From contig NZ_CP146101.1 in assembly GCF_037023745.1 (NCBI RefSeq), positions 6,960,001 through 7,024,000 on the forward strand: a DNA stretch of 64,000 nt, read 5' to 3'. The stretch comes from Streptomyces sp. SCSIO 30461. Lineage in GTDB: Bacteria > Actinomycetota > Actinomycetes > Streptomycetales > Streptomycetaceae. Below the pieces are notes generated by a model. That model saw nothing but the letters and a program-made list of their open reading frames with translations. It was not told the DNA's origin and did not search any database. Made by a program: the position numbers and the translations under genes. How positions within the stretch are numbered: position 1 is the stretch's first letter; each line of letters opens with the position of its first letter. Of the stretch, positions 1 through 64,000 are shown in pieces.

Positions 1-1209
1 ACGGAAGAACAGGTCACCCGTCCAGTACCAGCCCTGCCGGACCCGCGCCGCGTCGGCCTCGGGGTTTCGCCAGTAGCCCTCGAAGGGGTTGGGGCCGCGG
101 TTGACCAGCTCGCCGATCGCCTCGTCGCCGTTGCACAGCCGACCGCCCGGGGACAGCCGGGCCGGCCTGCACTCCTCGCCCGTCTCCGGATCCACCACCG
201 CGAGATCGTTGCCCGGCGCGGCGCGCCCGATGGCCCCGGGCGGGGTGCCGGGAGTGCGCTGGATGGCGGCGCCGCCCTCGGACGAGCCGTATCCCTCGAC
301 CAGCCTGACCCCGAAGCGCCGCTCGAAGCGTGCCGCGTCCACCGCCCCCACCTCCGTACCGAAGCCGGTGCGCAGCCGGTGGTTCCGGTCGTCGTCCCGT
401 TCGGGCACGGCCAGCAGATAGTGGATGGCCCGTCCGACGTAGGTGAAGTATGTGGCACCGTAGGCCCGTACGTCCGGCAGGAAGCCGGATGCGGAGAACC
501 GCCGTCGCAGCGCGACCGAGGCTCCGGCCGCGAGTGCCGGTGCCCAGTTGGCGATCACCGCGTTGCCGTGGAACAGCGGCATGCAGATGTAGTGGACGTC
601 ATCGGGCCGCACCCCGAACTGCCGTACCAGCGAGGCGCCCGCCGCGGCGAGCCGCCCCTGGCTGCAGAGCGCCGCCTTGGGCGCGCCGGTCGACCCCGAG
701 GTGAAGTACAGCAGCAGCCTGCTGTCGGGCCGCACCGCGCGGATCGCCACATCGCCCGGTTGCGCGCCCTCGTACGCGGCGAGCAGCGCGGCGTAGGCGT
801 CGGTGTCCGTCACCAGCATCCGTACGCCCGGGAGGTCGAGACCGTCCAGCAGGGGCAGATGGGCGCGTTCGGTGACCAGCACCCTGCAGTCGGTGTGCAG
901 GATGTCGCGGGCCAGCTCGGCGCCCCTGCGGGTCGGGTTGATGCCCGCGACGGCGGCCCCGGCGAGGGCCGCGGCGCTGATCCAGAGCGGGAACTCCGGG
1001 GTGTTGTCGAGCAGGATCCCGAGGTGCGGCTCGGCGCGTCGGGGCAGCAGTTCCGCCAGCAGCGCGGCGCGGGCGGCGGCGCCGGAGGCGACCTGATGGT
1101 GGCTGAGCACGAGGTCCTCGTGTCTCAGTCCCACCCGGTGGTCGCCCCACTGGCGCACTATGAGATCCGCGACGGTCGCACCGCTTCCGGTGCCACGGGG
1201 GCTCACCAT
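1..1209 (-). CDS. AMP-binding acyl-CoA ligase (C-terminus outside window)
   Basis: ANL-superfamily enzyme that would activate a carboxylic acid as acyl-AMP and then acyl-CoA. The 403 visible codons carry the P-loop motif YFTSGSTGAPKA near residue 168, the A5 motif YGSSEGG near 308 and the WTGDL aspartate motif close to the window edge. The last 100-150 residues (hinge and lid) lie outside. It resembles FadD-type fatty-acyl ligases of actinobacteria, but the substrate cannot be read from sequence. The chosen ATG has no clear ribosome binding site. It lies 26 nt after the LPMO stop on the same strand, so read-through transcription is possible, though a functional link is not obvious. Family assignment is firm; substrate is unknown. 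Confidence 0.88.
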   Translation of the reverse strand, partial: MVSPRGTGSGATVADLIVRQWGDHRVGLRHEDLVLSHHQVASGAAARAALLAELLPRRAEPHLGILLDNTPEFPLWISAAALAGAAVAGINPTRRGAELARDILHTDCRVLVTERAHLPLLDGLDLPGVRMLVTDTDAYAALLAAYEGAQPGDVAIRAVRPDSRLLLYFTSGSTGAPKAALCSQGRLAAAGASLVRQFGVRPDDVHYICMPLFHGNAVIANWAPALAAGASVALRRRFSASGFLPDVRAYGATYFTYVGRAIHYLLAVPERDDDRNHRLRTGFGTEVGAVDAARFERRFGVRLVEGYGSSEGGAAIQRTPGTPPGAIGRAAPGNDLAVVDPETGEECRPARLSPGGRLCNGDEAIGELVNRGPNPFEGYWRNPEADAARVRQGWYWTGDLFFR

Positions 1210-1235
1210 GGCGCCGTACGGTAGCCGACATACCG

Positions 1236-1829
1236 TCAGAACTGAACGTCCGAACAGGCGTAGAACGCGTTCGGGGTGTCACTGATCGTCCACACCGCGA
1301 GGATCAGGTGGCGGCCCGACTTCGACGGCAGCCTGCCCGTATGACTGAACACGGTGGGTGGGCGCTGCCCCCGGTAGGGGACGGTCAGGAAGGGCACCGA
1401 TTCGAGGGCGTCCCTGGTCAGCGGTCGGCCGGGGTTCCAGCCGTCCCTGGTGATGTAGTACCGGAAGTCGGTGGTGGCGTGCGGGGCGGTGAACCGCCAC
1501 CGGAAGGTGTGTTCCTGCCCGGTGCGGACCGGGGTCGTCGGCCAGCTGCCGCCGCGCGGGTCGTCGAGTTGCGCGAAGCGGCTGTTGCCGCCCGCGCAGA
1601 TCGTTCCGTCGGCCGGGCCTCCCGAGGGGAAGCCCTTGGGGCCTTCGACGCTCTGTGGCTCCCACCGGATCTCGCCACAGTCCGCCACCGTGCCGTCGGC
1701 ACAGAGCCGCTGGCGGCTGATCGGGGTGTCGGTGTAGCCGTGACCGGCGGCGCTGCCGGTGGCGAGCACCGCGCCGCCCGCCACCGCCACCGCGAGCCCG
1801 ACGAGGGTCACGCCTATTCGCTTCCGCAT
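1236..1829 (-). CDS. AA10 lytic polysaccharide monooxygenase (chitin-binding protein)
   Basis: Secreted copper monooxygenase that cleaves chitin or related beta-1,4 glycans oxidatively. The 197-residue product has a Sec signal peptide (RKR, hydrophobic stretch, ending ATGSAAG) that would expose His30 as the mature N-terminus (HGYTDTP). His30 and His117 (TAPHATTDF) form the expected copper histidine brace, and the protein ends with CSDVQF, the usual AA10 C-terminus with the axial aromatic. It is a single domain without a carbohydrate-binding module. Two chitinase-type repeats lie upstream (separate entry). Its closeness to cslA-glxA-cslZ fits reports that an LPMO acts with that locus at the hyphal tip; a role in chitin use is the alternative. 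Confidence 0.93.
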   Translation of the reverse strand: MRKRIGVTLVGLAVAVAGGAVLATGSAAGHGYTDTPISRQRLCADGTVADCGEIRWEPQSVEGPKGFPSGGPADGTICAGGNSRFAQLDDPRGGSWPTTPVRTGQEHTFRWRFTAPHATTDFRYYITRDGWNPGRPLTRDALESVPFLTVPYRGQRPPTVFSHTGRLPSKSGRHLILAVWTISDTPNAFYACSDVQF

Positions 1830-1893
1830 GCTGTCGCTCCTGGAGAACGTGGGGGTGTTCCGTGAGCAGTGCTGCGCACCATGCCGTGCATTC

Positions 1894-1945
1894 AGGTCCA
1901 GACCAAGCCTCAGACTATTGACGCCGTTTGGACATGTCCAGACCA
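1894..1945 (-). promoter_or_regulatory. Pair of chitinase-type 12-bp direct repeats (DasR dre-like)
   Basis: Two copies of TCCAGACCA lie exactly 40 bp apart (1897-1905 and 1937-1945). In extended form they read AGGTCCAGACCA and ATGTCCAGACCA. Streptomyces chitinase promoters carry a known pair of 12-bp repeats close to TGGTCCAGACCT, and the DasR operator core is TGGTCTAGACCA. The proximal copy matches 10 of 12 positions of that core, the distal copy 9. They sit 65-117 bp upstream of the LPMO start, so control by N-acetylglucosamine/chitin signals through DasR or a chitinase two-component system is a reasonable inference. Confidence 0.65.
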
Positions 1946-1987
1946 ATCAGAAGGGCATCCGCGGTCCGGCTGCGGCTTCCTCGCCCG

Positions 1988-3691
1988 CTACCCGTCCGAG
2001 CCGCCGGGGCGTCCGGTGCAGAAGGCCACGGTCAGGTCCCGCACCAGGGCCTTTCGCTCGTAGTCGTCCAGCTCCACAAGCCCGCGCACCGTCAGCCGCC
2101 GTACGGTCTCGTCGACCGCGTCCACCACCGAGGTCATCAACGCGTCCCGGTGCTCCGCCTCGATCGCCGCGACCTGGCGGCGGCGCATGGCGGCTGCGAC
2201 TTCGGGGGCGTACTCGACCCGGGTCGGCTGCGCCGAGAAGACCTCGATGCCGACCGGGGCGCACTCCACCGCCAGCGTCTTCGTCAGCACGTCGCCGACG
2301 GCCTCGGCGTTGCGCAGCGCGGGCGCGCCGTCGTCCGCTGCCGCGCCGCGTGCGCCGATGGCCGGTGCGATGTCGGCGGGGAGCTGGGAGAGCACCCGCG
2401 CCGTCGCCGACTCGACCTGCTCGCGCAGATAGCCCTCGTGGTCCGCCAGGGTCAGCGTGGCGCGCGCCGTGTCCTCGACGCGCCAGACGACGAGGACGGT
2501 TGCCTGGAGAGGTGTACCGTCCGCGTCCACGACATGCATCGGCTCACTGCGCCAGTGCCGCAGCCGCACATCGACCCGCCTGCGCAGCAGCAGCGGACTC
2601 ACCCACATCAACCCGCAGCGGCGCACGCTGCCGCGGTACTCCCCGAACAGGGTGAGGACCCAGGCGTGGCCCGCACGACCGCGACCGAGGCCGCCGAGCG
2701 TGAACGCGGCGACGAACAGGCAGACGCCGAGCACCATCCACTCGCCGATGTCGATGCCCTGGTACGGGTGCGCGCTCAGACCGAAGAGCCGGGCGACCCG
2801 GTCGGGGCAGGCGCCGGCACGGTAGAGCACGTTCGCCGCCACAGCGAGGACGCCGCAGCCGATGAACAGGCTGATCCAGCCGGGCAGCACGGGCCCGGGG
2901 CGCTCGCGGAGCCTGGGGTCGACGGGCGCGGTGGGGCGAGGGCGCGACAGAGGCGGCTGCTGCTGCCGGGACGGCCGGCCGCCGGTCTCGGCCTTGCGGC
3001 CGGTGGGGAACATGACGGGCATGGCGAGGGTGTCGGGGCCGCCGTCGTCGTCATCGGTGCGGTGGGGTCCGGCCCGCCCGGTGTCGTCGTCCCGGAAGAG
3101 AGGATGCAGCGGCAGCCGCCCCCCGGACTCGGCCCCGATCCGGCCCTCGATCGGATCCCCGCGTCCGGCGTCGATGCCGTTGACAGTGCCGTTGACAGTG
3201 CCGTTGACGGAGCCGCGCTCGGCATGGGATCCAGCGTGGGCTTCGGCGTCGACTGCCGCGGCGGAACCGGGCTCGGCATGGCTTCCGGCCTCGGCCTCAT
3301 CCTGTGTCCCACCGGAATCGCGGGTCCCGGCGCGCCTGCCAGGCAGGGTGTCCGGCGGGCTGGTCAGGATGCCATCGGCGGTGTACGCGGCCGGCTCCTC
3401 CGCCGTACCGGCGGCTCCGGACGCGGCCTGCGGCAGGTGCCCGCTTCCCGGATGGCGCACATCCACGGCACCGGCGAGGCCATCGCCCGACACCGCGTCA
3501 GGCAGCTGCGGCGGCAGTCCTTCCTTGGCCCTGGCGGCGCCGGGCGCTTCCCACTGCCGCGTCGTCGGCGGTTCGCCGGCCGGGGCACCCGGGACGTCGG
3601 CCCGGGCGGGGACGGACAGTGCGGACAGGCGGGGTAGTCGTGGCGGCAGCGGGGCCGCGGGGTCTTCGGGGTACGGAGTCATGGTGGTCAC
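1988..3691 (-). CDS. SPFH/band-7 domain membrane protein
   Basis: A 567-residue protein with a long low-complexity N-terminal half (Pro/Ala/Glu/Arg-rich, with a VNGT repeat), two hydrophobic segments near residues 270-290 and 318-338, then an SPFH domain from about 360 to the end. The domain shows the typical beta-strand run followed by a helical section with YLREQVESATARVLSQLPA. SPFH proteins oligomerise on membranes and organise microdomains, proteases or envelope enzymes. The N-terminal extension is unusual for the family and looks disordered. Its stop lies about 160 bp from the LPMO start, and the secreted NlpC-type protein starts upstream on the same strand. Partner proteins are unknown. 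Confidence 0.82.
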   Translation of the reverse strand: MTTMTPYPEDPAAPLPPRLPRLSALSVPARADVPGAPAGEPPTTRQWEAPGAARAKEGLPPQLPDAVSGDGLAGAVDVRHPGSGHLPQAASGAAGTAEEPAAYTADGILTSPPDTLPGRRAGTRDSGGTQDEAEAGSHAEPGSAAAVDAEAHAGSHAERGSVNGTVNGTVNGIDAGRGDPIEGRIGAESGGRLPLHPLFRDDDTGRAGPHRTDDDDGGPDTLAMPVMFPTGRKAETGGRPSRQQQPPLSRPRPTAPVDPRLRERPGPVLPGWISLFIGCGVLAVAANVLYRAGACPDRVARLFGLSAHPYQGIDIGEWMVLGVCLFVAAFTLGGLGRGRAGHAWVLTLFGEYRGSVRRCGLMWVSPLLLRRRVDVRLRHWRSEPMHVVDADGTPLQATVLVVWRVEDTARATLTLADHEGYLREQVESATARVLSQLPADIAPAIGARGAAADDGAPALRNAEAVGDVLTKTLAVECAPVGIEVFSAQPTRVEYAPEVAAAMRRRQVAAIEAEHRDALMTSVVDAVDETVRRLTVRGLVELDDYERKALVRDLTVAFCTGRPGGSDG

Positions 3692-3733
3692 CGGAGCCGC
3701 TCCTCGGGATGGGCGTGGTCTGGGGGCGACAGC

Positions 3734-5515
3734 TCAGGAGAAGAGCCGCCGCCAGGTCTCGGGGCCGGGGATGCCGTCCGCCGCGCCGTCGCGCCAGCCC
3801 TGCGCGCGCTGGAACGCCTGGACGTCGCGGCGGTCCGCCTCGGTCCACTGCTGACCGAGCCCCGCCGATGTGCCTTGTGATGTGGGTCGGGAGGTGCCGT
3901 GCGATGTGCCGTGCTTGCCGAAGCCCCGCTGCGCCAGTCGGCCGCGGAGTGCGTCGATGTGAGGGCTCGTCTGGCCGGGCCGCAAGCTCGCGGGTTCCGG
4001 ATGGCCGGGCACCCTCGCGGGCTGTCCGGCGGGGTGCCCCTGCGGTACGGCACGACCTGCAAGGGGCGGGACGGCGGGGGCCGCACGGCTGGCAGGGTCC
4101 TGTGGGACGGCCGGGGTCGCACGACCGCCTGGCGGGACGCGGCCCTCACCGGCCGGCGGGACAGCGCTCCCTGCAGCGCCCCCGGGCCTGCTTCCGACGG
4201 CGGCCGGTGGACTACCGGCTCGCGCGGGCGTCGGACTGCCCTGGCCCTGGGGTCCGGCCCGGTCCGCCTCGGCGTCCTGCGGGGCCACCCGAGGGGAACC
4301 GTCCACCGGGACACCGCCTGGTACCGCGCTCCGGCCACCGCCGCCCGCAGGCGTGCCCGCACCCCCGACACCCCGAGGCTCCGCGCGGGTGACCGTACCG
4401 GCGCGGGTGACCGCACCCGTGACCGCGTCCGTACCGCCGTGCGCGATGTCCTTGCCCCGGCCGCTCACCAGGAGGCCCCAAGTCCCCGCGCCCGGCAGCC
4501 CGTCCGCCAGCGGGCCGCTCCACCCCTGAGCGCGCTGGAAGGCCAGCGTCGCCTGCCGGTACGCCTCGTTCCAGCGCGTCCCCGGGTCCTCGCCGAGGAG
4601 CGCCCCGGCGCCGCGTCCCCTCAGCAACCTGCCGAACTCTGCGATGTGCTCGCCCACCGCACCGGGCCGGAAGAGCGCGGCTCCCGGGTAGGCGGCGATG
4701 GCGTCGGCCGCGGACGGTCTGGGCGCGTGGGAGGAGACACTCGCGCCGATCACACCCGTGTAGCGGTACGCCACATAGGCGTCGGAGTCGCTCCAGTAGG
4801 CCATGGGGGTGGACTGCTTCCGGGTGTGCGGCTTGGCCTGCTCGTAGGCGACGTAGTGGGTGTGGGTGTAGTCGGTCCAGCCGCCGAAGATCGTGACGTG
4901 TGAGCCCTTGGCCGGATCGGCCGTGTTGTGGAACAGCAGGATGTCGCCGGGCTGCAGGTCCTCGCGGTCCAGCCGGACCCCGAACTGCGCGAGGCTCCCG
5001 GTCCACTCGTTGCCCGGCAGGTTCCAGGCCATCGAGACATAGCCCGAGCAGTCCTGGCGGTAGCCGTCCGACCAGAAGTCGGTCATCGAGTACGGGACCT
5101 TCGCGGCCACCCAGAGCTTGGCGCGGTTGATGATCTCCGCGCGGGTGGTCAGGCGCAGCCCGGGCGCCAGAGCCACCGCGGAGCCGGGCGCCGGCTTTCC
5201 GTGCAGCGGCCCCTGGCCGCCTTGCGGAGTGGTCGCGCCCTCCGCCGGGCCGGTGTCGCCGGTCTGAGCCGGCCGCTTCACCGTCGCCCATGCGGTCGTG
5301 GCCGCCGCACCGGCTCCCCCGCCCGCGTACAGCACGATTCCCGCCGCCGCGGCCAGGAGCAGCGCGCACCGGGCTCCGTGCGCCGTACGCTCGCCCCTCC
5401 CGCGCGCTCGGGGGGTGCGCGCGCGGGCCGGCGCGTCAGGGCATGGCTCCGCGCATCCGGCGCAGCTGCCGTGGTCGGCCCGGGGCTCGTACTCCTCGGA
5501 GGCCGGAACGGTCAT
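3734..5515 (-). CDS. Secreted NlpC/P60-like protein with two peptidoglycan-binding domains
   Basis: A 593-residue protein with an N-terminal hydrophobic segment around residues 48-70 acting as signal or anchor. A cysteine-peptidase-like domain follows at roughly 125-260, with RQDCSGYVSMAWN (candidate nucleophile Cys), LQPGDILLF and GSHVTIFGGW (candidate His). Two copies of a short module, near 305-345 and at the C-terminus, both read FQRAQGW ... DG.PG..TW, the signature of a Streptomyces peptidoglycan-binding repeat. The linker between them is about 200 residues rich in Pro/Gly/Ala. It most likely cuts or remodels peptidoglycan stem peptides, which is an inference. The position between the SPFH gene and the cslA locus suggests work at the growing envelope. 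Confidence 0.8.
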   Translation of the reverse strand: MTVPASEEYEPRADHGSCAGCAEPCPDAPARARTPRARGRGERTAHGARCALLLAAAAGIVLYAGGGAGAAATTAWATVKRPAQTGDTGPAEGATTPQGGQGPLHGKPAPGSAVALAPGLRLTTRAEIINRAKLWVAAKVPYSMTDFWSDGYRQDCSGYVSMAWNLPGNEWTGSLAQFGVRLDREDLQPGDILLFHNTADPAKGSHVTIFGGWTDYTHTHYVAYEQAKPHTRKQSTPMAYWSDSDAYVAYRYTGVIGASVSSHAPRPSAADAIAAYPGAALFRPGAVGEHIAEFGRLLRGRGAGALLGEDPGTRWNEAYRQATLAFQRAQGWSGPLADGLPGAGTWGLLVSGRGKDIAHGGTDAVTGAVTRAGTVTRAEPRGVGGAGTPAGGGGRSAVPGGVPVDGSPRVAPQDAEADRAGPQGQGSPTPARAGSPPAAVGSRPGGAAGSAVPPAGEGRVPPGGRATPAVPQDPASRAAPAVPPLAGRAVPQGHPAGQPARVPGHPEPASLRPGQTSPHIDALRGRLAQRGFGKHGTSHGTSRPTSQGTSAGLGQQWTEADRRDVQAFQRAQGWRDGAADGIPGPETWRRLFS

Positions 5516-5620
5516 AACGATGTCCTCGCACTGCCGTAACTGGTCTGATACGCACTGTTAAGTACCTAATGCGTCGCATTCTGACGGACCGAAGGGAAAA
5601 AACGACCATCCGACAGGCCG

Positions 5621-5650
5621 AGAACATCCGAGAACATCCGAGAACCCTCG
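5621..5650. repeat. Short 10-bp tandem repeat
   Basis: AGAACATCCG occurs twice in direct succession (5621-5630, 5631-5640), followed by the degenerate AGAACCCTCG. It lies in the 190-bp gap between the NlpC-like gene and tRNA-Lys. No function is evident. Confidence 0.5.
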
Positions 5651-5708
5651 ACCCCGGGAAATGGTCAGGAGCACCCCGGAGGTCAGGTAGAGTTCTCCAG
5701 GCCAGCAG

Positions 5709-5782
5709 GCGCCGCTAGCTCAGTTGGTTAGAGCAGCTGACTCTTAATCAGCGGGTCCGGGGTTCGAGTCCCTGGCGGCGCA
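5709..5782 (+). tRNA. tRNA-Lys (anticodon CTT)
   Basis: A 74-nt cloverleaf. The acceptor stem pairs GCGCCGC (5709-5715) with GCGGCGC (5775-5781), and the discriminator A is at 5782. The anticodon loop contains CTT within GACTCTTAATC, and the T arm has the usual GGTTCGAGTCC. CCA is not encoded. A TAGAGT -10-like hexamer at 5688-5693 would start transcription just upstream, and a strong hairpin follows at once. Confidence 0.96.
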
Positions 5783-5790
5783 CGCGATAC

Positions 5791-5823
5791 CGAAGCCCCC
5801 TCATCACCGATGAGGGGGCTTCG
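5791..5823 (+). terminator. Terminator hairpin after tRNA-Lys
   Basis: A 15-bp perfect inverted repeat (5791-5805 with 5809-5823) and a 3-nt loop, starting 8 nt after the tRNA. Confidence 0.85.
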
Positions 5824-6217
5824 GCGCATCTACGTACACGTGCACACCCAGGCGCACATCCCACTACGTATAGCGCTTACAGACCGCCCACGGGGACCGC
5901 CTTGCGATCAAGGCTCCGGTCGTACAACCTGAGTGGAACCAGTGACTCCAATAGGACCATTGGGTCGAGTAGTTGGTGGCGACCTACGGGGCTATGCCCG
6001 GGTTTTGCCGCAACCGTGGGTAAGGGGAACCCGTTCGCGAAGCGGTTCCCGCGCGAGGCATCATGCAACCGGAAGGCCGCATTCTCATGTCTGCGAGGCG
6101 TAAGAGGCACTGGCCTGACCATTGACGCGTCCGGAACAGCCGGTCCAGGGGAGCCGCGATCCGGGCGTCGCACACACGAACGATCACGCAGCCAGAAGGC
6201 GTGCGGGGGGATGACTC
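5824..6217 (+). promoter_or_regulatory. Long upstream region of cslA with hairpin
   Basis: A 394-bp non-coding stretch between the tRNA terminator and cslA. It is less GC-rich than its surroundings in places. It contains a nested inverted repeat at 6025-6050: GGGAACC and GGTTCCC flank the 8-bp palindrome TTCGCGAA, with two mismatched positions between. No known riboswitch could be matched with confidence. It probably holds the cslA promoter and a structured leader or operator. Confidence 0.4.
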
Positions 6218-8164
6218 ATGACGTCGACGCCGAACGGCGCCCGGCAGCAGGACAACGACCCTTCCCGGACCACGCAGCTTCGGGTCCCCCCGCAGCTCCG
6301 AACGGCCGGAGCCCGGCTGCGCCCCAAGAAGGCGCTGCCGCGGTACGACTACGAGCACTACAGCCGACTCGCCGGCCCCCTCACCCAGCCGGACCCCTCT
6401 CGGCCCTACCGGGTGCAGTTCCGCTCCCTGATATCCCAGGAGCCGCACCGGTTACGCGCCGCGCTGCTCCTCGGGGCGGCACCGCTCGTCTCACTCGGAC
6501 TGTTCGCCTGGCTGATGCAGCCCCAACACTGGACCGAGCGGGATCCCAACCTCAAGAACGACCTTCTGCTGTGGCTCGACATCGTGATGCTGGTCTCGAT
6601 CGGCCTGATCGAGCTCTTCCGCACCATGAACGTGCTGTCGAACGCACACGCGACACTCGTCGCCCGCGACCCGATCCCCGTCGTGCCGGAGTCCGGCACC
6701 AAGGTCGCCTTCCTCACCTCATTCGTGCCGGGCAAGGAGCCCCTGGAGATGGTGACGAAGACCCTGGAGGCGGCCGTCAGGATCCGCCACCGAGGGCTGA
6801 TGCACGTCTGGCTGCTGGACGAGGGCAACGACCCCGAGGTCAAGAAGGTCTGCGAACGCCTCGGCGTGCACCACTTCTCCCGCAAGGGCATCGCCAAGTG
6901 GAACCAGCCCACCGGCGCCCATCGGGCCAAGACCAAGCACGGCAACTACAACGCCTGGCTGGAAGCCCACGGTGAGAACTACGACTTCTTCGCCTCCGTC
7001 GACACCGACCACGTCCCGCTGCCGAACTACCTGGAGCGGATGCTCGGATACTTCCGCGACCCGGACGTGGGCTTCGTCATCGGCCCCCAGGTCTACGGCA
7101 ACTACGACACCTTCGTCACCAAGGCGGCCGAGTCCCAGCAGTTCCTGTTCCACGCCCTGATCCAGCGCGCGGGCAACCGCTACGGCGCGCCCATGTTCGT
7201 CGGCACCTCCAACGCCGTACGCATCAAAGCGATCAAGCAGATCGGCGGACTGTACGACTCGATCACCGAGGACATGGCGACGGGCTTCGAGATGCACCGC
7301 GCCCGCAACCCCGAGAGCGGCAACAAGTGGCGCTCGGTGTACACCCCGGACGTACTCGCCGTCGGCGAGGGCCCGTCCGCCTGGACCGACTTCTTCACCC
7401 AGCAGTTGCGCTGGTCCCGGGGTACCTACGAGACGATCCTCAAGCAGTACTGGAAGGGCTTCGGGTCACTGCCGCCCGGAAAGCTCTTCAACTACACGAT
7501 GATGATCATCTTCTATCCGATGTCGGCCCTCAACTGGATCCTGGCGGCGCTCAGCTGCGCGCTGTTCCTGGGGATGGGCGCCTCGGGTGTGCAGATCGAC
7601 CCGGTGATCTGGATGATGCTGTACGGCAATGCCTCGGCACTCCAGATCGGCCTCTACGTCTGGAACCGCCGCCACAACGTCTCCCCGCACGAACCCGAGG
7701 GCTCCGGCGGTCTCGCCGGAATGGTGATGTCCGCGCTGTCCGCGCCGATCTACGCACGCTCCCTGATGGACGCGGTGCTGCGCCGCAAGAGCAAGTTCGT
7801 GGTGACGCCCAAGGGCGACTCGTCCAGCCCCGACACCCTCTTCGGGACCTTCCGGATCCATCTGTTCTTCATCCTGGTCTTCGGCGGCTCGCTGGCCTCG
7901 TCGTTCTTCCTCGGCCATGACCACCCCGCGATGATCACCTGGGCCTCGCTGGCTCTGCTGATCACGGCGGCGCCGATCTTCGCCTGGCAGCACCAGATAC
8001 GCGAGGAGAAGAAGAACCGCAGGAAGCGCAGGAACCGGAGCGGCGGCGCGCCGGAGTCCGACGGCGGGACGTGGGATTCGCCGGGGCCGCGCGACCCACA
8101 GGAGCGCCCCGACCGGGCCCCCGACCAGACCATGCAGATCGCCCTTGGGGGACGTGAGAAATGA
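6218..8164 (+). CDS. cslA: Cellulose synthase-like glycosyltransferase 2 CslA
   Basis: Membrane glycosyltransferase of family GT2 that polymerises a beta-glucan at hyphal tips in Streptomyces. The product has 648 residues. Transmembrane segments near 85-105 and 125-145 precede the catalytic domain, which shows VWLLDEGND, the VDTDHVP DxD motif near 262, TEDMATG near 349 and QQLRW near 395, all four processive-synthase signatures intact. More hydrophobic helices follow (about 425-560) and a basic tail. No PilZ c-di-GMP domain is visible. A GGGGGG run 7 nt upstream supports the chosen ATG. The stop overlaps the glxA start (ATGA), so the two are translationally coupled. Confidence 0.96.
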   Translation: MTSTPNGARQQDNDPSRTTQLRVPPQLRTAGARLRPKKALPRYDYEHYSRLAGPLTQPDPSRPYRVQFRSLISQEPHRLRAALLLGAAPLVSLGLFAWLMQPQHWTERDPNLKNDLLLWLDIVMLVSIGLIELFRTMNVLSNAHATLVARDPIPVVPESGTKVAFLTSFVPGKEPLEMVTKTLEAAVRIRHRGLMHVWLLDEGNDPEVKKVCERLGVHHFSRKGIAKWNQPTGAHRAKTKHGNYNAWLEAHGENYDFFASVDTDHVPLPNYLERMLGYFRDPDVGFVIGPQVYGNYDTFVTKAAESQQFLFHALIQRAGNRYGAPMFVGTSNAVRIKAIKQIGGLYDSITEDMATGFEMHRARNPESGNKWRSVYTPDVLAVGEGPSAWTDFFTQQLRWSRGTYETILKQYWKGFGSLPPGKLFNYTMMIIFYPMSALNWILAALSCALFLGMGASGVQIDPVIWMMLYGNASALQIGLYVWNRRHNVSPHEPEGSGGLAGMVMSALSAPIYARSLMDAVLRRKSKFVVTPKGDSSSPDTLFGTFRIHLFFILVFGGSLASSFFLGHDHPAMITWASLALLITAAPIFAWQHQIREEKKNRRKRRNRSGGAPESDGGTWDSPGPRDPQERPDRAPDQTMQIALGGREK

Positions 8165-10113
8165 GCACCCTGCCCGTCCGGCCGAACCACCGCAGGAACC
8201 GGGCCCGGCGAATACTCGTAGGCGTGGCGGTCGTGGCCGTGGTCGCCGGGTTCAACGGTCCGGCGCTCTACCGGTACGGCTCGGAGCAGTACCACGAGTA
8301 CAAGATCAACAAGCCTGAGTACAAGGCCGCCAACGGCCGCTGGGACTACCTGGACGTCCCGGCCGGCTACCGGATCAACTCGATTCACGCCGCCCTGCTC
8401 CACACCGGCAAGGTGCTGCTGATCGCGGGCTCCGGCAACAACCAGAAGAACTTCGACGCCAAGAAGTTCGAGTCGGTGCTGTGGGACCCGGAGACCGGCG
8501 ACTTCAAGAAGATCGAGACCCCGAAGGACATGTTCTGCGCCGGGCACACCCAACTGCCCGACGGAAAGCTGCTGGTGGCCGGGGGCACCAAGCGGTACGA
8601 GAAGCTCCAGGGCGACGTCACCAAGGCCGGCGGCCTGATGATCGTCCACAACGAAGACCCGGACAAGCCGATGACGCTGCCTGCCGGTACCAAGTTCACC
8701 GGCAAGGCCAACGGCAAGACCTTCGTGTCCAAGGACCCGGTGCTGGTCCAGCGGGCCAAGAAGGTCTTCGACCCGGAGACCGGTGAGTTCCTGCGCACCG
8801 AAGCGGGGCTCGGCCGGATCTACGTCGAGGCCGAGAAGTCCGGCAAGAAGCACGAGACCGGCACCGAGGACAACTACCGGGTGCACGGCCTCACCGGCTC
8901 CGACACCCGCAACGTCTACGGCATCGCGCAGAAGCTCGCCCTCGACAAGAAGGACTTCCAGGGCATCAAGGAGGCCTACGAGTTCGACCCGGTCGCCGAG
9001 AAGTACATCAAGGTCGACCCGATGAACGAGGCCCGCTGGTACCCGACGCTGACCACGCTCGAGGACGGCAAGGTCCTGTCCCTCTCGGGTCTCGACGAGA
9101 TCGGGCAGATCGTCCCCGGCAAGGACGAGATCTACGACCCGAAGACCAAGAAGTGGCAGTACACCGGCTTCGAGCGGCGCTTCCCGACCTACCCGGCGAT
9201 CTTCCTGATGGACAACGGGAAGCTCTTCTACTCCGGCTCCAACGCCGGTTACGGACCGGCCGACGTCGGCCGCGACCCGGGTGTCTGGGACCTGGAGGAC
9301 AACTCGTTCGAGAAGGTCCCGGGCATGAGCGACCCGGACAAGCTGGAGACCTCGGCCACGGTCATGCTGCCGCCCGCACAGGACCAGAGGTTCATGGTCA
9401 TCGGCGGTGGCGGGGTCGGCGAGTCCGAGAAGTCCAGCAAGAAGTCCCGGCTGGTCGACCTCAAGGAGGACGAGCCCGGCTTCAAGGACGGCGCGACCCT
9501 GGACAAGGGCACCCGCTACCCGAGCGCCTCACTGCTGCCGGACGACACCGTGCTCGTCACCGGCGGTTCGGAGGACTACCGCGGGCGCGGCGGCTCCAAC
9601 ATCCTTGAGGCTCGGACCTACGACCCGAAGAGCGGCGCCTACACGCGGGTGGCCGACCCTCAGGTGGGCCGCAACTACCACTCGGGTTCGGTGCTGCTGC
9701 CCGACGGCCGGGTGATGATCTTCGGCTCCGACTCGCTCTTCGCCGACGCCGCCAACACCAAGCCCGGAGTCTTCGAGCAGCGCATCGAGATCTACACCCC
9801 GCCGTACCTCTACCGGGACTCCCGCCCGGCGATCGGCGGTGGCCCCGAGCGCATCAAGCGCGGGGCATCGGGCACCTTCAAGAGTGCGCAGGCGGCGAAG
9901 CTCAGGACGGCCAAGCTGATGCGGCCGAGCGCGGTCACGCACGTCACCGATGTCGACCAGCGCTCCATCGCGCTGGAGATGGAGAAGACGGCGGACGGGT
10001 TCAAGGTCACCGTGCCGAAGAACCGATCCCTCGTACCGTCCGGCTGGTACATGCTCTTCGTGACCGACGACAAGGGCACGCCGTCCGAAGGTGTGTGGGT
10101 CGAGGTCCCGTAG
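8161..10113 (+). CDS. glxA: Radical copper oxidase GlxA
   Basis: Galactose-oxidase-like mono-copper radical enzyme that oxidises the tip glycan made by CslA. It is 650 residues with a single N-terminal membrane anchor (about 17-38) and a seven-bladed Kelch-type oxidase body. By alignment with galactose oxidase motifs the thioether cofactor residues are Cys126 (DMFCAGHT) and Tyr294 (EARWYPT), with Trp293 beside it. The copper ligands are Tyr506-His507 (GRNYHSGS) and His594 (AVTHVTDVDQ). All are present, so the protein should be active. Known mutants in Streptomyces are defective in reproductive aerial growth. It is coupled to cslA by a 4-nt overlap and ends at a shared bidirectional hairpin. 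Confidence 0.96.
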   Translation: MSTLPVRPNHRRNRARRILVGVAVVAVVAGFNGPALYRYGSEQYHEYKINKPEYKAANGRWDYLDVPAGYRINSIHAALLHTGKVLLIAGSGNNQKNFDAKKFESVLWDPETGDFKKIETPKDMFCAGHTQLPDGKLLVAGGTKRYEKLQGDVTKAGGLMIVHNEDPDKPMTLPAGTKFTGKANGKTFVSKDPVLVQRAKKVFDPETGEFLRTEAGLGRIYVEAEKSGKKHETGTEDNYRVHGLTGSDTRNVYGIAQKLALDKKDFQGIKEAYEFDPVAEKYIKVDPMNEARWYPTLTTLEDGKVLSLSGLDEIGQIVPGKDEIYDPKTKKWQYTGFERRFPTYPAIFLMDNGKLFYSGSNAGYGPADVGRDPGVWDLEDNSFEKVPGMSDPDKLETSATVMLPPAQDQRFMVIGGGGVGESEKSSKKSRLVDLKEDEPGFKDGATLDKGTRYPSASLLPDDTVLVTGGSEDYRGRGGSNILEARTYDPKSGAYTRVADPQVGRNYHSGSVLLPDGRVMIFGSDSLFADAANTKPGVFEQRIEIYTPPYLYRDSRPAIGGGPERIKRGASGTFKSAQAAKLRTAKLMRPSAVTHVTDVDQRSIALEMEKTADGFKVTVPKNRSLVPSGWYMLFVTDDKGTPSEGVWVEVP

Positions 10114-10125
10114 GGCTTCCCCCAG

Positions 10126-10164
10126 GACATGAGGGTGCCCCCGCTGCGGGGGCACCCTCATGTC
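10126..10164. terminator. Bidirectional terminator between glxA and cslZ
   Basis: A 17-bp perfect inverted repeat, 10126-10142 with 10148-10164, and a 5-nt loop. It lies between the convergent stops of glxA and cslZ and can serve both. Confidence 0.85.
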
Positions 10165-10166
10165 TC

Positions 10167-11144
10167 CTACTTGGTGTTGCGGGCCAGTTCGAGGGCGTAG
10201 GCCGGGTACCAGTCGCCGGCCTTGGGGCCGCCCTTGCAGTCGCCGTCCGACTCGCCCGGCCGCTTGACCCAGAGATACGCGGCGACCAACGGATCGCCGG
10301 TCTTCGTGGTGGGCGGCTCGCCGAGCGCACGGCCCGGCGGGTTGCACCAGTTCTCCTTGGGGTCGCCCTGCGTGAAGGCACCGTTGCCGTTTCGGCTGGT
10401 GTCGATCACAAAGGGCTTGCCGCCGACCTTGGCCGACAGCCGCTTGCCGAAGTCCTTGCTGGCCTCGGTGGTCTGGAAGTTGGAGACGTTCACCGCGAAG
10501 CCGTCGGCCTGGGCGATCCCAGCCCACTGGAGCGGCTCGAACAGGGAATCCGGTTGCGACCAGCCCGCGTTGCCCGCGTCCAGGTACACCTTGGTGGCCG
10601 GCTGCTTCTTGAGCCGGGTGATGGCGCCCTTCAGCAGGTCGTAGCGCTCCTCGTGGTACTCGTCGGGAGTGCAGCCGTCCACCAGGTGCAGCACCGCGTC
10701 CGGCTCCAGCACCACTGTGGCGGGCCGGTCGCCGATGCCCTTGGCGACCTTGTCGACCCATTCGCGGTAGGCGTTCCCGTCGGCGGCGCCCCCCTTGGAG
10801 AACTGGTCGCAGTCGCGGTGCGGGATGTTGTAGAGCACCAGCAGAACCTCGCGGTCGGCCTTCCGCGCGGCCTCCGTGAGCCTCTTGGCCTCGGCATCCG
10901 GGTTGTCAGGACCGATCCACTCGCCGGCCGGCTGCCCGGCGATCTTCTGGATCAGTGCGGCGTTCTTGCCGTCGCCGTCCTCGCGGTACTCGGCGAGCTG
11001 CCGGGCGGCCTTGCCGTCCGGGTTGACCCAGTACGGATCCGTCGCCTTGGGCTGCTGGGCGATGGGGGGCCGGTCGTCACCGCCATCGTCGGACGAGCAT
11101 CCCGACAGCAGCAGCGCGAGCCCCACGGCCCCCGCGGTGCCCAT
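10167..11144 (-). CDS. cslZ: Glycoside hydrolase family 6 endoglucanase, lipoprotein-like (CslZ)
   Basis: GH6 enzyme expected to trim the CslA glycan. It shows the GH6 signatures VVLEPDAVLHL (general-acid Asp), YLDAGNAGW and VIDTSRNGNG. A lipobox LLSGC follows a short hydrophobic stretch. With the ATG at 11144 the product is 325 residues, but then only 15 residues precede the lipobox Cys and they carry no positive charge. The frame stays open upstream with Arg-rich codons (SRRG, RAAAGTIRT) until it enters the 173-bp element at 11219-11391. No ATG/GTG/TTG exists between 11219 and 11144. The frame continues through the element to an ATG at 11405, which would add 87 residues. The native start was probably lost to the insertion. 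Confidence 0.85.
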   Translation of the reverse strand: MGTAGAVGLALLLSGCSSDDGGDDRPPIAQQPKATDPYWVNPDGKAARQLAEYREDGDGKNAALIQKIAGQPAGEWIGPDNPDAEAKRLTEAARKADREVLLVLYNIPHRDCDQFSKGGAADGNAYREWVDKVAKGIGDRPATVVLEPDAVLHLVDGCTPDEYHEERYDLLKGAITRLKKQPATKVYLDAGNAGWSQPDSLFEPLQWAGIAQADGFAVNVSNFQTTEASKDFGKRLSAKVGGKPFVIDTSRNGNGAFTQGDPKENWCNPPGRALGEPPTTKTGDPLVAAYLWVKRPGESDGDCKGGPKAGDWYPAYALELARNTK

Positions 11145-11218
11145 CGTGCGTATTGTGCCCGCCGCCGCTCGCGTCCCCGCTCCGGGCTCCGTTCCCCGGC
11201 GGGACCGCCCGGCGCTGG

Positions 11219-11391
11219 GGCGTGTTGCGAAAGTCCCTCCTGACCCGCGACGCCTGGCACGCACGCTCGCTGCGTTGTCGGAGTCATCCAAGTACGTCCA
11301 GTACGAGGATGATCCTCCGCCTTGCGATCGCACGCACCAGACTCCGCAGGCCCCGCCCTGCGGGCGGACGGAGCTACTTTCGCAACACGCC
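11219..11391. mobile_element. MITE-like element, copy 1
   Basis: A 173-bp element with 15-bp perfect terminal inverted repeats (GGCGTGTTGCGAAAG and its complement). It is flanked by CTGG on the left (11215-11218) and CTAG on the right (11392-11395), a probable CTAG target duplication with one base changed. The interior is a long imperfect palindrome. It differs from the copy at 34601-34773 at three positions only. It codes for no transposase, although one minus-strand frame is open throughout. Mobilisation in trans by an insertion-sequence transposase is an inference; no such gene lies in the window. Confidence 0.85.
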
Positions 11392-11494
11392 CTAGTGCCG
11401 TACATCCACTCCCCCTTGGTGCATCGCGCATGGTGCGTGGTGGCCAGGTCGCGTCCGGCGTGCCAGCCGGAAGGGCCAACCGGAACGCATCCTG

Positions 11495-12175
11495 TCAGAT
11501 CCCGCGGGCGTCCGTCAGATAGGCCGAGACCACCACGTTCGCCGTGTAGGACTGCGTGGCCCGGTCGAACGTTCCGCCACAGGTGATCAGCCTCAGTTCG
11601 GCCCTGCCCGGCTGCCTGGACCCGTACACCTCACCGGCGTCGAACCGGTCCCTGCCGACCACCTGGACGTCGTCGATGGTGAACTCGGCCACCGACCCGT
11701 CGGCCCGGGTGACGCGGATCTTCTGTCCGGCGCGCGCCGCGCTGAGGTCGTAGAACACCGCCCGCTCGGTGGCGGTGTCGACATGGCCCACGAACAGCGC
11801 CGCACCCGCCGCACCCGGCTGAGTGCCGGACCCGAACCAGCCCACGGTCCCCGCCTCGGTGTACGGCGGGGGCTCGATCCCGCCCGAGGAGTCCAGACCT
11901 CGCATCACCACCGGGGCCTTCACCCCGATCGAGGGGATCTCCACCCTGCTGGGCCCCACGGGCTCCAGGGGATCGTGCGCGGGCGGCAACGGCACACCCG
12001 GCGGCCTGCCCACCGCGGCCACGTCGCCGGTCCTGGGGGCGCTGCCCGCGACCCCGTCGACCGCGCCGCGCCCCCACAACCAGAGGCTGAGCAGCAGGAC
12101 CGCCCAGGCCACACCCGTCAGCAGCCGCCCGCCGCCGCGCACGGGGGCAGCGGCATCACCGGAGGACGATCCCAC
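11495..12175 (-). CDS. Class F sortase
   Basis: Membrane-anchored cysteine transpeptidase of 226 residues, with one N-terminal transmembrane helix (about 20-36). The sortase beta-barrel follows, with IPSIGVKAPV at its start, LFVGHVDT (catalytic His) and LITCGGTFD (catalytic Cys). The length and the CGG.FD motif fit the class F group of actinobacteria. The catalytic Arg could not be placed with confidence, since the usual downstream position reads SYTANVVV. It starts 5 nt after the stop of the preceding gene (12181-12888), so the two are translationally coupled and that protein is the most likely partner or substrate. Confidence 0.9.
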   Translation of the reverse strand: MGSSSGDAAAPVRGGGRLLTGVAWAVLLLSLWLWGRGAVDGVAGSAPRTGDVAAVGRPPGVPLPPAHDPLEPVGPSRVEIPSIGVKAPVVMRGLDSSGGIEPPPYTEAGTVGWFGSGTQPGAAGAALFVGHVDTATERAVFYDLSAARAGQKIRVTRADGSVAEFTIDDVQVVGRDRFDAGEVYGSRQPGRAELRLITCGGTFDRATQSYTANVVVSAYLTDARGI

Positions 12176-12180
12176 GGCCG

Positions 12181-12888
12181 TCAGTCCTTGTCCGCCGCGT
12201 TCGCGCGCCGGCGCCGGAACCCGCGAAACGCGATGGTCGCCGCAGCCACTGCGGCCAGGGCCAGACCGACCACGGTGTGGGTGGTGCCGGGACCCTGCCG
12301 ACCGGAGCCGTCGGCGGCGAAGGACGTCGCGGTGCCGCCGCCACCAGCCCGCACCGGGGCGTAGGGAGTCTTGTCCGAATCGGGCTCGTCGCCGGAGTCA
12401 TCGCCCCGGCCGTCTCTGCCTCCCCCGCCGTCGGTCTTCTTGTCCCGCCCCTCGCCCTTCTTCTCGTCCTGCTTGCCGCTCGGCTTCTCGTACTGCTTCT
12501 TCCGGTCCTGCCCGTCGTTCTTCTTCTCGTCGCCGCCCCCGGTCTTCTTCTCGTCCTGCTCCCAGGTCTTGTTCTGGCTCCAGCTCTGCTGGGGCTTGGG
12601 GTTCTCGTCTCCTTCGCCCTCCTGCCGCGCCGCCTGGACCGAGCCCAGTGAGCCGTACTGCCGACCACCGCAGTCAAGGCCGATGAGCGGCCCCCTCGAA
12701 CCCCCGAACCCGGACATCTCGGCGTCCAGGACATACGCACCGGATGCGGCGGAGCCTGCCCGGCTCTCGCAGTCGGTGGCGGTCCGACCGCCATCCTGCG
12801 CCGCGTACACCGGCCCGGCGGTGGATGCCAGCATCAACAGGCCGCCGACCGCACCTATGACACGCAGAGTAGTGAACTGAGAACCCAT
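12181..12888 (-). CDS. Secreted low-complexity protein with C-terminal membrane anchor
   Basis: A 235-residue protein with a Sec signal peptide (cleavage near VYA-AQD). A short Cys-containing globular part reads TDCESRAG ... LDCGG. A strongly charged region at about 90-185 is built of Lys/Glu/Asp/Gln/Gly (DEKK and RDKK repeats), then come a transmembrane helix near 208-225 and the basic tail FRGFRRRR. The layout is that of a sortase substrate, yet no LPxTG or LAxTG motif precedes the helix. A strong AGGAGG site supports the start. Coupled to the class F sortase by a 5-nt gap. Function not recognised; a wall-attached spacer or stalk protein is an inference. Confidence 0.8.
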   Translation of the reverse strand: MGSQFTTLRVIGAVGGLLMLASTAGPVYAAQDGGRTATDCESRAGSAASGAYVLDAEMSGFGGSRGPLIGLDCGGRQYGSLGSVQAARQEGEGDENPKPQQSWSQNKTWEQDEKKTGGGDEKKNDGQDRKKQYEKPSGKQDEKKGEGRDKKTDGGGGRDGRGDDSGDEPDSDKTPYAPVRAGGGGTATSFAADGSGRQGPGTTHTVVGLALAAVAAATIAFRGFRRRRANAADKD

Positions 12889-13055
12889 TGTGAACCTCCT
12901 GGTATCAGTAGATTCACGCGGTTCGCCCGTTTCCGCATCTCCGGGGAACCCGGATGGGCTAAGCGGCACTCCCCCGGGCTGGTTACGCTGGGGCCGTCGG
13001 CACAGTGTCGTACCGGCGGCCCTCAGCCAACGCTCGTGTACAGGAGACCGGCAGA

Positions 13056-13835
13056 ATGGCAGAGCGTAAGCCCATCGAAACATGGCTCACCGACATGGAC
13101 GGGGTGCTGATGCGTGAAGGCATCCCCATCCCCGGAGCGGACACCTTCGTCAAGAAGCTGCGCGCGTCCGGCCGTCCCTTTCTGGTACTCACGAACAACT
13201 CGATGCAGACCGCGCGTGACCTGCACGCGCGACTGCGCAGGATCGGCCTGGACGTACCCGCCGAGAACATCTGGACCTCAGCCCTCGCGACCGCGAAGTT
13301 CCTGGAGCGGCAGCACCCCGGGGGGTCCGCGTATGTCATCGGCGAGGCGGGCCTGACCACCGCTCTGCACGAGGTGGGATACATCCTGACGGACACCGAG
13401 CCCGAGTTCGTGATCCTGGGCGAGACCCGCACCTATTCGTTCGAGGCCATGACGCGGGCGGTACGGCTGATCAACAACGGGGCGCGGTTCATCGCGACGA
13501 ACCCGGACGAGACCGGGCCTTCCACGGAGGGCGCGCTCCCCGCCACGGGCGCGGTCGCCGCCCTCATCACGAAGGCGACGGGCAAGGAGCCCTACTTCGT
13601 GGGCAAGCCGAACCCGCTGATGATGCGTACGGGCCTCAATGCCATCGGCGCCCACTCCGAGACCAGCGCCATGATCGGCGACCGGATGGACACCGACATC
13701 CTCGCCGGGCTGGAGGCGGGGATGGAGACGTACCTCGTGCTCACCGGGCTCACCGCGCCGGAGGACCTGGACAGGTTCCCCTACCGCCCGACCCATGTGA
13801 AGGACTCGATCGCCGACCTGGTCGAGCTGGTCTGA
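13056..13835 (+). CDS. HAD-superfamily IIA hydrolase (NagD-like)
   Basis: Phosphatase of the HAD-IIA subfamily, 259 residues, close to the NagD/PGP length. Motif I is TDMDGVLM (nucleophile Asp), motif II is VLTNNSMQT, the motif III Lys lies near GKPNPLMM, and motif IV is GDRMDTDI. The substrate is probably a small sugar or nucleotide phosphate, but the cap domain does not reveal which. The ATG at 13056 follows a CAGGAG site; a longer reading frame upstream has no such site. It is divergent from the sortase-partner gene, and a hairpin follows. Confidence 0.9.
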   Translation: MAERKPIETWLTDMDGVLMREGIPIPGADTFVKKLRASGRPFLVLTNNSMQTARDLHARLRRIGLDVPAENIWTSALATAKFLERQHPGGSAYVIGEAGLTTALHEVGYILTDTEPEFVILGETRTYSFEAMTRAVRLINNGARFIATNPDETGPSTEGALPATGAVAALITKATGKEPYFVGKPNPLMMRTGLNAIGAHSETSAMIGDRMDTDILAGLEAGMETYLVLTGLTAPEDLDRFPYRPTHVKDSIADLVELV

Positions 13836-13884
13836 CCGCAGGCGCTGCGGCCGGCCTGATCGCGGGTACCGGCGCGGACGGCTG

Positions 13885-13916
13885 CCCGCCGGGACTGCTC
13901 GGGCAGCCCCGGCGGG
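13885..13916. terminator. Hairpin between convergent genes
   Basis: CCCGCCGGG (13885-13893) pairs with CCCGGCGGG (13908-13916). An alternative inner pairing, GCTGCCC with GGGCAGC, is also possible. It ends immediately before the stop codon of the convergent phosphodiesterase gene. Confidence 0.6.
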
Positions 13917-15467
13917 TCAGGCAGGCGCGACCCTGACGTCGTCGATCACCCAGTACCAGTTGTTGCGCCCGGTGTACCGGAAGCGGAAGCTCACGCTGGA
14001 GGCGTCGGCCGGGACAGCCACGAAGACCGACTGCGGCTGGGAGACGACGTCGGAGGTGTAGCTCTTGACGACGGTCGGCGTACCGCCGTTGAAGGAGACC
14101 AGGATCTGGGCCGTCTGGCTGCCCTCCTGACGGTAGAGGGTCGTGAAGTCGAGCCGCACGGTGCCCGCGCCCCGCACGTCGTACGCCGGGCTGACCAGCG
14201 TCGAGTCGTAGCCGCCCGAGTTGGACTTGTCGTCCCACTCGTCGGAGTCGGCGACGGCGAAGACGCCTCGGGCCCGGACATTGAGTTCGCGCCACTGGTC
14301 GCGGTGGGTGCGGGACCAGAACTCGTCGGTGGCGAAGGTCCAGCCACGCCACTCGGTCACCCCGCCGGTGCCCATCGCGTTGTTGATGACGGACCAGCCG
14401 CTGGGAGGGGTGCGGGTGAAACCGAGCACCGACGCGGGGATCCCGGCCTCGTCCACCCGCGGGGTGAGGGAGGACCGGAGCGTGTCGAACGGGTCGGCGG
14501 AACGCTCCTGGACGGGCTTGCCGTCCAACCCCCAGGCAGGGTCAGGGATGATTCCCAGCTGCCTGAAGACGGTCGCGGCGACATCGACCAGCCGGGTGTC
14601 GATGGGGCGGGCGCCGGCGGCGATCCCAGGGCCCTGGGCGAGGACGAAGGTACGCCGCTCCTCGATGGAGCTGCCGCCGTGGCCGCCCGCGTCCCTATGG
14701 CCGTGGTCGGTGGCGACGATCACGGTCCAGCGCTCGGTGGCGTAAGAAGGACGGGCCTTGATGGCGGCGAGTAGGCGACCCAGGTACGCGTCCTGGGTGG
14801 CTATGGCCTCCAGATACCTCCGGCCGGTGCCCAGGCTGTGGGCGATCTCGTCGGTCTCGCCGAAGTAGACGAACAGGACATCGGGGTTCTGGTTCCGCAG
14901 AACCGATTCGGTCTCGGCGGCGATGGTGGCGTCATGCCCCGCATAGCCGCCCGCGTCACCGTCCAGGACCAGCTTGGCATCGGCGCCCGGGGTGACCGTG
15001 CCCTGGGTGTCCAGCGGCCTCCAGTCGACGGCGGCGTACGTCGACAGGTCCGGGCGCACCTGCGCGAGGCGGGCGAGGAAGCCGGGGTACTTGCCGTAGT
15101 TCCTGCCGATGAAGGTGTTGTCCCGTACGCCGTGCTTGTCGGGCCAGACACCGGTGGAGATGGTGGACCAGCCGGGACCGGAGGAGGTCGCCGCCATCGG
15201 GTAGGAGTAGAGCAAGGACGTGCCGTACGTCCCGTTCGCCATCATCGACCTGAGGTGCGGGGCGTTGGCGGCGTCGATCCGGTCATGACGCAGCCCGTCC
15301 ATGCCGATCACGAGCACCTTGTCCTTGCTGGTGCCGTTCGGGAGGGTGGGCGCCGCCGCATGTGCGGCGCGCGCGGTGGCGAAGGACGTGGCGGTCGTGG
15401 CGGCGACCGACGCGGTCGCGGCGCCTGCGGCGAGCACGGTACGGCGGGGAATGCCGAAGGTCGGCAT
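13917..15467 (-). CDS. Secreted alkaline-phosphatase-superfamily phosphodiesterase
   Basis: A 516-residue exported enzyme. The N-terminus reads IPRRTVLAAGAA, a Tat-like twin-arginine signal, followed by an Ala-rich stretch ending near HAAA. The catalytic domain (about 45-375) has VIGMDGLRHDRI, the nucleophile region ATSSGPGWSTISTG, FGETDEIAHS and ATDHGHRD, the metal-ligand set of type I phosphodiesterase/nucleotide pyrophosphatases. The last ~135 residues form a beta-rich module (WRELNVRARG ... VIDDVRVAPA) like a carbohydrate-binding or MAM-type jelly roll. A GGAGGAA site precedes the chosen ATG. The substrate is unknown; a phosphodiester or phospholipid outside the cell is likely. Confidence 0.87.
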   Translation of the reverse strand: MPTFGIPRRTVLAAGAATASVAATTATSFATARAAHAAAPTLPNGTSKDKVLVIGMDGLRHDRIDAANAPHLRSMMANGTYGTSLLYSYPMAATSSGPGWSTISTGVWPDKHGVRDNTFIGRNYGKYPGFLARLAQVRPDLSTYAAVDWRPLDTQGTVTPGADAKLVLDGDAGGYAGHDATIAAETESVLRNQNPDVLFVYFGETDEIAHSLGTGRRYLEAIATQDAYLGRLLAAIKARPSYATERWTVIVATDHGHRDAGGHGGSSIEERRTFVLAQGPGIAAGARPIDTRLVDVAATVFRQLGIIPDPAWGLDGKPVQERSADPFDTLRSSLTPRVDEAGIPASVLGFTRTPPSGWSVINNAMGTGGVTEWRGWTFATDEFWSRTHRDQWRELNVRARGVFAVADSDEWDDKSNSGGYDSTLVSPAYDVRGAGTVRLDFTTLYRQEGSQTAQILVSFNGGTPTVVKSYTSDVVSQPQSVFVAVPADASSVSFRFRYTGRNNWYWVIDDVRVAPA

Positions 15468-15662
15468 CGGGGGTTCCTCCGTCGGAGTGTGGTGACCTGC
15501 GGACTGTGGACGTGGTACGTCACGCTCAGCCCAACGCCCCAGTCGAAGCGGGGGCGTTGGTCCATACCCGTCATCTTTCCGCGATATCCCCGGGGTCACC
15601 AGGGACGGGTGGTGAACTCCCGGATTCCATTCGGCGACACGGCCGGTGGTGATCGGCGGCCG

Positions 15663-16508
15663 TCAGTGGCGCCTGGTGCGCAGCTGATGTGCGCCGGTGA
15701 GCAGCATTCCCGCGGCGGTGAGCAGGGCGGCGACGGCGGCGACGACGCCGATGTCGGCGTGGCTGCCGGTCTGGGCGAGCTCGTTGGGGTCGGGAATCTC
15801 ATCGCCGCTGCCGGTCAGAAGGCTTGACGGGGCGTCGGGCGGGGTGCCTGACGAGGTCGACGACGGTGTCAGGGGCAGCGGCTCGCCCGACGCCAGCAGG
15901 CTGAACGAGTAGTCCGCCGACTCCCCCACCCAGTCGCCGTCGGCGCCCCGGCGCTGGACCACCGCGGCGTTCGCCACGACCGCGTCGGCGAGGGTGTCGG
16001 GGGCAGGGAAGGCGAGACGCACGGATACGGTGACGCTGCTGCGGGCGGGAATGGCGAAGCCCTCGAACTCCGCTGCCGCCGGGGTCTCCTCGGCGCCCTT
16101 CGCGCCTCCGAAGGCTCCGACGGCCTCTCCTTGGTCGGTCGCGACAAAGGTGACGGGGCGCCATGTCCTGTGCACCTCGTCCAGGAACTCCATCCGGATC
16201 TGAGCGGGTGCGAGTGCGTGGTCCCGCCCGGTGAGGACGAGGACGGGATGGATGTGCACACAGGACCGGGCCGTGGTGTTCGCCAGTACGACGGTGAACT
16301 GCCCGTACCCGGAGCCGGCCCGGTAGGAGGCCGGACCGCCCTGGATGCTGGTGCCGATGGGCAGAACCTGGGCGCGTACGTCACCGCAGAACGGCTCGGG
16401 CGAGGGGGAAGGCGTCGCCGCGGCCTGGCCGGTGAGGGCCGTGAACACGACGGCGGGAGTGACCATGGCGGCGGCCAGTCCGGTGACGAGGGCGCGGCGC
16501 ATTCGCAT
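15663..16508 (-). CDS. LAQTG-type sortase-anchored surface protein
   Basis: A 281-residue secreted protein: basic start (MRMRRALV), hydrophobic signal ending near GQAAAT, a beta-rich body (about 45-215), a Pro/Ser/Thr-rich stalk (PLTPSSTSSGTPPD), then LAQTG, a transmembrane helix and RTRRH. LAxTG followed by helix and basic tail is the recognition signal of class E sortases in Streptomyces, as in the long chaplins. A class E sortase lies at 23651-24463 in this window. The body is not recognised; it could be an adhesin-like domain. ATG at 16508 chosen; an ATG two codons later (16502) is equally possible. Confidence 0.85.
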   Translation of the reverse strand: MRMRRALVTGLAAAMVTPAVVFTALTGQAAATPSPSPEPFCGDVRAQVLPIGTSIQGGPASYRAGSGYGQFTVVLANTTARSCVHIHPVLVLTGRDHALAPAQIRMEFLDEVHRTWRPVTFVATDQGEAVGAFGGAKGAEETPAAAEFEGFAIPARSSVTVSVRLAFPAPDTLADAVVANAAVVQRRGADGDWVGESADYSFSLLASGEPLPLTPSSTSSGTPPDAPSSLLTGSGDEIPDPNELAQTGSHADIGVVAAVAALLTAAGMLLTGAHQLRTRRH

Positions 16509-16715
16509 GGGGGACCCTTCGCTCCGGATGCGGCGTGCGGGCACGACGCTGCCATGTGCGGGTCCGTTGTCGAGGGAACACCACACCCATCCGGTCGGAC
16601 AGTCACACCATTACGCCCGGTCGGCCCATGTTCAGGAGCCGACCGAGCGATAGCCGGCCCAGGGATCTTCCGGGCCCCGCCGACGCGGCGGACACCGGTC
16701 CACCGGGCCCCGCAG

Positions 16716-18026
16716 TCAGCCCGGGTACGACACGAAGGCCACCTCGGCGCGCCCGAACACCGGAGCGAGCACCATCTGGGCCGCGCCTTCGGCGACCCGG
16801 TAGGCTCCGCCACCCGCCGGAGCCACCATCACCCGGTTGCGCGAGGAGAGCGAGGACCGCACCCCCCGTACGAACTCGCCCTCGGCAGCCGCGACCAGCC
16901 GTCCGCCGAGCAGCACCTGCTCGATGTCGAGCAATTCCGCCAGGTTGGCGACACCGATACCCAGCAGACGCGCGGCCTCGGCGACGTCACCGCGTTCGGC
17001 GGCGGTCATGCACATCACCTCGATACAGCCGTTCTTGCCGCAGGCGCACAGAGGTCCGTCGAGGTGCACGACCTGGTGGCCGAACTCGCCTGCTCCGGTC
17101 CGTGCTCCCCGGTACAGCGACCCGTCCAGCACAAGTCCGGCTCCGATACCGGTCCCCAGATGCAGATAGGCGAAGTCGCCGACCTCTCCGCGCAACAGCA
17201 GCCCCAGGGCTGCGGCGTTGGTGTCCTTGTCCAGGACGACCGGGAGGCTCAGCCTCCGGGCCAGTTCGTCCCGCAGCCGGTAGCCGTCCCACTCCGGATA
17301 GCCGGTGACGCGCAGGGGCACTCCGGTGCGGTGGTCGAGTGGCCCCGGCATGGCGAGACCCACTCCGAGCACCCGCGCGAAGGGGCCGCCGCCCCGCGCC
17401 GGCTCCTCACCCGTGGCACCCTCCGCGGCACCCATGTCCCCGGCGCTCGCATCCGCAGCCGCAGCCACGCCCGACGGCATACCGGGCAGGGCATCGGTCA
17501 GCAGGGCCCGTACCTGGTCGGCGATCCGTCCGGTCACGGCGTCAGGACCGGCTCCGAGATCGGCCGTGACGGCCCGGCTGGCCACCTGTGCGCCCGCCAG
17601 GTCGAGCAGGACCACGGTCAGCTCGTCCCGGTCCATCTGCACCCCGACCGCGTACGCCGCCGAGGGGATCAGTCGGAGCACCGTGCGCGGCTTGCCCCCG
17701 GTCGACGCGCGTCGGCCCGCCTCCGTGACCAGCTGCTCGTCGCGCAACCGAGCCATGATCTTGCTGACGGCCTGCGGGGTGAGGCCGGTGCGCTCAGCGA
17801 GCTCCAGCCGACTGATGCCGTCCTCACCCGCCGTGCGCAGCAGATCGAGCACCAGTGCGGCGTTGTGGTTGCGCAGCAGCGGCAGGTTCACACCGGGGCC
17901 GACACCCCAGCCGCCCGGCGCCCCCGCACCCCCGGGCGCGCTCTGCGCCTCGCCCGCGGACGCACCGGCGGACGCACCGGCGGCCTCGCCGGTCGCCCCG
18001 ATCGCCCTGGCCCAGTTCACCCTCAC
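16716..18026 (-). CDS. ROK-family transcriptional regulator
   Basis: A 436-residue sugar-responsive repressor type. A winged helix-turn-helix lies at about 50-115 (LLRNHNAALVLDLLRTAG, LAERTGLTPQAVSKIMARL). The ROK/ASKHA sugar-kinase-like domain follows, with the GTGIGAGLVLDG motif and a zinc-type cluster CACGKNGCIEV. The GTG at 18026 is preceded by GGAAGG; longer frames would run across the promoter region. The N-terminal 45 residues are an Ala/Gly-rich extension. It diverges from a Gfo/Idh dehydrogenase 55 bp away, with a palindrome between, which suggests it controls that gene and itself in response to a sugar or polyol. Confidence 0.9.
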   Translation of the reverse strand: MRVNWARAIGATGEAAGASAGASAGEAQSAPGGAGAPGGWGVGPGVNLPLLRNHNAALVLDLLRTAGEDGISRLELAERTGLTPQAVSKIMARLRDEQLVTEAGRRASTGGKPRTVLRLIPSAAYAVGVQMDRDELTVVLLDLAGAQVASRAVTADLGAGPDAVTGRIADQVRALLTDALPGMPSGVAAAADASAGDMGAAEGATGEEPARGGGPFARVLGVGLAMPGPLDHRTGVPLRVTGYPEWDGYRLRDELARRLSLPVVLDKDTNAAALGLLLRGEVGDFAYLHLGTGIGAGLVLDGSLYRGARTGAGEFGHQVVHLDGPLCACGKNGCIEVMCMTAAERGDVAEAARLLGIGVANLAELLDIEQVLLGGRLVAAAEGEFVRGVRSSLSSRNRVMVAPAGGGAYRVAEGAAQMVLAPVFGRAEVAFVSYPG

Positions 18027-18056
18027 CCTTCCATTGTGCGCACCGCTTGCAGTTTG

Positions 18057-18069
18057 GCAACAGCGTTGC
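18057..18069. promoter_or_regulatory. Putative ROK operator palindrome
   Basis: GCAAC-AGC-GTTGC, a 5-bp inverted repeat with a 3-bp spacer, in the 55-bp gap between the divergent ROK regulator and Gfo/Idh gene. Partial repeats of the same half-site (TTGCAG, GTTGCTTAAG) flank it. An operator role is inferred from position. Confidence 0.5.
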
Positions 18070-18081
18070 TTAAGTGGAGGG

Positions 18082-19173
18082 GTGATTCGCCGTACCTCCT
18101 CCCCGCTGCGCGTCGGCCTCATCGGCTACGGCCTTGCCGGGTCGGTCTTCCATGCCCCGCTGATCGCGTCGACCGCGGACCTCGTCCTCGACACCGTCGT
18201 GACGGCGAACGAGGCACGCCGCGAGCAGGCACGGACCGCGTATCCGGAGGTTCGTTTCGCCGCCGCTCCCGAGGAACTGTGGTCCCGCGCGGACGAACTC
18301 GATCTGATCGTGATCGCGTCCCCCAACAAGACCCATGTCCCGCTGGCGACCGCCGCCCTTGAGGCCGGGCTCCCGGTGGTGGCGGACAAGCCGATCGCCG
18401 GTACGGCCGCCGAGGCGCGCGACCTCGGGGCACTCGCCCGGGAGCGCGGTCTGTTGCTTTCCGTGTTCCAGAACCGTCGCTGGGACAACGACTTCCGCAC
18501 CGTGCGCGGGCTGATCGAGGACGGCGAACTCGGCGACGTGCTGCGCTTCGAGTCCCGTTTCGAACGCTGGCGGCCCCAGCTCAAGGGCGGCTGGCGCGAG
18601 TCGGGCTCTCCCGAGGAGTTCGGCGGGCTGCTGTACGACCTCGGCAGCCATGTGGTCGACCAGGCGCTGGTCCTCTTCGGCCCGGCCGTCCGTGTGTACG
18701 CGGAGTCCGACATACGCCGCCCCGGAGCCCAGGCGGACGACGACACATTCATCGCCGTCACCCATGCGAACGGCGTGCGCTCACATCTGTACGTGAGTGC
18801 CACCGCGGCCCAGCTCGGTCCGCGCTTCCGGGTCCTCGGCTCGTCGGCCGGATACGTCAAGTACGGCCTCGACCCGCAGGAGGCCGCGCTGCGGGAGGGT
18901 GAACGCCCGCGGCCCGGCGACTCCTGCTGGGGGGTGGAGCCGGAGCGGCTGTGGGGCAGGATCGGTTCCGGTGAGTCCCCGCTCACCGGGGGCGGACGCC
19001 CGGTCGGGACCCTTCAGGGCGACTACCCCGCCTACTACACCGCGATCGCCGACGCTCTGCGCGACGGCGGCCCGCCCCCCGTCACCGCCGATGAGGCCGC
19101 CGCGACCCTCGACGTCCTGGAGGCGGCCCGCCGCTCCGCCCATGAGGGCGTCACCGTGGAGCTGGGCCCATGA
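18082..19173 (+). CDS. Gfo/Idh/MocA-family NAD(P)-dependent oxidoreductase
   Basis: A 363-residue dehydrogenase. The Rossmann fingerprint VGLIGYGLAGSVFHAPLI starts at about residue 8, the conserved ADKPIAGTAAEA holds the catalytic-type Lys of the family, and YDLGSHVVDQAL carries the conserved His. Such enzymes oxidise sugars, inositols or similar polyols with NAD(P). The GTG start sits directly behind GTGGAGGG. Its stop overlaps the start of the next gene by 4 nt (ATGA), so they are coupled. Regulation by the divergent ROK protein is likely. The exact substrate is not recognisable. Confidence 0.92.
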   Translation: MIRRTSSPLRVGLIGYGLAGSVFHAPLIASTADLVLDTVVTANEARREQARTAYPEVRFAAAPEELWSRADELDLIVIASPNKTHVPLATAALEAGLPVVADKPIAGTAAEARDLGALARERGLLLSVFQNRRWDNDFRTVRGLIEDGELGDVLRFESRFERWRPQLKGGWRESGSPEEFGGLLYDLGSHVVDQALVLFGPAVRVYAESDIRRPGAQADDDTFIAVTHANGVRSHLYVSATAAQLGPRFRVLGSSAGYVKYGLDPQEAALREGERPRPGDSCWGVEPERLWGRIGSGESPLTGGGRPVGTLQGDYPAYYTAIADALRDGGPPPVTADEAAATLDVLEAARRSAHEGVTVELGP

Positions 19174-19511
19174 GCGGCGTCCCAGGTGCCTCGGGCACAG
19201 CGGAACCGGAGGCCCAGGAGCGGCGGCTGACGCTCCGCGGCTTCACCCATGACGACGCCTGGATCGACCGCAAGCGGTGCGTCGTGGAGCGCTACGACGA
19301 GAGCTCCCTCCTGGTGGGCAGCAGGTTCCGGGCCGAGGGCACCACATTCGATGCCTCATCGTGCCTCGACCCGGACCGGTACGCGGCCCATGGGGGCTCG
19401 TTCCCCCTCCACGTCGACGGCGCGGGCGTCATCGGCACGGTCTCCGGCCTTCCCCAGGCCGAGGACCACGCGACGGTGGTCGAGGCGCTGACCCGCCTGG
19501 CCACCCCCTGA
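19170..19511 (+). CDS. UPF0303/haem-degrading-domain protein with internal deletions
   Basis: A 113-residue product that starts like UPF0303 (GlcG/HbpS-fold) proteins with EAQERRLTLRGFTHDDAW and then jumps directly to IDRKRCVVERYDESS. In full-length family members about 45-50 residues separate these two blocks, and the second block is itself preceded by DNDAW or similar. A deletion between the two DAW-coding segments explains this. A second small loss is visible at IGTVSGLPQ, where the family has GTVTVSGLPQ. The frame is kept, and the C-terminal block (LDPDRYAAHGGSFPLHV) is well preserved. The fold probably lacks core strands, so the gene may be a decaying pseudogene. It is translationally coupled to the Gfo/Idh gene. 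Confidence 0.75.
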   Translation: MSGVPGASGTAEPEAQERRLTLRGFTHDDAWIDRKRCVVERYDESSLLVGSRFRAEGTTFDASSCLDPDRYAAHGGSFPLHVDGAGVIGTVSGLPQAEDHATVVEALTRLATP

Positions 19512-19512
19512 C

Positions 19513-19551
19513 GCCGCGGAGGCGGTGAATCCCCCGCACCGCCTCCGCGGC
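19513..19551 (+). terminator. Terminator after UPF0303 gene
   Basis: A 15-bp perfect inverted repeat, 19513-19527 with 19537-19551, and a 9-nt loop, directly after the stop. Confidence 0.85.
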
Positions 19552-19667
19552 CCCCTCCCCCACACACAGGACCTCGCCGGGATCAACCGTCCAGGCAGGC
19601 CGCGCGGCGGTGAACCGTCCATACGGGGCGTCGCGGTGGCCAGCCGTCCATTCGGGGCCTCACCGGG

Positions 19668-20528
19668 TCAGCCGTCCTTCAGCTCCTGCCGCTGGCGGCC
19701 GAGCCCGTCGATCTCCAGCTCGACCACGTCACCCGCCTTCAGATACGGCTTGGGCTCCGGCTGCCCCAGCGCCACGCCCGCGGGCGTACCGGTGTTGATC
19801 ACGTCCCCGGGGTACAGGGTCATGAAGTGACTGACATAGCGGACCACCGCGGCCACCGGGAAGATCTGGTCGGCGGTGGAACCGTGCTGCCTCAGCTCGC
19901 CGTTGACCCAGAGTCGGAGCGTCAGCGCCTGGGGATCGGGCACTTCGTCCCGTGTCACCAGCCAGGGCCCGAGCGGGTTGAACGTCTCGCAGTTCTTGCC
20001 CTTGTCCCAGGTGCCGCCGTGTTCGAGCTGGAAGGCACGCTCCGATACGTCGTGCGCCACCGCGTATCCCGCGACGCACGCGAGTGCCTCACCGTCCGAC
20101 TCCAGGTAGCGGGCGGTCCTTCCGATGACGACCGCCAGCTCCACCTCCCAATCCGTCTTGGCCCCGCCCCGCGGCACCAGCACGATGTCATCGGGCCCCA
20201 CGACGGTGTCGGCCGCCTTGAGGAAGACGACCGGCTCCGTGGGAGTCGTGGCACCGGTCTCGGCCGCGTGATCGTGGTAGTTCAGCCCGATGCACACGAT
20301 CTTGCCGACACGCGCCAGCGGTGGACCCGTGCGCAGCCCTGCCGCGTCGAGCACGGGCAGCGCACCGGCTTCGTGCGCCGCCCTGATCCGGTCCAGCGCG
20401 GCATCGTCGGCGAGCAGCGGCCCGTCGATGTCGGCGATCAGCGCGGACAGATCCCTCAGCGTCACTCCGTCCCGGTCGAGCAACGCGGGACGCTCCGCCC
20501 CCACCGGTCCGACACGCAGCAGTCTCAT
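19668..20528 (-). CDS. Fumarylacetoacetate hydrolase family protein
   Basis: A 286-residue enzyme of the FAH/HpaG superfamily, which hydrolyses or decarboxylates beta-diketo or acylpyruvate-type acids with a divalent metal. The core begins at VGKIVCIGLNYHDHA. Metal-site segments are FLKAADTVVGPD, DWEVELAVVIG and KNCETFNPLGPW, and the C-terminal GDVINTGTPAGV signature is present. Two ATGs are close together (20534 and 20528). The second has an AGGGAG site at good spacing and gives MRLLRVG, so it is preferred. The substrate is unknown; nothing nearby suggests an aromatic catabolic operon. Confidence 0.92.
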   Translation of the reverse strand: MRLLRVGPVGAERPALLDRDGVTLRDLSALIADIDGPLLADDAALDRIRAAHEAGALPVLDAAGLRTGPPLARVGKIVCIGLNYHDHAAETGATTPTEPVVFLKAADTVVGPDDIVLVPRGGAKTDWEVELAVVIGRTARYLESDGEALACVAGYAVAHDVSERAFQLEHGGTWDKGKNCETFNPLGPWLVTRDEVPDPQALTLRLWVNGELRQHGSTADQIFPVAAVVRYVSHFMTLYPGDVINTGTPAGVALGQPEPKPYLKAGDVVELEIDGLGRQRQELKDG

Positions 20529-20652
20529 GGCCATCTCCCTGTGGTCGAGGTCTTCCCGACAGGCCCGGCCGATGGGTGCGGCCACCGGAGGTTCAGCTGA
20601 TCCTCCAAGGCGCCCGAACTCCCCCGCAAGCCCCCTTTCACGTACTGGACCC

Positions 20653-21414
20653 TTACCCGCCGGTAGCCGGCGTCGCGACCACGGACGAGTCCCGGTACAG
20701 GACGACCCGCTCCACCGCGCCCCAGACCGTGCTCGTGACGACATACAGAGCAGCCGCCAAGGGCACCACGGCCACCGTCACGAGGGTGGCGAACGAGAGC
20801 AGAGGCATCACTTTCGCGACGGCCTCCATCCCCGGCACGTCCGGCTGAACAGAAGCGGTGGTCACCACCGCGGCCGACTGCCGGCGGGCGCGCACAAAGC
20901 CGAACGTGGCCACGATCCCGACGATCACGAACAGCCCTGCGTACACCAGCCCCGAGGCTCCGAACACCCCGCCGTCCCGGAGCGCCTCCGACCACCGCCC
21001 GCCCAGCGGGGCACCGAACAGCTCCCCGCCCACACCGCCCCCGGCGAACACCTGATAGAGCAGGAAGAACGCCGGCACCTGCAGCAGGCTCGGGAGCAGC
21101 CCCGAAAGCGGTGACACCTTCTCCTCGGCGTGCAGCTCCAGAATCGCCCGCTGGAGCCGCTCCGGATTCCGGCCGTGCTTCTCGCGCAGAACGGCGATCC
21201 GCGGCGCGAGCCGGGCCCGGGCCTTCTGCCCCCGCGCGGCAGCCCGCGAGAGCGGCAGGACGACGAGCCGCACCAGCGCCGTGAGCAGGACGATCGCCAC
21301 GGCGGTCGCCGTCTCCTGGAACACGGACTCGACAAGGTCGGCGAACCGCCCGACCAACGAGGCGAAAGCGGATGTCAAAGATGCGAACGGAGCAAAGGCA
21401 TGGAAGGTGGACAA
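20653..21414 (-). CDS. YidC/Oxa1-family membrane protein insertase (second paralogue type)
   Basis: A 253-residue integral membrane protein of the Oxa1/YidC/Alb3 family, which inserts proteins into the cytoplasmic membrane. Hydrophobic segments lie at about 38-58, 95-115, 150-175 and 195-220. The first contains LTALVRLVVLPLSR, with the conserved Arg of the hydrophilic groove, and a charged cytoplasmic loop (RAAARGQKARARLAPRI) follows. It is shorter than the main YidC next to rpmH and so is probably the second copy. No ATG exists near the N-terminus except one that adds a non-homologous stretch. A TTG at 21414 behind GGAGGG fits the family start best. Confidence 0.85.
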   Translation of the reverse strand: MSTFHAFAPFASLTSAFASLVGRFADLVESVFQETATAVAIVLLTALVRLVVLPLSRAAARGQKARARLAPRIAVLREKHGRNPERLQRAILELHAEEKVSPLSGLLPSLLQVPAFFLLYQVFAGGGVGGELFGAPLGGRWSEALRDGGVFGASGLVYAGLFVIVGIVATFGFVRARRQSAAVVTTASVQPDVPGMEAVAKVMPLLSFATLVTVAVVPLAAALYVVTSTVWGAVERVVLYRDSSVVATPATGG

Positions 21415-21541
21415 GGAGGCCCTCCGGGGTCCCGTCGTGCCGGAAAGAGACAGACATCTCGGCATGACGGCATGCGAGGAGCACCCGGGACCCGGACCCG
21501 GAACGCGGGATCCGAGAGCGAACGAAGCGGTCGGCTACCCC

Positions 21542-21853
21542 TTACGCGGCCGTCGTGCACGAACGGCCCGGAGCCCGGGGTCTGATGCGGCCCGAGGCGT
21601 CGGGGTCGCGCTGCGGCAGGAAGGCGGTGCGCTGCTCACGGTCCCGTAGCGCTGTGCGTATTCGCGTCCGCGGGACCGGCGGCACCGATTGCGAGAGGAC
21701 CAGCGCACAGACCACGAGGGCAGCGCCCGCGGCGGCCGTCGCGGCGAGCGCGACGGCGACGGAGAGACCGATGCCCTCGGAAAGGAACACCTCGACAAGG
21801 ATGAACAGGAGCAGCACGAGCGGCTGTGCCATGCGCCAGGGACGTCCGGTCAC
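21542..21853 (-). CDS. DUF6412-type small membrane protein
   Basis: A 103-residue protein with two hydrophobic helices (LVLLLFILVEVFLSEG; VAVALAATAAAGAALVVCAL) and a basic, Arg-rich tail. It matches the DUF6412 pattern of small membrane proteins encoded directly upstream of the second YidC in Streptomyces. The 127-nt gap to the TTG start of the insertase gene permits co-transcription. No function is established; assisting or being inserted by the neighbouring insertase is conjecture. Confidence 0.72.
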   Translation of the reverse strand: MTGRPWRMAQPLVLLLFILVEVFLSEGIGLSVAVALAATAAAGAALVVCALVLSQSVPPVPRTRIRTALRDREQRTAFLPQRDPDASGRIRPRAPGRSCTTAA

Positions 21854-22074
21854 GGTCGCCTCCTCCTCTCGGGCTCTGCCATCGCTTCAAACGGCTCACG
21901 GTGTACGGGCCTTCACTCGTTATACACGAGCAAAATCGATCGCAGGTTCCCCCTGTGGACAACTCAGATCGCCCGCGGCACGCGGGCATCGGCCCCTCGA
22001 CCCGCGGCTCTGCGCACCCGCCGCCGCCCCCGCCCCCGGTCCACCTCGAACGAACCGGCTCCACACCGGCCGGC

Positions 22075-23568
22075 TCACACGACGCGCGCCGCCACGATGG
22101 ACCGCTGATCGACGGTGTAGGTCTTGTCCGGGCCCGAGTTGACGCTGAACCGGTACCGCGAGAACGCACCGGTGGCACTGCGGGCGTAGAACACCATGTG
22201 CCCGATTCCGACCCCTTCGAGGTTGCCCGTCGTACCCACCATCCTCGTGTCCGGGAACTGCGCGTAGTCGGTGGCCCCGTAGACACCGTGCGGGCTGGCG
22301 GCGCTGTCGATGACCTCCACCACGTACTGGGTTTCGTCGGACACGTTCCCCGACCCCCTGTAGACGCCCTTGACCTCGCGGACCATCACGATGTGGCCGG
22401 TGCTCCCGTCCACCGTGCCCTTGTAGTCGATGGCGATGAGATCACCGGGCTGGAGGTCGACCACCCTGCGGATCCTTTTGAAACGCGGGCCGGCCCCGCC
22501 GTTGAAGGCTTTGTGGTAGTCCTCGGCCTCCGGGCCTCTGTCGTCGAAGTGGGCGGAGAAGTAGGGGTCGGTGGCCCATGGGTAGGCGTACGCGAGGACG
22601 CGGGTCATGAACGAGGAGCAGCGGGCCCTGGCCACCCAGCCGGCCGGCTGCGAAGGCTGCCCCCAGACCGCCTCGGGCGCCCCACCGACCAGGTAGACGT
22701 TGTTCTCGCGGCCGATGCGCCCGCTCACCAGGGCGACCTCGTCGCCCGACAGCGCCCGCGCATAGGCCCGTACATCGGCGATGGACCCCTTGAAGCGGTT
22801 CACCGGAGCGCCGTCCAGCTTGGCCCGCCCGATGTTGAATCCCCGGGTCGCGGCCCAGGAGATCGCCGCGTCGGCACTGCTCTGCAGCACACCGTCGACG
22901 TACAAGTGGATCCTCGCGCCGTCCCACACCCCGGCGAGGTGTGTCCACACACCCGCCGTCGGGGGCTTCAACGCCACCGCCACCGACCTGACCGTCTGGT
23001 CTTCGTCACGGACCCTGAACGCCCAGGTATTGACGTCCAGAGCGTACTGGAGCAGGAAGCGGCTGCACTTGGCCCCGTCCTGGCTGACGGCGGTGTACCA
23101 GTTCCTGCCGTTCGTCCCGCCCGTGGGGCCGTCACCCGCCGCCGCGCCATCGGCGAGCCTGACCCACGCCGAAACCGTGAAGGGGGACGTGGTGTCGAGC
23201 ACCGCCCCGGTGGCCGCGTACGCGTCGGACGTGCCGTCGAAACTCAGTTCACCCGCGACCCGCAGCGCGCTCCACCGCGCACCCGCGCCCGGTACGACGT
23301 CCCTCTCGTTCCCGGACCGATCCGCACCGTCGCCGCCGAGCGGCCAGTGACCGACCAGTCCGTCGGGCAGATACCCGGCGGCCAGCAGGCGCTGGTACCG
23401 CACCATCCGGTCCGCCTCGATCAGATGCGGAACGGCAACGGGGCCGAGCGGACCGGATACGGTCGGCGCCTCCGCCGCCACAGCCGTCCGCGCCCCCGCC
23501 GCCACCCCGGACAGCGCTCCCGCGCCGGCGACGAACGCCCCGCCCAGCAGACCGCGCCTGCTCACCAT
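22075..23568 (-). CDS. Secreted LamG/concanavalin-like protein with C-terminal NlpC/P60-like domain
   Basis: A 497-residue exported protein. The N-terminus MVSRRGLLGGAFVAG is twin-arginine-like, followed by Ala-rich sequence. A LamG/concanavalin-A-like jelly roll occupies about 75-265 (SFDGTSDAYAATG, FTVSAWVRLADG, HLAGVWDGARIHLYVDG, FKGSIADVRAYARALS). The last 220 residues contain ARCSSFMTRVL (candidate Cys), LQPGDLIAIDYKG and GHIVMVREV (candidate His), the arrangement of NlpC/P60-type peptidases. The protein would bind a glycan and act on peptides or amides nearby. It lies 82 nt downstream of a class E sortase gene on the same strand but carries no sorting signal. Confidence 0.78.
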   Translation of the reverse strand: MVSRRGLLGGAFVAGAGALSGVAAGARTAVAAEAPTVSGPLGPVAVPHLIEADRMVRYQRLLAAGYLPDGLVGHWPLGGDGADRSGNERDVVPGAGARWSALRVAGELSFDGTSDAYAATGAVLDTTSPFTVSAWVRLADGAAAGDGPTGGTNGRNWYTAVSQDGAKCSRFLLQYALDVNTWAFRVRDEDQTVRSVAVALKPPTAGVWTHLAGVWDGARIHLYVDGVLQSSADAAISWAATRGFNIGRAKLDGAPVNRFKGSIADVRAYARALSGDEVALVSGRIGRENNVYLVGGAPEAVWGQPSQPAGWVARARCSSFMTRVLAYAYPWATDPYFSAHFDDRGPEAEDYHKAFNGGAGPRFKRIRRVVDLQPGDLIAIDYKGTVDGSTGHIVMVREVKGVYRGSGNVSDETQYVVEVIDSAASPHGVYGATDYAQFPDTRMVGTTGNLEGVGIGHMVFYARSATGAFSRYRFSVNSGPDKTYTVDQRSIVAARVV

Positions 23569-23650
23569 GATTCCGCCCCCGCACGCATACGCACGACTTC
23601 AGTCCAAATCAAATCGAAAATCGAAAACCACCTGATCTTAGACAGATGCG

Positions 23651-24463
23651 TCAACGAGGCCGCATCGAGGCGAGCCGCCCCCACACCACGAGCCGGTACT
23701 TCGACGTGTACTCGGGCGTGCACGTGGTCATGGTCAGATAGTGGCCGGGCTCGCCGTACCCGTACACGGGCTTCACACCACTTCTCGGGACGGCGGCGAT
23801 CACTCCACCGTCCCCCGCGGACGTCTGCGGCAATCGCTGGTCGACCCGGTAGGTGAAGACGGCGTCACGCGTCTCGACCTCGACGGTGTCACCCGCCCGC
23901 AGTCGGTCGAGGCGCCGGAACGGCTCACCGTGTGTGTTGCGGTGCCCGGCGACGGCGAAGTTCCCGGGCTGCCCCGGCTGTGCGGTCCCGGCGTAGTGCC
24001 CGACATATCCCTTGTCGAGCACACCGCGCTTCGCCGTGCCTTCGGCCACCGGTGCGACCAGCCCCAGCCGGGGAATGCGCAGGATGGCGTACGCCTGCTC
24101 CCAGCGGGGCATCCGGCGGTGGGTCGAAGCCGTCCCGCCGCCCACCCCAGGAGAGCCGGCCGACTCCGCGCCGTCCCGGCCGTCCGCATCGCTCCGACCG
24201 CTCGCTCCGCTCACGGGTTCCCGCCCCGCTTCCCCCGGGCCGCTCCCGCCCCACTCCCGTTCCAGGACCCGCACCTGGCGCCGCGCGCCCTCGGCGGCCT
24301 GCCGGTTGGTCCACCAGAGCTGGTGCACGACAAGGAGCAGAACGACGACGCCCACGGTCACGGCGGTCTCGGCGGCCCCCCACAGCCCCCGGGCCAGCAC
24401 AACCCGGCCGCCGCGGTGAGTCCGCCCACGCCGAGCGCCCACGGGTATCCGCACGGGCCGCAC
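23651..24463 (-). CDS. Class E sortase
   Basis: A 270-residue membrane transpeptidase that in Streptomyces joins LAxTG surface proteins to the peptidoglycan. One N-terminal transmembrane helix (about 30-48) and a charged linker are followed by the catalytic domain. It has AGHRNTHGEPFRRLD (catalytic His), LTMTTCTPEYTS (catalytic Cys in the TLTTC-type motif) and KYRLVVWG (catalytic Arg). All three residues are present. The likely substrate in this window is the LAQTG protein at 15663-16508. The LamG-NlpC secreted protein lies directly downstream. Confidence 0.92.
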   Translation of the reverse strand: MRPVRIPVGARRGRTHRGGRVVLARGLWGAAETAVTVGVVVLLLVVHQLWWTNRQAAEGARRQVRVLEREWGGSGPGEAGREPVSGASGRSDADGRDGAESAGSPGVGGGTASTHRRMPRWEQAYAILRIPRLGLVAPVAEGTAKRGVLDKGYVGHYAGTAQPGQPGNFAVAGHRNTHGEPFRRLDRLRAGDTVEVETRDAVFTYRVDQRLPQTSAGDGGVIAAVPRSGVKPVYGYGEPGHYLTMTTCTPEYTSKYRLVVWGRLASMRPR

Positions 24464-24543
24464 GATAGGGGCAGCACCACCAACCCACCAGGGCTGTGAA
24501 GGGGCCTACGGCGGCAGGGCTCCTCGGCAGTACGGTGTCGTAC

Positions 24544-25557
24544 ATGCGCCCCGACACGCCTGCCGACCACACCACCGAAGCCGAGCGTCTGCTGCGAACC
24601 GCGGAGCAGTACCCCGAGGACCGTGAACCGCTGCTGCTCCAAGCCGCGGCCCATCTCGAACTGTCGGGCGACCGCGCCCGCGCGACCGGCCTGTACGACG
24701 GCCTGCTGGCGGACGCCCCCGACAACCCCTACCTGATCAAGGCGCTGCAAGCAGCGAATCTCTGGGAATACGGCCATGAGGCCGAGGCCCGGGCACTCAT
24801 CGAGGGCATCCGCGTGGCCGCCCCCGACGAGGCGGGCCCTTGGGAGATCATCGCCGAGACCCTGGAGGCCCACGACGAGCTCGACGCCGCCCACGAGGCC
24901 TTCACCACGGCCGTCTCCCGGCTCATCGCCCCGGACGACGAGATCCCCTACTCCACCCGGTCGCTCCTCACCGGCCGCCACCGCGTCCGCCGCCTGCTCG
25001 CCCTCCCCCACGACGACTGGGACACCCTGGCCGACCGCCTCCACACGGCGGCCGTACCGCTGGACGAACTGCACGACCCGAACCGTCTGTGGGCCCTCGG
25101 CTCGTCCGATCCCACCGAACTCCGCGCCGAGATCGCCCGCCTGCGCACCGAACTGGGCACCTACCGCGCGGCGCTCTCCCGCCCCTTCCCGGTCGCCGTA
25201 CTCCACTGGCCGACCGCGGAACTCAGCGAACTCCTCACCGCCTACCCGGCACTGACGGTGGAGTACCCGGCCCACGACACCCACCTCAGCTCCATCGAAT
25301 CCGCCCTGCGGGACCTCTCCACCGCCGGCACCGGCAACCTGGGCATCGTCACCGGCACCGTCCCGTCCTACGAAGCCTTCGCCGCCTCCGAGGCGACCTC
25401 ACCCGAAGACCCCAATCTGCTCCCGCAGTACGCCACCACCCTGGCCGCCCGCGGGCGCGCAGTGCCGTGGCCGCCGGCCAGGGGCGCGGACTGCTGGTGC
25501 GGGACGGGGTCGGCTTACGGACAGTGCCACGGCGCCAACCGGATCCAAGGGGTCTGA
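24544..25557 (+). CDS. TPR-like protein with C-terminal SEC-C zinc motif
   Basis: A 337-residue cytoplasmic protein. Residues about 8-120 form tetratricopeptide-like helices (EAERLLRTAEQYPEDREPLLLQ-type periodicity, LYDGLLADAPDNPYLIKAL). The end carries CWCGTGSAYGQCHG, the SEC-C zinc-binding motif also found at the SecA C-terminus. SEC-C proteins of this size are widespread in actinobacteria but have no assigned function; a chaperone or ribosome-linked role is possible. The ATG at 24544 is preferred over an upstream codon that has no ribosome binding site. It diverges from the class E sortase gene across about 80 bp. Confidence 0.85.
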   Translation: MRPDTPADHTTEAERLLRTAEQYPEDREPLLLQAAAHLELSGDRARATGLYDGLLADAPDNPYLIKALQAANLWEYGHEAEARALIEGIRVAAPDEAGPWEIIAETLEAHDELDAAHEAFTTAVSRLIAPDDEIPYSTRSLLTGRHRVRRLLALPHDDWDTLADRLHTAAVPLDELHDPNRLWALGSSDPTELRAEIARLRTELGTYRAALSRPFPVAVLHWPTAELSELLTAYPALTVEYPAHDTHLSSIESALRDLSTAGTGNLGIVTGTVPSYEAFAASEATSPEDPNLLPQYATTLAARGRAVPWPPARGADCWCGTGSAYGQCHGANRIQGV

Positions 25558-25619
25558 GACCCCCGACGCCCCCGGGTGTGTACCGCCCGCACCGGGGCGG
25601 GGGCTCGTACCATCCGGTC

Positions 25620-25910
25620 ATGGTGCGGAAGCGCGTGATCGTGTCAGGGCTGGTCCAGGGTGTGTTCTACCGGGACACCTGCCGACGGGTGGCCCGGGAG
25701 TACGGGGTGTCCGGGTGGGTGCGGAATCTGGCCAACGGGAACGTGGAAGCGGTGTTCGAGGGGGATCCGGACGCCGTGGAGACAGTGGTGCGCTGGACGC
25801 GGGAGGGTCCTCCGGCGGCGGAGGTACGACGGGTGGACGTCGCGGATGAGGCGCCCCAGGGCATCGAGGGCTTCGAGGTGCGGGTGACTGCGCCGAGGCC
25901 GGAGGGGTGA
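25620..25910 (+). CDS. acyP: Acylphosphatase
   Basis: A 96-residue enzyme hydrolysing carboxyl-phosphate mixed anhydrides. It shows the family signature VSGLVQGVFYRDTCRR (catalytic Arg and loop) and GWVRNLANGNVEAVFEG with the catalytic Asn. Length is normal. It starts 62 nt after the SEC-C gene on the same strand. Confidence 0.95.
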   Translation: MVRKRVIVSGLVQGVFYRDTCRRVAREYGVSGWVRNLANGNVEAVFEGDPDAVETVVRWTREGPPAAEVRRVDVADEAPQGIEGFEVRVTAPRPEG

Positions 25911-25963
25911 GGCTCCCGGCCCCGCGGCAGCGGCCGGGTCCGCACCGCGGGCCCGGGACCGAC

Positions 25964-26011
25964 GGGACGAACGCACGACGGGACGAACGCACGGCGGGAC
26001 GAACGCACGGC
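25964..26011. repeat. 16-bp tandem repeat, three units
   Basis: GGGACGAACGCACGRC occurs three times in succession (25964-25979, 25980-25995, 25996-26011), the first unit with A and the others with G. Further on, the gap holds a hairpin GACCTGA/TCAGGTC (26062-26068 with 26077-26083) and short CGGTCGGTT repeats near 26091-26120. This 210-bp region separates acyP from the convergent DUF1876 gene and codes for nothing visible; the hairpin could act as a terminator. Confidence 0.6.
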
Positions 26012-26120
26012 GGGAAGGGCCGGAGCGGATTCGCGCCCGGTCCTTCCCGGTCAGCCGATTCGACCTGATCGTTCGTTCAGGTCCTTCACTTCGGTCGGTT
26101 CGGTCGGGCGGTTCGGTCGG

Positions 26121-26384
26121 TCACATCGCGATATCGGCCGGTCGGTGGGTATGCCCTTCCACGTCAGCCGCCGCGCGGTCCACCAGTTCGTGGGCCAGCT
26201 TCGAGCAGGCGCGGGCGGCTGCCAGTTCCTCTCCGATCTTCGGGTCCGGAGTGTCGCTCGGGCTGCGCCTCGCTATGCCGAGCCCCTGGACGCCGGGGGC
26301 GTCGGGGCCACTGAGGGAAGCCTTGCAGGCGGTCCGGGTCCCGTCTTCCTCGAACGAGAGGTCGATGTTCCAGTGCTGCGTCAT
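26121..26384 (-). CDS. DUF1876 family small protein (dsRBD-like fold)
   Basis: An 87-residue protein with the DUF1876 pattern: a beta-strand start (HWNIDLSFEEDGTRTACKASL), a G-R-PSD segment (ARRSPSDTPDPKIGEELAAARA) and a C-terminal helix (SKLAHELVDRAAADVEG). Such proteins are common and often multi-copy in actinobacteria; the fold resembles dsRNA-binding domains, but a nucleic-acid function is unproven. It starts 26 nt after the stop of the SRPBCC gene and is probably in one operon with it. Confidence 0.85.
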   Translation of the reverse strand: MTQHWNIDLSFEEDGTRTACKASLSGPDAPGVQGLGIARRSPSDTPDPKIGEELAAARACSKLAHELVDRAAADVEGHTHRPADIAM

Positions 26385-26410
26385 GACGGATCACTTTCGC
26401 CGTACGGGCA

Positions 26411-26854
26411 TTACTGAACGGGATGCGCGAATTCCACCAGGTCCTTGAACTGGCGGAGGTCCTGCCGGACGGTCCGTTCGAAGGCCGCCGACTGTGCAAA
26501 CCCCTTGGGGCCGCCGAAACTGTCGTGCGCCTCGCCCGGGTCGTACTCCATCCGCAGCTGGACCCTGGTGTGTGTCGCGTCGAGCGGGAGGAGCGAGACG
26601 GAGCCGCTGAGGTGCGGGGCGTCCACCGTCCTCCAGGTCATCGTTTCCCGGGGCCGGAGGTCCTCGGTGGCGGCGTCGACTCCGCGGACGCCGCCCCGGG
26701 TGCCCTCCAGATCCATGTGGATGCCCGACGCGCCCTCGCGCCGGGCCTCGCGGACTCCTCCGACGAAGCGGGGATAGTCCTCGACCTGGTGCAGATGGTC
26801 CCAGACCACGTCACCGGGTGCCGTGATGTCGATCTGTTCTTCGAGAGTGGGCAT
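26411..26854 (-). CDS. SRPBCC/START-like cyclase-dehydrase family protein
   Basis: A 147-residue protein of the helix-grip fold. It begins with the typical IDITAPGDVVWDHLHQVEDYPRF, continues with TMTWRTVDAPHLSG and ends in the long C-terminal helix FERTVRQDLRQFKDLV. Members bind hydrophobic ligands or act as membrane-stress effectors; none of the cues here give a ligand. A GGGGAG site precedes the ATG. Cotranscribed with the DUF1876 gene. Confidence 0.87.
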   Translation of the reverse strand: MPTLEEQIDITAPGDVVWDHLHQVEDYPRFVGGVREARREGASGIHMDLEGTRGGVRGVDAATEDLRPRETMTWRTVDAPHLSGSVSLLPLDATHTRVQLRMEYDPGEAHDSFGGPKGFAQSAAFERTVRQDLRQFKDLVEFAHPVQ

Positions 26855-26968
26855 GGCGATCTCCCCTGTCTCTGCTTCCAGGGTGCGTTCCGGGGCGCTT
26901 CACCGCAACGGCGGACAGTGCGGCGGCCGGTACGTGTCCCGCGTGCGCTGATCTCCGTTGTGAGGCGC

Positions 26969-27850
26969 ATGAAGCGTCTTCCAGCAGTGGTCTCCGCGGT
27001 GATGGTGGCGGGCCTCGCGGGTGCCGCCCCCGCGGCACCCGCCGGTCCGGTCGCCGTCGTCCCGACGAGCTTCGCCGCCACCCTCACCGGTACCCGCGAC
27101 AGCACGGCTGTCGCCGTCGTCACCGTCACGGCCGACCGGGTCGTCTTCGCGCTCCGCTGGAGCGGCTTCGTACCGGAGTACGGCCATCTCCACGAGGGCG
27201 ACGGGGAGGGCGACCGTCGCACGGGCGCGTCCGCCGGCAAGAAGCCCCCCGCCAAGGTGCGTCTGTTCGGCAGCGCGATGCCCGACACGGTGCGGGCAGC
27301 CGCAGGACAGGTCGCGCTCGACGATGCGGGGCTGGCCCGGCGGATCCTGGCCAATCCCTCCGGCTGGACCGTCGACCTGCATGGTGCGCGGCTGCCGGGC
27401 GGGTCCGTGGCGGGCCGGCTCGCCCCGTTGCGACGGAGCATCGGTCCGCTCACAGCCCGCAAGGCGACCGGTGCCGGAACGCTTCGGGCACTCGCCAGCG
27501 GCGGCCAGGAGGTCCCGAAGAGCGACCCGTCCAAGGTGGGGGACCCGGACGGGCAGGCTCTGGCCGAGCTGCGCCCCGACGGGACGGCGATCGACTACGG
27601 GTACGCCTGGCTCGACATCCAGAGCCCATCCAAGGGGCATCTCCACAAGGGCGTCCCGGGCCGGAACGGCGATGTCGTCTTCGACTTCTTCGACCGGCCG
27701 GTGCCGGACGGGATCTTCGCCGTGTCCGGACGGCTGGAGGGCCTGGACCGCGCCACGGTGAATCGGGTCCGGGACAACCCGCGTGGCTACTACGCCAATC
27801 TGCACACGGCCGAGTTCCCCGATGGCGCCGTGCGCGGGCAGCTCGCCTAA
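26969..27850 (+). CDS. Secreted protein with two CHRD domains
   Basis: A 293-residue exported protein. The signal peptide MKRLPAVVSAVMVAG ends near APAAPAG. Two CHRD domains follow at about 35-150 and 165-290, each ending with the family pattern of a His-containing strand and a Pro-Asp/Gly turn (GWTVDLHGARLPGGSVAGRL and YYANLHTAEFPDGAVRGQL). CHRD domains were first described in chordin; bacterial forms are of unknown function and may bind metals or other surface ligands. The start follows a GAGG sequence. Confidence 0.87.
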   Translation: MKRLPAVVSAVMVAGLAGAAPAAPAGPVAVVPTSFAATLTGTRDSTAVAVVTVTADRVVFALRWSGFVPEYGHLHEGDGEGDRRTGASAGKKPPAKVRLFGSAMPDTVRAAAGQVALDDAGLARRILANPSGWTVDLHGARLPGGSVAGRLAPLRRSIGPLTARKATGAGTLRALASGGQEVPKSDPSKVGDPDGQALAELRPDGTAIDYGYAWLDIQSPSKGHLHKGVPGRNGDVVFDFFDRPVPDGIFAVSGRLEGLDRATVNRVRDNPRGYYANLHTAEFPDGAVRGQLA

Positions 27851-27896
27851 GCTCGGGTCCGCACACTCGGACGAACCCGGAGAAGGGCGGCACACC

Positions 27897-28202
27897 ATGG
27901 CCAGGATCCCGTCAGCGGCGGTCGCGGCGAGCGGACTCATCGGCGGTTACGGAATCGCCCGCTGGACCGGGAAGCGGCCACTCGGCGGGGTCGCGCTGGC
28001 CGCTGCGGGGACCGCCGCCGCACTTCAGTGGCAGCGGGAGGCCGGCGGCAAGGCGGCGGCCGGTCTCGGCGCTGCCTACGTGGCCGCTTTCGCCGGGTCG
28101 CATCCGCTGGCGAAGAAGCTGGGCGCGTGGCCGGCCGTGTTCACGGTGGCCGGCGGTGTGGCCCTCGCGTCCTGGGCGGTCACGCGCTCGAATTCTCTCT
28201 GA
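27897..28202 (+). CDS. Small Ala/Gly-rich membrane protein, unknown
   Basis: A 101-residue protein with three or four short hydrophobic stretches (AAVAASGLIGGYGIAR; GGVALAAAGTAAAL; GLGAAYVAAFAGS; VFTVAGGVALASWAV) separated by basic residues. No family recognised. GAGAAGGGCGG upstream of the ATG is a plausible ribosome binding site. It sits 46 bp after the CHRD gene and may be transcribed with it. Confidence 0.65.
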   Translation: MARIPSAAVAASGLIGGYGIARWTGKRPLGGVALAAAGTAAALQWQREAGGKAAAGLGAAYVAAFAGSHPLAKKLGAWPAVFTVAGGVALASWAVTRSNSL

Positions 28203-28260
28203 ACTCCCTTTGAACGCCGGGGCGTTCCGCTGCGTATCGATAGGCAACTCCCCCTTGGAG

Positions 28261-28303
28261 CTGGGCGCGTGACCCGACCGGTGAGGCCAGGTCACGCGCC
28301 CAG
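28261..28303. terminator. Bidirectional hairpin between convergent genes
   Basis: A 14-bp perfect inverted repeat, 28261-28274 with 28290-28303. The right arm covers the stop codon of the DUF445 gene. Confidence 0.75.
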
Positions 28304-29704
28304 CGCATGAGCGACCGTATAGATCGCCAGACCGGCCAGCGCGCCCACCACCGTGCCGTTGATCCGGATGAACTGGAGGTCGCGGCCGATATGGGCCTCG
28401 ATCTTTCGTGAGGTGTGCTCGGCGTCCCAGCTCGCGACCGTGTCGCTGATCAGGGAGGTGATCTCGGCGCGGTACGTGGTGACGACATACGCCGCCGCCT
28501 CCTCGACCCACCCCTCCAGCTTCCGCTGCAACCGCCCGTCCGTGGCCAGCCGGGCGCCGAAGGCCATCAACGAGGCGCGGGCGCGCAGGCGCAGCTCGCT
28601 GCGTTCGTCGTCCGCAGCAGAGATGATCATGGTGCGCACGGAGGCCCAGGCGGAGGCGATGACGTCCTGCACCTCCGGTCGTCCCAGGAAGTCCGACTTC
28701 ATACGCTCCACACGTGCACGGGTGTCGGTGTCGGCCTGGAGGTCGGCGGCAAAGTCGGCGAGGAAGCGGTCGATCGCACCGCGCGCCGGATGGCCGGGAG
28801 AGTCGCGCATCTCGGTGACGAAGCGCAGCAGCTCCTTGTAGACCCGCTCACCCACCTTCCGGTCCACGAATCGCGGGGTCCAGCCGGGCGCGCCACCCTG
28901 GACCGCGTCCATCACCGAGTCCGCGTGCAGCACCAGCCAGTCGTGGGCGCGGGAGCAGATCAGGTCCACGCCGCGGTGGTGTGCGCCATCGGCGACGATC
29001 CTGTCCAGCGTCTTGCCGATGCCGGGGGCGATCTCGGCGGCCTCCGCGCGGCGGGTGATCGCCTCTCCGGCGACCGCCTGGACGTCGGAGTCGCGCAGCA
29101 CGGCGAGTGCCCCGCGCAGCGCGGTGGACAGCTCCGATGTGACGCGGTCGGCGTGGGCGGGTTCGGCGAGCCAGGCGCCGACCCGGCCACCGAGTTGGAG
29201 CGACCGCAGGCGGGCCCGCACGACATCGGCCGACAGGAAGTTCTCGCCGACGAATGAGCCGAGCGAGGCACCGAGTTGGTCCTTCTTGGTGGGGATGATC
29301 GCGGTGTGCGGGATGGGGATGCCGAGCGGGTGCCGGAACAGCGCGGTGACCGCGAACCAGTCGGCCAGCGCGCCCACCATGCCGGCCTCGGCCGCCGCTG
29401 CCACATAGCCGGGCCAACCCTCGATCCCGGCGTTCTTCGCCCAGGTCGCCAGCACGAAGACCAGCGCGACGAAGAGCAGCAGGCCGGTCGCGGTCAGCTT
29501 CATCAGGCGCACACCGCGGCGCTTCTCCTCGTCGGCGGCGGTGTAGGCGAACGATGCGAGCGGCGCGACCCTGGCCCCCACGGCGGCACGGGTGCCCCCC
29601 GGGGCGCCGGACAGCGCGCCCGGTGCCGTGCCCGCCGACGTGCCCGAGGTGCCGCCTGGCGGCTTGTCCGGCTGGGCGCCTTCAGTACGTTCAGTACGTT
29701 TCAT
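28292..29704 (-). CDS. DUF445 family membrane protein
   Basis: About 470 residues. After a disordered Gly/Thr/Pro-rich N-terminus, a helix near 70-90 (GLLLFVALVFVLATW) leads into the DUF445 signature EAGMVGALADWFAVTALFRHPLG and IPHTAIIPTKKDQLG. A long helical middle follows, and a final hydrophobic segment (GALAGLAIYTVAHALGA) ends the protein. DUF445 proteins (YjiN/YheB type) are membrane-bound and poorly understood. The ATG at 29704 follows GGTGGAG; a GTG three codons upstream is also possible. Confidence 0.87.
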   Translation of the reverse strand: MKRTERTEGAQPDKPPGGTSGTSAGTAPGALSGAPGGTRAAVGARVAPLASFAYTAADEEKRRGVRLMKLTATGLLLFVALVFVLATWAKNAGIEGWPGYVAAAAEAGMVGALADWFAVTALFRHPLGIPIPHTAIIPTKKDQLGASLGSFVGENFLSADVVRARLRSLQLGGRVGAWLAEPAHADRVTSELSTALRGALAVLRDSDVQAVAGEAITRRAEAAEIAPGIGKTLDRIVADGAHHRGVDLICSRAHDWLVLHADSVMDAVQGGAPGWTPRFVDRKVGERVYKELLRFVTEMRDSPGHPARGAIDRFLADFAADLQADTDTRARVERMKSDFLGRPEVQDVIASAWASVRTMIISAADDERSELRLRARASLMAFGARLATDGRLQRKLEGWVEEAAAYVVTTYRAEITSLISDTVASWDAEHTSRKIEAHIGRDLQFIRINGTVVGALAGLAIYTVAHALGA

Positions 29705-29853
29705 CCGCTCCACCCGTCCGCGTACCTCTCCGTCCCTTCCTTACCTGACCGACTCCCGGGACGCATGTCGAGTTCCCGGCGCAGCCCCCAGGCACCCCTG
29801 AAAGATCACCCATGGTCTCCCGCAGGGGGCGGACACGGACCAGCGGACGGGGA

Positions 29854-30114
29854 CTACTCCGGGCCGCCGCGCGCCCGGCGTTCCGCACGGCGCTCCTCGC
29901 GCTTCTCCAGTCGGGCGCGGCGGCGGGCTTCCTTCAGCCGGAGCTTGTCGGCCCTGCGAAGCTTGCGCTCGACGCCGACCCCGCCCAACCGTGCGAATCC
30001 GGTGATCGTCACCCGCGGCGAGTCGGGAGCGATCTCGGCGGCGCCGGAGCGGTGGTTCTCGGCGAAGCCGCCCATGAAGCCGAAGCCGGCCGTAGCCCCA
30101 ATGGGGTCTGCCAC
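29854..30114 (-). CDS. Short protein resembling the C-terminal part of DUF1707/LiaF-like proteins
   Basis: An 86-residue reading frame starting with GTG. It shows GFGFMGGFAENH and VTITGFARLGGVGVERK, the two glycine-rich blocks seen at the end of LiaF/DUF1707 cell-wall-stress proteins, then a highly charged Arg/Lys/Glu tail. The DUF1707 or membrane part expected upstream is missing, and the 5' sequence contains no in-frame continuation. It may be a remnant or a short stand-alone protein. The ribosome binding site is poorly placed (GGAGG about 16 nt upstream). Confidence 0.5.
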   Translation of the reverse strand: MADPIGATAGFGFMGGFAENHRSGAAEIAPDSPRVTITGFARLGGVGVERKLRRADKLRLKEARRRARLEKREERRAERRARGGPE

Positions 30115-30281
30115 GCGACCGTATTTCCGGCCTCCGGCACGGGGCTTGTCGGCGCGGGAAGCGCGAGCCGGGCAGTATGGGCAAGAACTGCCAAATCAGT
30201 CGAATCACCCCATACAGCCGAATATCCGATACAGCCCTAAAGCAGCGCCGGCGACCAACGGGCCGAGGAGTCCCCACCGAC

Positions 30282-32672
30282 ATGAGCGACGAGCAGGCAC
30301 GGCAGCGAGTCCAGGACCCCTGGGACGACCCCGAGCACACGGGCACCCGGGGCACGGAACGCGACGGCACGGGGAGTGCGGGCACAGGCGCCTGGGGTGC
30401 GGCCGAAACGAAGGAAGCCGGTCGGAAGAACCGCGGACCCTTCGCCCCCCGCACCGGACTGCGCCGCCTCATCCCCACCTGGCGGATGCTGTTCGGCGCC
30501 CTCCTGATCACCGGACTGATCCTCGTCGGCGGCTTCATCGCCGGATACCTGCTCGTCCACATCCCGCCGGCCAACGCCCACGCCGTCGCCCAGTCGAACG
30601 TCTACCTGTACGCCGACGGCACCACCCAGATCGTCCGGGACGGCGAGATCAACCGGGAGAACGTCGAACTGGCACAAGTGCCCCGAACCGTCCAGCACGC
30701 CGTGCTCGCCGCCGAAGACCGGGACTTCCACACCGAACGGGCCGTCGACCCCCTGGCGATGATCCGCGGCGGCTGGAACACCCTCACCGGCAAGGGCAGG
30801 CAATCCGGCTCCACCATCACCCAGCAGTACGTCAAGAACTACTACCTCGGCCAGGAACAGACCATCACCCGGAAAGTGAAGGAGTTCTTCATCGCGATCA
30901 AACTCGACCGCGAGGAGAGCAAGAGCCACATCCTGAAGGGCTACCTCAACACCAGCTACTTCGGGCGCAACGCCTACGGCATCCAGGCCGCGGCCACGGC
31001 CTACTACGGCAAGGACGTCTCCGAACTGGACAGCGCGGAAGGCGCCTACCTCGCGTCGCTGCTCAACGCACCGAGCGCCTTCGACGTGACCACCCACCCC
31101 GAGAACAAGCCCGCGGCCCACGCCCGCTGGAACTACGTACTCGACGGCATGGTCAAGGAACACTGGCTCGACCCCGCCGAACGCGCCGCCATGACCTTCC
31201 CCGAACCGGGCCCGGCACGCCCCGCCACCGGGCTGTCGGGACAGCGCGGCTACATCGTCCAAGCCGTCGAGGACTACCTCGTCAGCCACGGCGTCATCGA
31301 CGAGACCACGCTCGCACACGGCGGCTACCGCATCGTCACCACACTCCAGAAGCCAAAGCAGGACGCCCTCGTCCGGGCCGTCGACCAGCATGTGACGGCT
31401 CACCGCAAACCCGGCCGGGCCACCGACCGCCACGTGCGCGTCGGCGGCGCCTCGATCGACCCCGCCACCGGAAAGGTGGTCGCCATGTACGGAGGCATCG
31501 ACTACACCAAACAGTTCGTCAACAACGCGACACGACGTGACTACCAGGTCGGCTCCACCTTCAAGCCCTTCGTCTTCACCGCCGCAGTCGAACACGGCTC
31601 CCGCACCGAGGACGGCCGCCACATCACCCCCGGGACCCTCTACGACGGCACCGACCAGCGCGAGGTACTGGGCCCCGACGGCCCCATCGGCTACGCCCCC
31701 GAGAACGAGGACAACCGCTCCTACGGGCCCATGACCGTCAGCGCCGCCACGGACTCGTCGGTCAACTCCGTGTACGCCCAGCTGGCGCAGGACGTCGGTC
31801 CCGCCCGGGTGAAGCGGACCGCCATCGCCCTCGGCATTCCGGCCGGCACCCCGGACCTCACCGCGTACCCGTCCATCGCCCTCGGCGTGGCCACCCCCAG
31901 CGTCCTCGAACTCGCCGAGGCCTACGCGACCCTCGCCAACCACGGCAGACACATCGATCACTCACTGGTCGAGAGCATCAGCCGGAGCGGTGAAGAGATC
32001 AAGCTCCCCAAAGCGGAGAGCAAACGAGCCATCAGCCGCGAAGCCGCCGACACCACGACACTGATGCTGCGCAACGTGGTGGAGGAAGGCACCGGCGCCG
32101 CCGCACAGCAGGCGGGCCGCCCCGCGGCCGGGAAGACCGGCACAGCGGAGGAGGACAAGGCAGCCTGGTTCGCGGGCTACACACCCGAGCTGACCACCGT
32201 CGTCGCCATGATGGGCCAGGACCCCGGAACCGGCGCGCACAAGCCGCTCTACGGCGCCCTGGGATTCGCCAGGATCAGCGGCGGCGGCCCCCCGGCCCGT
32301 ATCTGGGCGCAGTACACAGCGGACGCTCTGAAGGGCCGGCGGGTCACCGACTTCGACCTGCTGCTCGACGACGCAGCGGACGAGGAGCTGGACCGCGAGG
32401 CACCCTGGCCGCTGGACGACGAGCCCTACGGACGTAAGCGCTTCCACCGATACGGCGGAGACCGCGACACCGGACGCGACAGCGACAGCGGCCGCGGCGA
32501 CGAGGACGCCCAGGACGAGGACATCGCCCGCATGGCCCCGCCCGCCCCACCACGACCCACCCGCAGCCCCGCCCCCGAACCAGGCCGCCGACCGCACACA
32601 CCACCCCCGAGCGGCGCCGCACCCAGCGGCGGCGGCTGGACCGTCCTCCCGGGATTCCCCCCACGGCGTTGA
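30282..32672 (+). CDS. Class A penicillin-binding protein (transglycosylase-transpeptidase)
   Basis: A 796-residue bifunctional peptidoglycan synthase. A cytoplasmic charged N-terminus is followed by one membrane helix at about 70-92. The GT51 domain (about 120-300) contains AAEDRDFHTE with the catalytic Glu, and GSTITQQYVKNYYL. The transpeptidase domain (about 390-700) has the SxxK box GSTFKPF near 424, the SxN box SVN near 493 and the KTG box GKTGTAEED near 617. The tail is Arg/Asp- and Pro-rich and probably disordered. Acts outside the membrane at elongation or septation sites. Several class A PBPs occur in Streptomyces; which one this is cannot be said. Confidence 0.95.
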   Translation: MSDEQARQRVQDPWDDPEHTGTRGTERDGTGSAGTGAWGAAETKEAGRKNRGPFAPRTGLRRLIPTWRMLFGALLITGLILVGGFIAGYLLVHIPPANAHAVAQSNVYLYADGTTQIVRDGEINRENVELAQVPRTVQHAVLAAEDRDFHTERAVDPLAMIRGGWNTLTGKGRQSGSTITQQYVKNYYLGQEQTITRKVKEFFIAIKLDREESKSHILKGYLNTSYFGRNAYGIQAAATAYYGKDVSELDSAEGAYLASLLNAPSAFDVTTHPENKPAAHARWNYVLDGMVKEHWLDPAERAAMTFPEPGPARPATGLSGQRGYIVQAVEDYLVSHGVIDETTLAHGGYRIVTTLQKPKQDALVRAVDQHVTAHRKPGRATDRHVRVGGASIDPATGKVVAMYGGIDYTKQFVNNATRRDYQVGSTFKPFVFTAAVEHGSRTEDGRHITPGTLYDGTDQREVLGPDGPIGYAPENEDNRSYGPMTVSAATDSSVNSVYAQLAQDVGPARVKRTAIALGIPAGTPDLTAYPSIALGVATPSVLELAEAYATLANHGRHIDHSLVESISRSGEEIKLPKAESKRAISREAADTTTLMLRNVVEEGTGAAAQQAGRPAAGKTGTAEEDKAAWFAGYTPELTTVVAMMGQDPGTGAHKPLYGALGFARISGGGPPARIWAQYTADALKGRRVTDFDLLLDDAADEELDREAPWPLDDEPYGRKRFHRYGGDRDTGRDSDSGRGDEDAQDEDIARMAPPAPPRPTRSPAPEPGRRPHTPPPSGAAPSGGGWTVLPGFPPRR

Positions 32673-32712
32673 GGCGACGACAAGCCCCGCGGGCGGCCAC
32701 CACACCGCGCGC

Positions 32713-33033
32713 CTAATGCCCCGATGTCGCTTTCAAGCCCACCACCGCCACCAGCAGCAGCACCACGAAGAAGATCCGCGCGGCGGTCGCCGGCTCACCC
32801 AGCACCACCATGCCGAACACCGCCGCACCCGCAGCGCCGATACCGACCCACACGCCATACGCCGTACCGACCGGCAGCGACCTGGCGGCAACGGACAGCA
32901 GAAGCATGCTCACGACGATCCCGGCGGCGGTGAGAACACTCGGCCACAGCCGCGTGAAACCGTCCGTGTACTTCATGCCGACCGACCAGCCGACCTCAAG
33001 CAGACCGGCGAGCAGCAGCAGGACCCAGGCCAT
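32713..33033 (-). CDS. sugE: SMR-family guanidinium exporter (Gdx/SugE type)
   Basis: A 106-residue, four-helix small multidrug resistance protein. It has LLEVGWSVGMKYTDGF with the essential membrane Glu13, and SLPVGTAYGVWVGIGAAG, both close to the SugE/Gdx subgroup that exports guanidinium in exchange for protons. It is preceded by a guanidine-III riboswitch (separate entry), which strongly supports guanidinium rather than drugs as the substrate. It forms a dual-topology dimer in studied members. Confidence 0.93.
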   Translation of the reverse strand: MAWVLLLLAGLLEVGWSVGMKYTDGFTRLWPSVLTAAGIVVSMLLLSVAARSLPVGTAYGVWVGIGAAGAAVFGMVVLGEPATAARIFFVVLLLVAVVGLKATSGH

Positions 33034-33067
33034 GACAGGCGCCTCCGAGACGAAGCGGATACGGGGT

Positions 33068-33107
33068 GCGTCGTCTTTGCCTGCCCGGTACGGCGCGTCT
33101 CGTCGGG
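33068..33107 (-). promoter_or_regulatory. Guanidine-III (ykkC-III) riboswitch
   Basis: Read on the minus strand the 40-nt segment runs CCCGACGAGACGCGCCGTAC, then CGGGCAGGCAAAGACGACGC. It agrees with the ykkC-III consensus as I know it (CGACGAG, GCGCCGTAC, CGG..CAGG, CAAGACG, GCGC), including pairing of CCCG with CGGG and the pseudoknot-forming GCGC/CGACGC parts. The -10-like TAAGGT at plus-strand 33116-33121 would start transcription just upstream of it. It ends about 35 nt before the sugE start, so ligand binding would free translation or extend the transcript. Confidence 0.85.
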
Positions 33108-33140
33108 TACCGGCAACCTTAGCAACACCCGCCGCAACGC

Positions 33141-33180
33141 CCGGGAGGGCCTGACGACCGCGGTCGTCAGGCCCTCCCGG
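33141..33180. terminator. 40-bp perfect palindrome, bidirectional terminator
   Basis: CCGGGAGGGCCTGACGACCG is followed immediately by its exact complement, 20 bp per arm without a spacer. It lies 29 bp after the stop of the GroES-like gene and just upstream of the sugE promoter, insulating the riboswitch. Confidence 0.75.
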
Positions 33181-33209
33181 CCGAAGCCTCGCTCACATAC
33201 CGACCGTCG

Positions 33210-33548
33210 CTACAGATACAGCCCGGTCGAATCGACGCCGCCTTCGAACCGGTCGGCGGCGACCGCGTGCAGATCGCGCTCGCGCATCAGGATGTACGCG
33301 ACCCCGCGCACCTCCACCTCGGCCCGGTCCTCCGGGTCGTACAGCACCCGGTCCCCCGGCTCCACCGTACGGACGTTCTGCCCGACCGCGACCACCTCGG
33401 CCCAGGAAAGCCGACGACCGACCGCGGCCGTCGCCGGAATCAGGATGCCGCCCCCGGAACGCCGCTCCCCCTCCGGGGCATCGGACCGGACCAGCACCCG
33501 GTCATGCAGCATCTTGATCGGCAGTTTGTCGTGCGTGTTCTCGCTCAC
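33210..33548 (-). CDS. GroES-like (Cpn10 family) protein
   Basis: A 112-residue protein with the Cpn10 beta-barrel pattern: KMLHDRVLVRSDAPEGERRSGGGILIPATA, then VVAVGQNVRTVEPGDRVLYDPED. The mobile-loop region is present, but the C-terminal part is extended (LMRERDLHAVAADRFEGG) compared with true GroES. It is not next to a groEL gene, so it is probably a divergent paralogue of unknown partner. The GTG at 33548 follows AGGTAGG at 9 nt spacing; another GTG two codons upstream is too close to that site. Confidence 0.85.
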   Translation of the reverse strand: MSENTHDKLPIKMLHDRVLVRSDAPEGERRSGGGILIPATAAVGRRLSWAEVVAVGQNVRTVEPGDRVLYDPEDRAEVEVRGVAYILMRERDLHAVAADRFEGGVDSTGLYL

Positions 33549-33603
33549 GAGCACGAACCTACCTGTCCCGCCCCATCCCGCATCCCGCCGGGGTCGCGGC
33601 CGG

Positions 33604-33924
33604 TCACACCTTCCGCTTCCTGGCGGACAGCGCCAGCAACCCCACGACAGTCGCGGCGGCGAGAGCCGCCGGCACCACACGATCGAGCCGCGGCGCGCCG
33701 TCATGGTGCACAAAACGCGCCTTCACATCCGTGAGCAGCCGGTTCGCGGCGACGAACGCCCGCCCTGCCGTCTGGTCGACGGTCGCGGCGACCCTGGCCT
33801 TCGCATCCCCGATGATCGTCTTCGGGTGCACGCGCACGCCGATCTCATCGAGCGTCTCAGCCAGCAGGTCGCGGCGGCGGACGATATCCGCCTCGATCTG
33901 CGCCGGGGTCCTGGAATCCGACAC
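33604..33924 (-). CDS. DUF3618 family membrane protein
   Basis: A 106-residue protein with the DUF3618 start RTPAQIEADIVRRRDLLAETLDEIGVRVHPKTI, which is helical and phage-tape-measure-like, and one C-terminal transmembrane helix (VPAALAAATVVGLLALSARKRKV). Related actinobacterial proteins often sit beside stress or phage-shock-like genes; function unknown. GTG at 33924 has GGAGGC six nt upstream. It is followed after 55 nt by the GroES-like gene on the same strand. Confidence 0.82.
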   Translation of the reverse strand: MSDSRTPAQIEADIVRRRDLLAETLDEIGVRVHPKTIIGDAKARVAATVDQTAGRAFVAANRLLTDVKARFVHHDGAPRLDRVVPAALAAATVVGLLALSARKRKV

Positions 33925-34065
33925 TGCGCCGCCTCCGTGGTCGTATCCGTATGTCTTCGTCAACTGCTACGTCATCGACAGTCTGTCAGCTCGACGCACG
34001 CCACACCCCATGGCACCCCTATTACGCTCGGTGCCGTACGTCCGTCCCCCTGAGGAGAACCGAGA

Positions 34066-34533
34066 ATGAGCGAGCGACTCCAGCCCGGCGACACCGCCCC
34101 GGACTTCACCCTGCCCGACGCGGACGGAAACGAGGTCTCGCTCGCCGCCCGCAAAGGCCGCAAGGTCATCGTCTACTTCTACCCCGCAGCCCTGACCCCC
34201 GGCTGCACCAAGCAGGCCTGTGACTTCACCGACAACCTGGACCTCCTCGCGGGCGCCGGCTACGACGTGATCGGCGTCTCCCCGGACAAGCCGGAGAAGC
34301 TCGCCAAGTTCCGCGAGAAGGAGCACCTGAAGGTCACCCTGGTGGGCGACCCCTCGAAGTCCGTCATGGAGGTGTACGGCGCCTTCGGCGAGAAGAAGCT
34401 CTACGGCAAGACGGTGACCGGGGTGATCCGCTCGACGATCGTCGTGGACGAGGACGGCAAGGTGGAGCACGCGCTGTACAACGTCAAGGCCACCGGGCAC
34501 GTCGCCAAGATCATCAAGGACCTCGGCATCTGA
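34066..34533 (+). CDS. bcp: Thioredoxin-dependent thiol peroxidase (Bcp/PrxQ)
   Basis: A 155-residue peroxiredoxin that reduces hydrogen peroxide and organic hydroperoxides with thioredoxin. The peroxidatic Cys lies in ALTPGCTKQACDF, with the second Cys five residues later, the classic atypical two-Cys BCP arrangement. The APDFTLPDADGNEVSL start and KTVTGVIRSTIVVDEDGKV end match the family fully. GAGGAGAACCG supports the start. Confidence 0.96.
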   Translation: MSERLQPGDTAPDFTLPDADGNEVSLAARKGRKVIVYFYPAALTPGCTKQACDFTDNLDLLAGAGYDVIGVSPDKPEKLAKFREKEHLKVTLVGDPSKSVMEVYGAFGEKKLYGKTVTGVIRSTIVVDEDGKVEHALYNVKATGHVAKIIKDLGI

Positions 34534-34600
34534 GGCCACTCGGCCGGCAGCGGATGCTCACGCACCATATCCGGGCATGATCATCCGATAACCGGTCTAG

Positions 34601-34773
34601 GGCGTGTTGCGAAAGTCCCTCCTGACCCGCGACGCCTGGCACGCACGCTCGCTGCGTTGTCGGAGTCATCCACGTACGTCCAGTACGAGGATGATCCTCC
34701 GCCTTGCGATCGCACGCACCAGACGCCGCAGGCCCCGCCCTGCGGGCGGACGGAGCTGCTTTCGCAACACGCC
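34601..34773. mobile_element. MITE-like element, copy 2
   Basis: The same 173-bp element as at 11219-11391, with 15-bp terminal inverted repeats and perfect CTAG on both sides (34597-34600 and 34774-34777). Only three substitutions separate the copies, so at least one moved recently. It lies between bcp and the tRNA gene at 34931; the remaining 34534-34600 and 34778-34930 show no gene. Confidence 0.88.
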
Positions 34774-34930
34774 CTAGTTCCTCCGTACGAGGACGCGAAC
34801 ACTGCGACTGCCGTGCCCCGACTGCCACGCGATCACAAGCACCTGGTGCCGCGGGGGCCACACCGACGATCCCTAAGCCAGCCGCTTGCGCGTAGGGTTG
34901 ACTCCGCCCAGTAGAGTGAGGGCGTTGCCT

Positions 34931-35005
34931 GCGTCCGTACGCCAACGGCGAGCGGCGGCTTTTAGGTGGCCGTGATTGTCGGTTCGAATCCGACCGGGCG
35001 CACCA
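34931..35005 (+). tRNA. tRNA with class-I shape and UAG anticodon (Leu codon CUA)
   Basis: The acceptor stem pairs GCGTCCG (34931-34937) with CGGGCGC (34995-35001), with discriminator A and encoded CCA. A short 3-bp D stem, CGC with GCG, encloses a loop CAACGGCGA with the conserved GG and A. The anticodon stem CGGCT/GGCCG (inner U-G pair) encloses the loop TTTAGGT, giving anticodon TAG with U33 and G37. The variable loop is only 5 nt (TGATT). The T arm is GTCGG-TTCGAAT-CCGAC. All invariant tRNA bases are present. A CUA-reading leucine tRNA should have a long variable arm, so the identity is uncertain. Alternative folds with a class-II arm were tried and fail. Confidence 0.7.
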
Positions 35006-35007
35006 GT

Positions 35008-35048
35008 GCCGACGGCTCGGCTCGCGAACAGCGAGCCGAGCCGTCGGC
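35008..35048. terminator. Terminator between the tRNA and rdgB
   Basis: An 18-bp perfect inverted repeat, 35008-35025 with 35031-35048, and a 5-nt loop. It starts 3 nt after the tRNA CCA and ends 5 nt before the rdgB stop, so it can serve both strands. Confidence 0.88.
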
Positions 35049-35053
35049 GCACC

Positions 35054-35656
35054 TCAACCCAGCAACTCCCTGACCACCGGCACCAGCTCCCTGAAGGCCT
35101 TCCCTCGGTGGCTGATCGCGTTCTTCTCCTCCGGGGACAGCTGCGCGCAGGTGACCTCGTAGCCCTCCGGCTGCAGGATCGGGTCGTAGCCGAACCCGTT
35201 GGTGCCGACCGGGGCGTGACGCAGGGTCCCCTGCATGCGGCCTTCGACCACGCGTGCGGTGCCGTCGGGCAGTGCGAGTGCCGCGGCGCAGGCGAAGTGG
35301 GCGTCGCGATGGGGGTCGGCGATGTCGGTGAGCTGGGCGAGCAGCAGGTTGAGGTTGGCGGTGTCGTCGCCGTGGGTGCCGGACCAGCGGGCCGAGAAGA
35401 TGCCGGGGGCGCCGCCGAGGACGGCGACGCAGAGGCCGGAGTCGTCGGCGATGGCCGGGAGGCCGGTGGCGCGGGCGAGGGTGTGTGCCTTGAGGAGGGC
35501 GTTCTCGGCGAAGGTGACGCCGGTTTCCTTGACGTCGGGGATGTCGGGGTAGGCGTCCGCGCCGACGAGGTCGTGGCTGAGACCTGCGTCGGCGAGGATC
35601 GCGTGGAGTTCGGTGATCTTGCCGGCGTTGCGGGTCGCGAGGATCAGGCGGGTCAT
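35054..35656 (-). CDS. rdgB: RdgB/HAM1 non-canonical purine NTP pyrophosphatase
   Basis: A 200-residue house-cleaning enzyme that hydrolyses dITP, XTP and related nucleotides to monophosphates. Signatures are ILATRNAGKITEL at the start, TFAENALLKA, IADDSGLCV with the catalytic Asp, GTNGFGYDPI and the final SHRGKAFREL. Length is normal. It is the second gene downstream of rph on the same strand, with a lipoprotein gene between; rph-rdgB is a common actinobacterial pairing. Confidence 0.96.
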   Translation of the reverse strand: MTRLILATRNAGKITELHAILADAGLSHDLVGADAYPDIPDVKETGVTFAENALLKAHTLARATGLPAIADDSGLCVAVLGGAPGIFSARWSGTHGDDTANLNLLLAQLTDIADPHRDAHFACAAALALPDGTARVVEGRMQGTLRHAPVGTNGFGYDPILQPEGYEVTCAQLSPEEKNAISHRGKAFRELVPVVRELLG

Positions 35657-35742
35657 GGGCCCAGTATCCCGAAGGCCGCTGCCGGTATCACGGGGGTTCA
35701 CCGGGGCCCAGCGGCCCGGCGGGTCCCGGCGTCCCGGGCCGC

Positions 35743-36120
35743 TCAGGGAGAGCAGACCTTGCCGATCTCGGCGGCGGCGTCGGTGATGGGCTGGATGTCA
35801 GGGGTGGTGTCGCCGCCTTCGACGGCGGTGCGGACCTTGTCCACGCCCGTGGTGAGGCCGTCGACCGCCTTGGCGAGGTCGGCGTTGTCGGTCGTGTCCT
35901 TGAGGTTGCCCAGTTCCTTGTCGATGTCGTCGAGGGCTTCGGTCAGCTGGGTGGGGTCGTTGCTCGCGTTGGACACCGCCTGGGAGAGGTTGTCGACGCT
36001 GGTGGCTATCGCGTCGGCGGTCTTCACACAGTCGAACGCTTTGTCGACCGCACTGCATCCGACGGCTCCGGTGAGTGCGACGGCGGTGACGACGGCGAGT
36101 GCGATTCGGCGGCTGCGCAT
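35743..36120 (-). CDS. Small helical lipoprotein, unknown
   Basis: A 125-residue protein with lipoprotein signal MRSRRIALAVVTAVALTGAVGC; the lipobox is AVGC. The mature part has two helices of a coiled-coil-like rhythm (TADAIATSVDNLSQAVSNASN; LTEALDDIDKELGNLKD) and two further Cys (DCVKT, GKVCSP) that could form a disulphide. No domain is recognised. Its position between rph and rdgB appears to be conserved in streptomycetes, as far as I recall. Confidence 0.8.
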   Translation of the reverse strand: MRSRRIALAVVTAVALTGAVGCSAVDKAFDCVKTADAIATSVDNLSQAVSNASNDPTQLTEALDDIDKELGNLKDTTDNADLAKAVDGLTTGVDKVRTAVEGGDTTPDIQPITDAAAEIGKVCSP

Positions 36121-36214
36121 GGAACGTGGTCCTCCCCAGATGTGGACGGGCGTGCGGTTCGGCCCGTACGCCCGTGTGGTTGATGACGCCGCTGGAGGCG
36201 TTTTTGGTTGCGCT

Positions 36215-36952
<738 letters not shown>

Positions 36953-36969
36953 GGGGTTGAGCCTAGTGC

Positions 36970-37203
36970 TTACATCATGTCTTCGATTTCGGCGGCGATG
37001 GGGTCGGCTTCGGTGCCGATGACGACTTGGATCGCGGTGCCCATTTTGACGACGCCGTGGGCTCCGGCCGCTTTCAGCATGGCTTCGTCCACCAGGTCCG
37101 GGTTGCCGACCTCGGTGCGCAGGCGGGTGATGCAGCCTTCGACTTCCTCGATGTTGTCGAGGCCGCCGAGCCCGGCGACGATCTTCTCGGCCTTGGTGGC
37201 CAT
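36970..37203 (-). CDS. nagF: PTS EIIB component, NagF type
   Basis: A 77-residue stand-alone EIIB domain of the glucose/N-acetylglucosamine PTS family. The phosphorylatable Cys is in [14 protein letters not shown], the standard EIIB motif, and [11 protein letters not shown] forms the last strand. In S. coelicolor NagF passes phosphate to the membrane EIIC NagE2, encoded next door. Here the adjacent genes are a universal stress protein and an APC permease, and no EIIC is seen in the window. Either the EIIC is elsewhere or GlcNAc uptake by this route was lost. Confidence 0.88.
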
Positions 37204-37227
37204 GTGCTTCTCCTCGCGGGTACGTAC

Positions 37228-37644
37228 TCAGTCGGCGGCCGGTACGCACAGCACCGGGGTTTTGGAGAGGTGCAGGAGTTTGTGGGGGACGGCGCCGAGC
37301 AGGGCGCCGCGCAGGGGGCCTTCGCCGTAGCTGCCGACGACGATGACGCGTGCCTGGTGGCGTTCGGCGGCGTCCAGGAGGGCTTGGGCGGGGCTCTCGT
37401 CGAGCATTTCGACGATGGTCGTGACGCCTGCGGTCTCGGCCGCGTCGACGGCGTGGGCGAGGGCGATCCGGCCGGTCTGGCGCAGGGCTTCGGTGTGGGC
37501 TTGGTACTCCTCGCCCATCGCTCCGGGTGCCGCGGCGCCGTAGACCAGGACGAGGGGTTCGCCGAATGCCGCTGATACCTCGATGGCGACGCTCAGGGCG
37601 CGTACGGCTCCGGGTGATTCGTCGTATCCCAGGACGATCGGCAT
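37228..37644 (-). CDS. Universal stress protein family
   Basis: A 138-residue single UspA domain. It starts with [15 protein letters not shown] and ends with the nucleotide-binding type motif [16 protein letters not shown] followed by SKTPVLCVP, so ATP binding is likely. The ATG lies one nucleotide after the permease stop (TGACATG), indicating translational coupling with that transporter. Confidence 0.93.
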
Positions 37645-37645
37645 G

Positions 37646-39220
37646 TCAGGGCTCCTCACCTGGTGTGCCATCGCCGTGCCGGTCTTGGCGTTCGTGGTGT
37701 TTGGCACTGTGCACCGCGGCGGGGTCGGCGACGCTGCAGCGTTCGCGCCAGAAGCGCGGTGCGCGGACCCAGCGGGCGATCATGATGATCACCCCCACGG
37801 CCGCGATGCCGATTCCGATGACGAGTGGCGGACCGAGGCCGAACCAGGAGACGCCGCTGTAGGAGTTCGCGGGGTTCGCCATGTCGATGACGGATTCCAC
37901 GAGCAGCCAGATGAGCAGCACGGCGCCGATGACCGGGCCTACTCCGATGAGGAGGAGGTTGCGGGCGCTTTCGGTGAGGTGGCGCCGGTAGTAGACGGCG
38001 CAGGCGATGCCGGTGAGCGCGTAGTAGAAGGCGATCAGCAGGGAGAGCGCGGTGAGTGAGTCGAAGAGGGCGTTCTCGCTGATGCGGCTGAGGACGAGGT
38101 ACCAGACGATGGCGACGGCGGCGACGGCCCAGGTGCTCACGTGCGGGGTGCGGAACCGGGGGTGGATGCGTGCGAAGACGGAGGGGAGTGCGCCTCGCCT
38201 GGCCATGGAGAGGCCCGTGCGGGAGGACGGAATGATCGTCGTCTGGGTGGAGGCGAGCGCGGAGGTGCAGACCGCGAGGAGCACGATCCAGTCCCAGCCG
38301 CCGAGCACCTTTCCGGCCAGCAGGGCGAAGATGAACTCCTCTTCGGAGGCGTTCTCGGTGAGGTAGGCGGGGCCGGCGAACGCGACGACGGCGATGGTGA
38401 CGGACAGGTAGGTCACCAGCAGGATGACCGTCGACCAGATCCCGGCGCGGCCGGGTGCGCTGGCGGAGTCCTTGACCTCTTCGGTGAGGTTGACCGCCGA
38501 CTCCCAGCCCCAGTACATGAACACGCCGAGCAGCAGTCCGGCGGTGAGCGATCCGCCGCCGGCACCGAACGGGTTGAGCCATCCGATGTCGGGGTCGACC
38601 GGGGCGAGCGGGCTGGAACCGGAGTAGACGCGGTAGATGGCGACTGCGGCGAAGAGGAGCAGGGAGACGACCTGCGCGAGGATCAGCACGTTCTGTACGT
38701 GGGCGGATGCCTCGGTACCGATCACGCAGATGGCTGTCATCACGAGGATGACCACGACGGTGAGCGCTTGGCGGATGACCTCGTTCTGTGCCCAGCTGTC
38801 GAGTCCGAGGGTGAGGAGCCCGAAGCCGACGGCGACGTCGGCGAGAGATCCGACGACCAGTACACCGGTCATCATGATCGCCCAGCCGCCGAACCAGCCG
38901 GTCCAGGGGCCCATGGCCCGGGTCACCCAGGAGAAGGTGGTGCCGCAGTCCTGGTCGGCACGGTTGAGGTAGAAGAAGGCTGATGCGATGAGCAGCATCG
39001 GTACGAAGGAGGCCAGCACGACCCCGGGCGCGTAGAGGCCGACGATGGCGACGACCGCGCCGATGACGGCGGCCAGGGAGTACGCGGGGGAGGTGGAGTT
39101 GATGCCGATGACGAGCGCGTCGAGGAATCCGATCGCGTTGTGCTTCAGCTCTCCCGGCGCGTCTTTGTTGGTGTGCGAGCTGGGTGGCGGTGGGCGGGTG
39201 TCCGCGACGTCATCGGCCAT
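37646..39220 (-). CDS. APC-superfamily amino-acid/polyamine permease
   Basis: A 524-residue transporter with about 12 hydrophobic segments. The start LKHNAIGFLDALVIGINSTSPAYSLAAVIG and the TM6 region with WESAVNLTEEVKD are typical for the APC family (amino-acid or polyamine importers/exchangers). The acidic N-terminus and the long charged C-terminus (ERQDRHGDGTPG) are cytoplasmic. Translationally coupled to a universal stress protein. The substrate cannot be stated. Confidence 0.92.
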   Translation of the reverse strand: MADDVADTRPPPPSSHTNKDAPGELKHNAIGFLDALVIGINSTSPAYSLAAVIGAVVAIVGLYAPGVVLASFVPMLLIASAFFYLNRADQDCGTTFSWVTRAMGPWTGWFGGWAIMMTGVLVVGSLADVAVGFGLLTLGLDSWAQNEVIRQALTVVVILVMTAICVIGTEASAHVQNVLILAQVVSLLLFAAVAIYRVYSGSSPLAPVDPDIGWLNPFGAGGGSLTAGLLLGVFMYWGWESAVNLTEEVKDSASAPGRAGIWSTVILLVTYLSVTIAVVAFAGPAYLTENASEEEFIFALLAGKVLGGWDWIVLLAVCTSALASTQTTIIPSSRTGLSMARRGALPSVFARIHPRFRTPHVSTWAVAAVAIVWYLVLSRISENALFDSLTALSLLIAFYYALTGIACAVYYRRHLTESARNLLLIGVGPVIGAVLLIWLLVESVIDMANPANSYSGVSWFGLGPPLVIGIGIAAVGVIIMIARWVRAPRFWRERCSVADPAAVHSAKHHERQDRHGDGTPGEEP

Positions 39221-39362
39221 GTTTCCTCGCAGAGCAGGACGATGTGCCAGTGCGATGTCTGTCTCTTTTATCCGTTTTATGAACTGCGAGTGATTTTATA
39301 CGGACGTTCCGCGAGGGCGCGCGCTCAGGCCGTGGGACTCGCCACGCGATGCGGCTCGCGGC

Positions 39363-40115
39363 TCAGAGTTCGTAGACCGTGCCCGGGACGGCCAGCTCGG
39401 ACGGGCCTTCGTATACGGCGCGGGCGTCCGCCAGGTTTCGCTCGGCGTCCGTCCACGGCGGGATGTGGGTCAGTACGAGCCTGCCCACTCCGGCACGGGC
39501 GGCGTGGGCACCGGCCTCAAGCCCGTTGAGATGGAGGTCGGGGATGTCCTCCTTGCCGTGGGTGAAGGCGGCCTCGCAGAGGAAGAGGTCCGTCCCGGCC
39601 GCGAGGTCCACGAGGGGTTCGCACACTCCGGTGTCACCCGAATAGGTCAGCGACCTGCCGTCGTGCTCGAGACGGATGCCGAAGGTCTCCACCGGGTGAG
39701 CGACCTTCTCCGTGCGCACCGCGAAGGGGCCGATCCGGAAGGCACCCGACGTGAGGACGCGGAAGTCGAACACCTCACTCATGGACTTGTCCGACGGGGT
39801 GTCCCCGTAGGCGGTGGTGAGCCTCTGCTCGGCGCCCTCCGGTGCGTACACCGGGATGGCGTCGCAGCGGCCTCCGTCGTGGCGGTAGTAGCGGGCGACG
39901 AAGTACCCGCACATGTCGATGCAGTGATCCGCGTGCAGATGGCTGAGGAAGATCGCGTCGAGATCGTAGAGCCCGATGTAGCGCTGCAGCTCTCCGAGAG
40001 CTCCGTTGCCCATGTCGAGGAGCAACCGGAAGCCGTCGGCCTCGACCAGGTAGCTCGAACAGGCCGATTCCGCGGACGGGAACGACCCCGAGCAGCCGAC
40101 GACGGTGAGCTTCAT
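39363..40115 (-). CDS. MBL-fold metallo-hydrolase (RNase Z/arylsulfatase-like)
   Basis: A 250-residue metallo-beta-lactamase-fold enzyme with the zinc motif HLHADHCID near residue 60, SGDTGVCEPL and the C-terminal VLTHIPPW. The start MKLTVVGCSGSFPSAESACSSYLVE is typical of the small actinobacterial group near murI/rph. The family includes phosphodiesterases and tRNase Z-like enzymes; this one's substrate is not known. Confidence 0.92.
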   Translation of the reverse strand: MKLTVVGCSGSFPSAESACSSYLVEADGFRLLLDMGNGALGELQRYIGLYDLDAIFLSHLHADHCIDMCGYFVARYYRHDGGRCDAIPVYAPEGAEQRLTTAYGDTPSDKSMSEVFDFRVLTSGAFRIGPFAVRTEKVAHPVETFGIRLEHDGRSLTYSGDTGVCEPLVDLAAGTDLFLCEAAFTHGKEDIPDLHLNGLEAGAHAARAGVGRLVLTHIPPWTDAERNLADARAVYEGPSELAVPGTVYEL

Positions 40116-40370
40116 GGAGCTTGGACCTCCGAGGCGGACGGGCGAGGTTGGCAGGTGGCTTACGGGCAGCCCGTGGGGGGCCTGCGGTCAGCGGGGGCGG
40201 CGCGGGGATGTCGTACGGTGCGACGAGCGTAAGGCGCGAAAGGGCCCTGCGCTCCTTCGCGGCTACCCGTTGTGGGGGAACTCACCTGTGCTGTCACCGG
40301 ATAGGGCGATGAGCGTGGGGCGTGCGCGGGGGGCGGGCATCGCTGGGCGCGCGCCGGTACCGTCTCCCCT

Positions 40371-40910
40371 ATGGATACGTCCTGGTGGCTCGCGCTCGGC
40401 GCGGTGGTGGTGATCGCGCTGGCGGCGGGGCTGACCCGGGCTCGGCCGGGTGCGCGGCGCAGGCCGCCCGGCGGGACCGGTGGGACGACTGGACCGGGCA
40501 GGCCCGGAAGGCCGGGGAAAACGGGGAGGCCCGGGAGGCGTTCGGCGCCGACCGGTCGCCGGACCGGGACGGAGACCAGGGCCGGGGACGGCACCCGGCG
40601 GATGCCCCAGCCCGGCGAGATCTGGTGGGCGGACGTGCCGTACGAGGACGGCCCGGGCTCGAAGGACCGCCCCTGCCTGGTGCTCCGGGTGCACGGCGGC
40701 GCGGCCCGCGTCGCCAAGATCACCAGCAAGTACCACGATGCCCGCCCGGGGGTGATCCCGCTGCCGCCCGGTGCGGTGGGCGATGCCCAGGGGCGCCCGA
40801 GCTTCCTGGAGACCGACGAGGTGCGGGACGTATGTGTCCGCGACTTCCGGCGGAGGGTGGGGGTGATGGACCCGCTCCTGTGGGACCAGGTCCGCCGGAT
40901 GTCGGCCTGA
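40371..40910 (+). CDS. PemK/MazF-like protein with N-terminal membrane anchor
   Basis: A 179-residue protein. Residues about 5-23 form one transmembrane helix (WWLALGAVVVIALAAGL), followed by a 55-residue Arg/Pro/Gly/Thr linker. Then comes a PemK/MazF-type barrel beginning PQPGEIWWADVPYEDGPGSKDRPCLVLRV, with KITSKYHD and SFLETDEVRDV. The GEIWWADV...KDRPCLVL strand-loop-strand is the ribonuclease-toxin hallmark, but no antitoxin gene lies beside it and membrane attachment is unusual. It may be a domesticated PemK-fold protein rather than a toxin. It converges with cysM. Confidence 0.82.
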   Translation: MDTSWWLALGAVVVIALAAGLTRARPGARRRPPGGTGGTTGPGRPGRPGKTGRPGRRSAPTGRRTGTETRAGDGTRRMPQPGEIWWADVPYEDGPGSKDRPCLVLRVHGGAARVAKITSKYHDARPGVIPLPPGAVGDAQGRPSFLETDEVRDVCVRDFRRRVGVMDPLLWDQVRRMSA

Positions 40911-40950
40911 CATCGGCACCACCACTCGGCGGGGCTTCGAGCCCGAGGGC

Positions 40951-41916
<966 letters not shown>

Positions 41917-42195
41917 TCAGACCATACCGCCGGCGACGGCCGGCAGGATGGTCACGCTGTCGCCGTCGGCCAGCTTGGTGTCGATTCCGTCGAGGAAGCG
42001 CACGTCCTCGTCGTTGAGGTACACGTTCACGAAGCGGCGCAGCTGACCGCCGTCCACCACGCGCTCCTGGATTCCGCTGTGCCGGGTGTCGAGGTCGGCG
42101 AAGAGCTCGGCGAGGGTCGCCCCGCTGCCCTCGACGGCCTTGGCGCCGTCGGTGTAGGTGCGGAGGATGGTCGGAATGCGGACCTCGATGGCCAT
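41917..42195 (-). CDS. cysO: MoaD/ThiS-family sulfur carrier (CysO-like)
   Basis: A 92-residue ubiquitin-fold sulfur carrier with EVRIPTILRTYTDGAK at the start and ILPAVAGGMV at the end. The di-glycine that would be adenylated and thiocarboxylated is followed by Met-Val, so the protein needs trimming to expose Gly-Gly. The JAMM peptidase encoded upstream (42644-43066) is the natural candidate. Operon order on the minus strand is mec, leader peptide, cysO, cysM. Confidence 0.93.
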   Translation of the reverse strand: MAIEVRIPTILRTYTDGAKAVEGSGATLAELFADLDTRHSGIQERVVDGGQLRRFVNVYLNDEDVRFLDGIDTKLADGDSVTILPAVAGGMV

Positions 42196-42301
42196 GGAAC
42201 GGGCTCCTGTCGGGAGGGGCATGGGATGGTGCAGGGGGCGTGCATGCGGTGCGGGGCGCGCGGTTCGGCCCCCGCGCGGGGCCGCCGAGGCCGGGACCGT
42301 A

Positions 42302-42324
42302 CGCTCGGCCGCTCGGGCCGAGCG
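42302..42324 (-). terminator. Possible attenuator hairpin between leader peptide and cysO
   Basis: CGCTCGGCC pairs with GGCCGAGCG (9 bp, 5-nt loop), 14 nt after the stop of the Cys-rich leader. More GC-rich inverted repeats lie nearer cysO (42255-42290). Such a layout allows ribosome position on the leader to decide folding. Confidence 0.4.
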
Positions 42325-42337
42325 CGAAAACCTCTGG

Positions 42338-42463
42338 TCAGGCCGTGCGGAAATGCGTACGGCAGGTACAGATCGCGCTGGCTAGACGGCACAGGTCGAC
42401 GTGCAGCCGCGCCACGAGCAGCGGGGTGCCCGGCGTCATCTCGCTCACGTCGTTCGAAACCAT
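42338..42463 (-). CDS. Cysteine-codon leader peptide (uORF)
   Basis: A 41-residue peptide, MVSNDVSEM..., ending LCRLASAICTCRTHFRTA with three Cys codons in eleven positions. The sequence RLHVDLCRLASA is a known Streptomyces type annotated as putative leader peptide upstream of cysteine and sulfur genes; comparable uORFs control mycobacterial sulfur genes by cysteine-dependent ribosome stalling. It lies 142 nt upstream of cysO-cysM. Response to cysteinyl-tRNA supply is inferred. Confidence 0.8.
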   Translation of the reverse strand: MVSNDVSEMTPGTPLLVARLHVDLCRLASAICTCRTHFRTA

Positions 42464-42643
42464 GCGCTCATCGTAACGATTCCCGATCGGGCCTCCGTCA
42501 TGTGATTCCGCATAGTGGACGAACTTCGTTCGCCATGCGGACAACACGGCTGCCGCGGGTGGGCGGTGGCGTCCGCGGCTTCGAGCCTGCTCGATCGGCT
42601 CCGGCAGGTCTCGGCAGGGAACTCGGGGAGCCTCGACAGGACC

Positions 42644-43066
42644 TCAGTAGGCCTCTACGACCTTGACGTCCTCTTCGGTGATCGCCCCGTCGATGATCCG
42701 GAAGGACCGGAACTGGAACGGCCCGGCCCCGTCGGCGTCCGCCGTGGAGACCAGGACGTAGTGGGCGCCGGGCTCGTTGGCGTACGAGATGTCGGTGCGC
42801 GACGGATACGCCTCGGTCGCCGTGTGGGAGTGGTAGATGATCGCCGGCTCCTCGTCTCGGTCGTCCATCTCCCGGTACAGCTTGAGCAGGTCCGTCGAGT
42901 CGAACTCGTAGAAGGTGGGCGAGCGCGCCGCGTTGAGCATCGGGATGAAGCGCTCGGGCCGCCCCTCGCCGACCGGCCCCGCGACCACACCGCAGGCCTC
43001 GTCCGGGTGGTCCGCGCGGGCATGGGCCACGATCTGGTCGTACAGGGCCTGGGTGATGGTCAGCAT
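42644..43066 (-). CDS. mec: Mov34/JAMM (M67) metallopeptidase, Mec type
   Basis: A 140-residue JAB1/MPN+ zinc peptidase. The catalytic Glu is in DEACGVVAG, and the JAMM motif is YHSHTATEAYPSRTD near residues 78-92 (His-x-His, Ser, Asp). In Mycobacterium the homologue Mec releases cysteine from CysO-Cys. The nearby cysO and cysM complete the pathway. The ATG at 43066 starts MLTITQALYDQ, which fits the family. Confidence 0.94.
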   Translation of the reverse strand: MLTITQALYDQIVAHARADHPDEACGVVAGPVGEGRPERFIPMLNAARSPTFYEFDSTDLLKLYREMDDRDEEPAIIYHSHTATEAYPSRTDISYANEPGAHYVLVSTADADGAGPFQFRSFRIIDGAITEEDVKVVEAY

Positions 43067-43124
43067 GGTGACGAGAATAGGGGCAGGTTCCCCGGATCTG
43101 AGATCCGGGGACCAGTGAGTGAGA

Positions 43125-43898
43125 TCATTCTCCGCTGCCGTCGGTCTCCGGCTCTTGCCGGGCGGCGCCGGCCGGACGGACGACACCGGGATCCGAGCGG
43201 TCCGTCTCGGCGAGCAGGGCGCGCACCGTCGTCTCCATCACCCGGCGGGCTGCGTCCGGTTCCAGGCCGACGCTGCGCCAGTGGTGCCAGGCGCCCCACG
43301 AGGTCACCGCGTCCAGTCCGTCGACCACATCCGCCCGGCGGTCATCAGACAGGGTGTCGAGCTCCTGGGCGAACACCTCGGTCAGCCGCCTGCGGGCGAA
43401 CTCCGTCATCTGCCGCGTGACCTCGTGCACCCGCTCGGACACCTGCTCCATGCGCATCATCGTCAGCCGTGCCGGAGTGATCCACTCGAGGACGCGTGCC
43501 CGCTGCTCGACCAGCGCCGCCACCCGCTCGCCGCGCGGCCCCTCCGTCGGCAGCGGCCTGATCCGGGCGGCCAGCTGGTCCATCCGGCGGCCGATGGCGG
43601 TGTCCTGGAGCTGGGCCATGTCGGCGAAATGGTGGAACACCAGGCGCCGGGACACCCCGGCACGCTCGGCCACCCGATCCGCGGGGAACGTCGTGTGCCC
43701 CTCGTCGAGCAGGGCGAGCATCGCGTCGGCGATCTTCTCGCGGGTCTGCCGTCCGCGCTCGGTACGGCCGTCCTGGGCCCGCTCGCCGGATGCCGGGCTC
43801 CCGGCACGATCCGCGTCCGGACGTCCGCCCTGACGGCCGCCTTCCGGTGTCTGCCGAAGCGCCTGCTCCACTCGGTCCTCCCATCCCTGCGTTGACAT
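43125..43898 (-). CDS. TetR-family transcriptional regulator
   Basis: A 257-residue repressor. After an unusually long Arg/Gly-rich N-terminus (about 50 residues), the TetR helix-turn-helix reads TREKIADAMLALLDEGHTTF, then VAERAGVSRRLVFHHFADM. The C-terminal ligand domain includes ARLTMMRMEQVSERVHEV and a terminal charged tail. It diverges from an MMPL exporter gene 151 bp away with inverted repeats between, the classic layout for efflux control. The inducer is unknown. Confidence 0.92.
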   Translation of the reverse strand: MSTQGWEDRVEQALRQTPEGGRQGGRPDADRAGSPASGERAQDGRTERGRQTREKIADAMLALLDEGHTTFPADRVAERAGVSRRLVFHHFADMAQLQDTAIGRRMDQLAARIRPLPTEGPRGERVAALVEQRARVLEWITPARLTMMRMEQVSERVHEVTRQMTEFARRRLTEVFAQELDTLSDDRRADVVDGLDAVTSWGAWHHWRSVGLEPDAARRVMETTVRALLAETDRSDPGVVRPAGAARQEPETDGSGE

Positions 43899-43899
43899 T

Positions 43900-43954
43900 A
43901 TTGCACTTGCGATGCAATCGTACGGCTGCACGCAACTTGCACGCTGAGTGCAAG
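43900..43954. promoter_or_regulatory. Two inverted repeats, putative TetR operators
   Basis: ATTGCA-7-TGCAAT (43900-43918) and CTTGCAC-5-GTGCAAG (43936-43954) share the half-site TTGCA. They lie in the gap between the divergent TetR and MMPL genes, the first directly at the tetR start. Binding by the local TetR protein is inferred. Confidence 0.6.
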
Positions 43955-44049
43955 GACTTTGCCCGAGGTTCCCGGACGGCCGTCTCGAACGGCCCGCCCG
44001 GGAACCTCCGCACGAGGTCCAACGCCGCACGAGAGGGACGACTTTCCTG

Positions 44050-46407
44050 ATGCTCCTGTCCGTAGGGCGCTGGTGCGCCCGCAGACCCAAGCGGACCGTG
44101 GCCGCCTGGCTGCTGTTGATCCTCGCCTTGGCCGGCGCCCTGGGGGCGTACGGGCGGGTCACATCCGAGGCCGTGACCATCCCGGGCAGCGACAGCCAGG
44201 CCGCCCGCGACGCGGCCGATGTGTTCGCCGACGCGGCGTCCGGGCTCCAGCCCGTCGTGCTGTACACGGCGCCCGGCTCCCCCGCGCTCAGTGCCACCGC
44301 ACAGCGCGAGGCCATCGAGGAGTCGGCCCGTGCCATCAGGGACGTGGATCATGTCGTCGCCGTCACCACGCCTTTCGACCCGAAGGGGCGCAGTGCCCTC
44401 AGCGCCGACAAGCACACCGGGCAGCTCTTCGTGGAACTCGACGTCAGCGGCCGGGACATCACCGCCGAGACCACCCGGAGCATCACGGACGCCGCCGCTG
44501 CCGCCACGAAGGCGGGCATCGAGGTGACCGCGGGCGGCGATCTCGCCGCTGCTGTGGACAAGGGCAACGCCGGACACAGCGAGATCATCGGCCTCTCGGC
44601 GGCGTTCATCATCCTGGCCGTCGGCTTCGGCAGTCTGGTCGCGGCCGGGGTGCCGCTGCTCAACGGGGCGATCGGCCTGGCCATCTCGCTGTGTGCGATC
44701 GGCCTGCTGGGCCATGTGATGGACATGCCGTCCACCGGCACGACCATCGCGGCGATGATCGGCCTCGGCGTCGGCATCGACTACACCCTCTTCTGCCTCA
44801 CCCGGTTCCGCGAACTGCGGGCCGCCGGCGTCGGTGTGGAGGACGCCGCGGCGCGTACCACGGCCGGATCCGGCAAGGCCGTGGCCTTCGCCGGGTGCGC
44901 GGTGATCGCCGCCCTGGCCGGGTTGGCGCTGGGCGGTCTGCCGCTGCTGCAGGCGCTGGCACTCGCCCCGGGGATCGCCGTGCTGGTGGCCATGGCGGTG
45001 ACGCTCACCCTGCTGCCCGCGGTCCTCTCACTGCTCGGGCGGCAGCTCACACCGAAGGCGGCGAAGGCACCGAAGGCGCGGCGGCACGCCGCGAAGACCA
45101 ACGCGGACGCGGACGGAACGGCGGGACAGGAGGGCACGGAGCCGCCCGGCACCGGGCCGGTCGGGGAAGTGGAGCGCCCACGCGGCTGGGGCCGTATCGC
45201 CGAGTACGTGGCGGCCCGGCCGTGGCGCTGCCTGCTCGCGGGGCTCGCGCTGACCGGGGTGCTGGCCATACCCGCAGCGCAGTTGACGTTCGGTCAGCTC
45301 GACGCGGGCGACAAGAAGGCCGGGACGTCCAGTCGCGTCGCGTACGACCGGCTCAGCGACGCCTTCGGTCCCGGCGCCACCGGGCCCCTCCAGGTGGTGA
45401 CCACTCTGCCCACCCGAGCCTCCGGGCCGGACGACAGCCGGGTCACGGACCTGACCGCTGCCTTGCGGGCCACCGAAGGAGTCGCATCCGTCGGCCCCGC
45501 GCAACTGGACCCGGGTGCCACGCACGCACGCTGGCAGGTCACCCCCACCACCGCCCCCAGCGACCCGGCCACCGCCGACCTGGTGCACAGGCTGCGGGAC
45601 GAGACGCTGCCCACGGCCACCGAAGGCACCGGGCAAACGACCCATGTGGGCGGCCTCACGGCCGCGCAGGACGACATGAACGAGCGCCTGGCCCAGCGGA
45701 TGCCGCTGGTGGTGGGGTTCGTCCTCGCCGTCGCCGCGCTGCTGCTGCTCTTCGCCTTCCGCTCCCCGGTGATCGCGGTGAAGGCCGCGCTGATGAACGT
45801 GGTCTCGGTCGCCGCGTCCTACGGCGTGCTCACCGCGCTGTTCCAGTGGGGCTGGGGCGCGGAGCTGATGGGCCTCGAAGGAGCGGTGGCGATCCCCGGA
45901 TACGTGCCGCTGCTGATGTTCGCCGTGCTGTTCGGCCTGTCCATGGACTACGAGGTGTTCCTGCTCAGCGCGGTGCGCGCGGCATACCTCCGGGAGAAGG
46001 ACACCCGCCGGGCCGTGATCGCCGGTCTCGCCGGAACGGGGCGGATCATCACATCGGCCGCGCTGATCATGGTCAGTGTCTTCCTGAGCTACCTGCTCTC
46101 GGACGACGCCGTGGTGAAGATGTTCGGAATCGGCCTGGCCACGGCCGTCGCGCTGGACGCCACCGTGGTACGCGGGGTGCTCGTCCCGTCCACGATGGTG
46201 CTGCTCGGCCGCGCCAACTGGTGGCTGCCCGGGTGGCTGGACCGGCTGCTGCCGCACATGGCCATCGAGGACGACGGCCATGAGGACGCACCCGGCGACG
46301 CCCGCGAACCGGATCCGGGCCTCCGGCCGCCCGACAAGGCGCGCGACGGCGCGGACCTGGCGGGCACCGGCACGGGCCAGGGCACGAGCGCCGGGGGTGC
46401 TTCGTGA
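44050..46407 (+). CDS. MMPL-family RND transporter
   Basis: A 785-residue exporter of the MmpL/RND superfamily, with one N-terminal helix (about 15-37), a periplasmic-type domain and a first bundle of five helices (about 175-330) containing GLGVGIDYTLFCLTRFRE. A charged loop is followed by a second repeat, whose bundle has FGLSMDYEVFLLSAVR with the Asp-Tyr proton-relay pair, as in GLGVGIDY above. The duplication typical of MMPL is complete. Substrates in the family are lipids, siderophores or lipophilic toxins. Regulated probably by the divergent TetR. Its stop overlaps the next gene's GTG. Confidence 0.94.
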   Translation: MLLSVGRWCARRPKRTVAAWLLLILALAGALGAYGRVTSEAVTIPGSDSQAARDAADVFADAASGLQPVVLYTAPGSPALSATAQREAIEESARAIRDVDHVVAVTTPFDPKGRSALSADKHTGQLFVELDVSGRDITAETTRSITDAAAAATKAGIEVTAGGDLAAAVDKGNAGHSEIIGLSAAFIILAVGFGSLVAAGVPLLNGAIGLAISLCAIGLLGHVMDMPSTGTTIAAMIGLGVGIDYTLFCLTRFRELRAAGVGVEDAAARTTAGSGKAVAFAGCAVIAALAGLALGGLPLLQALALAPGIAVLVAMAVTLTLLPAVLSLLGRQLTPKAAKAPKARRHAAKTNADADGTAGQEGTEPPGTGPVGEVERPRGWGRIAEYVAARPWRCLLAGLALTGVLAIPAAQLTFGQLDAGDKKAGTSSRVAYDRLSDAFGPGATGPLQVVTTLPTRASGPDDSRVTDLTAALRATEGVASVGPAQLDPGATHARWQVTPTTAPSDPATADLVHRLRDETLPTATEGTGQTTHVGGLTAAQDDMNERLAQRMPLVVGFVLAVAALLLLFAFRSPVIAVKAALMNVVSVAASYGVLTALFQWGWGAELMGLEGAVAIPGYVPLLMFAVLFGLSMDYEVFLLSAVRAAYLREKDTRRAVIAGLAGTGRIITSAALIMVSVFLSYLLSDDAVVKMFGIGLATAVALDATVVRGVLVPSTMVLLGRANWWLPGWLDRLLPHMAIEDDGHEDAPGDAREPDPGLRPPDKARDGADLAGTGTGQGTSAGGAS

Positions 46408-47108
46408 AGCGGCCGAGTGACCTGCGCCTTCCCCGCCCGTTCAAGCGTCGGAAGCTGCTGTGGACCGGGGCGACGCTGAGCGTGGCGCTCGTCGCGCTGC
46501 CCGTCGCCGACCGGATGGCCGCGTCGGCCGCCGAGGAGCGGCTCGCCGACCGGATCGCGGGGCAGCAGAAGTCCGTGGTCGGCAGCCCCGAGGTGAGCAT
46601 CGATGCCTTCCCGTTCCTGCTGAGCAGCGCCGAGGGCACCTTCCCGAAGGTGGCGGTGCGGGCCGATGCCGTCACCGGAGACGGGCAGCCCGTGCAGGCG
46701 TCGCTGGAGCTGCGTGAGGTCAGCGAGAGCGGGAAGGGCGGCTATACGGCCGCGAGCGCGGACGCCCGGTTCACCGTGCCGCTGGACTCGCTGAGCGAGG
46801 GGCTGGGCGACGGTACGTCGCTTTCCGCGGAGGACGGGCGGCTGCGTATCGACCGGCAGATCTTCGGAATGCCGCTGACGATCCACGCCGAGCTACGGCT
46901 GTCAGGGCGGACCATCAGCATGGTGCCGGTCGCCGCGTCGTTCGCCGGCAGCCGGATCGACCCGTCGTCGCCGCGGATCACCGAGGCGTTCAAGGACCGC
47001 GAACGCACCGTTCCGGAGCTGCCCGTGGGCCTGGTGCCGACCCGGGTCGCGGTCACCGACGACGGAGTGGTGCTGTACGCCGGCGCGAAGAACGTACCGC
47101 TGGCCTGA
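46404..47108 (+). CDS. LmeA-like (DUF2993) lipid-binding protein
   Basis: A 234-residue protein anchored or exported by one N-terminal helix (LLWTGATLSVALVALPVAD). The body shows the DUF2993/LmeA pattern ERLADRIAGQQ, PEVSIDAFPFLLS and a beta-rich rest ending RVAVTDDGVVLYAGA. LmeA binds phospholipid in mycobacteria and is linked to lipoglycan elongation. GTG start overlaps the MMPL stop (GTGA), so the two are translationally coupled and may handle the same lipid. Confidence 0.85.
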   Translation: MKRPSDLRLPRPFKRRKLLWTGATLSVALVALPVADRMAASAAEERLADRIAGQQKSVVGSPEVSIDAFPFLLSSAEGTFPKVAVRADAVTGDGQPVQASLELREVSESGKGGYTAASADARFTVPLDSLSEGLGDGTSLSAEDGRLRIDRQIFGMPLTIHAELRLSGRTISMVPVAASFAGSRIDPSSPRITEAFKDRERTVPELPVGLVPTRVAVTDDGVVLYAGAKNVPLA

Positions 47109-47112
47109 CCGG

Positions 47113-47160
47113 GCGCCCCGGCATCTGCGCCCCGGCACCGGGGTGCAGGTGCCGGGGCGC
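47113..47160 (+). terminator. Inverted repeat after LmeA-like gene
   Basis: GCGCCCCGGCA (47113-47123) pairs with TGCCGGGGCGC (47150-47160), 11 bp. Part of the loop can form an alternative hairpin. Confidence 0.6.
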
Positions 47161-47177
47161 TGGGCGGAATACGCACC

Positions 47178-47211
47178 GGGTCATGCCGGTGGGGTGTATC
47201 CGGCATGACCC
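47178..47211. terminator. Second hairpin, shared with the convergent permease gene
   Basis: A 12-bp perfect inverted repeat, GGGTCATGCCGG (47178-47189) with CCGGCATGACCC (47200-47211), in the gap between convergent genes. Confidence 0.7.
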
Positions 47212-47276
47212 GATGGCCGCTGCGGGGAGCGATCCATGGGGTGGGCGCGCCATGAGGAGGGCCCTGTGAGCAAGCT

Positions 47277-48740
47277 CTACTTCGCGGCGTCCACCGGTTC
47301 GTGGACGGCGTCCGCCGATGCGGGGCGGCCACGCTCGCCGAGCTGCGGGTTGCGGCTCCTGAGCACCGCCCAGCCGACCGCCAGACCCACGCCCCAGACG
47401 GCACCCACGATCAGGGAGATCAGGCCGTCCTTGTCGAGCGCGATCATGACGGTGACACCGAGTAGGAAGAGCAGCGCGATCCAGCTTCCGACCGAGCCGC
47501 CGGGGGCCGGGAACGAGGAGGCGGGCAGCCTGCCCTGCTTGACCGCGCGCCGGTAGCGGATGTGGCTGATGAGGATCATCAGCCAGGTCCAGATACCGGC
47601 CGCGGTGGCCACCGAGACGACGTAGCCGAACGCCTTCTCCGGGACCAGGTAGTTCAGGACCACACCGAGACCCATGAGGGCCACGGAGATGGTGATGCCG
47701 ACGGCAGGGGTCTTGCGGGAGTTGAGCTTCCCGAAGGACTGCGGGGCCTCGCCGTTGGACGCCAGGCCGCGCAGCATACGGCCGGTGGAGTACATACCGG
47801 AGTTGCAGGACGACAGCGCCGCGGTCAGCACCACGAAGTTGACGATACCGGCGGCGAGCGGAATCCCGATCTTGTCGAAAGCGTGCACGAACGGGCTCTC
47901 ACCGGCGTGGAACTCGGTCCACTTGACGACGGAGAGGATCACGAGCAGCGCGCCGACATAGAAGACGATGATGCGCCAGGGCAGCGTGTTGATCGCCTTG
48001 GGCAGGGTCTTCTCCGGGTTCTCCGACTCGCCCGCGGTGACGCCGACCAGTTCGACGGCGAGATAGGCGAACATGACCCCCTGAAGGGTCATCAGGCTGG
48101 AGCCGATGCCGTTCGGGAAGATGCCGTCGTGGGACCAGAGGTTGGAGACGGCTGCGGTGTCACCGGCGTCGGAGAAGCCCAGGGTGAGCACGCCGAGACC
48201 GATCACTATCATGCCGATGATCGCGGTGACCTTGACCATCGAGAACCAGAACTCGACCTCACCGAAGATCTTCACCGAGATCAGGTTGACGCCGAAGAGC
48301 ACCACGAGGAAGGCCAGGGCGCTGACCCATTGGGGAATGCTCGGGAACCAGTAGTGCACGTAGATGGCGGCTGCGGTCAGCTCGGCCATACCGGTGACGA
48401 CCCACATCAGCCAGTAGGTCCAGCCGGTGACATACCCGAAGAACGGGCCGAGGAACTCACGGGCGTACTCCGCGAAGGATCCGGAGACAGGCCGGTAGAG
48501 GAGCAGCTCGCCGAGCGCTCGCATGATGAAGAAGATGATCCCGCCGGCGAGGGCGTACATCAGGATGATGCTGGGGCCGGCCTTCTCGATGTTGGCTCCG
48601 GCTCCCATGAAGAGGCCCACGCCGATGGCGCCGCCGATGGCGATCATCTGGACCTGCCTGCTGCCGAGCCCGCGCTCGTAGCCTTCCTGCGGAGCCCCCC
48701 CGGCCGTGCCGGCGTGCTCGTCGACCTGCAACGAGGTCAT
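47277..48740 (-). CDS. Amino-acid permease (GabP/AnsP-like, AAT family)
   Basis: A 487-residue, 12-helix transporter of the amino-acid permease family. The N-terminal signature RQVQMIAIGGAIGVGLFMGA and the GTA-type EYAREFLGPFFGYVTGWTYW block are diagnostic for this subgroup, which takes up GABA, asparagine, proline or aromatic amino acids. The precise substrate is not predictable. The ATG at 48740 has a weak upstream site. The gene ends near two hairpins shared with the convergent LmeA-like gene. Confidence 0.92.
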   Translation of the reverse strand: MTSLQVDEHAGTAGGAPQEGYERGLGSRQVQMIAIGGAIGVGLFMGAGANIEKAGPSIILMYALAGGIIFFIMRALGELLLYRPVSGSFAEYAREFLGPFFGYVTGWTYWLMWVVTGMAELTAAAIYVHYWFPSIPQWVSALAFLVVLFGVNLISVKIFGEVEFWFSMVKVTAIIGMIVIGLGVLTLGFSDAGDTAAVSNLWSHDGIFPNGIGSSLMTLQGVMFAYLAVELVGVTAGESENPEKTLPKAINTLPWRIIVFYVGALLVILSVVKWTEFHAGESPFVHAFDKIGIPLAAGIVNFVVLTAALSSCNSGMYSTGRMLRGLASNGEAPQSFGKLNSRKTPAVGITISVALMGLGVVLNYLVPEKAFGYVVSVATAAGIWTWLMILISHIRYRRAVKQGRLPASSFPAPGGSVGSWIALLFLLGVTVMIALDKDGLISLIVGAVWGVGLAVGWAVLRSRNPQLGERGRPASADAVHEPVDAAK

Positions 48741-49175
48741 GGTGGTGCGCCTTTCTCCATTCTGAAGCCGCTGCGCCGCATGACGACGTGACTGCGGATC
48801 AGGCCCTGATCCCCCTGGATATGACTGGAGTGCCGCCGGCGGTCTGCCGGTCGAAGCGCCCCCGGGCACATGGGTGGCGCGCACGGGCGGTCGTGAAGAT
48901 CTATCACGCACGGCGGGGTCATCACTGCGGGTGATTGTGGCGCAGGCCACAAGAAGAACCGGACACAAGAGACGCGAAACCATAAACCCGGGTGATCGAA
49001 TAACGCGATCGTTATCCGGATTTGAGCGTCCGCTGAGCGAACGGACGATAACGCTGCGGAGTCGCGCAGGTCACGACCTGATCACTCGAAACAGGACACA
49101 AGCCGCGAGCCTGCCGTCGCGGCGGCGCGAGGCCCCCGCCCGCGGGCGACTCGACATGACGGGTGCGGCGTCGGC
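48741..49175. promoter_or_regulatory. Permease upstream region with three inverted repeats
   Basis: A 435-bp stretch without a convincing gene. It holds ATCAC-5-GTGAT (48921-48935), TTGTGG-6-CCACAA (48935-48952) and ATAACG-4-CGTTAT (49000-49015), with a second CGATAACG near 49046. The AT content near 48950-49060 is higher than average. They probably belong to the permease promoter; no regulator can be named. Confidence 0.4.
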
Positions 49176-49245
49176 GTCACGGCGCGAGCGTCACGGCGCG
49201 AGCGTCACGGCGCGAGCGTCACGGCGCGAGCGTCACGGCGCGAGC
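49176..49245. repeat. 14-bp tandem repeat, five exact units
   Basis: GTCACGGCGCGAGC is repeated five times without change (49176-49189, then every 14 bp to 49245). The last unit contains the stop codon and final codons (Leu-Ala-Pro) of the DUF2017 gene, so the array is a multiplication of that gene's 3' end. Confidence 0.92.
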
Positions 49246-49826
49246 GTTTCGATGAGCGTCTCCTGCAGCGCCCCGAGCCAGAGGTACGCCATCACCATCG
49301 GCTTGCGCGGATCGGAGTCCGGCAGCCGGTACAGCTCGCCGCTCTCGTCCTCGTCGGAGACCTCGAGCCGGGTGCCGATGGTCAGCCGCAGGTCGTTGAG
49401 CGCACCCAGCCAGTGCAGACAGTCGGCGGCGGTCAGCTTGAGGATCGCGCCACCCTCGCCGGTGGCGGTGAGAGCGTCGAGGCTGCGCACCACGGCCAGG
49501 GCGTCATTCCGCTTGCGGGTGCGCAGGTCGTTCTCCGTGTAGCGCCTGAACTCGGCGCAGTACTCGCGCAGTTCACGGTCCGGTTCATCGTCCCCCGGCT
49601 CTCCGTAGGCATCCGGGAACAGCCGGGCCAGCGCGGGATCGGCGGGCGGCTCGCTCGGGCCCTCGGCGAACAGCGCGGCCAGCGGGTCCTCACCCTTGGC
49701 CGGCTCCTCGCCCGGTCCGATGAGTTCGAGCAGCTGCACGGCGAGCGAGCGCAGGATGGAGATCTCGACCTCGTCGAGCGCGACGGCCGCGCCGCCACCC
49801 GGCAGCGCCTCGAAGCGGCCGGCCAT
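49233..49826 (-). CDS. DUF2017 family protein
   Basis: A 197-residue cytoplasmic helical protein, the partner gene of clpS in most actinobacteria. It begins [37 protein letters not shown] and ends AYLWLGALQETLIETLAP. Function unknown; a link to Clp proteolysis is suggested by constant adjacency. Its ATG overlaps the clpS stop (TGATG), so the two are translationally coupled. Confidence 0.92.
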   Translation of the reverse strand: MAGRFEALPGGGAAVALDEVEISILRSLAVQLLELIGPGEEPAKGEDPLAALFAEGPSEPPADPALARLFPDAYGEPGDDEPDRELREYCAEFRRYTENDLRTRKRNDALAVVRSLDALTATGEGGAILKLTAADCLHWLGALNDLRLTIGTRLEVSDEDESGELYRLPDSDPRKPMVMAYLWLGALQETLIETLAP

Positions 49827-50137
49827 CAGGCGCGGTCCTGGGAGAGCGTGGCCCACAGCCCGTAGCCGTGCATGGCCTGCACATCGCGCTCCATCTCCTC
49901 GCGGCTGCCGCTGGAGACGATGGCGCGGCCCTTGTGGTGGACATCCAGCATCAGCTTGTGCGCCTTGTCCTTGGAGTAGCCGAAGTAGGCCTGGAACACG
50001 TAGGTGACATAGCTCATCAGGTTGACCGGGTCGTTATGCACGACCGTCACCCACGGAACGTCGGGTTCGGGTACGGCGAAGGTCTCCTCGGCCGATTGGG
50101 GACGCTCGATCTCGGTGGGCACAGTCACTCCACCCAT
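49826..50137 (-). CDS. clpS: ClpS adaptor protein
   Basis: A 103-residue N-end-rule adaptor that delivers substrates to ClpC/ClpA-ClpP. The core [16 protein letters not shown] holds the substrate-pocket Asn-Asp, followed by [17 protein letters not shown] and the last strand [11 protein letters not shown]. The N-terminal tail needed to regulate Clp is present. Start choice is uncertain: ATG at 50137, or GTG at 50122, which has GGTGGAG at better spacing. Confidence 0.94.
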
Positions 50138-50269
50138 GCTGCCACCCGAGGGTGCCCGTCGCACAAACGACCCCCGCGATTCGCCGCCGACCGTGCCGGA
50201 ACCATGTCAGGACCGACCGGAACGGACCGCCGTCCTGACACCTGTCCTCCGTACCCCTCCGCGAGATCT

Positions 50270-50298
50270 CGTCAGTTTGACGAAATGTGCGCTAGCAT
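50270..50298 (+). promoter_or_regulatory. pncB promoter with palindrome, probably leaderless mRNA
   Basis: TAGCAT at 50293-50298 lies only 6 nt before the pncB ATG, the spacing of a leaderless transcript. The palindrome CGTCA-GTT-TGACG (50270-50282) covers the -35 position, a place for a repressor of NAD genes such as NrtR; that is inference. Confidence 0.45.
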
Positions 50299-50304
50299 CA
50301 GGCC

Positions 50305-51636
50305 ATGGACACCGCGGATCTGAGGCCGCAGGTCGACGTACCGTCGACCGCGCTCTTCACCGACCAGTACGAGTTCACGATGCTCCAGGCGGCTCTCAAA
50401 GCCGGCACGGCCGAGCGCCGCTCGGTCTTCGAGGTCTTCACCCGCCGACTGCCCGCGGGCCGCCGCTACGGCGTGGTCGCCGGCACCGGGCGGGTCCTGG
50501 ACGCCGTGCGCAACTTCCGCTTCGACCCCGATGTACTCGGCTTCCTCCGCGATCGGGGCATCGTGGACGAGCCGACCCTGGACTGGCTCTCCGGCTACCG
50601 CTTCAGCGGCGACATCCTGGGCTATCCGGAGGGCGAGATCTACTTCCCGGGCTCGCCGATCCTGCGGGTCGAGGGCTCCTTCGCCGAGTGCGTGCTGCTG
50701 GAGACGGTGATCCTCTCGATCCTCAACCACGACTCGGCCATCGCCGCCGCGGCCTCCCGGATGTCCAGCGCCGCCGGTGGCCGGCGGCTCATGGAGATGG
50801 GCGCCCGGCGCACCCACGAGCTGGCCGCCGTCGCCGCCTCGCGTGCCGCGTACATCGGGGGCTTCGACTCCACGTCCGACCTCGCTGCGGGCTTCCGCTA
50901 CGGAATCCCGACCGTCGGCACCAGCGCCCACGCCTTCACCCTGCTGCACGACACCGAGCGGGACGCCTTCCGCGCCCAGGTGGACTCACTCGGCGGCGGC
51001 ACGACGCTGCTGGTGGACACGTACGACGTCGCCGAGGCCGTCCGCACCGCCGTGGAGATCACCGGCACCGGGCCCGGTGCGGTGCGGATCGACTCCGGAA
51101 ACCTGCTGCTGGTCGCCCACCGGGTGCGGCAGCAGCTGGACGAGCTGGGCGCCCGGGACACCAGGATCGTGGTGACCTCGGACCTGGACGAGTACGCGAT
51201 CGCCTCGCTGGCCGCCGCGCCGGTGGACGCCTATGGAGTGGGCACCCAATTGGTCACCGGCAGCGGGCAGCCGACCTGCTCCATGGTCTACAAGCTGGTG
51301 GCCCGCGCCACCTCGGCCGACCCCGGGGCACCGCTGCTGCCGGTGGCCAAGAAGTCCACCGCGGGGAAGCAGTCGGTCGGCGGCCGCAAGTGGGCCGCCC
51401 GCCGGCGCGACGCCCAAGGTGTGGCCGAGGCGGAGGTGCTGGGCACCGGACCGCTGCCGCCGGAGTTCGAGGGCGGGCAGCTGCTGGTCGAACTGGTCAA
51501 GAGCGGTGAGGTGGTCGGCGAGGAGCCGCTGGATGCGGCGCGCGAGCGGCACCGGGCGGCCCGTGAGGCACTGCCGCTGTCGGCGGTGCAGCTGTCCCGC
51601 GGCGAGCCGGTGATCCCCACCGAGTACATCGGATGA
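50305..51636 (+). CDS. pncB: Nicotinate phosphoribosyltransferase
   Basis: A 443-residue enzyme of the Preiss-Handler NAD salvage route, converting nicotinate, PRPP and ATP to nicotinate mononucleotide. Motifs are ALFTDQYEFTMLQAAL at the start, SFAECVLLET, GTSAHAF with the autophosphorylated-type His, and VRIDSGNLL for PRPP binding. Length is normal for the actinobacterial form. A nicotinamidase gene follows 156 bp downstream on the same strand, giving a salvage pair. Confidence 0.96.
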   Translation: MDTADLRPQVDVPSTALFTDQYEFTMLQAALKAGTAERRSVFEVFTRRLPAGRRYGVVAGTGRVLDAVRNFRFDPDVLGFLRDRGIVDEPTLDWLSGYRFSGDILGYPEGEIYFPGSPILRVEGSFAECVLLETVILSILNHDSAIAAAASRMSSAAGGRRLMEMGARRTHELAAVAASRAAYIGGFDSTSDLAAGFRYGIPTVGTSAHAFTLLHDTERDAFRAQVDSLGGGTTLLVDTYDVAEAVRTAVEITGTGPGAVRIDSGNLLLVAHRVRQQLDELGARDTRIVVTSDLDEYAIASLAAAPVDAYGVGTQLVTGSGQPTCSMVYKLVARATSADPGAPLLPVAKKSTAGKQSVGGRKWAARRRDAQGVAEAEVLGTGPLPPEFEGGQLLVELVKSGEVVGEEPLDAARERHRAAREALPLSAVQLSRGEPVIPTEYIG

Positions 51637-51792
51637 CGTACTGCGGATGATCGGACGAACGCCGTCTCCCGTACCGCGTCCGAAGTCTCTACCCTCGAAA
51701 CCGTCGCACGCCCCGCACCGTCCCGCCCATCGGACCACACCACCGCCCGTCGAACCGCCCCGCAGCCGGCCCCCACAGCGAAGGAAACCGCC

Positions 51793-52377
51793 ATGCACCG
51801 CGCATTGGTCGTCGTGGACGTACAGAACGACTTCTGCGAGGGGGGCAGCCTCGCGGTGTCGGGCGGCGCGGATGTCGCCGCCGCCATCACCGATCTGATC
51901 GGCGAGTCCACGGCCGGCTACCGCCATGTGGTCGCCACCCGCGACCACCACATCGCGCCTGGCGCGCACTTCGCCGAGCAGCCGGACTACGTCGATTCCT
52001 GGCCGGCGCACTGCGTGGCCGGCACGGAGGGGGCGAGCTTCCACCCGAACTTCGCCCCCGCGGTCGCCAGCGGCTCCATCGAGGCGGTCTTCGACAAGGG
52101 TGCCTACGAGGCTGCGTACAGCGGTTTCGAGGGGACCGACGAGAACGGGGTGACGCTGGCCGAGTGGCTGCGGGCCCGGGATGTCAGCGAGATAGACGTG
52201 GTCGGCATCGCGACCGACCACTGCGTACGGGCGACGGCCCTGGACGCCGTACGAGCGGGCTTCCGTACGCAGGTCCTGCTGGATCTCACCGCGGGCGTCG
52301 CGGAGGAGACCGTGGCACGAGCGCTGCGGGAGATGCGCGAGGCCGGTGTGGAGCTGGTGGGGAAGCCGGTGGTCTGA
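51793..52377 (+). CDS. pncA: Nicotinamidase (isochorismatase-like hydrolase)
   Basis: A 194-residue cysteine hydrolase making nicotinate from nicotinamide. Catalytic Asp in VVVDVQNDFCEGG, the metal-site Asp/His in ATRDHHIAPG, Lys in VFDKGAYEAAYSGF and nucleophile Cys in GIATDHCVRATALDA are all present. It feeds PncB. Start supported by AAGGAAAC upstream. Confidence 0.94.
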   Translation: MHRALVVVDVQNDFCEGGSLAVSGGADVAAAITDLIGESTAGYRHVVATRDHHIAPGAHFAEQPDYVDSWPAHCVAGTEGASFHPNFAPAVASGSIEAVFDKGAYEAAYSGFEGTDENGVTLAEWLRARDVSEIDVVGIATDHCVRATALDAVRAGFRTQVLLDLTAGVAEETVARALREMREAGVELVGKPVV

Positions 52378-52574
52378 CCGCCGGGCCGCACGGCCACCAG
52401 TGCTTCCGATCACCACGCACCGGGCACGGGCCACGGGCCCGGCTTCCCCGGGGGGCGGCCTTCCGGTCCTCTGGTCCGCCACGGCGCGCTTCCCGCGACG
52501 GGGCGGACCCGTCCCCCGGACTCCGTCCGGGGGCCCCAGGCACCGCACCCGGCGGCGCGCTTCCCGCGGAGTGC

Positions 52575-52871
52575 CTACGCGCTGCCCGCCGGCCGCAGCA
52601 GCGCCCGTATCGGATGCCAGAGCTCCTGCTGCCCGGCGATGCCCTCGTGGGTGCGCCAGAGCAGCCCGTCCGGATGGTGCAGCACCGCGGTGATCTCGTC
52701 CGGGGTCGGCGGCTCCGAGTTCCCTCGCAGATACACCGCACGCAGTCCCAGGTTCCGCAGCCGGGTCAGGGCGCGAGCCCGGTTCGCCGCGTGCACCAGC
52801 ACCCGTACCGTACGGCCGCTGTCGGCCGGGTCCGGCAGGCCGATGGCTACCACGACACTGCCGCCCGGCAT
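52575..52871 (-). CDS. Conserved hypothetical protein
   Basis: A 98-residue protein, MPGGSVVVAIGLPD..., with alternating beta-strands and helices (TVRVLVHAANRARALTRLRNLGLRAVYLRG) and a C-terminal part rich in aromatic residues (HHPDGLLWRTHEG, ELWHPIRALL). No family is recognised. ATG at 52871 follows GGAGGA at 9 nt; an ATG eight codons upstream is the alternative. The 200-bp stretch on its 3' side (52378-52574) shows no gene. Confidence 0.65.
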   Translation of the reverse strand: MPGGSVVVAIGLPDPADSGRTVRVLVHAANRARALTRLRNLGLRAVYLRGNSEPPTPDEITAVLHHPDGLLWRTHEGIAGQQELWHPIRALLRPAGSA

Positions 52872-52956
52872 CTTGCAGAATCCTCCGCTGGGCATCCCCT
52901 GTCACTCCCCCGTGGGCTCGCTGTCAATAAGAAGGTGGTCAGAGGCACCTAAACAC

Positions 52957-52992
52957 GATCGGCCGCCGCCCGCTAGGGGGCGACGGCCGATC
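52957..52992 (-). terminator. Terminator of the M6 protease gene
   Basis: GATCGGCCG (52957-52965) pairs with CGGCCGATC (52984-52992), with inner CGCCC/GGGCG pairing, 25 bp after the protease stop. Confidence 0.75.
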
Positions 52993-53017
52993 ATGGTTTG
53001 ACCTGCGGTTTTACTGA

Positions 53018-55444
53018 CTACTTCTTGGAAGGGCCAACCTTCACGGTGATCGTCTCGCCGGACTTCGGCTCCTTGACGATCGAGATCCGGGTGTTGGTGT
53101 CAGTAACCTGCACACCAGCGGCCGGGTTCTCCTTGTACCAGTAGACACCCTTGCCGTCGTCGAACACCGGGTTGCCCGCGTGCGAGCCGATGCGGCGCTC
53201 GACATCAGCCTTGTGCAGCGTGACGGTGTCCGAGCGGTAGGTGCTGAAGGTCGAGTCGAACGACTGGATGCGGTTGCGCATCAGCGTGCCGTCGGCCCAC
53301 TTCAGCGGGGTGGCGTTGGCGTCGACCGGAAGGATCAGACCCTCGCCCGGGTGCTGGCTGGTGTTGTTGTCCTTCTGGGACAGGTCCCACTTCCAGATCA
53401 GCAGACCGTTCTGGTACGGGTAGTGCTCGACCCAGCCGTCCTTCGGCGCCTTGAAGCCGAAGTTGTACGGGCCGACCTTGAGAGTGCCGTCGTACGAGAC
53501 GTACTGGCGGTTCTCGGCAAGGTAGTACTGCTCGTACTCGTTGGTGAAGGACTCGCCGATGCGGGAGAAGCCCTTCGCGGTCCAGCCGGCGTCGTCGCCC
53601 TCGGCACCGTCCGAGAACAGCGCGGCACCGTCGGCGTTGACGGTGATCGCGTCGGCCGCGAAGCCCTTGCCGCCCGCGCCGCCGTCCGTCTGGTAGCGGA
53701 AGCGGACGTCGACCTTCTTGCCGGCGTAGGCGTCCAGCGAGTAGGCGAGCTTCTTGTACGCGCCCGAGACACCGGTCAGCGCCGGGGCGTCGCTGGCGTC
53801 ACGGGTGATCGCCTTGCCGTCGGCCGTACCGTCGATCGAGGTCCAGGTGGCGCCACCGTCCGTCGACACCTCCGTGTAGAGGTAGTCGTAGTCGGCCTCG
53901 ATGTCCCACCAGCCCGAGAGCTCCAGCGAAGCCTTGGACTTGCCCGTGAGGTCCACGGAGCGTGTGAGGGTGTTCTTGAGGTCGTCACCCATGTCGCTCC
54001 ACCACTGCTTGGAGCCCTCGGCGGGCGCCACGACGGAGGTGGTCTTCTTCTTCTTGGGCAGCTCGACGACCAGAGCCTGCGGGTTCTTGGTGTTGTACGC
54101 CGCCACACCCAGCTTGTGGGTGGAGTTCTTGCCCGCCGTGGCCTTGGTGTAGTTCAGCCAGCCGAGCTGGAGCTTGCTCCAGGCATCCATCTCGCCCGGC
54201 ATGTCGCCGATGCTGTCCTTGCCGGTGCCCAGCCAGGAACCGGAGGACATCAGGGACCAGAAGCCGGTGGAGTTGTCGCCGCCGTTGGTGTCGTACAGGT
54301 CCGGCAGACCGAGGTCGTGGCCGTACTCGTGGGCGAAGACACCGAGGCCGCCGTTCTCGGGCTGCATGGTGTAGTCGCCGACCCAGATGCCGGACGTGCC
54401 GATCTGGGTACCGCCGGCGCGGTTGTTGTCCGGACCGGTCTTGCCCGCGTTGGTGCCGTAGGCGTACCAGCGGTGGGCCCACAGGGCGTTCTCGCCCTCG
54501 GCGCCGCCACCGGCCGACTCGTCCTCGCCCGCGTGGACGATCTGGAAGTGGTCGATGTAGCCGTCGGGCTCGTTGAACTCGCCGTCACCGTCGAAGTCGT
54601 AGCGGTCCCACTTGTCGTACTCGGACAGCTGCTTCTTGATCTCGGCGTCGGACTTGCCCTTGGCCTTCTGGTCGGCGGTCCAGGCGTTGACGCCGTCCTT
54701 GACCGCGTCCCAGACGTTGGAGCAGTTCGACTGGCCGCAGTAGTTCGAGCCGTAGCGGGCCTCGTTGTACTCGACCTTGACCCAGTCCGAGACGGTGCCC
54801 TCGACCGAGTAACGGCCGGAGGAAGCACGCTCGTAGTAGGTCTTCAGCGAGTGCTTGGTGTTGCCCTTCTTGTCCTTGCCCTTGCCGAAGTACAGGTCCT
54901 GGAAGTGGGCCCGGTTGTAGTCCTTCTGCCAGGCCGTGGAGTTGTCGACCTTGCGGTCCGGCTGGGCGATCTTGTTGTGCAGCGGACCGGCGGTGCCGCC
55001 GTACTTCTTGACCGCGGGCTCCGGGCCGTCGCCGTCCGGGTCGAACATCGTGGTGTCGTCGACCTTGTCGCCGAACTCCACCAGGATCGTGAAGATCTTG
55101 TCGGTCTTCTCACGCCCGAGCTCGACGTACTTCTTCTTGCCGAGCTTGACGACCTGCGACTGACCGCGCCTCTGCACGGTCGCGTCGCCGGACAGCACGC
55201 GCTCCAGAGCCGCCTTGCGCTCCTGCTCCTGCTGCTTGCTGAACGGACCGTCGAGGTCGTGGTCCACATGGTTCTTCTCGCCGGCCTCCGGGGCCGCGCC
55301 CGGAGCCGGGTCGTGGCGCTCGATGCCTGCCGGCGAGTTGGTGCCGTCGGCCTGGGCCACGGTGAACGCCGAGGCCGTCGCGCCGGTCGCGGCGAGAGCC
55401 ACGAATATCGCGGATGCTCTGATCGCCCGTCGATTGCTGGTCAC
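53018..55444 (-). CDS. Immune inhibitor A-type M6 metalloprotease
   Basis: An 808-residue secreted zinc protease. A Sec signal (NRRAIRASAIFVALAATG...) is followed by a propeptide (about 30-110). The peptidase domain (about 110-430) has the zinc motif HEYGHDLGLPDLYDT, with NDNTTGFWSLMSSG-type Met-turn sequence (GGDNSTGFWSLMSSGSW). Downstream lies a jelly-roll region with GWWDIEADYDYLYTEVSTDGG, and then a C-terminal domain. Related InhA proteases degrade host or matrix proteins; in Streptomyces a role in mycelial protein turnover is likely. GTG start with GGGGAGGA upstream. Codon third positions are slightly less extreme than in neighbours. Confidence 0.95.
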   Translation of the reverse strand: MTSNRRAIRASAIFVALAATGATASAFTVAQADGTNSPAGIERHDPAPGAAPEAGEKNHVDHDLDGPFSKQQEQERKAALERVLSGDATVQRRGQSQVVKLGKKKYVELGREKTDKIFTILVEFGDKVDDTTMFDPDGDGPEPAVKKYGGTAGPLHNKIAQPDRKVDNSTAWQKDYNRAHFQDLYFGKGKDKKGNTKHSLKTYYERASSGRYSVEGTVSDWVKVEYNEARYGSNYCGQSNCSNVWDAVKDGVNAWTADQKAKGKSDAEIKKQLSEYDKWDRYDFDGDGEFNEPDGYIDHFQIVHAGEDESAGGGAEGENALWAHRWYAYGTNAGKTGPDNNRAGGTQIGTSGIWVGDYTMQPENGGLGVFAHEYGHDLGLPDLYDTNGGDNSTGFWSLMSSGSWLGTGKDSIGDMPGEMDAWSKLQLGWLNYTKATAGKNSTHKLGVAAYNTKNPQALVVELPKKKKTTSVVAPAEGSKQWWSDMGDDLKNTLTRSVDLTGKSKASLELSGWWDIEADYDYLYTEVSTDGGATWTSIDGTADGKAITRDASDAPALTGVSGAYKKLAYSLDAYAGKKVDVRFRYQTDGGAGGKGFAADAITVNADGAALFSDGAEGDDAGWTAKGFSRIGESFTNEYEQYYLAENRQYVSYDGTLKVGPYNFGFKAPKDGWVEHYPYQNGLLIWKWDLSQKDNNTSQHPGEGLILPVDANATPLKWADGTLMRNRIQSFDSTFSTYRSDTVTLHKADVERRIGSHAGNPVFDDGKGVYWYKENPAAGVQVTDTNTRISIVKEPKSGETITVKVGPSKK

Positions 55445-55873
55445 TTGATGGTGTCCTCCCCCGCGCCCGCGTCATCGCGGAACCTGAGAGTGTGGGGAGG
55501 GTCCGCGGGCGGTTGCGCGTCACAAGTGACGACATTCGATCGGAGTCACCGGGGAAAAGACAGACCTTGACTTGTGCAAGCCAACTGCACTATGTAGGAG
55601 CGCTCTTCCGGTATGCGGACGGGTCGAGGCTCCGAAGACAAGGGAAAACCCTATTGCTCCTCGCGATGCCGAGGAAGCCCCGGTCAGCAGAAGGCGCACC
55701 GAACCGTCCAGCACTCGGAACGGGTGACTCCATGCGCCCCCAGTGCACCGGCACCGTGGGTTAGGTCACGCTTACCAGCGGTTCGGCTCGGGCATCCACC
55801 CTCGTAAGGGCCGCCAGACGAGCCCGCACAGCGACAATCCCATGAATCGATGCTCCGAGGGGCGGAACCCGCC
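55445..55873. promoter_or_regulatory. Regulatory gap with a strong plus-strand promoter
   Basis: A 429-bp non-coding stretch. It has the palindrome GTCAC-AA-GTGAC (55519-55530) near the protease gene. On the plus strand TTGACT (55567-55572), an 18-bp spacer and TATGTA (55591-55596) form a near-consensus promoter. At 55761-55779 TTAGGTCACGCTTACC partly resembles the actinobacterial iron box (13 of 19). The next plus-strand gene starts at 55874, so a transcript from the promoter would have a leader of about 270 nt or be a small RNA. Confidence 0.45.
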
Positions 55874-56176
55874 ATGCCGCGTCCTACTGCCGCACAGCTC
55901 GCCTACGGTTCGGCCACCGTCGTCATCGCGACCATCGCCATGCTGCTGCTCTCCCGCACCACCGCGGGGATCGGCATCGCCGTCATCGGCATAGCCGCGC
56001 TCGCGCTCGGCCTGCTGGTCGCCATGACCGTACCGCTGCCGGTGCCCGCCGACACGAAGGCGGCGCACACGATGCGTCCGCATCGTGGCGCCGCCGTTCC
56101 CGGGAGTGCCGGTGGTTCCAGGAGCGCCGGGACCGCCGCCGAGCCTGCCGCCCCCGTGCACTCACTGCGTCGTTGA
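55874..56176 (+). CDS. Small two-helix membrane protein, unknown
   Basis: A 100-residue protein. Two hydrophobic helices lie at about 12-30 (YGSATVVIATIAMLLLS) and 35-56 (GIAVIGIAALALGLLVAM), followed by a basic and Ala/Pro-rich tail. No family recognised. GAGGGG occurs upstream of the ATG; a longer start at 55850 is possible. Its 3' end overlaps that of the convergent RDD gene by 15 bp. Confidence 0.65.
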   Translation: MPRPTAAQLAYGSATVVIATIAMLLLSRTTAGIGIAVIGIAALALGLLVAMTVPLPVPADTKAAHTMRPHRGAAVPGSAGGSRSAGTAAEPAAPVHSLRR

Positions 56177-56896
56177 CACCACCACCGTCTTGGCCGCCTT
56201 GTCGTGGAGACCCTGCTTGTAGGGCTTGTCGACCAGGATCATGATCAGCAGGATCAGCAGCCAGACGCAGGGGCAGCACAGCAACGCCGGCAGCCAGAGC
56301 ACGGCCGAGCGCACCAGTGCGGAGCCGAAGTCCGGCGTGCTGCCGTCGTTCAGCATCGCGACGCGCATCTTCATCAGCTTCTTGCCCAGCGTCTGACCGC
56401 TCTGATTGACCATCAGGGCGTCATAGAGCACGAACGCCAGGATGGTGATGATCTGGTAGATCCACGATCCGCCGCTGTTGTACTGGGTGACCCAGTCGCC
56501 GAAGTCCTCCACCCGGCTCGTGTCGTAGGTCCCGAACGGAATGGCGATGAACGCCAGCGGGATCACCACGATCAGCCAGTCGATCAACCGGGCCACGATG
56601 CGCCGGGCCGAGTCGGCGAGCGGCGGCATCCCGTGGAGCGGGTCGGGACGGCCGTAGGGGTCGCCCCCGTAGGCACCCGTGCCATACGGGGGTGGCGGCG
56701 GGGGCATACCACCCGCTCCTCCGTAAGGGGAGCCGGGGGGCGGCGTGCCGTAAGGGCCGCCCCCTCCGGGAGGCGGGGTGCCACCGGGAGGCGGGGTACC
56801 TCCGGGAGGAGGCCCACCGGGCGGGGGGCCCTGGTCCTTCTTGCGGAAGGGGTCGTCGTCGGGCTGCTGTCCGGGCGGCGGCTGATCGTTGCTCAT
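56162..56896 (-). CDS. RDD family membrane protein with Pro/Gly-rich N-terminus
   Basis: A 244-residue protein. The first 95 residues are low complexity (PPPGGTPPP-type repeats, GPYGTPPPG). The RDD domain follows with the ARRIVARLIDWLIVVIPLAF segment containing Arg and Asp, YDALMVNQSGQTLGKKLMKMRV and a last pair of helices. RDD proteins may transport ions or small solutes; the function is unsettled. A second RDD gene lies 160 bp upstream on the same strand. Confidence 0.88.
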   Translation of the reverse strand: MSNDQPPPGQQPDDDPFRKKDQGPPPGGPPPGGTPPPGGTPPPGGGGPYGTPPPGSPYGGAGGMPPPPPPYGTGAYGGDPYGRPDPLHGMPPLADSARRIVARLIDWLIVVIPLAFIAIPFGTYDTSRVEDFGDWVTQYNSGGSWIYQIITILAFVLYDALMVNQSGQTLGKKLMKMRVAMLNDGSTPDFGSALVRSAVLWLPALLCCPCVWLLILLIMILVDKPYKQGLHDKAAKTVVVSTTQ

Positions 56897-57058
56897 GGGG
56901 GCCAGTGCACCCCGCCCGGTGAGGCGGCGCAACGCCTCCTAGGCCGTTCGGGGGATGGCCGCCGCATGACGGATTGACGCATGGGCCTCCCCAGGCCCAC
57001 AGCGGCCGAGCCTGGGGGCCGCTCCGGGCCCACAGGAGCCGGGGGAAGCGACCCGCGA

Positions 57059-58648
57059 TCAGTCAGGCGAACCGGCGACGAAGGTGTGCGCCATCTTGTC
57101 GTGCCAGCACTGCCGCCACGGCCGGTCGAACACACACCAGAGCACATTGACGACGCCGATCAGCAGCACGCCCAGCACTCCGTGCACCAGCCAACGCACC
57201 AGCGCGGCCATGAAGTCGGGCGACTCGTGGGTCTCGATGTGCCGCACATCCAGGCCCATCAGCTTCTTCCCGAGCGTGCGGCCCCACTTGGCCGTAGGCA
57301 GCGCCTCGTACAGCGTGCCGAGCAGCAGCAGCGCGACCAGTGCGAGACCGAACATCAGGCTCGTCGTCGCATCGACGAGATAGACGGTGACGGTCTCACC
57401 CGAGAGCCTCGCCTCCTCGATCTTCTCGTCGATGTGTGTCAGGGCTCTGGAGACGAGGGGGTAGGCCACCGCCCCTACGACCGCACCCAGCACAGCGGTG
57501 TCGATCAGTCGGGCGACGACCCGCTTGCCCAGCGCGGCCGGCCTGGCCGAAGCCTGGGCCTGCGCGGCTTGCAGGAACGGGTCGCTGACCGGCGGCTTCC
57601 AGGGCGTGACCGGCTGCCGTTCGGCCTCCTGCGGGTCCTGGACCTGGGCCAGTTGGTGCACCTGCTGCGCCCAGGACGCGGCACCGCCGCCTTCTCCGGC
57701 ACTGACCGGTGGTACCTGCTGCTGAGGCGGGACCTGGGCCGGAGCCTGAGTCTGCGAACGGTCCGGAGCCGGTTGCCGGGCTTGGGGGCGCTCCGGTGCG
57801 GCCGCCGGGCCCTGTGCCGCGGACTGGGCCGTCTGCGCCGCGGAGACCGGCTGCTGGGGCCTGGGCTCGGCTCCCTGCCGGGTGGGCTGCCCCGGCTGCT
57901 GCGGCGTCATCGTACGGATCGTCATCGTGCCCTCTGCAGGCGCGGTGTCCCCCTTCGGCTGCTGTGCCCGCAGCTTGGTGGTCCCGTCGGGGAAGGGCAC
58001 GGAACCTTCACCGCCCCCGGCATCACCACCCACACTCCGCATGCCCGGTAGAGCGCCCCCGGACGGATCCACCGCGGAGTCGGGCGCGGCGCCCTCGGCC
58101 GCAGGTTCGACCGGACGGTCGAACCGAGCACGGGGCGGCACAGCCGCACCGGCCGCTGCCGCCGCCCGTGCCTCCCGGGCGGCGGCGGGACTCCACGCCT
58201 CCGCGGGCGATGGCGCGGAGGGTCCCTCCGGCGAGGCGGCGGGGGTACCGACCGCACCGGCCGCGTCCCGGCGCGGGTCCTGGGCCGCGGTCCCCCACGA
58301 GACCCTGCGGTCCCGGTCGCCGCCGAAGCCCGACTGCTGGGAGGCGTCGGCCTGCCAGACGGACACGGGCTCACCTCCGGCCGGGTCCTCGTCCAGGAAG
58401 ACAGGCCCGGTCTCTTCCAACGAAGCCGGGCCCGGAGCCTGCGGCGACGCCGTACCGGCCGCCGACGGCGCGGTCGGCTCACCGGACGGTGGCGTGGGCA
58501 GCGGCGCGCCGTTGCCGGGCGCCGGGCGGCTCGTGCCGGGCACCCACGCCACACCGCTCCAGTACCGGACATAGCCGGGGATGGACGGATCTGGATAGAA
58601 GCCGGCTGCGGGGCTGCCGTCGCCGGTCGCCGGGGTTGGGGCGCTCAT
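57059..58648 (-). CDS. RDD family protein with DUF2510 domain and long disordered linker
   Basis: A 529-residue protein. The DUF2510 motif AAGFYPDPSIPGYVRYWSG is at about 13-32. A 330-residue Pro/Gln/Ala-rich, presumably disordered region with poly-Q like segments comes next. The C-terminal RDD domain (about 370-525) has GKRVVARLIDTAVLG and WGRTLGKKLMGLDVRHI. DUF2510 is a short Trp-rich domain often fused to membrane parts in actinobacteria. Tandem RDD genes suggest a paired complex. ATG at 58648 preferred; a GTG sits one codon before it. Confidence 0.88.
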   Translation of the reverse strand: MSAPTPATGDGSPAAGFYPDPSIPGYVRYWSGVAWVPGTSRPAPGNGAPLPTPPSGEPTAPSAAGTASPQAPGPASLEETGPVFLDEDPAGGEPVSVWQADASQQSGFGGDRDRRVSWGTAAQDPRRDAAGAVGTPAASPEGPSAPSPAEAWSPAAAREARAAAAAGAAVPPRARFDRPVEPAAEGAAPDSAVDPSGGALPGMRSVGGDAGGGEGSVPFPDGTTKLRAQQPKGDTAPAEGTMTIRTMTPQQPGQPTRQGAEPRPQQPVSAAQTAQSAAQGPAAAPERPQARQPAPDRSQTQAPAQVPPQQQVPPVSAGEGGGAASWAQQVHQLAQVQDPQEAERQPVTPWKPPVSDPFLQAAQAQASARPAALGKRVVARLIDTAVLGAVVGAVAYPLVSRALTHIDEKIEEARLSGETVTVYLVDATTSLMFGLALVALLLLGTLYEALPTAKWGRTLGKKLMGLDVRHIETHESPDFMAALVRWLVHGVLGVLLIGVVNVLWCVFDRPWRQCWHDKMAHTFVAGSPD

Positions 58649-58788
58649 CACCGTGGTCCCGTATCTCCTGGAGGGCCTGGAGGCATTGATTCAGGGTCCA
58701 CATCTATCAGACCGCCGCCCCGCCCTGGGCCTGTCCACCGATAAGGCCCACTTTCCGGTAACGCTCTGCGCCAGTGTGGTGGCCGTGT

Positions 58789-58830
58789 CCGAAGTCACTG
58801 AGAAGTTGTTGGCCGAAGTCACGTAATAGT
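58789..58830 (+). promoter_or_regulatory. Direct repeats upstream of the ssgA-like gene
   Basis: CCGAAGTCAC occurs at 58789-58798 and 58813-58822, 24 bp apart, followed by TAATAGT (58824-58830), a possible -10. They lie 80-115 bp before the ssg start and look like an activator binding pair. Confidence 0.45.
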
Positions 58831-58901
58831 CGGCGGGGAAGGCGCTCTCTCCCTGCGTGGCCCGCTCCGGGGCCTCGTACCAGGAAAGGAAGTGCACTCT
58901 C

Positions 58902-59348
58902 ATGCACACCGTGGTGGAACGCGAGCTGGAGCTCAAGCTGGTGCTGTCGCCGGAGCAGAGCGTGCCCGTGCCGGCAAGACTGACCTACCGCACGGCAGAT
59001 CCGTACGCCGTGCACATCACCTTCCATATCGGCTCCGACCGCCCGGTGGACTGGGCCTTCGCCCGGGAGCTGCTGGTCGAGGGGGTCTTCAGGCCGAGCG
59101 GGCACGGTGATGTGCGAATCTGGCCCACCAAAGTGGACGAGCGCAGCGTCATCCTGATAGCGCTGACCTCTCCGGACGGGGACGCTCTGCTGGAGGCACC
59201 TGCCGCGCAGGTCGCCGCCTGGCTGGAGCGGACCCTGCGGGCGGTGCCGCCGGGCACGGAGGCCGAGAGCTTCGGTATCGACGACGCGCTCGCCGAGCTG
59301 CTGGCGGCGGCACCCCTGCGGGAGGACGCGCAGGACGGCGAGGCGTAG
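58902..59348 (+). CDS. ssgG: SsgA-family sporulation/cell division regulator
   Basis: A 148-residue SsgA-like protein, a family restricted to actinomycetes that guides septum site and cell-wall remodelling in sporulation. Conserved stretches are LPVP-like VPVPARLTYRTADPYAVHITFH, WAFARELLVEGVFRPSG, DVRIWP and EAPAAQVAAWLERTLRAVPPGTE. By its place between RDD/M6 protease genes and hppD it corresponds to ssgG of S. coelicolor, the gene I recall there, but symbol assignment rests on synteny. AGGAAAGGAAG supports the ATG. The C-terminus is slightly longer than SsgB. Confidence 0.88.
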   Translation: MHTVVERELELKLVLSPEQSVPVPARLTYRTADPYAVHITFHIGSDRPVDWAFARELLVEGVFRPSGHGDVRIWPTKVDERSVILIALTSPDGDALLEAPAAQVAAWLERTLRAVPPGTEAESFGIDDALAELLAAAPLREDAQDGEA

Positions 59349-59362
59349 GCGAGGCGGCCGTT

Positions 59363-59393
59363 GCCGTGGACCGGCCCGGGTCCGGTCCACGGC
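59363..59393 (+). terminator. Terminator after ssgA-like gene
   Basis: A 12-bp perfect inverted repeat, GCCGTGGACCGG (59363-59374) with CCGGTCCACGGC (59382-59393). Confidence 0.75.
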
Positions 59394-59498
59394 AGGTGTG
59401 GCGGGACCCGGTCGCCGAACCGGTCGCTGGGCGACGGCGGCACGGCCCGGTCGTCGACGGCACGACGCCGGTCGGCACCTCAGCGGATCGTCGTGGCC

Positions 59499-60878
59499 TC
59501 AGAAGACCTTGCCCGGGTTGAGGATGCCCAACGGGTCGAAGACCTGCTTGATACCGCGCTGCAACTCGATGCCGACCGGCCCCAGTTCGCGGGCCAGCCA
59601 CTCCTTCTTCAGCACCCCCACGCCGTGCTCGCCGGTGATGGTGCCGCCCAGTTCGAGACCGAGGGCCATGATCTCGTCGAAGGAGTCCCGGGCCCGCCGG
59701 GACTCGTCGGCATCGGCGTGGTCGAAGCAGACGACCGGGTGGGTGTTGCCGTCGCCCGCGTGGGCGCAGACGCCGATGGTGAGCCCGTACTTCTCGGCGA
59801 TGACGGCTGTGCCGTCGAGCATCTCGGCCAACCGGGTCCGGGGTACGCAGACGTCATCGATCATCGTCGCGGACTTGACGGCCTCCAGCGCGGGGAGCGC
59901 GAGCCTGCGTGCCTGGAGCAGCAGTTCGGACTCGGCGGCGTCCTCGGCGGGCACGACCTGGGTGGCGCCGGCCGCGGCGCACAGCTCGCCGACCGCGGCC
60001 AGGTCCGCCGCCGGGTCGGGGGTGTCGAAGGCCACGAGGAGCAGTGCCTCCGTGCTGTCGGGGAGACCCATCTGCGCCAGCCGGTTCACGGCATGGATGG
60101 TCGTACGGTCCATGAGTTCGAGGAGCGAGGGGGTGTGCCCCCGCTCCATGATGGCGCAGACCGCTTCGCAGGCGGCTCCGGCCGAGGCGAACTCGGCGGC
60201 GAGCGCGAGCTGCCGCGGTGGCTGCGGCCGGAGTGCGAGTACCGCCTTGACGACGATGCCGAGGCTGCCTTCCGAGCCGACGAACAGCCGGGGGAGGTCG
60301 TATCCGGCGACGCCCTTGGCGGTGCGCCGGCCGGTGCTGAGCAGCCGTCCGTCGGCGAGTACGACGTCGAGTCCGAGCACGTACTCGGCGGTGGCCCCGT
60401 ACTTGACGCAGCACAGCCCGCCGGAGGCGGTACCGATATTGCCGCCGATGGTGCACGTCTCCCAGCTGGACGGGTCGGGCGGGTAGGTGAGCCCGTGCTC
60501 GGCGGCGGCGCGGCTGAGCGCGGCGTTGACGACACCCGGTTCGACCACCGCGATCCGGTCGACGGGGTTGATCTCCAGGATGCGGTCCATCCTGACGAGT
60601 GACAGCACGATGCAGCCGTCGGAGGCGTTGGCTCCGCCGGAGAGTCCTGTGCGCGCTCCCTGGGGGACGACCGGAACGCGCAGCGCGGTCGCGATGCGCA
60701 TGACGTGCTGCACCTGTTCGGCGGTGCGCGGCAGAACGACGACGGCGGGGGTGCCCGCCTCGCAGAAGCTCGCCATGTCGTTGGCATAGGAGGCGGTGAC
60801 GTCCGGGTCGGTGATCAGGGCGTCGGCCTGGAGCCCCGTTCGCAGCCCGGACACGAGCCGGGAGAGGAGATCGTCCAT
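59499..60878 (-). CDS. FAD-linked oxidase, GlcD/D-lactate dehydrogenase type
   Basis: A 459-residue enzyme of the vanillyl-alcohol-oxidase fold. The FAD domain shows VVVLPRTAEQVQHVMRIA, PQGARTGLSGGANAS, the FAD-anchoring PPDPSSWETCTIGGNIGT and GYDLPRLFVGSEGSLG. The C-terminal cap ends with the metal/flavin motif GEHGVGVLKKEWL and NPGKVF. It would oxidise a 2-hydroxy acid (glycolate or D-lactate). No partner GlcE/F is adjacent. It diverges from the TPR gene across a 107-bp gap. Confidence 0.93.
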   Translation of the reverse strand: MDDLLSRLVSGLRTGLQADALITDPDVTASYANDMASFCEAGTPAVVVLPRTAEQVQHVMRIATALRVPVVPQGARTGLSGGANASDGCIVLSLVRMDRILEINPVDRIAVVEPGVVNAALSRAAAEHGLTYPPDPSSWETCTIGGNIGTASGGLCCVKYGATAEYVLGLDVVLADGRLLSTGRRTAKGVAGYDLPRLFVGSEGSLGIVVKAVLALRPQPPRQLALAAEFASAGAACEAVCAIMERGHTPSLLELMDRTTIHAVNRLAQMGLPDSTEALLLVAFDTPDPAADLAAVGELCAAAGATQVVPAEDAAESELLLQARRLALPALEAVKSATMIDDVCVPRTRLAEMLDGTAVIAEKYGLTIGVCAHAGDGNTHPVVCFDHADADESRRARDSFDEIMALGLELGGTITGEHGVGVLKKEWLARELGPVGIELQRGIKQVFDPLGILNPGKVF

Positions 60879-60985
60879 GATCCCAGCCTTGCACCGGGGG
60901 CCATCGGTGTGAACCCGTCCGCGATCCGGTTCGCTGCACCGGGTGTGCTCTTCGTATCCGATGGCCCCTCCTTCAAAGTGATCGC

Positions 60986-62845
60986 ATGACGACAAGATTT
61001 GCACCAAATATCAGGAATGCCGCGATCGGTACGCTGGTCGCCGCGGGACTGGTTGCCGGAGTCCTGGTCTTCGGTCCTGGGACGGGCGCGCCGCCGCCCG
61101 CGTCGGGCCCCGCCGCGCGGGCCATGCTCGCCGCGGACGAGGGGGCGCCGGCGTCGCTGGGCGATCTGTCGGCACTGATCTCGGACCGGGAGCGCTGGGT
61201 GCGCTCGCGCCCGGGCGACGAGGTGGCCTGGGCGGTGCTCGGCTCCGCCTATGTGGAGCGGGCGGAGATGCTCGGCAGATGGGAGGACTATCCCAAGGCG
61301 CAGCAGGCCCTGGAGCGTTCGCTTGAGGTGCTGCCCGCCAGGAACGGGAACGCGGACGCGGAGCTGGGCATGGCCGCGCTGGCCAACGCCCGCCGGGACT
61401 ACCCCTCGGCACAGCGCTGGGCCGAGGGCGTGCGGGCCCGGATGCCGAAGCGCTGGGCCGTCTACCCGCAGCTGATCGACGCGTACAGCGGTCTGGGCGA
61501 CTACGCGGCCGTCGCGAAGGCCGTGGCCCAGCTGGAGAAGCTGCGGCCGGGCACCGCGCCGACGCTGACCAGGTCCGCGCAGTCCTACCGCGACCACGGC
61601 GGCCGTGAGGACGCGGCGGCGAAGGCGTACGAGGCGATGACCCGCGTGGGCGGCAAGGCGGAACGGTCCACCGCCCTGCACCGGCTCGGTGAACTCTCCT
61701 GGGAGCAGGGAGAGCTGGGGGACGCCGTCGGCTACTACAACTCGGCGCTGCGGGCCGATCCTGAGAACCACGCCGCGCTGGCGGGCCGGGCCCGCGCCCT
61801 GGCCGGTCTCGGCCGCTCCGACGAGGCGCTCCAGGACTACGAGCGTGCGCTGCGGGCCGCGCCCCTGCCGGAGTACGCGCTCGAGGCGGGCGAGTTGTAC
61901 GACGCCCTGGGGCTCGGCGGGGACGCGCGCACCGCGTACGCGCTGCTGCGCACCCGGGCCGCTCTGGCGCGGGAGTACGGGGTGAATGAGGAACTCGTAC
62001 TCGGACGCTACGAGGCTGACCACGGGGACGCGGCGTCCGCGGCACGCCGGCTGAAGGCCGAGTGGGACCGCGGGGCGCGCAACGCGTTCGTCGCGGACGC
62101 GCTCGGGTGGGCGCTGCACCGGGCGGGGCGCGGGCAGGAAGGCCTGGAGTACGCGAAACGGGCGCGGGCGATCGGCATCCGCAGCGCGCTCTTCTCGTAC
62201 CACCAGGGCGAGATCGAGCGCTCGCTGGGCGAGAGCGGTCCGGCCAGGCGCCACCTCGCCGAGGCACTGCGCATCAACCCGTACTTCTCGCCGCTGCTGG
62301 CAGGGCGGGCGGAGACGGCACTGGCGGAGCTGGGCGAGGCGCCGATGGACAACCCGCCGGATGACATCACCGGGAGGTACGAGGGCGGGGAAGGCGAGGG
62401 TGGCGAGGAAGCGGACGGGAGGGACGAGGAGCGGTACGCGCAGAGCGAGCGGCAGGAGCAGCGGGAAGGGAACGCGCCGGCCGACCGAGGTGGCGAGCAG
62501 GACCGGGGCCGTGGGACATCGCAGCGGAGCCCGGCGGCCCCGGGGACTCACCCTCCCGTGACCGGCGAGTCCACGAGTCCGGCCCGTGGCCGACAGGCGA
62601 CGCCTGCGGTGACCTCAAGCCCGAGCCCGCAGACCTCGGTGCCGGCCGCCGCGGCATCCGGCCCCGCCGCGCCCCCGCCACCAGCGCAGGCGCCGTCGCA
62701 GCCGCTGCCGCCCTCGCGACCGGTTGCCGCACCCCGCCCCCCGGCGGCCGGGGCGGCTGAGGCAGCCGGTTCACCCCTGCCGCAACTCCCGCCCGCCCAG
62801 CCGGTCCCCCGGCCCGCCCCCGCGGGTACCGACGCGCCGCGGTAG
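60986..62845 (+). CDS. Exported or membrane-anchored TPR protein
   Basis: A 619-residue protein. One N-terminal hydrophobic stretch (AAIGTLVAAGLVAGVLVFG) acts as signal or anchor. Residues about 60-455 are tetratricopeptide repeats (ERSLEVLPARNGNADAELGMAAL, YNSALRADPENHAALAGRARAL, YERALRAAPLPEYALEAGEL and others, 34-residue rhythm). The last ~150 residues are Glu/Gly- and then Pro/Ala-rich, probably disordered and possibly wall-spanning. It would scaffold protein contacts at the membrane outside or inside; the target is unknown. A strong terminator follows. Confidence 0.88.
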   Translation: MTTRFAPNIRNAAIGTLVAAGLVAGVLVFGPGTGAPPPASGPAARAMLAADEGAPASLGDLSALISDRERWVRSRPGDEVAWAVLGSAYVERAEMLGRWEDYPKAQQALERSLEVLPARNGNADAELGMAALANARRDYPSAQRWAEGVRARMPKRWAVYPQLIDAYSGLGDYAAVAKAVAQLEKLRPGTAPTLTRSAQSYRDHGGREDAAAKAYEAMTRVGGKAERSTALHRLGELSWEQGELGDAVGYYNSALRADPENHAALAGRARALAGLGRSDEALQDYERALRAAPLPEYALEAGELYDALGLGGDARTAYALLRTRAALAREYGVNEELVLGRYEADHGDAASAARRLKAEWDRGARNAFVADALGWALHRAGRGQEGLEYAKRARAIGIRSALFSYHQGEIERSLGESGPARRHLAEALRINPYFSPLLAGRAETALAELGEAPMDNPPDDITGRYEGGEGEGGEEADGRDEERYAQSERQEQREGNAPADRGGEQDRGRGTSQRSPAAPGTHPPVTGESTSPARGRQATPAVTSSPSPQTSVPAAAASGPAAPPPPAQAPSQPLPPSRPVAAPRPPAAGAAEAAGSPLPQLPPAQPVPRPAPAGTDAPR

Positions 62846-62848
62846 GCG

Positions 62849-62888
62849 GGCAGGGAGGGGCGGGGATCACTCCCCGCCCCTCCCTGCC
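62849..62888. terminator. Bidirectional terminator between TPR gene and hppD
   Basis: An 18-bp perfect inverted repeat, 62849-62866 with 62871-62888, and a 4-nt loop, between convergent stops. Confidence 0.88.
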
Positions 62889-62907
62889 GCGTCCACCGGC
62901 TCGGGCC

Positions 62908-64000
<1,093 letters not shown>

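What the first reader, a model, noticed from the sequence alone, without database searches (positions are those of the whole stretch)
34601..34773. Two near-identical 173-bp terminal-inverted-repeat elements in one window
Elements at 11219-11391 and 34601-34773 have the same length, 15-bp perfect terminal inverted repeats, CTAG flanks (one CTGG at copy 1), an interior that is itself a long imperfect palindrome, and only three base differences. This is the profile of a non-autonomous MITE that moved recently. Two copies within 24 kb suggest many in the genome. No transposase is present here, so the mobilising enzyme is unknown.
Basis: seen in the sequence. Interest (0 to 1): 0.75.

Follow-up and report, generated by a model that had tools for sequence, protein, structure and literature searches.

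The report
Jumping hairpin with swappable ends
A short piece of DNA that cannot move on its own has spread through a soil bacterium, apparently by borrowing the moving enzyme of other elements, and its relatives keep a similar folded middle while carrying different ends, which suggests the middle has a job of its own.

Summary
Both elements are real: two of 34 full-length copies found in one 8.05-Mb Streptomyces-like chromosome. The flanks fit a TA duplication inside a mostly CTAG target, and none of 19 other genomes read at the orthologous place has the copy at 34600. It is a MITE. Complete insertion sequences with the identical end exist in other genomes and encode IS5-family transposases; none with that end was found in this genome.

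Two features go beyond an ordinary MITE. First, 259 of 295 genomes of the genus have relatives, as do some of other families of the class; some elements with 88-93% identical cores carry different, internally matched ends. Second, the core shows compensatory changes and folds better on the minus strand, with G-U pairs that are conserved within the genus. I read this as a strand-specific folded molecule, probably RNA; transcription and function are not shown.

Separately, 12 of 19 full-length copies of two IS1182-family elements sit exactly on a CTAG at the edge of a copy, more than CTAG rarity predicts.

The parts
34600..34774 (+).
34600..34615 (+). left terminal inverted repeat GGGCGTGTTGCGAAAG of copy 2
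   Evidence: the same end is found on complete IS5-type elements
34759..34774 (-). right terminal inverted repeat of copy 2
34598..34599 (.). TA, left copy of the presumed target duplication (within CTAG 34597-34600)
34775..34776 (.). TA, right copy of the presumed target duplication (within CTAG 34774-34777)
34624..34734 (-). core hairpin; the minus strand is the better-folding one
34735..34749 (-). small side hairpin CCGCCCTGCGGGCGG (plus-strand letters)
   Evidence: not kept in relatives with some other ends
11218..11392 (+). MITE copy 1, 175 bp under the TA reading
11218..11233 (+). left terminal inverted repeat of copy 1
11377..11392 (-). right terminal inverted repeat of copy 1
11216..11217 (.). 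TG, presumed left target duplication with one changed base
11393..11394 (.). TA, right copy of the presumed target duplication
11242..11352 (-). core hairpin of copy 1 (same offset as in copy 2)

Best explanation
The two elements belong to a family of non-autonomous elements (MITEs) that IS5-family (NF033580) transposases move in trans. Shown: the end repeat equals that of complete IS5-type elements in other genomes; flanks fit a TA duplication within YTAR, mostly CTAG; copies are dispersed, and one was absent from all 19 orthologous places read. Shown: a core of about 110 bp recurs across the genus and in some other families of the class, between different ends that match each other within an element; some pairs have nearly the same core and unlike ends. 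Shown: the core has compensatory changes and folds much better on one strand, with G-U pairs conserved within the genus. Inferred: ends have been exchanged as a pair; the core is kept as a folded single strand, most likely an RNA read from the minus strand by read-through from neighbours, and serves something other than cutting and pasting, since ends-only elements exist. Not shown: transposition, transcription, or what the hairpin does.
For: Copies and flanks. Absent at orthologous sites. Same ends on IS5 elements; transposase halves of L221 and L206 score 130 and 139 bits (cut-off 110), that of L230 109.6, the intact relative in L235 247. Core with other ends. Ends match within elements (mean 15.0 of 16 over 66; 9.3 between 15 chosen end types). 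Folding. Ends-only elements.
Against: No IS with the same end was found in this genome, and no IS was found for another end type searched. Over all element pairs, ends (62%) are no less alike than cores (61%), with a measure that favours the ends. The G-U pairs are less constant outside the genus; at one of six positions 6 of 10 elements show G-G, where the alignment is uncertain. No orientation bias to neighbouring genes: 4 sense, 6 antisense (hand count). No Rfam match.
Confidence: 0.7

Rival explanations
1. Ordinary IS5-derived MITEs: the core has no function and looks alike only through descent and recent transfer between species; ends differ because they drifted along with the transposases.
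For: Copies within a genome are nearly identical, as in bursts. Many end types form a graded series GGNCNTGT. Relatives sit on plasmids (39 records), so transfer is possible.
Against: Compensatory changes at 29 of 70 pairs against 15.2 in shuffles; strand difference of more than 5 kcal/mol in 30 of 30 and 35 of 36 elements; unpaired letters kept in other families; unlike ends on cores 88-93% identical, breaking about 20 bases from each end.
Confidence: 0.15
2. The core acts as a single-stranded DNA hairpin (minus strand) that helps transposition or target choice, not as RNA.
For: The minus strand also folds better with DNA parameters (-71.9 against -62.4 kcal/mol); G-T pairs are tolerated in DNA; the element carries no recognisable sigma-70 promoter in the stretch scanned.
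Against: Ends-only elements with CTAG-type flanks exist in the same genome (57597, 7628121), though they could be deletions in place; no strand bias between the two chromosome halves is apparent (hand count).
Confidence: 0.13
3. An old fixed regulatory repeat of the host, not a mobile element.
For: 16 of 22 copies that do not abut an IS are intergenic; of 15 with both neighbours known none lies between divergent genes (hand count).
Against: Absent at the orthologous place in 19 of 19 genomes, YTAR flanks, ends shared with IS5 elements; the intergenic share equals that of CTAG sites in general (38 of 55).
Confidence: 0.02

Closest known systems
Bacterial MITEs moved in trans by IS transposases, for example QMITE1 of Coxiella (PMC5896051, passages read)
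   Same: Small, non-coding, terminal inverted repeats, tens of copies; QMITE1 is described there as having variable ends and a conserved core within one species.
   Different: Here the core recurs across a genus and in other families, different ends match each other within each element, and folding is strand-specific with compensatory changes.
IS5-family insertion sequences of NCBIfam NF033580 (transpos_IS5_3)
   Same: Identical end repeat and TA/YTAR flanks at L221, L206, L230; transposase model score above cut-off for L221 and L206.
   Different: The MITE has no transposase and its core is not part of these IS as far as read.
TIMEs, Tn3-derived miniature elements (PMC4133298, outline and abstract read)
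   Same: Non-autonomous elements with modular contents.
   Different: In TIMEs the ends are constant and the cargo varies; here the middle recurs and the ends vary.
REP repeats as targets of IS elements (PMC1525189, abstract and first part of the discussion read)
   Same: Insertion sequences that settle preferentially at a palindromic repeat.
   Different: There the families named are IS3, IS110, IS4, IS256 and IS5 in REP repeats; here IS1182 elements settle on the CTAG at a MITE edge.
GTAG- and CGTC-tagged palindromic repeats (PMC3733652, passages read)
   Same: Dispersed palindromic repeats without own enzyme in part of the cases.
   Different: Those are 20-40 bp repeats tagged at one end; the words Streptomyces and Actinobacteria do not occur in that text.

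Membership tests
MITE | short, no transposase gene, terminal inverted repeats | tested here: met
   175 bp with 16-bp perfect repeats; too short to encode a transposase
MITE | many dispersed copies, absent from orthologous sites | tested here: met
   34 full copies; 0 of 19 at the orthologous place of one copy
MITE | target duplication | tested here: met
   TA on both sides in 27 of 34, CTA/TAG in 23 of 34
MITE | ends equal to those of an autonomous element | tested here: met
   L221, L206 and L230 in other genomes; not found in the own genome
MITE | moved in trans by that element's transposase | not testable with these tools
   needs a transposition assay
IS5 family (NF033580) as driver | transposase scores above the model cut-off | tested here: met
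   247 bits for L235; 130 and 139 bits for the C-terminal parts in L221 and L206, 109.6 in the interrupted L230, cut-off 110
REP (repetitive extragenic palindrome) | 20-40 bp palindrome tagged at one end, no matched terminal repeats with target duplication | tested here: not met
   175 bp with matched ends and TA flanks; definition from passages of PMC3733652
Known structured RNA (Rfam 15) | match to a family model | tested here: not met
   no match at the gathering score; best chance-level hits 17.5 and 21.7 bits against 70
IS1182 family (the two neighbours IS-A and IS-B) | IS1182 transposase model above cut-off | tested here: met
   312.7 and 341.3 bits, cut-off 270; CTAG on both sides of all 12 and all 7 full copies

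The most novel reading that the evidence does not exclude
A mobile RNA hairpin of actinomycetes: a strand-specific folded RNA that persists by riding on one IS5-type transposase after another, exchanging both end repeats together when it changes driver, while its core is kept for a function of its own. Its copies in turn serve as CTAG landing pads for IS1182 elements.
Probability: 0.35. Interest if true: 0.85.

Novelty: new variant of a known kind. Interest (0 to 1): 0.7.

Why it matters
MITEs are usually seen as worn-out insertion sequences whose ends are constrained and whose middle is free. Here some pairs of elements show the reverse. If the core is a functional RNA, most Streptomyces genomes sampled hold an undescribed structured RNA spread by borrowed transposases. 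The matched change of both ends makes the question of how such an element changes its driver testable, and the IS1182 pile-up shows a MITE offering rare target sites to other elements.

Tried and rejected
Rejected: a 4-bp CTAG duplication as the simplest reading; the TA reading needs fewer mutations. Rejected: my own first conclusion that the pairing is kept at the double-stranded DNA level. On the plus-strand structure G-U and A-C cells were 28 and 35; I then saw that the conserved plus-strand mismatches are G-U pairs on the minus strand and repeated the work on that strand. Corrected: I first noted 0 of 29 foreign IS1182 loci next to a MITE (which in fact already showed a partial match in L270); the covariance model gives 1 of 29.

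On which came first, MITE or IS1182: private substitutions are 10 in 2100 bases of the 12 abutting MITEs, while all substitutions in the 19 IS copies are 15 in 34231 bases, so the IS look younger. Against this, several IS-A-abutting copies share variants (position 58 in three copies, positions 48, 87 and 133 in two each, all of them IS-A-abutting), which could mean that MITEs inserted beside IS-A, or gene conversion.

Led nowhere: a pattern with a wrong constraint (0 of 246 genomes); the exact end GGCCCTGTCCGGTGGATC (14 hits in 4 of 246 genomes, no complete IS); phage records (no match at E 1e-5); four plasmid loci around short end matches, three without listed genes and none with a paired end at IS distance; a sigma-70 promoter and terminator scan (none); literature searches for Streptomyces MITEs, IS1182 with CTAG, and the core letters: none of the listings seen names this family; most subscription journals are not held.

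Dropped before counts: 6 of 40 own matches (partial, or 84-87% identical) from the 34 full copies; L222, the second L174 copy, L220, L229 and L194 from alignment A1; L352, L357 and L358 (core-only matches under 150 nt) from the strand comparison and, though they were still in the 69; 12 IS-abutting copies from the gene-context comparison; 13 of 68 CTAG sites near stretch ends from its null; 7 of 80 IS5 loci (further copies in records already measured). Gene context used a home-made codon-score gene finder, not annotation. The end-pair search gave extra points to TA flanks and to GG starts, so its flank figures are biased.

Full report
THE OBSERVATION. The genome (8,047,498 bases, one contig; window = 6960001-7024000) gave 40 BLAST matches, 34 full length at 96-100% identity. 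That search scored 40 of 124 candidates, but a scan for the 15-bp end (62 exact places, 16 with one mismatch, 18 with two) shows no further paired full-length copy. Three shorter forms with the same ends lie at 57597, 936106 and 7628121.

TARGET. Of 34 full copies 23 have CTA before and TAG after the element. Four of the other 11 keep TA on both sides and depart only at the outermost base (TTA/TAG twice, CTA/TAA, CTA/TAC); seven have a changed TA on at least one side. In the listing I see no change at the base next to the element. This fits a 2-bp TA duplication in a YTAR target, usually CTAG, better than a 4-bp one.

MOBILITY. For the copy at 34600, 294 of 295 genomes, own included, match the upstream gene region; I read the 19 best others (84-89% identity). 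None has the MITE there, 0 of 19. The downstream side also aligned in three of them and by a short piece in a fourth. Copies differ from their consensus by 2.5 substitutions in 175 bases on average (computed).

THE ENZYME. A search of 295 genomes for the end followed by a letter the MITE does not have there found hits in 37, own included. Complete elements with the identical end GGGCGTGTTGCGAAAG on both sides are L221 (946 bp), L206 (1494 bp) and L230 (2835 bp, interrupted by an IS110-type transposase gene, 189.8 bits, cut-off 140). The C-terminal transposase parts of L221 and L206 score 130 and 139 bits with IS5_3 (cut-off 110), that of L230 109.6. The reading appears split over two frames (by eye). 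An intact single-frame relative in L235, with a slightly different end, scores 247 and has DUF4096 and DDE_Tnp_1 domains. Eighty relatives, nearly all with named organisms, were fetched; of 73 measured, 36 gave an end pair, mostly of the types GGNCGTGT and GGGCCTGT, 34 with YTA and 35 with TAR beside it (the search favoured TA flanks). The own genome's closest transposase is a truncated relative with a different end, GGCCGTGTTTTAGG, and its three copies of another IS5_3 element have ends GGGAGCGTATTGCGTC. The helper is therefore inferred and perhaps lost from this strain.

THE CORE AND DIFFERENT ENDS. Relatives occur in 259 of 295 genomes of the genus, own included. Many matched only in the middle. 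I read 20 such loci: 18 have an inverted repeat around the core, with ends such as GGCCCTGTCCGGTGGATC, GGGCCTGTCTGATGATT, GGGGCTAGTCGTCCC, GGGCGTGTCCGATGGGTC and GGGGGTTTCGTTTGGATC, most with CTAG-type flanks. A class-wide search had matches in 52 of 296 genomes and 18 of 114 genera at E 0.001, many of them weak. Of 18 further loci read, 13 come from other genera; 10 of the 13 match the covariance model over its full length and have left and right ends agreeing at 12 or more of 16 bases. Over 66 elements, 64 reach 12 of 16 (mean 15.0). The control, left end of one element against right end of another, gives 10.4 over all 4290 comparisons and 9.3 among 15 chosen different end types, where the within-element mean is 15.2. 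Over 2211 element pairs the means are 62% for ends and 61% for cores, so the ends are not less alike in general, and the end measure allows slipping. But 132 pairs, not independent of each other, have cores above 75% and ends below 60%, up to 93% against 56%, and 88% against 39%. In four such pairs similarity breaks about 20 bases from each end. I read this as paired exchange of ends; drift alone would hardly stop there.

STRAND-SPECIFIC FOLDING. In 30 elements of the genus the minus strand gives 70 consensus pairs at -127.5 kcal/mol, the plus strand 64 pairs at -99.7. On the minus strand 98.0% of cells pair; 29 pairs have changes on both sides (shuffles 15.2; slid controls 4-8); covariation is 0.248 against 0.102 in shuffles. 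Six pairs are G-U in most sequences. G-U cells number 208 and A-C cells 26; at pairs with a Watson-Crick majority 48 and 26, in the core 29 and 14; in the end helix 18 and 12. The minus strand is more stable by over 5 kcal/mol in 30 of 30 of these and in 35 of 36 others, 10 of which come from other genera. Against: outside the genus the six G-U positions are less constant; at one of them 6 of 10 elements read G-G, though the alignment is uncertain there. Unpaired letters (CGCAAGGCGGAGG and CGACAACGC) persist in most of those 10. I read this as selection on one folded strand, RNA more likely than single-stranded DNA. No Rfam family matches. Nothing here shows transcription.

WHERE COPIES LIE. 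By a crude gene finder 28 of 34 copies are intergenic. Leaving out the 12 that abut an IS (hand count), 16 of 22 are intergenic, like CTAG sites in general (38 of 55) and unlike random positions (54 of 300). Of 15 with both neighbours known, none lies between divergent genes (13 of 35 for CTAG sites, p 0.005) and 5 lie between convergent genes (2 of 35, p 0.02). Orientation to tandem genes: 4 sense, 6 antisense.

IS1182 ELEMENTS ON MITE EDGES. Two IS1182-family elements (312.7 and 341.3 bits, cut-off 270) were found in 12 and 7 full copies with 0-2 and 0-1 substitutions from their consensus, all 19 with CTAG on both sides. Nine of 12 and three of 7 directly abut a MITE, at either MITE end and in both IS orientations for IS-A; one more IS-B is joined to an IS-A that abuts a MITE. 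A 400-kb sample has 68 CTAG, about 1370 per genome. MITE edges offer 55 of 68 possible CTAG in the 34 copies, plus a few on short forms; with 58-68 assumed, p is 6e-11 to 2e-10 for 9 of 12, 0.002-0.003 for 3 of 7, and about 1e-12 for 12 of 19. Among 29 IS1182 loci of other genomes one abuts a member of the family (L270), and 11 of the 12 closer relatives printed have CTAG at both ends. So the habit is clear here and rare elsewhere in what was read. The order of events is discussed under Tried and rejected. Insertion sequences that aim at palindromic repeats are known (PMC1525189).

NOVELTY. The parts are of known kinds: a MITE, an IS5 helper, IS that use repeats as targets. Variable ends with a conserved core were noted for QMITE1 within one species (PMC5896051, passages). 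Not found in print in the searches named above: this family, its matched but different ends, the strand-specific pairing, and IS1182 landing on MITE edges.

Noticed in passing
L206/L240, L235; perhaps L231 and L233: IS5-type elements with these ends carry an extra gene: GNAT acetyltransferase domains in L206 (53 bits) and L235 (27.6 bits); L231 and L233 look alike by eye only. Many named IS5 loci are 1.3-1.7 kb long between their ends, so passengers may be common.
   Followed up: partly
L230 (G128:C2, about 12201711-12204545): An IS5-type element with exactly the MITE's ends is interrupted by a gene for an IS110-family transposase (189.8 bits, cut-off 140).
   Followed up: partly
own genome 1434748-1438495: A chain of IS-B, IS-A and a MITE joined through single CTAG sites.
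   Followed up: partly
L370 (NZ_CP109328.1), 1501-1540: A 40-bp palindromic piece, CTAGGGCCTGTCCG...CGGACAGGCCCTAG, looks like an ends-only mini-element on a plasmid; L380/L381 in G165 show a pair of ends 57 bp apart without the core motif searched.
   Followed up: no
own genome 57597-57660 and 7628121-7628186: Two shortened forms lack the core and share nearly the same junction, so either a 64-66 bp element has moved or the same deletion arose twice at a short direct repeat.
   Followed up: no
own genome about 3819530, 3925026, 6432735: Three copies of a 1098-bp IS5_3 element with ends GGGAGCGTATTGCGTC and CTAG-type flanks.
   Followed up: partly
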